Assembly (NCBI GenBank): GCA_031285645.1
Contig: JAITVU010000070.1
Span: 1-10,314, forward strand
Reading direction: 5' to 3'
Source of the DNA: Oscillospiraceae bacterium
GTDB taxonomy: Bacteria; Bacillota; Clostridia; Oscillospirales; Ruminococcaceae
Length of the DNA: 10,314 nucleotides
The notes below the pieces were generated by a model, which ran no database searches, was not told the origin of the DNA, and saw only the letters and a list, made by a program, of their open reading frames with translations. Each line of letters starts with the position of its first letter. The stretch's first letter is position 1. Position numbers and translations under genes: made by a program. This document shows positions 1 to 10,314 of the stretch, piece by piece.

Positions 1-272
1 TGCAGGCCATTCAGCTCATCCACCTGCATTTGAAGCTTTTCATACTCGCGGCACACCGCTTTTGCATAGGGTAATAAAGACAGGCCGTCGGATGTCAGCC
101 TGACCCCTGTGCGGCCTCGCTCCAAAAGGGAAACAGCCCACTCTTTTTCCAGGTCGTTGATCATCCGGCTGATACCGGATTGAGAGTAGTTAAGCGTCTG
201 CGCCGCCTTGGTGAAACTGCCGTATTCCACTGTCCTGATAAAGGCGATATATTTCTGAATATTCATGTCCAT
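1..272 (-). CDS. LysR-family transcriptional regulator, N-terminal part (cut by window edge)
   Basis: The reverse strand encodes about 90 residues beginning MDMNIQKYIAFIRTVEYGSF, the typical start of a LysR-type regulator. The winged helix-turn-helix spans roughly residues 5-62 and includes TKAAQTLNYSQSGISRMI and the wing LLERGRTGVRLT. The linker helix begins near residue 70, and the effector-binding domain lies outside the window. I chose ATG 272 because an AGGA sits 10 nt upstream; ATG 266 is in frame but further from it. The gene is divergent from the YbaK-like/proB pair, and LysR proteins commonly control such a divergent neighbour, so it may regulate that pair. The effector cannot be told from this fragment. 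The family call is firm; the target is inference. Confidence 0.92.
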   Translation of the reverse strand, partial: MDMNIQKYIAFIRTVEYGSFTKAAQTLNYSQSGISRMINDLEKEWAVSLLERGRTGVRLTSDGLSLLPYAKAVCREYEKLQMQVDELNGL

Positions 273-306
273 GTATACAGCATCCTGTCATCTGGTTTTG
301 TCATTC

Positions 307-350
307 TGTTCATGATAAACATTCGCTTTTGTAATGAATGCTTTTATGAT
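307..350 (+). promoter_or_regulatory. Divergent control region: LysR-type inverted repeat and probable promoter
   Basis: CATTC (320-324) and GAATG (336-340) form a perfect inverted repeat separated by 11 nt, which fits the T-N11-A layout of LysR operators. A second small repeat, TGTT (307-310)/AACA (318-321), lies beside it. A plausible sigma-A promoter for the rightward genes is TTCGCT (322-327), 17 nt, TATGAT (345-350). The -35 is weak, as expected of an activated promoter, and the operator overlaps it. The inverted repeat is seen directly; the promoter and the regulator pairing are inferred. Confidence 0.5.
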
Positions 351-389
351 ACGCTACATTTAAGCCAATTACAAGAGAGGATGACTATT

Positions 390-929
390 ATGCCGTATGT
401 GAGTGAAATTCAGACATCGGCGCCGGCGCAATACAAAACACCCTTACAGGAGCAGGTCTATAAAATCCTGGCGGCGCTTCATATACCGTTTGAGCGTGTG
501 GATACCGACGAAGTGATTGCAATGGACGATTGCGAAGCAGTCAATGACAAGCTGGATATGAAGATGGTGAAGACACTGTTTTTGTGCGACCGCAAACAAA
601 CGCGGTTTTACCTGTTTGTCACGGCTGGGGACAAACCCTTCCGCTCTAAAGAATTCAGCAATGCACTGGGTGTTTCCCGGCTGTCCTTCGCCCCGGCCGA
701 CCGCATGGAACAGATGTTGGGAACCGGAATCGGGGCGGCTACCGTTTTCAGCGCCTTGCTGGATACGGCCGAAGACGTCCGGATTGTGTTTGACCGGGAG
801 GTCGCATCCGGGCAGTGGTATGGGTGCAGCGACGGAACCACAACAGGCTATATGAAGATCGAAACCGCCCGCATCATAAATGATTTCCTGCCGTACGCCG
901 GGCGCAAAGCGACGGTTGTCACGGTTTAG
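390..929 (+). CDS. YbaK/ProX-type aminoacyl-tRNA deacylase (prolyl-tRNA editing domain protein)
   Basis: A 179-residue stand-alone editing-domain protein, expected to hydrolyse mischarged tRNA, most likely Ala- or Cys-tRNA(Pro), in the cytosol. Family signs are the N-terminal segment LHIPFERVDTDE (30-41), the conserved lysine of MVKTLFLCD (K61), LFVTAGDKPFR (75-85), the glycine-rich GTGIGAATVFSALLD loop (111-125) and a C-terminal GTTTGYMKI strand (149-157). The length fits PrdX/ProX-like free-standing editors. The frame stays open upstream to 180, but GAGAGG at 375-380 lies 9 nt before ATG 390 and abuts ATG 381, so 390 is the better start; the upstream extension also overlaps the regulator. 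It is followed after 12 nt by proB, an apparent proline-themed operon. The exact tRNA/amino-acid specificity is not readable from sequence. Confidence 0.85.
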   Translation: MPYVSEIQTSAPAQYKTPLQEQVYKILAALHIPFERVDTDEVIAMDDCEAVNDKLDMKMVKTLFLCDRKQTRFYLFVTAGDKPFRSKEFSNALGVSRLSFAPADRMEQMLGTGIGAATVFSALLDTAEDVRIVFDREVASGQWYGCSDGTTTGYMKIETARIINDFLPYAGRKATVVTV

Positions 930-941
930 GGGGATAAGATT

Positions 942-1742
942 ATGGGATTATATCAAAACCGCATCGTCGTGAAGGTGGGAACGTCCACCCTCACCAATGA
1001 AATCGGGCAAAACGACCTGCGCTCATTCAACCGTCTGGCCTGTGTTTTATCCGATGTCCAGAACATGGGCTATGAAGTGATCTTAGTGTCTTCAGGCGCC
1101 ATCGCTGTTGGCGCGAATAAACTGCGGATGAAAAAACGCCCCGCCGATATGCGGCTCAAGCAGGCCGCGGCGGCGGTTGGGCAATGCAGCATCATGTTTT
1201 TGTACGACAAGTTTTTCAGCGACTACGACAAGACAATCGCCCAAATCCTGCTCAATGCGGAGGATATAGAGCAGGAGGAAAAAAAGGAAAACCTGTCGGG
1301 CACCTTTGAGGCTTTGCTGGAAATGGGGATTATCCCAATAGTCAATGAAAACGACTCCGTCAGTTATACCGAAATTGAATCGGTGGAAAGGCTGTTTGGC
1401 GACAACGATATGCTTTCCGCCGTAGTCGCGGTATTGTGCAGGGCATCCAGGCTGGTTATCTTTTCGGACATTGACGGATTTTTCGACAGCGACCCGCGCC
1501 TGTATCCCAACGCAAAGCTGATCGAGCGCATTGACCGCATTGACGACAATGTAAAGGCTCTTGCCGGGGGAGCGGGTTCCCGGCGCGGCACCGGGGGCAT
1601 GAAAACAAAGCTGCAGGCCGCGCAGCTTGCCACCGCACAGGGGACCGATACCATCATCACCAACGGGAAGAATCCCGAGTCGCTGTATCAGATCATCAAA
1701 GGCGAGGGCGCCGGCACGTTGTTCGCCGGGTGCAGGAAATAG
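942..1742 (+). CDS. proB: Glutamate 5-kinase, short form without PUA domain
   Basis: Phosphorylates L-glutamate to glutamyl 5-phosphate with ATP, the first committed step of proline synthesis, in the cytosol. The 266 residues form an amino-acid-kinase fold: VVKVGTSTLT (9-18), LVSSGAIAVG (48-57), the glutamate-binding NEND (135-138), FGDNDMLSA (152-160), SDIDGFFDSDPR (175-186) and GTGGMKTKLQAA (216-227) are all intact. The C-terminal PUA domain of the longer E. coli-type enzyme is absent, as in several Firmicutes. An AGGGGGAT Shine-Dalgarno at 928-935 precedes ATG 942. It lies 12 nt after the tRNA-editing gene and is probably cotranscribed; an intrinsic terminator follows 8 nt after the stop. 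No proA follows, so the next pathway enzyme must be encoded elsewhere. Confidence 0.95.
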   Translation: MGLYQNRIVVKVGTSTLTNEIGQNDLRSFNRLACVLSDVQNMGYEVILVSSGAIAVGANKLRMKKRPADMRLKQAAAAVGQCSIMFLYDKFFSDYDKTIAQILLNAEDIEQEEKKENLSGTFEALLEMGIIPIVNENDSVSYTEIESVERLFGDNDMLSAVVAVLCRASRLVIFSDIDGFFDSDPRLYPNAKLIERIDRIDDNVKALAGGAGSRRGTGGMKTKLQAAQLATAQGTDTIITNGKNPESLYQIIKGEGAGTLFAGCRK

Positions 1743-1749
1743 AAAAATA

Positions 1750-1787
1750 AGGCAAGCCGTGTTTAATTTCCGGCTTGCCTTTTGTTT
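1750..1787. terminator. Bidirectional intrinsic terminator after proB
   Basis: A perfect 10-bp stem, AGGCAAGCCG (1750-1759) with CGGCTTGCCT (1771-1780), has an 11-nt loop and is followed by TTTGTTTTGT on the plus strand. On the minus strand the same stem is followed by a T-rich stretch (TATTTTTC), so it can also stop the leftward flavin operon that ends at 1985. Confidence 0.9.
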
Positions 1788-1810
1788 TGTGCTTTTTTGC
1801 TTGAGCCGCC

Positions 1811-1908
1811 GCTGCGATATATAGTCATATAGGTTTAAAACTGTATCAGTTTTAAACCACAGCGGGCGAAGCCCGCTGTTACGCATCGCGTGGATATGAC
1901 AATGCAGC
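1811..1908. repeat. Cloverleaf-like nested inverted-repeat element of unknown function
   Basis: In the 242-nt gap between convergent genes lies a compact set of nested palindromes. The outer stem is GTCATAT (1824-1830)/ATATGAC (1894-1900). It encloses three consecutive perfect hairpins, each with a 3-nt loop: a 12-bp arm (1832-1843/1847-1858), a 9-bp GC-rich arm ACAGCGGGC/GCCCGCTGT (1859-1867/1871-1879) and a 4-bp arm ACGC/GCGT (1881-1884/1888-1891). Only 4 nt between arms are unpaired. A further GCTGC (1811-1815)/GCAGC (1904-1908) pairing extends the base beyond an asymmetric internal loop. It is not a tRNA: arm lengths are wrong and there is no T-loop motif. A dispersed palindromic (MITE- or REP-like) element or a structured terminator is possible. 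The structure is seen; the function is unknown. Confidence 0.7.
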
Positions 1909-1984
1909 AAAATATGGGATGCTATCGGTGCACACCTGTATTGCAATTAATTATTGCTTATTTCAGGTTGTAAACCGTGGGCGG
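1909..1984. other. Remainder of the convergent intergenic gap
   Basis: AT-rich DNA without a convincing ORF. It holds a small palindrome GCAAT-TAATT-ATTGC (1943-1957) and a 4-bp hairpin GGTT/AACC (1966-1969/1973-1976) just past the stop of the leftward operon. Neither has a T-run. I see nothing else here. Confidence 0.4.
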
Positions 1985-2923
1985 TTACCTGGCGTCGACA
2001 TGCGCGACCTTTGCCGTCCCGCGGATTTCATCCAGTGAGTGAATGTCGAGTTCGTTCATCAGTTTTTCCAGGTCAACCAGCAGTTTCTCCATGAAATCCG
2101 GCCGTTTCAGATTCGCCGAGCCGATCTGTACGGCGAACGCGCCGGCTAAAATGTACTCAATGACGTCCTCGGCGCTGTTAATGCCGCCCGCCCCTATGAC
2201 GGGAATCGAAAAGGCCGACGCGGCCTCGCGCAGGCGTGAAAGCGCATAGGGCTTGATGCCCGCGCCGAAGAAACCGCCGCCACCGCCGGCACCGCAGCGG
2301 TAGGTGCGGGTGCGGATATCAATGGAGCAGCCGTTCAGGCAGTTGAAGGAAACGAACATATCAATCCCCGATTCCTGCAGTACTTCGGCCATATAGCGCA
2401 TTGAAAAATCGCCGCCGGGCGCTTTGGCGATGACGGGCTTGCCGCCCGAAACATCCTTGACGCCGCCGACAAGCCGTTTGAGCTTATCCGGGTCGGAATA
2501 GTACGCCGGCTCGCCTGTGCCGTACGGGCATATCAGGTTGATCTCGATGCAGTCGATGCGCTTTGTTTTGGCTGCCAGCGCGGCCATCTCAGCCATTTCG
2601 GCCATCGTGCGCGCCTTGAGGTCGACAATAAGCTTCGGGCCGTCCGGCAGCAGCGGCATCTGCTCGTCAATAAAGTTCTGCAGGCTGATATTATTCGCGC
2701 CATAAGCCGAAATGAAGCCCGCATCGGCGCAGCAGAATTTTGTCGCGGCCGACGGCGCTCCATCCTGATTCATCAGTGAGTTGGGGATGACGGCGCCCAG
2801 CTTGGTCAGATCGGTCAGGTGGCGGAACTCCACCACGTTGCCGACGCCGCCCGGGGCGGACATCACCGGATTGGCCAGGGAGAATGTGCGGCCGCCTGTG
2901 TGGCAAGTGACTTGCATGCTCAT
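1985..2923 (-). CDS. Dihydroorotate dehydrogenase-like FMN enzyme (PyrD-B family, probably altered substrate)
   Basis: A 312-residue FMN-binding TIM barrel of the DHOD family. Recognisable are NPVMSAPGGVG (18-28), the strand EINLICPYG (127-135) with a cysteine at the class-1 catalytic-base position (C132), K167 in the FMN-contacting IAKAP, the NCLNGCSIDIRTR segment (194-206, like the family NTLxGxxID), GAGIKPYALSRL (220-231) and the FMN-phosphate motifs GAGGI (244-248) and QIGSA (266-270). Several orotate contacts of true DHODs look replaced: TKS is PNS at 47-49, the INS asparagine is S72, and the asparagine after CP is Y134. A related reductase of another unsaturated substrate is therefore more likely than pyrimidine synthesis. 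AAGGAGG lies 7 nt before ATG 2923. Last gene of the operon, 12 nt after the PyrK-like gene. Confidence 0.85.
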   Translation of the reverse strand: MSMQVTCHTGGRTFSLANPVMSAPGGVGNVVEFRHLTDLTKLGAVIPNSLMNQDGAPSAATKFCCADAGFISAYGANNISLQNFIDEQMPLLPDGPKLIVDLKARTMAEMAEMAALAAKTKRIDCIEINLICPYGTGEPAYYSDPDKLKRLVGGVKDVSGGKPVIAKAPGGDFSMRYMAEVLQESGIDMFVSFNCLNGCSIDIRTRTYRCGAGGGGGFFGAGIKPYALSRLREAASAFSIPVIGAGGINSAEDVIEYILAGAFAVQIGSANLKRPDFMEKLLVDLEKLMNELDIHSLDEIRGTAKVAHVDAR

Positions 2924-2935
2924 AGCTGCGCCTCC

Positions 2936-3685
2936 TTATATGTAGTGGATCAGGCTGTCCTGATCGCGGGCGAAATCCACGGCGGTCAGCGGCAGCATGG
3001 GACCTTTGCAGCATACGGGGAACCCGAACGACCTGTCGCCGCTCGTGATAAAACAGCTTTTACAGCCGCCCACGCCGCATGCGATCTTGGCGGCGATAAA
3101 AGCATAGGTTCTGGCCGCTAAATCATCCGGCACCGCCTGCTTCCACTTGACTATAAGCCCGACCGGCAGGGCCATGAGAACTTTGTCCGCGTTCAGGACG
3201 GCCGCACGGTCTTTAAGTTCAGCCGGATCATCCGCCTTTTCCGTGATATCCGCGCGCAATACGGTCGAAGCGTCGCCGCCGCCCACCAGATATACGCCGC
3301 TCAGGTGATCGCCAAATGCCTCAACATAGGGTCTGACCGGCAGGCATCCGCGCGCGTCTGTTATGATTGCCGCGGTTTCTCCCGACGCCATCGCGACGCC
3401 TGTACCGTTCGGGCCCCAGACTGCCACCGCGTCGCCGGCCTTAAGGCCGTACAAAGGGCAGTCAGGATGGATGATCACGGTGAAGCGATCGCCTGTCGCC
3501 CGCTGGATGGTCAGAGGAGTGGGCCAGTCAGCGCCGCATTTGACACCGGCCAGCATCACATATTGCCCCGGCGCGTAGCAAAGATTTTCCCACTGAACGC
3601 TCACGCGTTTCCAAATGCGGCCGTCCGCCCCGATAAAGGGTTCGGCCGTGCGGACCATGGTGTCCTTAATGGTTGCCTGATTCAT
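2936..3685 (-). CDS. PyrK-like FAD/[2Fe-2S] electron-transfer protein
   Basis: A 249-residue cytosolic protein of the ferredoxin-reductase-like PyrK family, which passes electrons between a nucleotide or other donor and a DHOD-type partner. The N-terminal FAD barrel covers about 1-100, with YAPGQYVML (37-45), TPLTIQR (56-62) in place of the usual RxYS-type FAD motif, and GPNGTG (91-96). The C-terminal [2Fe-2S] ligands are clear: C203-x4-C208-x2-C211-x14-C226, the PyrK spacing. Oddly, the region where family members carry a GGGxGxxP nucleotide-binding motif reads TDARGCLP (109-116), keeping only the last G and P, so NAD(P) binding may be lost or changed. GGGAGG lies 7-8 nt before ATG 3685. Its direct partner is probably the downstream DHOD-like enzyme. 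Confidence 0.82.
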   Translation of the reverse strand: MNQATIKDTMVRTAEPFIGADGRIWKRVSVQWENLCYAPGQYVMLAGVKCGADWPTPLTIQRATGDRFTVIIHPDCPLYGLKAGDAVAVWGPNGTGVAMASGETAAIITDARGCLPVRPYVEAFGDHLSGVYLVGGGDASTVLRADITEKADDPAELKDRAAVLNADKVLMALPVGLIVKWKQAVPDDLAARTYAFIAAKIACGVGGCKSCFITSGDRSFGFPVCCKGPMLPLTAVDFARDQDSLIHYI

Positions 3686-3698
3686 GTTTTCGCCTCCC

Positions 3699-4634
3699 TT
3701 ACGCGCCGCCGAAAGGCTTCGGCAGTACGGTCGTCAGCTGCTTTGCCAGTCGCTCGTAGTTGTCCCAGGAGGGATAGCGCACAGCGCCTTTATTGGTGAC
3801 AGGCTCATCGAACATGGCGCGTTTATCCCACATGGCGCCGCAGTTTCTGCCTTCCAGGTAATACAGGCCGTCTAACGGAAGCAGCGCCTGCCGCTCAAGA
3901 ACACGCGATTCGAGCATATCCATCAGCGAGACAAAATTGATGTTCCAGCAGTGGCGGTCATAGCCGGGCGCGAACGGATCCGCATAGCATGGCGACTGCG
4001 CCTTTGATTGCCTGTAATACTGCTTGAGCTCCGGATACCATATATCCTTCTGGTGGTCGGCAAACAGCTCATCATAACGGCAGGAAATGATTTGTCCGTC
4101 CTCGATGATCACACGCAGCCAGCCGGTCAGGCCGTAAGTGAAATCCTCCGCGATGCTGTAGAAGCGCCTCGAGGACGGCTTGCCGATCAGCGGGGCGAGT
4201 TTTTTTGCCATCGGCACCATATTTTTCATACTGCCGGACGCCCCGGTCAGCAGCTCAAAATCGCCATCCAGCGACTGGTTTTTCATGATCTGGCTCTCCA
4301 CCTTCATCATGCCGTTGACAAGCACAACGCCCAGCTCCACCAGGCGGCTTTTCGAGGCCTGCCAAATGCCGTAGTCGGAGCGGCGCTTGTCGCGCCCCGC
4401 GAAATATTGGTTGTAGTAGCAGTCCATAGCCCGCTCGTTGAACTCGACAAAAACAATTTTGCCGTCGTCCACCACAACCTCCAGCTTGCCGTGGTGGCCG
4501 CCGACGCCGGGCGATTGCCCGAACTCCTTCTCGGCCGCATAGTAATCGCCTTTCAGAATCCCCAGCGGCGGCTGGATCGTGTAGTCAAGCCAATCCACTT
4601 CCTCGCGCTGATTCCATGTAACAGGGTTTGCCAT
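3699..4634 (-). CDS. Two-repeat FMN-binding-domain-like protein, candidate ApbE flavinylation substrate
   Basis: A 311-residue protein I cannot assign to a named family. Two internal units look like degenerate FMN-binding domains. Unit 1 runs GKLEVVVDDGKIVFVEFNE (49-67) to LDGDFELLTGASGS (122-135). Unit 2 runs GWLRVIIEDGQIISCRYDE (171-189) to LDGLYYLEGRN (254-264). Unit 1 ends in TGAS-x-S, like the [S/T]GA[T/S] site where ApbE attaches FMN through phosphoester, with acidic residues just before it; unit 2 has EGRN instead. There is no signal peptide or membrane segment, so it should be cytosolic. The track-length frame begins at GTG 4643 inside apbE, but AAGGAG lies 8 nt before ATG 4634, giving a 1-nt gap to the apbE stop. 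Position directly after apbE supports the role; the flavinylation itself is inference. Confidence 0.6.
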   Translation of the reverse strand: MANPVTWNQREEVDWLDYTIQPPLGILKGDYYAAEKEFGQSPGVGGHHGKLEVVVDDGKIVFVEFNERAMDCYYNQYFAGRDKRRSDYGIWQASKSRLVELGVVLVNGMMKVESQIMKNQSLDGDFELLTGASGSMKNMVPMAKKLAPLIGKPSSRRFYSIAEDFTYGLTGWLRVIIEDGQIISCRYDELFADHQKDIWYPELKQYYRQSKAQSPCYADPFAPGYDRHCWNINFVSLMDMLESRVLERQALLPLDGLYYLEGRNCGAMWDKRAMFDEPVTNKGAVRYPSWDNYERLAKQLTTVLPKPFGGA

Positions 4635-4635
4635 G

Positions 4636-5640
4636 TCAGTCACTCCTTACCTTTATTTTGAGTTCCGCCGCCGGATGAAAACGCTTTGCAAGTCCGGCGG
4701 AGATCACAATTTCATCCTGTTTAACCAGGAGATATTCAATAGCCGCCCGGTCCCGCAGCCGCCGCGCCGCCTGCGCGCCCTGCTCTTCCCCGAGCACGAA
4801 GAACGCGGTTGACAAAACGTCGGTCAGCAGCGGGCTGTCCGACACGATCGTCACGCCGAGTACCTCGTTGCGCACAGGCCGGCCGGTGCGCGGATCGAGG
4901 ATGTGATGATAAATCTGATTTGCGTCCGTAAAGTATCTGTCGTAGGCGCCTGAAGTCGCCACCGCCTCATCCTGTAAGTCGAGAAAACCGATTGCGTCGC
5001 CCAGCTTGCCCCAGGGCCGCTGAACGCCGACCCGCCAGGGGCGGCTATCCCACTCGCCCGCCCGGTAAGGCCCCAGAACATTCAGATTGCCGCCGAAGTC
5101 GACGCTTGCCGAGGTGACGCCGTACCCGCGCAGGCACTCCGCCACACAGCCCACGGCATATCCCTTGCCCGCGCCGCCCGTGTCCAAAACAAGGCCCGGT
5201 ATGTCGATGACTACGGCGCGTTCCCGCGGCAGAAACGAGAGATGCCGGTATCCGACATGCGCCATAGCCTCGCGGATCTCCATGTCGGACGGTATCGTGG
5301 GGTGCCTGGCCGTGATATCCCACAGGCGCATTAAAAAACCGACGGTCGCATCAAATGCTCCGCCGGTTATCTCTGTTAAATTGTGGATATTTTCCTGGAA
5401 CGCATACAGAGACTCGGACAGGCGATAAGGTTCGCCCGGGCAGTAGCCTTTGTTCAGCCGGCTCAACTCTGAAAATGGATCATAAAGATTGAGCATGGCC
5501 TGTATGCGGTTCGCCTCGTCTTCGCAGGCGTCCAGAATCTGGACTGCGTCGTCTTCACGGCTGTGCAGGATGACTTCACAAATAGTGTTGTACAGGAAAA
5601 AGCGACGGCCGATGTAACGCGCCGTGCTTTCAAGGGACAA
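4636..5640 (-). CDS. apbE: FAD:protein FMN transferase (ApbE family), apparently cytosolic
   Basis: Cleaves FAD and transfers FMN to a Ser/Thr of target proteins, using Mg2+. The 334-residue protein has the full family motif set: YDPFSELSRLN (53-63), GGAFDATVG (93-101), LDTGGAGKGYAVG (152-164, usually DLGGIAKG), DFGGNL (181-186), SGAYDRYF (230-237), HHILDPRTGRP (245-255) and TDVLSTAFFVLG (273-284), in which D274 matches a metal ligand. Most ApbE proteins are exported lipoproteins; this one begins SLESTARYIGRRFF and has no signal sequence. I chose TTG 5640 because AGAGGGG (5654-5648) lies 7 nt upstream; the frame is open to GTG 5688, but that start lacks such a site and overlaps the likely -10. 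First gene of the operon; the next gene encodes its probable substrate. Confidence 0.92.
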   Translation of the reverse strand: MSLESTARYIGRRFFLYNTICEVILHSREDDAVQILDACEDEANRIQAMLNLYDPFSELSRLNKGYCPGEPYRLSESLYAFQENIHNLTEITGGAFDATVGFLMRLWDITARHPTIPSDMEIREAMAHVGYRHLSFLPRERAVVIDIPGLVLDTGGAGKGYAVGCVAECLRGYGVTSASVDFGGNLNVLGPYRAGEWDSRPWRVGVQRPWGKLGDAIGFLDLQDEAVATSGAYDRYFTDANQIYHHILDPRTGRPVRNEVLGVTIVSDSPLLTDVLSTAFFVLGEEQGAQAARRLRDRAAIEYLLVKQDEIVISAGLAKRFHPAAELKIKVRSD

Positions 5641-5678
5641 AAAACCACCCCTCTGCGCGTAAGAAAAATCTTGTGTAC

Positions 5679-5707
5679 ACTGTAACACAGAACGGCGGAA
5701 TGATCAA
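5679..5707 (-). promoter_or_regulatory. Probable promoter of the apbE operon, with overlapping palindrome
   Basis: On the minus strand TTGATC (5707-5702), 17 nt, TACAGT (5684-5679) gives a plausible sigma-A promoter about 40 nt upstream of the TTG start. A perfect palindrome GTGTACAC (5673-5680) overlaps the -10, and together with the nearby TGTGTTACA it forms TGTGT-N8-ACACA, a possible repressor or CRP/FNR-type site. The promoter is inferred from consensus; the regulator is unknown. Confidence 0.5.
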
Positions 5708-5723
5708 GATGTTTTTTTCGCTC

Positions 5724-5752
5724 TTGCATTTATCCGATTTAAGCAGTAGAAT
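5724..5752 (+). promoter_or_regulatory. Probable promoter of the uronate dehydrogenase/dehydratase operon
   Basis: TTGCAT (5724-5729), 17 nt, TAGAAT (5747-5752) is a good sigma-A match. It predicts a 5' leader of about 80 nt before the gene at 5840 and lies back to back with the leftward apbE promoter. Confidence 0.6.
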
Positions 5753-5784
5753 GGTGCTGCAGATTGAGGGCAGAATTTTATTCC

Positions 5785-5797
5785 GGTGATTCTCACC
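5785..5797 (+). promoter_or_regulatory. Small palindrome in the leader, possible operator
   Basis: GGTGA-TTC-TCACC is a perfect 5-bp inverted repeat about 25 nt downstream of the predicted start of transcription and 42 nt before the gene. Its position would suit a repressor site; it could also be chance. Confidence 0.3.
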
Positions 5798-5839
5798 CCG
5801 CCATGTATGAAATTTATTAGATAATCAGAGGTGATGAGC

Positions 5840-6697
5840 TTGAAAATTTTAGTGACAGGCGGAAACGGAAGGATGGGACGCTGCATCACGGAGGGGCTCC
5901 GGGCAAGCGGCTATGATGTAATCTCCACCAGCCGCACCCCAAATGAAGAACTCGGGATCAGCCGTCTCGACATACGCGACGCCAAGGCTTGCGTGGAGGC
6001 CTTTCGCGGCGTGGACACGGTTATACACATGGCGTTCTATTTGAGAAACGACAAATTCCACGAGGAGATCGTGCCGACCAACATTGTCGGCACATACAAC
6101 GTGTTTGAGGCGGCCCGGGCAAATGGCGTGAAGCGGGTGATATTCGGCTCGTCAAACCATGTGGTGGGTTTTTACAAGCGAACCGATGAGTTGCGGGACG
6201 ACATCATGCAGCGCCCGGACAGCCCTTACGGACTCTCAAAAGGCTTCTGCGAGCTCTGCGGACGGTATTACAGCGACAGATACGGCATTTCCGTCATAAA
6301 CGTGCGGATTGGCTCTTTCACTTTTGACGGGCTGCCGACGTCGCTGCGCACGTCAAAGCTGTGGCTGAGCCGCGATGACACGCAGCAGCTCTTTCAGAAG
6401 TGCGTCGAGGCGGATCCGGCGCACAAGTTCCTGACAATTTATGGGGTGTCGGGGAATGACGGATGCTATTTCGATATTGCCGGTCTGAAGGACCTGATAG
6501 GCTATGTACCCAGGGATAACGGCGCGGACCATCTGGCCCATGCGCTGGAGAAGAACATGTATGGCGGCGCCGATGACTGCGCCTTTATAGGGGGCGCGTA
6601 CGTGACCTTCGATTCGGGGACTGGAAAATATCCCACGGAGGTTATGGAAACGCTTCTTCGCGCGCACGGCGCTAACGAAAATGAGGAGGGCAGCTAA
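5840..6697 (+). CDS. NAD-dependent uronate dehydrogenase-like SDR (extended short-chain dehydrogenase)
   Basis: A 285-residue extended SDR. The Rossmann motif GGNGRMG (7-13) follows the start directly. The catalytic region SSNHVVGFYKR (104-114) and SPYGLSKGF (128-136; Tyr130, Lys134) and the later VRIGSF (156-160) and VSGNDGCYFD (203-212) closely parallel uronate dehydrogenases such as Agrobacterium Udh, which oxidise galacturonate or glucuronate to the aldaro-lactone with NAD+. I chose TTG 5840: AGAGGTGA (5827-5834) lies 5 nt before it and the protein then starts MKILVTGG; GTG 5831 and ATG 5834 overlap that Shine-Dalgarno. The stop codon abuts the start of the dehydratase gene, so the two are surely cotranscribed. 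The substrate is inferred from family resemblance and neighbours; another sugar dehydrogenase or epimerase role is possible. Confidence 0.8.
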   Translation: MKILVTGGNGRMGRCITEGLRASGYDVISTSRTPNEELGISRLDIRDAKACVEAFRGVDTVIHMAFYLRNDKFHEEIVPTNIVGTYNVFEAARANGVKRVIFGSSNHVVGFYKRTDELRDDIMQRPDSPYGLSKGFCELCGRYYSDRYGISVINVRIGSFTFDGLPTSLRTSKLWLSRDDTQQLFQKCVEADPAHKFLTIYGVSGNDGCYFDIAGLKDLIGYVPRDNGADHLAHALEKNMYGGADDCAFIGGAYVTFDSGTGKYPTEVMETLLRAHGANENEEGS

Positions 6698-7828
6698 ATG
6701 AAGATCACAGATGTAAAGACCTATGTCACGAACCCCGGGTACCGCAATTTCGTCTATGTAAAAATTCTCACCGACGAGGGCATCCACGGTATCGGGGAAG
6801 CCTACTCCATCGGGCCGGACCTGGCGACGGTCAAGACGATCGAGTACTTTAAGGATTGGCTCATCGGGGAGGACCCCACCCGCGTGGAGTACCTCTGGAC
6901 AAAGCTTTACAACTATTCCCGCTTCCCGGGCGGCTCAATCCTGTATTCCGCCCTGTCCGGGATCGATTTCGCCCTGTGGGATATAACGGCAAAATCGCTT
7001 GGCGTGCCGGTATACAAGCTCTTCGGCGGCCCGACAAGGGATAAGGTCTGGCTTTATGGAAAGCCCGTCGGCAAAACCCATGAGGCGCTTGTGGAGTGCG
7101 CGCTCGCGGAGCGGGAGCGTTACGGCTTCAGCGCCATCAAGACATTTCTGCCGTTTCTTGAAGGAAAAGGCCCGTCAATCAAGCGTCTCGAAAACAATTT
7201 CAGCGCCCTCAGAAACGCGCTGGGCGACGATTATCAGATCGCCATCGATTTCCATGCGAGGGTGCTCGAGCCGGCAACTGCGCTGACGATGGCCCAGGTC
7301 ATCGAGCCCATGCACCCGTTTTTTATCGAGGAACCGCTTAAACCGGAGAACATGGGCATGATGGCCGCGCTGAAAGCCAAAATGAAAGCGCCTCTCGCCA
7401 CGGGCGAATGCCTGTATACAAAGTTTGAGTTCAACGATCTCATTAAGGCGGACGCGGCCGATATTTTGCAGCCCGACCTCTTTGTCAGCGGCGGCTTCAC
7501 AGAGGGTCGGAAAATAGCGGCAATGGCCGAGGCCAACTATAAAAACATCGCGCCGCATCACCCGGTCAGCCCGCTGGCGACCTATATCAACGTGCACTTT
7601 GCGCTTTCCATCTCCAATTTCCTGATACTTGAGTTCCAGAATGACGATGTGCCGGGGCGCAGGGAGCTTCTCACCGATGTGCTCAAAGTCAATAACGGCT
7701 ATATTGATCCGCCGACAGCCCCGGGCTGGGGCGTGGAGCTGAACGAGGCATACATAGAGGCCCATCCATACAAATCGTGGACGCGGCCGTTCATCAAAAA
7801 TCACGACGGCTCAATCGGTATTGTGTAA
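6698..7828 (+). CDS. Enolase-superfamily sugar-acid dehydratase (mandelate racemase/galactonate dehydratase type)
   Basis: A 376-residue member of the MR/MLE enolase superfamily, predicted to dehydrate a sugar acid (aldonate or aldarate) to a 2-keto-3-deoxy acid. The N-terminal capping domain covers about 1-120. In the barrel the Mg2+ ligands are D184 (IDFHAR), E211 (IEEP) and E237 (TGE). H186 and H287 (APHHP), with D260 (QPD), sit at the spacing of the galactonate-dehydratase acid and base, and E312 matches the final acidic residue. GAGGAGGG (6683-6690) lies 7 nt before ATG, and the start follows the upstream stop with no gap. Next to a uronate-dehydrogenase-like gene, an aldarate or its lactone is a sensible substrate, but MR-family substrates cannot be fixed from sequence; mannonate, galactonate or rhamnonate remain possible. 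A strong terminator follows. Confidence 0.88.
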   Translation: MKITDVKTYVTNPGYRNFVYVKILTDEGIHGIGEAYSIGPDLATVKTIEYFKDWLIGEDPTRVEYLWTKLYNYSRFPGGSILYSALSGIDFALWDITAKSLGVPVYKLFGGPTRDKVWLYGKPVGKTHEALVECALAERERYGFSAIKTFLPFLEGKGPSIKRLENNFSALRNALGDDYQIAIDFHARVLEPATALTMAQVIEPMHPFFIEEPLKPENMGMMAALKAKMKAPLATGECLYTKFEFNDLIKADAADILQPDLFVSGGFTEGRKIAAMAEANYKNIAPHHPVSPLATYINVHFALSISNFLILEFQNDDVPGRRELLTDVLKVNNGYIDPPTAPGWGVELNEAYIEAHPYKSWTRPFIKNHDGSIGIV

Positions 7829-7851
7829 TCGGCAGGTTTGAAACGCATTGT

Positions 7852-7894
7852 AAAGAATGGCTTCCCCGTATATTGGGGGAAGCCATTCTTTTTT
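7852..7894 (+). terminator. Strong intrinsic terminator after the dehydratase gene
   Basis: A perfect 13-bp stem, GAATGGCTTCCCC (7855-7867) with GGGGAAGCCATTC (7876-7888), has an 8-nt loop and is followed by six T. Flanking A and T runs lengthen the stem and make it symmetrical, so it could act in both directions. Confidence 0.93.
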
Positions 7895-7904
7895 CATGAA
7901 TTGT

Positions 7905-8015
7905 ATAGCAGGAATCCGGCGGACTGCTATCTCTTTGGCAAGGTAATTTGGAGGGCAACAACCCCTCAAGGGCCTCTTACCACAGCCTGAGGCCGCATAA
8001 AACGGCCCTTGTTTT
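7905..8015 (+). other. Structured intergenic segment, possible leader or small RNA with its own terminator
   Basis: No ORF is supported here. There are three consecutive paired elements: ATAGCAG (7905-7911)/CTGCTAT (7924-7930) around an inner TCC/GGA; GAGGG (7951-7955)/CCCTC (7963-7967); and CAAGGGCC (7967-7974)/GGCCCTTG (8004-8011) followed by TTTTG. GGCCTC (7971-7976) can instead pair with GAGGCC (7989-7994), which would exclude the last stem, an attenuator-like choice. I recognise no riboswitch class and found no clear promoter just upstream. It may also be a back-up terminator. Confidence 0.35.
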
Positions 8016-8030
8016 GCTTGATGACAATCA

Positions 8031-8136
8031 TTTATGTGTGGTTTTATAAAAAAATGTTACCGTAAGCTGGTATCGCGGCAATTTTTGCAGACAAACGATA
8101 ATTTAAAATGTTTACTTCGTTGGTCATAACTGATAG
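8031..8136 (+). repeat. Promoter-region repeat, copy A
   Basis: This 106-nt AT-rich segment aligns without gaps to 10209-10314 at 80 of 106 positions. Best-kept blocks are TTTATGTGTG (8031-8040), TGTTACC, GCAATTTTTGCAGACAAA (8078-8095) and GTTTACTT. It lies immediately upstream of the beta-helix gene, so it probably carries a shared activator or repressor site and promoter. Confidence 0.75.
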
Positions 8137-8149
8137 TATTTTTTATAAT
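8111..8149 (+). promoter_or_regulatory. Probable promoter(s) of the beta-helix gene
   Basis: Two overlapping sigma-A candidates occur: TTTACT (8111-8116), 17 nt, TAGTAT (8134-8139); and TTGGTC (8120-8125), 18 nt, TATAAT (8144-8149). The first -35 is conserved in the downstream repeat copy. The leader to GTG 8232 would be about 75-90 nt. Confidence 0.5.
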
Positions 8150-8231
8150 AGGCGAGATTAATCTATCATAAACGCCCATGCGCTTTAGCGCAGAGACATC
8201 AACGAGACCAGTTTTGGGGAGGAGAATCAGC

Positions 8232-10193
8232 GTGACAAATACAAATCGCGATTTGACGGCGGTTTTGCCGGACGGCAATGATTTTGTGTTCTGGGAAACA
8301 GAGCAGGTCTATGACCGAGAACTGCATATCAGCGCGCGCAATGGCTGCGACGAAACCGGAGACGGCACGTCCGGCGCCCCGTTCGCTTCAATCGGCGCCG
8401 GCGCCGCAATCGCCGCACCCGGCACGAGAGTTATCATCCACGCGGGTACATATCGGGAATGCGTGCGCCCCGCGCAGGGCGGCACAAGCCCCGAGTACAT
8501 GATTGCGTATGAAGCCGCCGGTGACGGAGAGGTCGTCATCAAAGCTTCGGAGGTGGCCACCGGTTTTGCGCGCAGCCTTGATTACCGCATTGATTCCGAC
8601 AGTGACGGCACGGAGCCCGTTATCTGGGAACATGCCCTCAACGGCGAGATGTTCCACGGGTATAATCCGTTCGGCGTGGTCAACTGCATTCACGAAAAGA
8701 ACTGGCTGCGCTATGGCCGGGTGGAAAAGGAATCAAGCCTTGAACCCTATTTTCTGCGCCGGGGCATGGTGTATGTGGATGGTCATCCACTGCGGCAGGT
8801 TCAGCTTTATCAGCTTATGAGCAACGCGCCCGGCACATACTGGGTGGAGGAGAACGGCCTGAAGGTGCATTTCCGCATGCCAGATAACGGGTCGCCGGAA
8901 GGGCATCTGATTGAGGTTTCCTGCCGTGAGCAGAACTTTGTTCCCGCGAAACCGTTCCAGTCCTACATAAAGGTGAAGGGCCTCACAATGCTGCACGCCG
9001 CGAACGGCGCGCCTGTCCCGCAGATCGGCGCCCTGTCATGCGGACGCGGTCATCACTGGATCATTGAGGACTGCGTAATAGGCTGGGCCAACGCGCTTGG
9101 GATCGACATCGGGAATGAAGGCTGGAGCATCAGGCGGCGGCCCGATCAGGTGATCGGATACGCCGTGCTGCGCCGCAATCAGATCCTCGACTGCGGCGTG
9201 TGCGGAATCGCGGGCATCGGCGCGTCGTATACCCTTGTCGAAGATAATGTGATCGCCCGCACCGGCTGGCAGCACATGGAATTCGGTTGGGAAGCCAGCG
9301 CGCTGAAATTCCATGACAGTGTCGACAGCCTGTTCAGGCGCAACATATTCCGCGACAGCGACCTCTGCGACGGGCTTTGGCTCGACTGCGGCAATTATAA
9401 CGACCGCATCACGCAGAATCTGTTTCTCAATATCCGCTCGCCGCACGGCATGATCTTCATGGAATGCAACCGCGGCGGCGCGGTCCCGCATGAAATTCTG
9501 ATAGACAATAACATTCTCTGGGATTCCAAATTTTATCAATCACCAGAAGCGCTCAAACACACCATAACCATCGATAGCACGCACTGGAACGAGCCGTTCG
9601 ATCTGTCCACGCCGATAGGCGAGGGTATTTCAGGTTACGGCTCCGACGATATGCATATTGCCAACAACCTGATTGCCAATATGGACGGCATGGGCTACAG
9701 CCACAACATCATCCGCGGCCGGATGCACGGCGGGCGCGGCGGCACATCCCGGAATTCCATCGTCATGAACAACGTGATTTACGATTGCCGAAGCGGCGCG
9801 ATCCGCCTGCCAAACCACGACAACACCTTCGACGGCAACTACTATGCCAAGATGCCGCAGGGCTTTTTAGTTCTGACATATCCGGCGCCCACCGAGCAGC
9901 TTGACCTAGCCGCGTGGAGGCGCTTTGAGGGATATGATCTGCACGGCGGCTATGCCGCGTTCAAACTGAGCGTTGACCAGGAGGCGCTTACGCTCACCAT
10001 ATGCCCGGACGATAAGACCGGCGTGTGGGATGATTGCGAAAGCGTGGGTTACTGTTCAATGGAGAAGGTTGAGCCGGACGCCAAGGTATCGACGGACTAC
10101 TTCGGGAATGTTGTGGAGGGCAAGCGTATGCCGGGTCCGCTTGTGGTCGACAGGGATGATGTGACGATCAGCATCGACCCTCGAAAGCTTTAA
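8232..10193 (+). CDS. Right-handed parallel beta-helix protein, probable polysaccharide lyase/glycosidase-like enzyme
   Basis: A 653-residue protein. The N-terminal module (about 31-110: LHISARNGCDETGDGT, PFASIGAGAAIAAPGTRVII, HAGTYRE) is the usual start of DUF1565/Pel9-type beta-helix proteins. From about 245 to 540, repeated N- and D-rich turns such as VEDNVIARTG, FRRNIFRDS, ITQNLFLN, IDNNILWD, IANNLIAN and VMNNVIYD mark the parallel beta-helix coils. A C-terminal segment (about 560-653) is probably a beta-rich closing domain. There is no signal peptide, so it should act inside the cell, perhaps on imported oligosaccharides. GTG 8232 is preceded by GGGGAGGAG (8216-8224) at 7 nt; the frame opens earlier at ATG 8178 without such a site. 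The uronate-type genes upstream suggest a pectin- or uronan-derived substrate. Catalytic residues and reaction are not identifiable here. Confidence 0.8.
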   Translation: MTNTNRDLTAVLPDGNDFVFWETEQVYDRELHISARNGCDETGDGTSGAPFASIGAGAAIAAPGTRVIIHAGTYRECVRPAQGGTSPEYMIAYEAAGDGEVVIKASEVATGFARSLDYRIDSDSDGTEPVIWEHALNGEMFHGYNPFGVVNCIHEKNWLRYGRVEKESSLEPYFLRRGMVYVDGHPLRQVQLYQLMSNAPGTYWVEENGLKVHFRMPDNGSPEGHLIEVSCREQNFVPAKPFQSYIKVKGLTMLHAANGAPVPQIGALSCGRGHHWIIEDCVIGWANALGIDIGNEGWSIRRRPDQVIGYAVLRRNQILDCGVCGIAGIGASYTLVEDNVIARTGWQHMEFGWEASALKFHDSVDSLFRRNIFRDSDLCDGLWLDCGNYNDRITQNLFLNIRSPHGMIFMECNRGGAVPHEILIDNNILWDSKFYQSPEALKHTITIDSTHWNEPFDLSTPIGEGISGYGSDDMHIANNLIANMDGMGYSHNIIRGRMHGGRGGTSRNSIVMNNVIYDCRSGAIRLPNHDNTFDGNYYAKMPQGFLVLTYPAPTEQLDLAAWRRFEGYDLHGGYAAFKLSVDQEALTLTICPDDKTGVWDDCESVGYCSMEKVEPDAKVSTDYFGNVVEGKRMPGPLVVDRDDVTISIDPRKL

Positions 10194-10208
10194 GCCCGGC
10201 CACGTCAA

Positions 10209-10314
10209 TTTATGTGTGATTTTATGAATAATTGTTACCCTTTGCTTGTATTGAAGCAATTATTGCAGACAAAAAACAACTATAAACGTTTACTTGTTTA
10301 GCAATAAATGATAA
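10209..10314 (+). repeat. Promoter-region repeat, copy B (cut by window end)
   Basis: This is the counterpart of 8031-8136. It contains TTTATGTGTG, TGTTACC, the perfect palindrome GCAAT-T-ATTGC (10257-10267), TTGCTT-N6-AAGCAA (10242-10247/10254-10259) and TTTACT (10289-10294) with the sequence running out just where the -10 should begin. It presumably precedes another gene of the same regulon beyond the window. No convincing terminator separates it from the beta-helix gene. Confidence 0.75.

Follow-up and report, generated by a model that had tools for sequence, protein, structure and literature searches.

Organization of the locus

The window analysed here, a stretch of 10,314 nucleotides, is an entire contig of a 70.6% complete, 2.24 Mb assembly from an anaerobic bacterium. 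Four tightly packed ORFs occupy positions 1985-5640 on its minus strand, where the initial annotation had placed them, with gaps of 1 nt between the ApbE and FBP genes, 13 nt between the FBP and PyrK-like genes and 12 nt between the PyrK-like and DHOD-like genes. FBP is the name used here for the 311-aa protein and its relatives. The features are as follows.

4636..5640, minus strand: apbE-like FAD:protein FMN transferase, 334 aa from TTG, without signal peptide
3699..4634, minus strand: FBP, 311 aa, two FMN-bind-like repeats, predicted covalent-FMN carrier
4236..4256, minus strand: putative flavinylation motif E127-L-L-T-G-A-S133 in FBP, Ser133 being the predicted FMN site
2936..3685, minus strand: PyrK-like [2Fe-2S] protein, 249 aa
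3011..3079, minus strand: C203, C208, C211 and C225 of the PyrK-like protein, predicted [2Fe-2S] ligands
1985..2923, minus strand: DHOD-like FMN oxidoreductase, 312 aa, matching PF01180

All four reading frames are open, and each gene is preceded by a Shine-Dalgarno-like sequence. The apbE start codon is TTG, the longest ORF of this gene beginning at 5688. Promoter and terminator scans of positions 1700-5900 returned matches at about the chance level. The GC content of the module stretch is 58.7%, versus 53.3% in the rest of the contig, and its tetranucleotide correlation by itself is 0.878. Mis-binning of the contig is not supported, as its tetranucleotide profile correlates at 0.944 with that of its own assembly, for which 17 usable stretches of the 20 sampled gave a leave-one-out mean of 0.899 (range 0.793-0.949).

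The four proteins had been described as devoid of signal peptides and transmembrane segments. Hydropathy, a crude scale and not SignalP or TMHMM, agrees: it reveals neither feature in any of the four, the best 15-residue Kyte-Doolittle mean being 0.51-0.80 within the first 60 residues and 1.45-1.65 anywhere in the proteins. By hydropathy, the signal peptide or lipidation site that serves as the criterion of extracytosolic systems is likewise absent from the module ApbE and its predicted target. The same assembly encodes a second ApbE (L001) with an N-terminal Kyte-Doolittle mean of 2.33 and a lipoprotein-like N-terminus, and the cytosolic ApbE is therefore a separate enzyme, as is the case in Klebsiella (PMC12052999).

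ApbE and its predicted target

The window ApbE is a clear member of PF02424 (E 5.8e-71, 239.6 bits against a cut-off of 25.6). Its Ser230, His246 and Asp274 align with the catalytic residues of V. cholerae ApbE (6nxi), the catalytic set being given as Ser241/His257/Asp285 in a published study (PMC12052999). With the catalytic Ser, His and Asp kept, activity is predicted.

No Pfam or NCBIfam model reaches its cut-off on the 311-aa FBP, sequence comparison with the PDB gives nothing below E 0.02, and FMN_bind (PF04205) is not matched at E ≤ 0.1. At the same threshold PF04205 is found in 4 of the 59 rows of the FBP family alignment, with a best E of 1.6e-20, and in two alignment rows, P0063 and P0064, PF04205 is present as a domain of its own. 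An FMN-binding fold had been expected in this protein, and our structure model (pLDDT 94.3) displays the FMN-bind fold, with the flavinylation motif just before a long helix, as expected. The ELLTGAS of FBP is matched in 3o6u by an aligned TGAT. The motif has been published as D-x-x-[S/T]-G-A-[S/T] (PMC12052999), and the window protein thus carries Glu where the consensus has Asp. Among the 65 hits of the FBP family, 38 have the strict motif, 10 the Glu variant and 17 neither; in the DLVAGAS of the fusion proteins described below and of loci L017 and L018, Ala occupies the [S/T] position. Our alignment A3 covers 59 of these hits (P0006, P0043, P0048, P0059, P0061 and P0062 are omitted), and A132, S133 and S135 are invariant in all 59 rows. 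Across these rows twenty columns are invariant, many of them charged or aromatic (E64, Y73, Y74, K83, E113, D188, E189 and K211). The fold, motif and alignment suggest that FBP is a probable ApbE target, with FMN likely to be carried on Ser133.

A PyrK-like protein and a DHOD-like enzyme with altered sites

The initial annotation regarded the third protein as an FAD/[2Fe-2S] carrier, and only the second half of this description is supported. The four [2Fe-2S] cysteines are invariant in 9/9 PyrK-like rows, and in 11/11 when two fusion domains are included. We take RPxS to be the FAD motif, and GGGIG, DGSxG and CGP to be the NAD motifs, of class 1B PyrK. RPIS, GGGIG, DGSxG and CGP are found in none of the 11 module PyrK-like rows versus all eight canonical PyrK proteins of the relative genomes, indicating that the FAD and NAD(P)H motifs have been lost. 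The match to PF10418 is weak and below the cut-off (E 0.0019). Used as the query of a protein search, the PyrK-like sequence retrieved only itself, so that its relatives are known from gene neighbourhood alone.

The DHOD-like protein belongs to the PF01180 family (E 6.8e-34) and matches 1ep1_A (E 7.5e-32), and its assignment as a DHOD-type enzyme stands. In class 1B PyrD, we take the Cys to be the catalytic acid/base and the Lys and the SCPN Asn to be orotate-site positions. The window protein keeps Cys132, and has Tyr134 for the canonical Asn and Asn48 for the canonical Lys. Across 43 DHOD-like rows, which count the window sequence twice, the catalytic Cys is present in 43, the Lys is replaced by Asn in 42 (the remaining row has a gap) and the SCPN Asn by Tyr in 43, whereas 8/8 canonical PyrD rows have the standard Lys and Asn. 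Moreover, an ordinary pyrK-pyrD pair lies elsewhere in 8/8 relative genomes searched. These residue changes and the separate pairs disfavour the candidate role of pyrimidine enzyme, and the DHOD-like protein is probably not that enzyme. Three further orotate-site Asn residues are kept (41/43, 43/43 and 34/43 rows), given which the substrate may still be pyrimidine-like.

Conservation and distribution of the module

The FBP family is rare. Sampling of the phylum found it in 10 of 398 genomes and sampling of the order in 2 of 295; the genome of the window counts in both. Strong matches occur in three of the ten from the phylum (the own genome, G376 and G394), and the other seven range from E 6e-8 to 4e-4. 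Six peptide patterns with which FBP relatives were sought in viral contigs gave no match.

One scan of the species-genome collection with alignment A2 (24 rows) yielded 26 loci, which N-terminal hydropathy separates into 17 of cytosolic type (L003-L018, L020) and nine of secreted type (L019, L021-L028). Conservation of the four-gene order, a check that had been proposed, was indeed found in relatives, other genera included: ApbE, FBP, PyrK and DHOD are consecutive in six of the 17 cytosolic-type loci (L003-L007, L011), four of which (L004-L007) have a second FBP ahead of ApbE. PyrK and DHOD adjoin FBP in 11/17 cytosolic-type loci (L003-L007, L011, L014-L018) versus 0/9 secreted-type loci (Fisher p 0.0024), and ApbE lies within the locus in 14/17 versus 0/9 (Fisher p 7e-5). 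With related loci, two of which (L006 and L014) belong to a single genome, both p-values overstate the association. The order is FBP-ApbE(split)-PyrK-DHOD in L016, where the apbE reading frame is split, as is that of pyrK in L018. Three loci (L008, L017, L018) are truncated where the contig or the data stop.

FBP and PyrK form a single protein in L014 (539 aa) and in L015 (527 aa), a locus on a complete Hungatella hathewayi chromosome; ApbE is about 7 kb from the fused gene in both. A third FBP::PyrK fusion protein is P0059. The three are 94-95% identical and therefore reflect one fusion event. Alignment A4 of the fusion protein, in which PyrK rows were apparently set on the FBP part, was kept out of folding. 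The fusion is a direct sign that FBP and PyrK act together, and the four-gene arrangement, which recurs in other genera and is accompanied by this natural gene fusion, is not due to chance.

The proposal that the four genes work together is thus backed by the conserved order and the fusion, and has to be qualified by six loci (L009, L010, L012, L013, L020 and L076) that hold one to three FBPs with ApbE but without PyrK or DHOD. Because FBP and ApbE stand alone there, the FBP family can work without PyrK and DHOD.

In a tree of 55 chosen FBPs, which leaves out those of L008, L010, L024-L026 and L076, the secreted/cytosolic label needs only two changes, and the cytosolic state is therefore old. 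PyrK/DHOD-linked rows are spread over the two large cytosolic groups, of which one lacks firm support (84/86), and the link is therefore either old or was gained more than once. Secreted members make up 10 of the 65 hits of the family on the crude hydropathy scale.

Importers and regulators near the module

Related two-component and importer genes lie upstream of the module in the six loci with the consecutive order (L003-L007, L011). This neighbourhood of an ABC importer and a two-component system in relatives goes beyond what the window sequence itself shows; no importer is present on the window contig. In L003, the upstream genes encode a histidine kinase, an AraC-type response regulator, a solute-binding protein and two permeases, the binding protein showing a distant likeness to cellobiose-, maltose- and trehalose-binding proteins. 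The binding protein of L015 is of the DUF3502/SBP_bac_1 type, and L076 has an importer of the Dpp/Opp type. FBPs without PyrK and DHOD adjoin importer genes in L010 and L076, and in L009, L012 and L013 by cluster membership only. Naming the substrate from the importer was rejected, given the distant likeness in L003 and the Dpp/Opp type in L076. The divergent neighbours in the window (5831-7828 and 8178-10193), whose products resemble sugar-acid enzymes (SDR, galactonate-dehydratase-like) and a beta-helix protein, recur in 0/26 relative loci.

A proposed cytosolic electron relay

We propose, at a probability of roughly 0.6, that the module is a cytosolic flavinylation-based electron relay, leading from covalent FMN through [2Fe-2S] to an FMN enzyme. 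ApbE would move FMN from FAD to Ser133 of FBP, as the motif, the fold and the conserved catalytic residues suggest. The gene order and the fusion point to a flavinylated FBP that would dock on the PyrK-like protein and exchange electrons with it, and the [2Fe-2S] cluster would either donate electrons to the DHOD-like FMN or receive them from it. The DHOD-like enzyme would use its conserved Cys as an acid/base on a substrate that, judging from the residue changes, is probably not dihydroorotate. The substrate would probably be brought in by the linked ABC importer, which in the nearest relatives is of the sugar-binding kind, and it is probably an imported, sugar-like compound. Electron flow towards the DHOD-like enzyme, acting as a reductase, is mildly favoured; no candidate for the electron donor charging the FBP FMN was recognised nearby. 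The retained orotate-site Asn residues, together with the Ala in the motif of the fusion proteins, slightly lowered our confidence in the relay. The path through PyrK is uncertain because the FAD motif is lost; should PyrK indeed no longer bind FAD, no flavin other than the FMN tethered to FBP would be left on that side, and this FMN may stand in for FAD. Tentatively, the module can be pictured as a rewired DHODB, whose PyrK-type subunit would have given up its NADH and FAD sites, a covalently flavinylated two-repeat FBP serving in their stead as an electron port with a tethered flavin. Together the three proteins would form a soluble enzyme that, in gut Clostridia, acts on a compound taken up from outside and probably derived from carbohydrate.

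Electrons could also run the opposite way, a reading that we consider rather unlikely. The DHOD-like enzyme would then oxidise an imported compound and pass electrons via [2Fe-2S] to the covalent FMN, FBP being either the terminal reductase itself or the point from which electrons move on to a further acceptor. That FBP may have a chemistry of its own is suggested by the six loci in which it accompanies ApbE alone, some of them by importers, and its twenty invariant columns seem more than a bare carrier needs. However, no gene for an acceptor was recognised nearby. We give very little credence to a duplicated dihydroorotate or dihydropyrimidine dehydrogenase that came to lie by chance next to an ApbE cluster, with FBP and ApbE unrelated to it: the DHOD and PyrK folds, the catalytic Cys and several orotate-site Asn residues are kept, as such an origin would have it, but the fusion, the association with FBP in 11 of the 17 loci, the replaced Lys and SCPN Asn, the lost NADH motifs and the separate pyrK-pyrD of all eight genomes speak against it. 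Least credible of all is a relic of once-secreted proteins decaying in the cytosol after losing their signal peptides, for which the secreted members of the family and the split apbE and pyrK genes could be cited, but which is at odds with the four open frames of the window and their ribosome-binding-like sequences, the old cytosolic state on the 55-row tree and the conserved active-site residues.

Relation to known systems

The proposed relay shares with DHODB (PyrD-PyrK, class 1B) both folds, the [2Fe-2S] cysteines, the catalytic Cys and the adjacency of the two genes. It differs in that its PyrK is without RPIS, GGGIG, DGSxG and CGP, its PyrD has the Lys to Asn and SCPN Asn to Tyr changes, and an ApbE and a predicted covalent-FMN protein are added. 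ApbE, the FMN-bind fold and, in a form with Glu for Asp, the flavinylation motif are shared with the extracytosolic flavinylation systems (Nqr, Rnf, EET and others), whereas the module has no signal peptide or membrane partner. The multi-flavinylated CbFMN4 and SaFMN3 are described as secreted with several FMN sites, while FBP is cytosolic with one predicted site. Literature searches, confined to openly licensed papers, turned up no report in which ApbE or flavinylation and a DHOD/PyrK-like pair make up one system; the single match for ApbE with dihydroorotate dehydrogenase (PMC9045290) is reportedly a survey of the Brucella flavoproteome.

Meheust et al. surveyed the surroundings of ApbE, FMN-binding, DUF3570 and DUF2271 genes and retained a cluster only if a target gene in it carried a signal peptide or lipidation site (PMC8238504); a cluster like the present module would fall outside such a survey because of this requirement. 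A later paper on extracytosolic systems adds FMN_red and Flavodoxin_4 targets (PMC10979944). As the initial annotation stated, flavinylation in the cytosol has a precedent in fumarate-reductase-type proteins. An example is the Klebsiella cytosolic enzymes of this type, where a signal-less ApbE also flavinylates a soluble cytosolic target (PMC12052999). The Klebsiella target is a fumarate reductase, whereas that of the module would be an FMN-bind-like protein of two repeats that stands alone and is partnered by the PyrK-like and DHOD-like proteins; no fumarate-reductase-type (FAD-binding) Pfam domain was found at E ≤ 0.1 in the nine window proteins scanned. What is new is the arrangement, flavinylation and PyrDK-type chains each being of already known kinds.

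Examples of permanently attached flavins come mostly from outside the cell membrane, and the module would place one inside. Flavinylation by ApbE has been explained mainly as preventing flavin loss outside the cytosol (PMC10979944). If our reading is true, a cytosolic module feeding a repurposed DHOD-type enzyme needs another reason, such as docking or keeping electrons away from NADH. Our findings point to a protein family whose member in the window no Pfam model finds, as well as to an uptake-and-redox pathway in cultured Lachnospiraceae (Hungatella, Schaedlerella), where it is directly testable.

Genes flanking the predicted flavinylation module

Divergent from the four-gene module lie two genes that, judged from their sequences, look like part of a sugar-acid pathway; neither the SDR nor the dehydratase-like gene is present in any of the 26 loci with relatives of the 311-aa FMN-binding-like protein (FBP). 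The flanking genes are as follows:

5831-7828, plus strand: two adjacent genes, encoding an Azf-like SDR and an enolase-family protein that resembles galactonate dehydratase
942-1742: glutamate 5-kinase, 266 aa

The glutamate 5-kinase seems to lack its usual C-terminal part, because the match is limited to model positions 2-253 of 363. The plus-strand beta-helix gene is flanked by both copies of a 106-nt direct repeat (8030-8135 and 10208-10313, 76% identical), as if two similar genes lay in tandem, each behind the same leader.

FBP relatives in other gene contexts

Two relatives of module genes are each split into two overlapping frames, through either sequencing error or decay:

L016, 9397-10340: apbE
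L018, 5789-6525: pyrK-like

Secreted-type FBP relatives from Enterococcus, Vagococcus and Lactococcus (L022-L028) have related neighbour genes, and in L022 these code for a histidine kinase and response regulator along with a DUF4822 protein; no ApbE match was found within the fetched L022-L028 loci.

Five loci (L009, L010, L012, L013 and L076) encode two to three cytosolic FBPs together with ApbE, without PyrK or DHOD. A Dpp/Opp-kind binding protein adjoins these genes, identified as such in L010 and L076 and assigned through cluster membership in L009, L012 and L013. Judging by predicted gene content, this arrangement is a different, second cytosolic flavinylation cluster.
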